Positions 1 through 9,346 of a stretch of 9,346 nt of DNA are shown here, piece after piece. The DNA lies in NCBI GenBank assembly GCA_030628225.1, contig DAOVRJ010000084.1, forward strand, positions 1-9,346. The letters run 5' to 3'. This DNA is from Candidatus Zixiibacteriota bacterium (GTDB lineage Bacteria > SM23-81). Both the position numbers and the translations under genes were made by a program. The notes beneath the pieces were generated by a model. The model searched no databases. It was not told the origin of the DNA and worked only from the letters and a program-made list of their open reading frames with translations. The stretch's first letter is position 1, and every line of letters starts with the position of its first letter.

Positions 1-200
1 ACAAACCGAGAGCTCAATCGTATGCGCACCACATCACCCACCTGAGCGCCTATGGTATTTCCTGCCTCAACAACCATGGTCTTCTGCCCGCCCAGATGAC
101 AGACTCCCCTGGCCGAGCAGCTGTGACAGGCCCCTTTGGCCTCCGTGGAGACCAAGGCCACCCGGTCCCTGATCTCGGTTACCGCGCCCGTTTCCTCCAT
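1..200 (-). CDS. rseC: RseC/MucC family protein, N-terminal part (gene runs off the left edge)
   Basis: The first 66 codons of a gene are visible; the rest lies beyond position 1. The protein begins METGAV-like (M-E-E-T-G-A-V-T-E-I), then has A-C-H-S-C-S-A-R-G-V-C with cysteines at residues 25, 28 and 34. This C-x2-C-x5-C spacing is the same as in E. coli RseC. It continues with V-V-E-A-G-N and G-A-Q-V-G-D-V-V, matching the family pattern of an 'N-x2-GA-x2-GD-x-V' strand before the two membrane helices, which would lie off-window. The ATG at 198-200 is preceded by a GGGAG purine run about 4-5 nt upstream. RseC proteins are inner-membrane proteins linked to the SoxR-reducing (Rsx/Rnf-like) electron-transfer system and, in E. 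coli, to sigma-E control; in many bacteria the gene sits next to rnf genes. Which role applies here cannot be judged. It lies about 260 bp downstream of a TPP riboswitch-terminator on the same strand. Confidence 0.8.
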   Translation of the reverse strand, partial: MEETGAVTEIRDRVALVSTEAKGACHSCSARGVCHLGGQKTMVVEAGNTIGAQVGDVVRIRLSSRF

Positions 201-249
201 CTCTCTCCCAACTCTCTGAACTATCACCAAGGATCGGCTTTTTCTTTTA

Positions 250-302
250 TCGAGTCTCGAATCTCGCTAAACGAGTTTCGAGTTTCGATATTCGAGGTTC
301 GG
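250..302. repeat. Degenerate TCGAG/TTCGA repeat cluster, copy 1
   Basis: The stretch is built from variants of a short word (tcgagtctcg, aatctcg, cgagtttcg, agtttcg, atattcgagg). Bases 250-266 match 424-440 at 16 of 17 positions in the same orientation. No coding potential was recognised. It sits between the rseC start and a palindromic element, and would be in the leader of any transcript entering rseC from upstream. Confidence 0.6.
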
Positions 303-325
303 AAATAAGTCTTGCTAGCATCTCT

Positions 326-350
326 GGATTCCCGCTTGCGCGGGAATGAC
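326..350. repeat. dRS3-like palindromic repeat element
   Basis: Bases 328-347 form a perfect inverted repeat: attcccgc (328-335), a 4-base loop, then gcgggaat (340-347). The pattern ATTCCC-N8-GGGAAT is that of the Neisseria dRS3 element. Similar 'ggattcccgc...gcgggaatgac' palindromes are dispersed in many other bacterial genomes. There is no T-run right after the hairpin on either strand, so I do not call it a terminator. It is probably a dispersed intergenic repeat (REP/MITE-like). Whether it recurs in this genome cannot be seen from one copy. Confidence 0.65.
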
Positions 351-416
351 AAAAAAGACACGGGAATAACATTCCTTGGGAAATTATGTTTGGTTCTTAC
401 GGTTCCCGGGTTTTCT

Positions 417-446
417 ACGAATCTCGAGTCTCGACTCTCGAATCTC
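417..446. repeat. Degenerate TCGAG/TTCGA repeat cluster, copy 2
   Basis: This cluster has the same words as copy 1 (cgaatctcgagtctcg, ctctcgaatctc). Bases 424-440 are a direct repeat of 250-266 with one mismatch. The two copies bracket a 157-bp segment containing the dRS3-like palindrome, which could be the footprint of a small non-autonomous insertion. No transposase or clear target-site duplication was recognised. Confidence 0.55.
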
Positions 447-461
447 TTTATTACGGAGACA

Positions 462-494
462 AACAAAAAGCAAACCCCCACCAGGATTTGCTTT
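462..494 (-). terminator. Intrinsic terminator of the TPP riboswitch
   Basis: Read on the minus strand, AAAGCAAATCC (494-484) pairs with GGGTTTGCTTT (477-467) through a TGGTGG loop. This gives an 11-bp stem with one U-G pair. It runs straight into a T-rich tract (CTTTTTGTTTG). It begins about 10 bases after the 3' strand of the aptamer P1 helix, which is the usual position of the expression platform in a riboswitch working by transcription termination. When thiamine pyrophosphate is bound, transcription towards rseC should stop here. Confidence 0.8.
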
Positions 495-502
495 CCTTAC
501 TA

Positions 503-584
503 CCATCCGTTTCCCTTCACTGGTATAACCCAGATCAGGTTTCAGGGGTATGATCTCAGGCCTCGCAGCCATCCCCAACGGGTA
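503..584 (-). promoter_or_regulatory. TPP riboswitch (THI-box aptamer)
   Basis: The minus strand carries the hallmark blocks of the thiamine-pyrophosphate aptamer in order. The P1 5' strand CCGTT (581-577) is followed by GGGG, then GGCCTGAGA (the CUGAGA pyrimidine-sensor block), then ACCC and CTGAAACCTGATCTGG, then a TTATACCAGTGAAGGGA tail. The P1 3' strand AACGG (511-507) closes the structure. P1 is 5 bp and the CTGG/CCAG helix is intact. An intrinsic terminator follows immediately, so the likely mode is ligand-induced transcription termination. The switch points left, towards rseC. The genes it normally controls (thiC, thiamine transporters and so on) are not in this window. No convincing promoter was identified in the 60-80 bases upstream. 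Confidence 0.92.
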
Positions 585-651
585 CTACTTATTCGATTGC
601 TGATACTGAAGTTTATGTCGAAGCGCGGCCCACTGCATCCCAACCCCACCA

Positions 652-682
652 GGGTTTAGGGAATAGGGTATAGGGGTTAGGG
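652..682 (+). repeat. G-run block (TTAGGG-like), potential G-quadruplex on plus strand
   Basis: Five G-runs (GGG, GGG, GGG, GGGG, GGG) are separated by loops of three or four bases (TTTA, AATA, TATA, TTA), which meets the usual G-quadruplex pattern. Bases 672-683 are a perfect 12-bp inverted complement of 872-883 in the C-run array downstream. The two blocks could therefore pair as the stem of a large hairpin. Confidence 0.6.
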
Positions 683-742
683 AAAAGCAAGAAGACCATG
701 TTCTATCACAGTGAGTTGCATGTTGGGGGGTGGAGATGGGGA

Positions 743-888
743 CACTGACCCCTAATCCCTGTTTTTCCGTGGGTCACTAACCCCTGATCCCTAATCCCTA
801 TCTTTCCGGGTTCACTAACCCCTAACCCCTGATCCCCAATCCCTGTCTTTCCGGGGTCACTAACCCCTAAATCCCTAACCCCTCTCCT
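743..888. repeat. Imperfect tandem array of CACTAACCCCT...TTTCCGGG units
   Basis: There are three units plus a partial fourth: 743-774 (32 bp), 775-812 (38 bp), 813-857 (45 bp) and 858-888. Each starts with cact(a/g)acccct, continues with ccctaat/ccctgatc words, and the three full ones end in a (t)tttccg-g-gt block. Unit length varies because the inner CCCTAA/CCCTGA words differ in number. The G-rich strand is the minus strand, the sense of nrdJ. There, bases 843-819 give GGG-ATT-GGGG-ATCA-GGGG-TTA-GGGG, a strong G-quadruplex pattern. The array starts within a few bases of the nrdJ stop. Confidence 0.75.
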
Positions 889-892
889 TTCA

Positions 893-3172
893 TCAACACC
901 GCGAATAGCCGCAGTGCTTGCAGACAACACACCCATCGGAATGTTCCAGAGTCTCCCCGCAGTCGGGGCAGGCACCAGTACTACCCTCTAACTGAAACCT
1001 CAGGCCGCCCTCGTATCTGTCGGTGTCCTTGAGATACTTCTCGATGGCTCGGCTGATGGCATCCGGACAGGAGAGTATGATCCCACCATCTTGCCAGGAA
1101 GGGGAGGGGCAGCGGATGCCACGCAGCTGCTTAAGGATAGCTTCCAGCTCGATGCCGCTGCGTAGGGCCAGGGAGACCAGCCGGCTAATGGCCTCTGTCT
1201 GAGAAGCGGCACATCCACCTGCCTTGCCCAGTTGAGCGAAGACCTCAAACAGCCCGACAGGGTCCTCGTTGATGGTCACGTACAGGCTGCCGCACCCCGT
1301 TCCGATCTTCTCGGTGGTGCCCCGGAGAACCACCGGCCTGCCCCGGGGCGACCGGGGCTTGGGCGCCTCAGTCCTCTGGGTGACGCCCAGATTCAAGACC
1401 TGCTGCTCACGGCTCTTGTCCCTATAGATGGTCACTCCCTTGCACCCGGACTCATAGGCCAGCTTGTACACCTTGGCCACATCCTCACGAGTGGCCTCAG
1501 TGGCGAAGTTGACCGTTTTAGAGACGGCGTTGTCCGTATATTTCTGAAAGGCGGCCTGCATGCGGATGTGCCACTCCGGCTCCAGGTCGTGAGCCACCAC
1601 GAAGGACTGGCGGATATCCTCGGGCACCGCTTTCATCCCTTTAACAGAGCCCTTGGATGCGATCTTCTTAAACAGAGCCTCATCGTAGAAATCTCGTTCC
1701 CGGGCTATCTGCTCGAAGAGGGGGTTCATCTCCACCAATTTGTCGTCATCCATAACATGGCGCAAAAAGCAGAGGGCGAATAGAGGCTCAACGCCCGACG
1801 AGCAGCCGGCGATGATGCTGATGGTACCGGTGGGAGCGATGGTGGTAGTAGCGGCATTGCGCAGCTTTAAACCGTTGGGCACGTCGTAGATGCTGCCTTG
1901 AAAATTGGGAAAGACACCCCTCTCCTCAGCCAACCGCGCCGACATCTCCTTGGATTCGGCGGAGATAAAAGCCATTACCTCCTCGGCACAGCTGATGGCT
2001 TCCTCGGAATTGTAGGGAATTCCCAGCTTGATGAGCATGTCGGCGAAGCCCATCACCCCCAGGCCGATCTTGCGGTTGGCCTTGGTCATGTTCTCGATCT
2101 GGGAGAGAGGCTGCCGGCTGACGTCGATGACGTTGTCCAAGAAATGGACTGCCACGCGGACCAGAGGTCCCAACTTTTCGTAGTCGATCTCCTTTCCGGA
2201 GACCATCTTGGACAGATTAATGGAGCCTAAGTTACATGATTCATAGGGCAGCAGAGGTTGCTCCCCGCACGGGTTGGTGCTCTCGATCTCTCCTGCTTTG
2301 GGTGTGGGATTGCTCTGATTGATCCGGTCCAGAAAAATGATCCCCGGCTCACCATTTCGCCAGGCCAGGTCCACGATGGTGTTGAAGACCGCCTTGGCGT
2401 CCAGCTTCTTGACCACCTGCCGGCTGTGGGGGTTGACCAGCTCGTACTCCTCCTCCCGGGCCAGAGCCTGCATGAACTTCTCGGTGAGGCCAACGGAGAT
2501 GTTGAAATTGGAGAGAACCCCCTCATCCTTTTTGCAGCGAATGAAATCCAGGACATCCGGATGGTCCACGCGCAGCACGGCCATGTTTGCCCCTCTTCGG
2601 GTGCCCCCCTGTTTGACGGCCTCCGTGGCAGCGTCGAAGACCTTCATGAAGGACAAAGGACCGCTGGAAATCCCCTTGGTGGACTGGACCACGTCGTTCC
2701 GGGGACGGATGCGGGAGAAGGAAAAGCCTGTGCCCCCGCCGCTCTGGTGGATGAGAGCGGTATTCTTGACGCCCTCGAAGATGCTCTCCATGGAATCCTC
2801 GATGGGCAACACAAAACAAGCTGAGAGCTGCTGAAGTCTGGTCCCGGCGTTCATCAGCGTGGGCGAGTTAGGCAGGAATTCCAGACGGGTCATCACCCCA
2901 CAGAACTCCTCCTCCGTCCTTTTGACCTCTTCCTTGTTGCGGTACTCGGCATCCACCGAGGCCACGTTCCGGGCCACCCGGCGGAACATCTCCTCAGGGG
3001 TCTCGATGACCTTCCCGGTGTGGTCTTTGCGCAGATATCTTCTCTGCAGGACCGTGATGGCATTGGGAGTCAATTGCACCTTACCATGTGAGGCCAGACC
3101 GGAGGCGCTTTTCTGCTTCGGGCGGGATGTCGCGCCGGCAGCACTCTCCTGGTTTTGTGACGTGGGGGGCAT
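893..3172 (-). CDS. nrdJ: Adenosylcobalamin-dependent (class II) ribonucleoside-diphosphate reductase
   Basis: This enzyme reduces ribonucleotides to deoxyribonucleotides in the cytoplasm, using coenzyme B12 to make the thiyl radical, and needs no oxygen. In the 759-residue product the catalytic set is complete. N-P-C-G-E carries Asn300, the thiyl Cys302 and Glu304. The redox pair is Cys119 (in S-A-C-F-V-L-P) and Cys313 (in [10 protein letters not shown]), and the P-T-G-T phosphate loop is near 447. The C-terminal B12-RNR domain (T-G-C-G-S-L-Y-V) follows. The protein ends in a cysteine-rich tail (Cys735, 738, 748, 751, 754, 759; CxxC...CxxCGYSRC), probably a zinc ribbon and reducing tail. No ATP-cone was recognised at the N terminus. 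I chose the ATG at 3172 because AGGAG lies 8-9 nt upstream. An in-frame ATG at 3196 overlaps the stop of the previous gene but has no ribosome site. It is the last gene of the packed series. Confidence 0.95.
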
Positions 3173-3180
3173 GGCAGTCT

Positions 3181-3185
3181 CTCCT
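3181..3185 (-). promoter_or_regulatory. Ribosome binding site deciding the nrdJ start
   Basis: AGGAG, followed by AGACTGCC and ATG (3172-3170), sits inside the short stretch between the metallophosphoesterase stop and the internal Met. It supports a start eight codons downstream of the longest possible frame. Confidence 0.65.
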
Positions 3186-3195
3186 GTTGACAGCA

Positions 3196-4479
3196 TCAGT
3201 GTTTTGGTTTAAAGTTCGTTGTCCGGGGATATTCTATGGCCTGTATTTCCCGTGATTCCACCGTTTGGAGATGTTCCAGCCGGCCATCAGAACTCACAAC
3301 GGCAAGCCGGTACTGGCAAGCAAAGCCGGGTTGGATGATTCTATCGGTATATTTATATGTCATCTGCCGGGAAACACCTTCCTGACCGACAAGCTCTATG
3401 TTAGTCGTATAACGGGCGATTTCATTCCAACAGCCGGTCTCTTTCTGTCTGCGCTCAAGGACAAATCCACGATGCGCCCTCTCCCTCTCTGTTATCCATT
3501 CCAGGACCACAGCTCCTGCTTCCTGACGGGCAGAGAAAGAGGAGAGCGTGATCCACGGCGATGCATCCCAGCTGTATACGATGTCGTCATAATCATAGAT
3601 GCCATCGTGGGCATCGCGATAGACACGGAACATGACATCGTCGAGGCTATCGCCGGCCACATCTACGATCAGGAAGGTGCTCGGCGCTCCGGTGTCCCCC
3701 ACTCCTCGACAGTGTCCGGCATCCAGTTGCCAGACGCCGTCGATCTTAATGGCGCTGTAATTGTGCGTATGCCCGCAGAAGTAGGCCAAAACACCCTCAT
3801 CCCTTAGAAGTTCCCAGAAACGATCCCGACGGGCGGGATATTTATCCAGGCTGTCACCTATATGGCGCATCCGTCCGTTATTGGCATCGGGCTGCGGATA
3901 TGCCGGCTCGTGGCCGAAGACGAAGATGTGCTCCCTGGCCGTCGCGGCCAGATCCTCCGCCAGCCACTCGTAGAGGGCATCCACGACATCTCCATCGGCA
4001 GCTGTATCGCCGATGCCATCGTAATACTGGTTCAGCACCACGAAGTGGGCGTTCTGGTGATCGAAGGAGTAGGTCGTCTCCCGGCAACCCGGCGGGCCGG
4101 CGTTCACAACGCCAGGAAGATCCTCTCCACCGGCGTTATAGCTGCGCAGCCATTCCATATCGCCGGGCGTCTCGGCCTCGTGGTTGCCCACCACGGGATA
4201 CCAGAGATAATCATCTCCCAGGATCTGCTCGATGGTCCACCTCACCTGACCCGGCGGATCCACATCCCCCGGGCTGATCATGAAAGCGCCGGGGCCCGTC
4301 GCGGCGATGGCCTCACAGACCCCTCGAAAATACCGGGAATCGTCATAAACACCCGTGCCGGAGTACCCCCGCATATCTACTGCAACCGAAAAGCTGAAGG
4401 GCTCCGCCAGGGCAAATTTAGCAACCGGCAACAGAAACATGACGCTGATGACAAAAAAGCTCTTTTTGATCTTGTGCAC
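3196..4479 (-). CDS. Secreted calcineurin-like metallophosphoesterase with C-terminal Fn3-like domain
   Basis: The 427-aa protein has an N-terminal signal peptide (basic MHKIKK, hydrophobic core, A-L-A cut near residue 25), so it is exported. Residues about 30-255 carry the metallophosphoesterase motifs: D35 in V-A-V-D-M-R, G71-D72, G-N-H-E at 98-101, G-H-E at 189-191 and G-H-T-H at 236-239. These bind a two-metal centre that hydrolyses phosphoesters; the substrate is unknown. The first motif is normally D-x-H, but here it is D-x-R (Arg37), so one metal ligand may be missing. Residues about 311-412 (L-S-S-F-S-A..., V-V-L-E-W, G-F-V-L-E-R) resemble the Fn3-like modules at the ends of secreted proteins in FCB-group bacteria. 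The start is GTG with AGGG 7 nt upstream. It overlaps the longest nrdJ frame by 1 nt, suggesting co-transcription. An acid phosphatase or nucleotidase are alternatives. Confidence 0.85.
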
Positions 4480-4507
4480 AGCGATGCCCTTTTTAGACGA
4501 CCTGGTT

Positions 4508-4690
4508 TCACCCGATGCTGGCGATGAAGGGCGCCGTGACGGAGAAAATCATGACGGCCAACAGAATCGAGCTGACCACATGAGCCAGCTGCTCGCCCAG
4601 GGCCGGGGAGATCAACTTTTCCCGAAGTGTTGCGTTCAAGATGGCCAGAACGATAAACAGTATCCAGATTGCAAAAGCTCGCAGAAACAT
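4508..4690 (-). CDS. Small two-helix membrane protein, possibly a truncated remnant
   Basis: The 60-aa product has two hydrophobic stretches (about residues 5-22 and 38-57) separated by a short polar loop (N-A-T-L-R-E-K-L-I-S-P-A-L-G-E). This would place it in the inner membrane as a hairpin. The loop sequence recalls the start of a longer family of uncharacterised multi-helix membrane proteins, as I remember it. If so, this copy has lost its C-terminal half and could be a decaying gene. The family link is from memory and unverified. It sits 40 bp after the lipoprotein gene and 28 bp before the metallophosphoesterase. GGAG lies about 12 nt before the ATG, which is a weak ribosome site. Function unknown. 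Confidence 0.55.
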   Translation of the reverse strand: MFLRAFAIWILFIVLAILNATLREKLISPALGEQLAHVVSSILLAVMIFSVTAPFIASIG

Positions 4691-4730
4691 TGCCGATCCG
4701 GTCTCCCACGGGAGTGATTATTCTTCGGCC

Positions 4731-5441
4731 CTATTCGCTCTCCCGTGACCTGGCGTAATCCTGGCGCAATTTACGGGCCAGGCGATCTGCCGTTTCCTCG
4801 GCCAGATACTGTAGCCCCGTCGCTATCTCCTCTACGGAGAGTTGAGACAGGGTTATGGCACTTATGACATTACCGGCAGCATAGCCATCGATATAAAAGT
4901 GGGACCGTGAGAGAAGCTGTTTTTCCTTTACGCGGGCCTTCCAGATCTCCAGACCCGTGCTGTTGTCAAGCAGAGAAACTTTCAGATCGATCTGAAAGGA
5001 TACCCCCGCATCCCACGATTCGGCATCAATTCCATAGCTCTCGATGTACATGTCGAACAGAAAATCAGAACGATCCGGATCATGGACCGGCCAGAGATGA
5101 AGATATTCGGAACAGCGCTGCAGGGTCCTTTCTTGAATGCGCCGGGGAACATCTACCTGTATCATGGCGCTGTCCAGGCGTGCCTGCGCCTGACCGGCTG
5201 TGATCTCCTTGACCAGAGCTGTCCCGGCGTGTAAAACCGAGGCGAACAGGTCGTCGGCATCGATGTCGATGAACGATCCGGTAAACACCTCCGGCCTGGG
5301 TGCATCCATCACCGCCGCCGCCGTGAGCTCTCTGAAGGTATAATCTTTCAGGCGATTCGATGAGCCACATCCCAAAAGAGTCAGGCTCAGGCCAACGATG
5401 AGGCTCCAAACCACCATCTTCGCCGGGTTAACTTTCATCAT
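4731..5441 (-). CDS. Putative lipoprotein of unknown function
   Basis: The 236-aa product starts with a charged then hydrophobic segment ending in T-L-L-G-C, a clear lipobox with the lipidated cysteine at residue 25. It should be anchored in the membrane facing the periplasm. The next residue is Gly rather than Asp, so the inner-membrane retention signal is absent and outer-membrane sorting is possible. The body is mixed alpha/beta; residues about 125-175 (F-D-M-Y-I-E-S-Y, F-Q-I-D-L-K-V-S-L-L-D, G-L-E-I-W-K-A-R-V) look like strands in which polar and apolar residues alternate. A helical tail is rich in Arg and Glu. I do not recognise the family. Two ATGs are adjacent; GGGGGAG touches the first, so the second (5438) may be used. 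It follows pckG by 21 bp and is probably co-transcribed with it. Confidence 0.8.
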   Translation of the reverse strand: MMKVNPAKMVVWSLIVGLSLTLLGCGSSNRLKDYTFRELTAAAVMDAPRPEVFTGSFIDIDADDLFASVLHAGTALVKEITAGQAQARLDSAMIQVDVPRRIQERTLQRCSEYLHLWPVHDPDRSDFLFDMYIESYGIDAESWDAGVSFQIDLKVSLLDNSTGLEIWKARVKEKQLLSRSHFYIDGYAAGNVISAITLSQLSVEEIATGLQYLAEETADRLARKLRQDYARSRESE

Positions 5442-5462
5442 CTCCCCCTGGGGAATGGAAAC

Positions 5463-7346
5463 CTAACTGAGCAGCTTTTCCGGAAGTACATAATCCCCAA
5501 ACTGTTCCCTGGTTTTTTCTAATCGCAGTTTTTGCTTTTCCAAGATCTCGAACAATATTTTCGGCGTGTCGGAAACCTGTGTCTGGTAGATCTTCTTGAT
5601 CCTCTCGATCTTGGCCAGGTTCTCCGGGACCCTGACGGTGAATTGCCTGTCATAGTCCTCTTGCCTGTACTCCTCGCCCAGAATCTCCTGAAACAACCTC
5701 TTCAGATCCTCATACATCGGCATCCGACCGGTGGGCGACTCGATGGCCGGCACATCTGTGTGAACGCGCAGTTCCATCCATTTGTACCAGATCTTCTTGT
5801 CGTTCTTCTCGTTGAGGAATTTCCCCTCTTTACCTTTCAAGAAGTAGTTCACCGAGAAGATCAGCGGGGGATTCTGCAGATTCCGGCCAATATTCAGATT
5901 ATCCTGGATGTACTTGCCGATGGGTATGGAGAGAAAGTCTATGTTGGACATGGGATTGAACGCTCTGATCCCTTCCTGGCCCAGAGTGGCGGCGGTGGTC
6001 TCCGATTCAAGGGACGCCCCTTTGGTGATGATCCCGTGTACCCAGTCGAAGGATTCCTCCACGGGCACCGAGGTGTCCGAATCTCTGCCACCATACACGA
6101 CTCCGCTCACCGTCACACCAGCGGGATCGTCAAGCGTGGGATCTAAGTTCTCCAGCGCCTTTAGCTGAATCGTAAAGCGACCATTGGGGTGCGAGCAGGT
6201 GATCTCCCTGCCCTGGGCATCTTTTTTTCCGATGTACCACTCGCCGGAATGGTTATGACCCCGGGGAGGAACCTCTCCATCCCTTCCGATCCAGTGCGTT
6301 CCACCACCCTCGGTGACCAGCACGTTGGAGAATATGATCTCGTTGGGGCTGTGCAGGGCCTTCCACTGCAGGGGGTCATCCTGGGAATTTATACCCTGTA
6401 TGATCCCGAAAAGGCCCTTCTCCACATTGACGGCCCTGATCTCCCCGTCTATTTTCCGGAGATAGGCGATGTCATCGCCGACGATGGTCTCGCCATCCAA
6501 CATGGCCGTGGAAGTCTTTCCGCAAAGAGAGGGAAAAGCCCCGGTGAAGTAAGTCACTCTGTCATGGGGACCGTGAATGCCCATAACCAGCATATGTTCG
6601 GTGAGCCAGCCTTCCTGTGAGGCCCGGTTGATGGCCAGACGCATGGCCAGCTTCTTCAGGCCAATGGTGTTCCCGCCATACTGCGTGTTGGTGCTGTAAA
6701 CGATGTCATCGCTGATATCGATGTATATTCGCCGCTGGTGAAAATTCGTGGATACATTTCTCTCGTCTAGCCGGCCGGCGGAATGGACGAACTTGAAGAA
6801 GCGGGCATCCCGACCCTGGCGGATGAATTCCTGGTAGCCCTGCCGGTAGAGAAGATCTTCGCTGTGGGCCACATAACTGGAATCGGTCAGTTGCAGACAG
6901 AGAACGGAAAACTCGGAGTTGGTCGGTCCCAGGCAGAAGAAGCGCACATACAGCTCCTTGCCTTTCATAAGATCTTTGAAAATCTCGTGAATTTCGTCTA
7001 GACTCCCTTGCCTGTCCTTTGTTCTGATAATCTGACCCAGGTCTACACCCTGAGGTACCAGAATGATGGTGTGTTGCTTATCTCTGGCCTGATCGTCATA
7101 GCTGTCGAAATGGACGGTGTGGCCCTCCATGGCCAGTTCGCTTTCCTCGCCATTTCTGATGGCCTTCTCGCTGATGTATCTGATGTCCTCCGCGGAATCG
7201 GTGCACACGAACACCGAACGGGGATTGCCCAGCTCCACGTATTTGGCTATACACTCGTGAACCCGGGGATTGTCTATTTGAGTTAGCTTCTGATAGTTCT
7301 CTTCATCCAAACGATTTTTTAAGATGTCCTTCGTTCTTTCGTCCAT
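5463..7346 (-). CDS. pckG: Phosphoenolpyruvate carboxykinase (GTP type)
   Basis: This cytoplasmic enzyme interconverts oxaloacetate and phosphoenolpyruvate with GTP/GDP. It serves gluconeogenesis or, in reverse, CO2 fixation. The 627-aa product is slightly longer than the usual 600-620. Landmarks of the GTP family are in order: Y-G-G-N-T with K-K at about 223-232 (metal and substrate binding), the metal-ligand His251 in T-E-H-M-L, the P-loop F-P-S-L-C-G-K-T-S-T-A-M at 271-282 with the reactive Cys275, G-D-D-I-A-Y at 290-295 (kinase-2 aspartates), H-P-N-G-R-F at 386-391, and G-G-R at 419-421. The family's P-G-T-S-like loop reads Q-G-I-N here, and the P-loop Asn is Ser, so this is a diverged subgroup. 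GAGG lies 6 nt before the ATG. The gene opens the packed series down to nrdJ. No convincing promoter was identified in its 150-bp upstream gap. Confidence 0.93.
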   Translation of the reverse strand: MDERTKDILKNRLDEENYQKLTQIDNPRVHECIAKYVELGNPRSVFVCTDSAEDIRYISEKAIRNGEESELAMEGHTVHFDSYDDQARDKQHTIILVPQGVDLGQIIRTKDRQGSLDEIHEIFKDLMKGKELYVRFFCLGPTNSEFSVLCLQLTDSSYVAHSEDLLYRQGYQEFIRQGRDARFFKFVHSAGRLDERNVSTNFHQRRIYIDISDDIVYSTNTQYGGNTIGLKKLAMRLAINRASQEGWLTEHMLVMGIHGPHDRVTYFTGAFPSLCGKTSTAMLDGETIVGDDIAYLRKIDGEIRAVNVEKGLFGIIQGINSQDDPLQWKALHSPNEIIFSNVLVTEGGGTHWIGRDGEVPPRGHNHSGEWYIGKKDAQGREITCSHPNGRFTIQLKALENLDPTLDDPAGVTVSGVVYGGRDSDTSVPVEESFDWVHGIITKGASLESETTAATLGQEGIRAFNPMSNIDFLSIPIGKYIQDNLNIGRNLQNPPLIFSVNYFLKGKEGKFLNEKNDKKIWYKWMELRVHTDVPAIESPTGRMPMYEDLKRLFQEILGEEYRQEDYDRQFTVRVPENLAKIERIKKIYQTQVSDTPKILFEILEKQKLRLEKTREQFGDYVLPEKLLS

Positions 7347-7496
7347 TGCTGTCCTCTTTCACCAAGTGCAAGTATGAAGTTCAGGTGCTAAGAAATCACC
7401 TCACTCTCCAGCGCCAGCAAAATATCTCCTGGAAGCCGGGGCACAAACACAAAAGATACGGATTACAACCTTTCTCTCGCTGAAAGCGACCTACCT
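7347..7496. other. Intergenic gap upstream of pckG
   Basis: This 150-bp gap holds the pckG ribosome site (GAGG near its left end). A short hairpin (TCGCT-TTC-AGCGA on the minus strand, about 7480-7492) lies just after the lipoprotein stop and lacks a T-run. No promoter with both boxes is convincing, although pckG would be expected to have one here. Confidence 0.4.
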
Positions 7497-8036
7497 TTAC
7501 TGTCCCAGTGGCCCTTTCAACAGCCTGATATCATCGATCCAGGCCGTCCCCGAGCCGTCTATGACCAGATTGAGCTTCACATTGTCGGGGTTCTCGCCCT
7601 TTTTCAGGAAGAAGGGCGTCTCCACGGTGATCCAATCGTTGGTGCCGGCCAGAGCTTCCAGGAGCCCGCGGGAGTAAAAGTCGCCCTTGCCGGGGAAATG
7701 GCAGAGCATTTCCAGATAGACCTTGCCCTCGACATTCTCGGTGCGCAGCTTGGCCCGGTAGATGAGGCGGGCGTTCTCGATGTCCACATCGCCGACCTCA
7801 AACAACCGCACCGTGACCGACTCGCTGACGGCAATTTTCAGGGAACCGTTGCCGTCGGCGGTCACCTGCGGATCGATCTGTAGATTCATCAAGTCATCCG
7901 ATTGAGCGATGATCCCCTCCGGAATGTCCAGGGAATACGCTTTCAGCTCAACCACTTCCTGTTTCTGCCTGGCACAACCGACCAGGATGAGGGTCATGGC
8001 CAGGGAGAGAATGAGAGTGAAGTGTCTGGTGCGCAT
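7497..8036 (-). CDS. Putative lipoprotein with a jelly-roll (CBM-like) domain
   Basis: The 179-aa product begins MRTRHFTLILSL and ends its signal in L-V-G-C, a lipobox with Cys21, so it is lipid-anchored on the periplasmic or outer side. From about residue 55 onward the strands (L-K-I-A-V, V-R-L-F-E-V, A-R-L-I-Y-R-A-K-L, G-K-V-Y-L-E-M) lead to a closing G-T-A-W-I-D-D-I-R-L-L. That ending is typical of beta-sandwich carbohydrate-binding-like domains, where 'W-(I/L)-D-D-(I/V)-x-L' is the last strand. A glycan ligand is possible but not shown. An AGGAGG ribosome site 6 nt before the ATG is strong. There is 150 bp between its stop and the pckG start, so it is probably a separate unit. Confidence 0.82.
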   Translation of the reverse strand: MRTRHFTLILSLAMTLILVGCARQKQEVVELKAYSLDIPEGIIAQSDDLMNLQIDPQVTADGNGSLKIAVSESVTVRLFEVGDVDIENARLIYRAKLRTENVEGKVYLEMLCHFPGKGDFYSRGLLEALAGTNDWITVETPFFLKKGENPDNVKLNLVIDGSGTAWIDDIRLLKGPLGQ

Positions 8037-8077
8037 GTGGTGCCTCCTTGTTGAGGGTGGGAAGATCGTAGGTGCCG

Positions 8078-8095
8078 TCGGGTGACCCCACCCGA
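8078..8095. other. Perfect hairpin in the lipoprotein gene leader
   Basis: TCGGGTG (8078-8084) and CACCCGA (8089-8095) form a perfect 7-bp inverted repeat with a 4-base loop. It lies about 42-59 bases upstream of the lipoprotein ATG. No T-run follows on either strand, so it is not a standard intrinsic terminator. It could be a leader structure, an operator, or chance. Confidence 0.4.
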
Positions 8096-8146
8096 TGGCT
8101 GCTGACGACTGCCGATAGTTACTCTGCTTGAGTCAATAAAAATTCA

Positions 8147-8155
8147 CTTATAGCA
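8147..8155 (-). promoter_or_regulatory. Possible extended -10 promoter for the lipoprotein gene
   Basis: On the minus strand TGCTATAAG is a TGn-extended -10 (TATAAG, five of six to TATAAT). It is placed to start an mRNA with a leader of roughly 100 nt containing the hairpin at 8078-8095. No good -35 is seen (TTGTGT at 15 bp spacing is the nearest). The local sequence is AT-rich, which raises the chance of a coincidental match. Confidence 0.3.
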
Positions 8156-8203
8156 TCGGGTACAGTAACACAACGCCACTTATCGATGACAACCGTTACA
8201 TTA

Positions 8204-9073
8204 CTAAGCTTCATGCGCCTTAGTAATATATTCACCAGTTTCTTCGAACTTTATCTCTATCTTGTTAAATAAGGTCTGCCCTTCTCGTCGCAGTCTTTCC
8301 AACGCCATTTGACAATACTCAGAATCTATCTCAACACCAATGCTATTCCTATCAGCTTTCATTGCAGCGAGCATAGTTGTCCCTGTTCCAAGAAAAGGAT
8401 CAAGAACTGTATCTCCCCAGAAAGAAAACATTCTAACAAGCCTATTAGCTAACTTAAGGGGAAAGGGAGCAGGATGATTTTTTGTTGAGGTCCCAGGAAT
8501 ATTCCAAATTTGTTGAAACCATGCGGCATAGTCTTTTTTACCAATCATACTTAACTTGCGCTGTTCCATAGTTGGCTTTCGGTAACCGCCCGGTTTACGT
8601 TGCATAAGAATGAATTCAATGTCATTTTTAATGATAGCATTAGGTTCATAGGGTTTGCCGAAAAACTTGCTACCATTATTCACTTCATATGTTGCTTTGG
8701 CAATCTTATACCAAATAATGGGATTCAAATTATCAAAGCCAATCTTTCTGCACGATACAGCTATATCCGAGTGCAGAGGAACCACAACATGTCTGCCAAA
8801 TTTCCTTCGAGAGAGACATACATCGCCAACTACACAGACTAATCTACCGCCCGGAACTAAAATACGATAGCAGTGTCGCCAAACCTTTGCGAGTTCATCT
8901 ACAAAAAGCTCATAATCCTCAATATGTCCCAATTGCTGAGGATGTTCATGATACTTTTTAAGTATCCAATATGGTGGTGAGGTGATAACCAGGTGAATGC
9001 TTTCATCTGGAATGAAAGAGAGATTTCGTGCATCACCCTGAATTAAACGATGAGTAGCCTGTTGTCTAGTCAT
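8204..9073 (-). CDS. Beta-class site-specific DNA methyltransferase (probably N4-cytosine)
   Basis: The 289-aa enzyme transfers a methyl group from S-adenosylmethionine to the amino group of a base in DNA. Motif IV, T-S-P-P-Y-W, is at residues 31-36. The AdoMet-binding motif I, D-P-F-L-G-T-G-T-T, is at 225-233. The motif X region (H-P-A-P-F-P-x-x-L-A-N-R-L-V) is just before it at 200-213. The order IV then X-I defines the beta class. S-P-P-Y, rather than D-P-P-Y, favours N4-methylcytosine over N6-methyladenine, though this rule is not absolute. The target site cannot be read. The ATG overlaps the stop of the preceding gene (ATGA, 9073-9070), indicating translational coupling. Its base composition is clearly more AT-rich than everything to the left, suggesting recent transfer. 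Length is ordinary for a complete enzyme. Confidence 0.92.
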   Translation of the reverse strand: MTRQQATHRLIQGDARNLSFIPDESIHLVITSPPYWILKKYHEHPQQLGHIEDYELFVDELAKVWRHCYRILVPGGRLVCVVGDVCLSRRKFGRHVVVPLHSDIAVSCRKIGFDNLNPIIWYKIAKATYEVNNGSKFFGKPYEPNAIIKNDIEFILMQRKPGGYRKPTMEQRKLSMIGKKDYAAWFQQIWNIPGTSTKNHPAPFPLKLANRLVRMFSFWGDTVLDPFLGTGTTMLAAMKADRNSIGVEIDSEYCQMALERLRREGQTLFNKIEIKFEETGEYITKAHEA

Positions 9074-9346
9074 TTTCTTGTCACCCCAAGAGTTGAGAGA
9101 AGTAACCTGACGGCATTTTCAATAGTTTCTTTTGTTTCCGATGCAAAGACAACGCCATCTATATTATCCGAACGGAGACGACTTTGGATGTTTGTATGTT
9201 CCTCAATGAAAGGATAGTAGATAACAGTCCCAAATTTACTTTCTGGAAAAGCGGCTTTCAATTTAGCAGCTTTATTAACGATTTCATCGCATCGTTTATG
9301 AATATCCCTTCTAGCTTCAATTCTTTTTACATCTATACCGTATTCA
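9070..9346 (-). CDS. C-terminal fragment of an unrecognised protein, probably the cognate restriction endonuclease
   Basis: A frame enters from the right edge and runs 91 codons to a TGA at 9072-9070. No start is needed inside the window; an internal TTG at 9261 is not a convincing start. The first residues read E-Y-G-I-D-V-K-R-I-E-A-R-R-D-I-H. The centre has V-I-Y-Y-P-F-I-E-E-H and N-I-D-G-V-V-F-A-S, and the end is helical. Its 4-bp ATGA overlap with the methyltransferase and its shared low GC point to a restriction-modification operon with this as the nuclease. That is inference from gene order. I see no diagnostic nuclease motif in this fragment, since the catalytic part would lie off-window. 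A specificity or accessory protein is possible. Confidence 0.6.
   Translation of the reverse strand, partial: EYGIDVKRIEARRDIHKRCDEIVNKAAKLKAAFPESKFGTVIYYPFIEEHTNIQSRLRSDNIDGVVFASETKETIENAVRLLLSTLGVTRK

Follow-up and report, generated by a model that had tools for sequence, protein, structure and literature searches.

TPP riboswitches have been described as regulators of genes for thiamine synthesis and transport (Sun et al. 2013, PMC3766115), and the main text of that paper does not mention rseC. Within the aptamer, conservation extends to the CUGAGA of J3-2, to G78 and to the J5-4 residue C77, which lies near the pyrophosphate and is highly conserved (PMC3764141). RseC has been connected with SoxR reduction and with Rnf (PMC11729352, PMC9124969), and a separate rseC transcript is reported for Clostridium ljungdahlii (PMC9124969). 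In Salmonella, rseC has been reported to take part in thiamine synthesis (Beck et al. 1997, as cited in PMC9124969).

The window analysed here, 9,346 nucleotides in length, is the entire contig C116 of source genome G000 (Candidatus Zixiibacteriota bacterium; 2.34 Mb in 306 contigs), and it carries a TPP riboswitch for which the next gene on the strand is rseC (Table 1). The feature is real, and its target is unusual and not conserved. The Rfam match covers model positions 1-105 (E 1.7e-10) and exceeds the curated cut-off of 54.3 bits, and no second TPP match occurs in the assembly; the range of 460-584 given to aptamer plus terminator in the sequence-only reading does cover both. As in other RF00059 elements with an intrinsic terminator, there is a full aptamer model, a core of CUGAGA and ACCUGAUC (together with G78), a terminator directly after P1, and a candidate antiterminator fold. 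The differences are that rseC stands next, in place of a thiamine synthesis or transport gene, and that a U stands in J5-4 where E. coli thiM has C77. Judged by these features, the element is a genuine terminator-type TPP riboswitch of an ordinary class, and would be expected to bind TPP.

Table 1. Features of the window around the TPP riboswitch.
Feature	Positions	Strand	Evidence
rseC (RseC_MucC), 5' part	3..200	-	PF04246 47.5 bits; 83% identical to SM23_81 protein; cut by contig end, remainder G000:C280:1-219
Spacer of dispersed repeats, terminator to rseC	201..446	.	44 further matches in own genome; short arrays
Intrinsic terminator of riboswitch	465..496	-	Pattern scan; folds; kept in SM23_81; T-run on to ~460
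TPP riboswitch aptamer (RF00059)	495..586	-	Full-length model match 61.6 bits; 83% identical block in SM23_81
Tandem repeat arrays between nrdJ and riboswitch	657..891	.	45-nt and 7-nt units
nrdJ, B12-dependent ribonucleotide reductase	893..3196	-	NF006417 1206.7 bits; upstream neighbour kept in SM23_81, 83% protein identity

The substitution at the C77 position merits some caution. A C is found there in 36 of 38 parsed TPP elements, and the U of the window recurs in the panel elements L185 (parsed) and L182 (by eye), both of which precede thiC. Because the same U occurs in leaders before thiC, it is rare but evidently tolerated, and its use as proof of decay was dropped for the same reason; nonetheless, a U at so strongly conserved a position could weaken TPP binding. 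The aptamer and terminator had been called intact, a description that is borne out by the full-length model match and by the terminator, but not at this residue.

The terminator was found by pattern scan, with 14 stem pairs, and it also appears in computed folds. The fold energy of the leader (z -1.8) is not striking alone, and it is the covariance model and the conservation that carry the case. In ligand-free sequential folding of the leaders from the window and from the relative SM23_81, P1 has a probability of 0.0 at the stage where the terminator has emerged up to its loop and lacks only its 3' arm, and at nt 112-116 an alternative fold that excludes P1 is 4.5-7 kcal/mol better in both, by computation only. 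An expression platform, in the sense of a terminator plus a fold alternative to P1, is thus present by computation, and the alternative fold would fit both an antiterminator and termination promoted by TPP. Under such a scheme, high TPP would close the aptamer, allow the terminator to form and end transcripts before rseC, while at low TPP the alternative pairing would exclude P1, and read-through across the spacer would permit RseC to be made. Against this stands the folding of the finished transcript, in which the terminator hairpin is stable whether P1 forms or not. A search of both strands of 150-920 for sigma-70-like promoters found none, which is weak evidence given that the host's promoters are of unknown type.

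Conservation was assessed against one relative from the same family, candidate division Zixibacteria bacterium SM23_81 (G001; LJUY01000017; contig C94). A protein search of contigs with the NrdJ C-terminus returned SM23_81 as the sole close relative (82%), all others being at or below 60%, and two other genomes of the phylum gave no TPP match. A 125-nt block that starts at P1 and closes with the T-run is 83% identical between the window and SM23_81, and the flanks on both sides are unalignable; for comparison, nrdJ has 83% identity at the protein level, 78% at the DNA level and 55% at fourfold-degenerate sites. This confinement of conservation to aptamer and terminator argues that the switch was functional for much of the divergence, and in this genome it may still be so.

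Compared at the same junction, as the sequence-only reading had suggested, the two genomes share the switch directly behind nrdJ (69.2 bits in SM23_81, with C at the C77 position) and differ in the next gene. In SM23_81 this gene begins 376 nt on and belongs to the AIR-synthase superfamily; it comes nearest to HypE (93.7 bits) and ThiL (80.3 bits), with both scores below cut-off. The window's genome contains no ortholog of it (best 29% identity), none of the prolyl-oligopeptidase-like gene that follows it, and none of the DUF2769 gene that stands ahead of rseC in SM23_81, where switch and rseC are on separate contigs. Orthologs of the AIR-synthase-like gene elsewhere lie beside a ThiI-like and an IscU-like gene in two genomes (G002, G003) and overlap thiL in a third (G048). 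Because these orthologs adjoin sulfur and cofactor genes, a thiamine-related role of the gene is conceivable, and the arrangement of SM23_81 is perhaps older than that of the window, a direction of exchange proposed from two genomes only. The overlap in G048 (L048, contig C163), where the ortholog overlaps the start of thiL (frames 432-1541 and 1486-2553), suggests that the two genes form an operon and that this uncharacterised family may be linked to thiamine.

One reading of the shared junction would make nrdJ itself the conserved partner, with the element working at the 3' end of the nrdJ transcript or being released as a short RNA that acts elsewhere. Two genera do share the position behind nrdJ despite their different downstream genes, and the conserved block stops at the T-run. 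However, shared ancestry can explain one common neighbour in two related genomes, and the unalignable flanks on the nrdJ side reveal no conserved promoter or target-pairing segment. We know of no bacterial TPP element that acts in this manner, and the reading is regarded as very improbable.

On the downstream side, rseC begins at an ATG at 200, as placed by homology to the rseC of SM23_81 (83% identity), leaving a gap of about 260 nt after the T-run, so the earlier placement of an RseC-family gene next on the strand and some 260 bp away was correct. The PF04246 cut-off of 24.4 bits is exceeded by the 76-residue window fragment, and full-length SM23_81 RseC scores 115.7 bits. Two RseC pieces exist in the assembly, covering model positions 1-60 at C116:9-182 and 81-129 at C280:4-147. 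Contig C280 opens with the final 72 residues of rseC (69% identity to SM23_81 over 55 residues), immediately adjoined by a convergent gene of 1314 residues that is heparinase II/III-like, and in SM23_81 the ortholog of this gene (62% identity) likewise stands after rseC, in the same orientation. Since SM23_81 has the same order, C116 and C280 most likely adjoin, and rseC is by synteny the last gene of its own unit, with neither an rnf/apbE operon nor thiamine genes after it. A gene for a QueT-family transporter was noted further along C280 (L039, 5244-5744), near the end of that contig.

This gene order bears on two earlier proposals. The first, an rnf/apbE electron-transfer operon under thiamine control, is not seen: no rnf, apbE or rpoE gene was found beside rseC, whose neighbours are nrdJ upstream and the convergent heparinase-like gene. 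The gene resembles those of Salmonella, E. coli and C. ljungdahlii in its RseC_MucC family and Cys-rich N-terminus, and differs in having no rpoE or rnf neighbour found and in being preceded by a TPP riboswitch. The proposed connection between RseC and thiamine survives in another form, as the Salmonella report (cited in PMC9124969) is more direct than the argument from ApbE; it makes TPP control of rseC plausible and proves nothing here. The second proposal, of thiamine genes further left in one operon behind rseC, could draw on the fact that the contig ends inside rseC, so that the window alone cannot speak against it. The remainder of rseC on C280 is, however, followed by the convergent gene as in SM23_81, and thiC, thiE and thiL are on other contigs. 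The proposal was rejected on the strength of that convergent gene, and hardly any credence is left to it.

The DNA between switch and rseC had been described as containing nothing that looks coding. It is non-coding, but it is not plain, being built of dispersed repeats: a search of the genome with window 640-201 gave its further matches nearly all inside 446-201, at 73-97% identity and mostly under 100 bases (longest, 196 bases at 82%), with two of the best at contig ends (C65, C69). Dozens of intergenic sites in G000 carry short dispersed repeats of the CGAATCTCGA and inverted TTCCCGC/GCGGGAA type. Repeat DNA around the switch is a likely substrate for rearrangement. Because the spacer consists of dispersed repeats, and SM23_81 has another gene there that is without ortholog here, repeat-driven rearrangement behind the switch is the best supported of the earlier options.

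The same repeats invite the objection that the contig was misjoined inside them, in which case rseC would not lie behind the switch in the real chromosome. The many matches of the spacer, including those at contig ends, and the separate contigs of switch and rseC in SM23_81 would fit such an artefact. The matches are partial, however, with no exact long repeats seen of the sort that leads an assembler astray, and synteny with SM23_81 is kept on both sides, by nrdJ ahead of the switch and by the heparinase-like gene beyond rseC; a misjoin is accordingly judged improbable.

A weightier alternative, and the main rival, is that the switch is an orphan relic. Here the target would have been lost by deletion or a move, the terminator would at most end nrdJ transcripts, and rseC would run from its own promoter in the repeat spacer. 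The differing downstream genes, the repeat-built spacer and the U at the C77 position are all in keeping with this, as is the missing DUF2769 gene, which deletion or rearrangement would also give. On the other hand, aptamer and terminator score well with all other core motifs held, the same U occurs in two thiC leaders, and no promoter-like site was found in the spacer, although this last point is weak. We regard a relic as a real possibility, if a doubtful one.

The explanation that we tentatively place first, at not quite even chances, is that the switch was kept behind nrdJ while its downstream gene was exchanged through rearrangement in repeat-rich intergenic DNA, an AIR-synthase/HypE/ThiL-superfamily gene standing there in SM23_81 and a solitary rseC in the window, and that rseC has thereby come under TPP-dependent termination. 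Exchange is favoured by the different next gene of SM23_81 without ortholog here and by the spacer of dispersed repeats. Control in cis is favoured by an aptamer above the Rfam cut-off with its terminator, by the conservation of this switch against nrdJ fourfold sites at 55%, by the P1-excluding fold, by the failure to find a sigma-70-like promoter in 150-920, by a distance within the panel range and by the thiamine role reported for rseC in Salmonella. Against it are that switch and rseC adjoin in one genome only, that the spacer could carry an unrecognised promoter, that J5-4 has a U, that the finished terminator is stable either way, and that thiC and thiE are without TPP switches in this lineage.

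The distance in question is about 295 nt from aptamer to rseC; spacer length was dropped as an argument against control, since panel leaders reach 487 nt (before thiG). In the control panel, 48 of 50 TPP elements have a thiamine synthesis, transporter or TonB-receptor type gene next (types assigned by inspection, with Pfam checks on nine). The two exceptions are SM23_81 (L020) and an element before a pilin-like gene in G007 (L009). The thiamine synthesis or transport gene that marks a typical TPP regulon is next to the switch in neither the window nor SM23_81, and none of the 13 other panel genomes having both features has a TPP element adjoining rseC. In the window's genome and its relatives thiC, thiE and thiL are present, with no thiamine pyrophosphokinase found. 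The thiC gene follows genes for a thiamine-binding protein (PF01910) and a HAD-like protein, and thiE adjoins a cysteine-desulfurase-like gene. As the thiC and thiE stretches gave no RNA-family match in the window's genome or SM23_81, the TPP switch is, on this evidence, without cis control of thiC and thiE in the lineage.

A stronger version, in which rseC is a true riboswitch target and RseC would rise as TPP falls in support of a thiamine-synthesis step that depends on redox chemistry or Fe-S, is considered unlikely. Were it correct, the unexplained thiamine phenotype of rseC in Salmonella would gain evidence at the level of regulation. Regulation of rseC would in any event represent a new kind of TPP-riboswitch target, tying RseC, the biochemical role of which is unclear, to thiamine supply and matching the 1997 Salmonella genetics. 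If rseC is unregulated, the locus would instead illustrate a riboswitch that stays with its upstream neighbour while its target is swapped among repeats, and would counsel caution in assigning targets from adjacency alone.

Two minor observations may be recorded. The G007 element (C31:150188-150081, minus strand) lies 61 nt from its pilin-like gene, which encodes an N-terminal methylation motif. At the far end of the window (8204-9345), a gene resembling type II DNA methyltransferases overlaps a short same-strand reading frame, which is cut off downstream and has no family match, and the two could form a restriction-modification unit.
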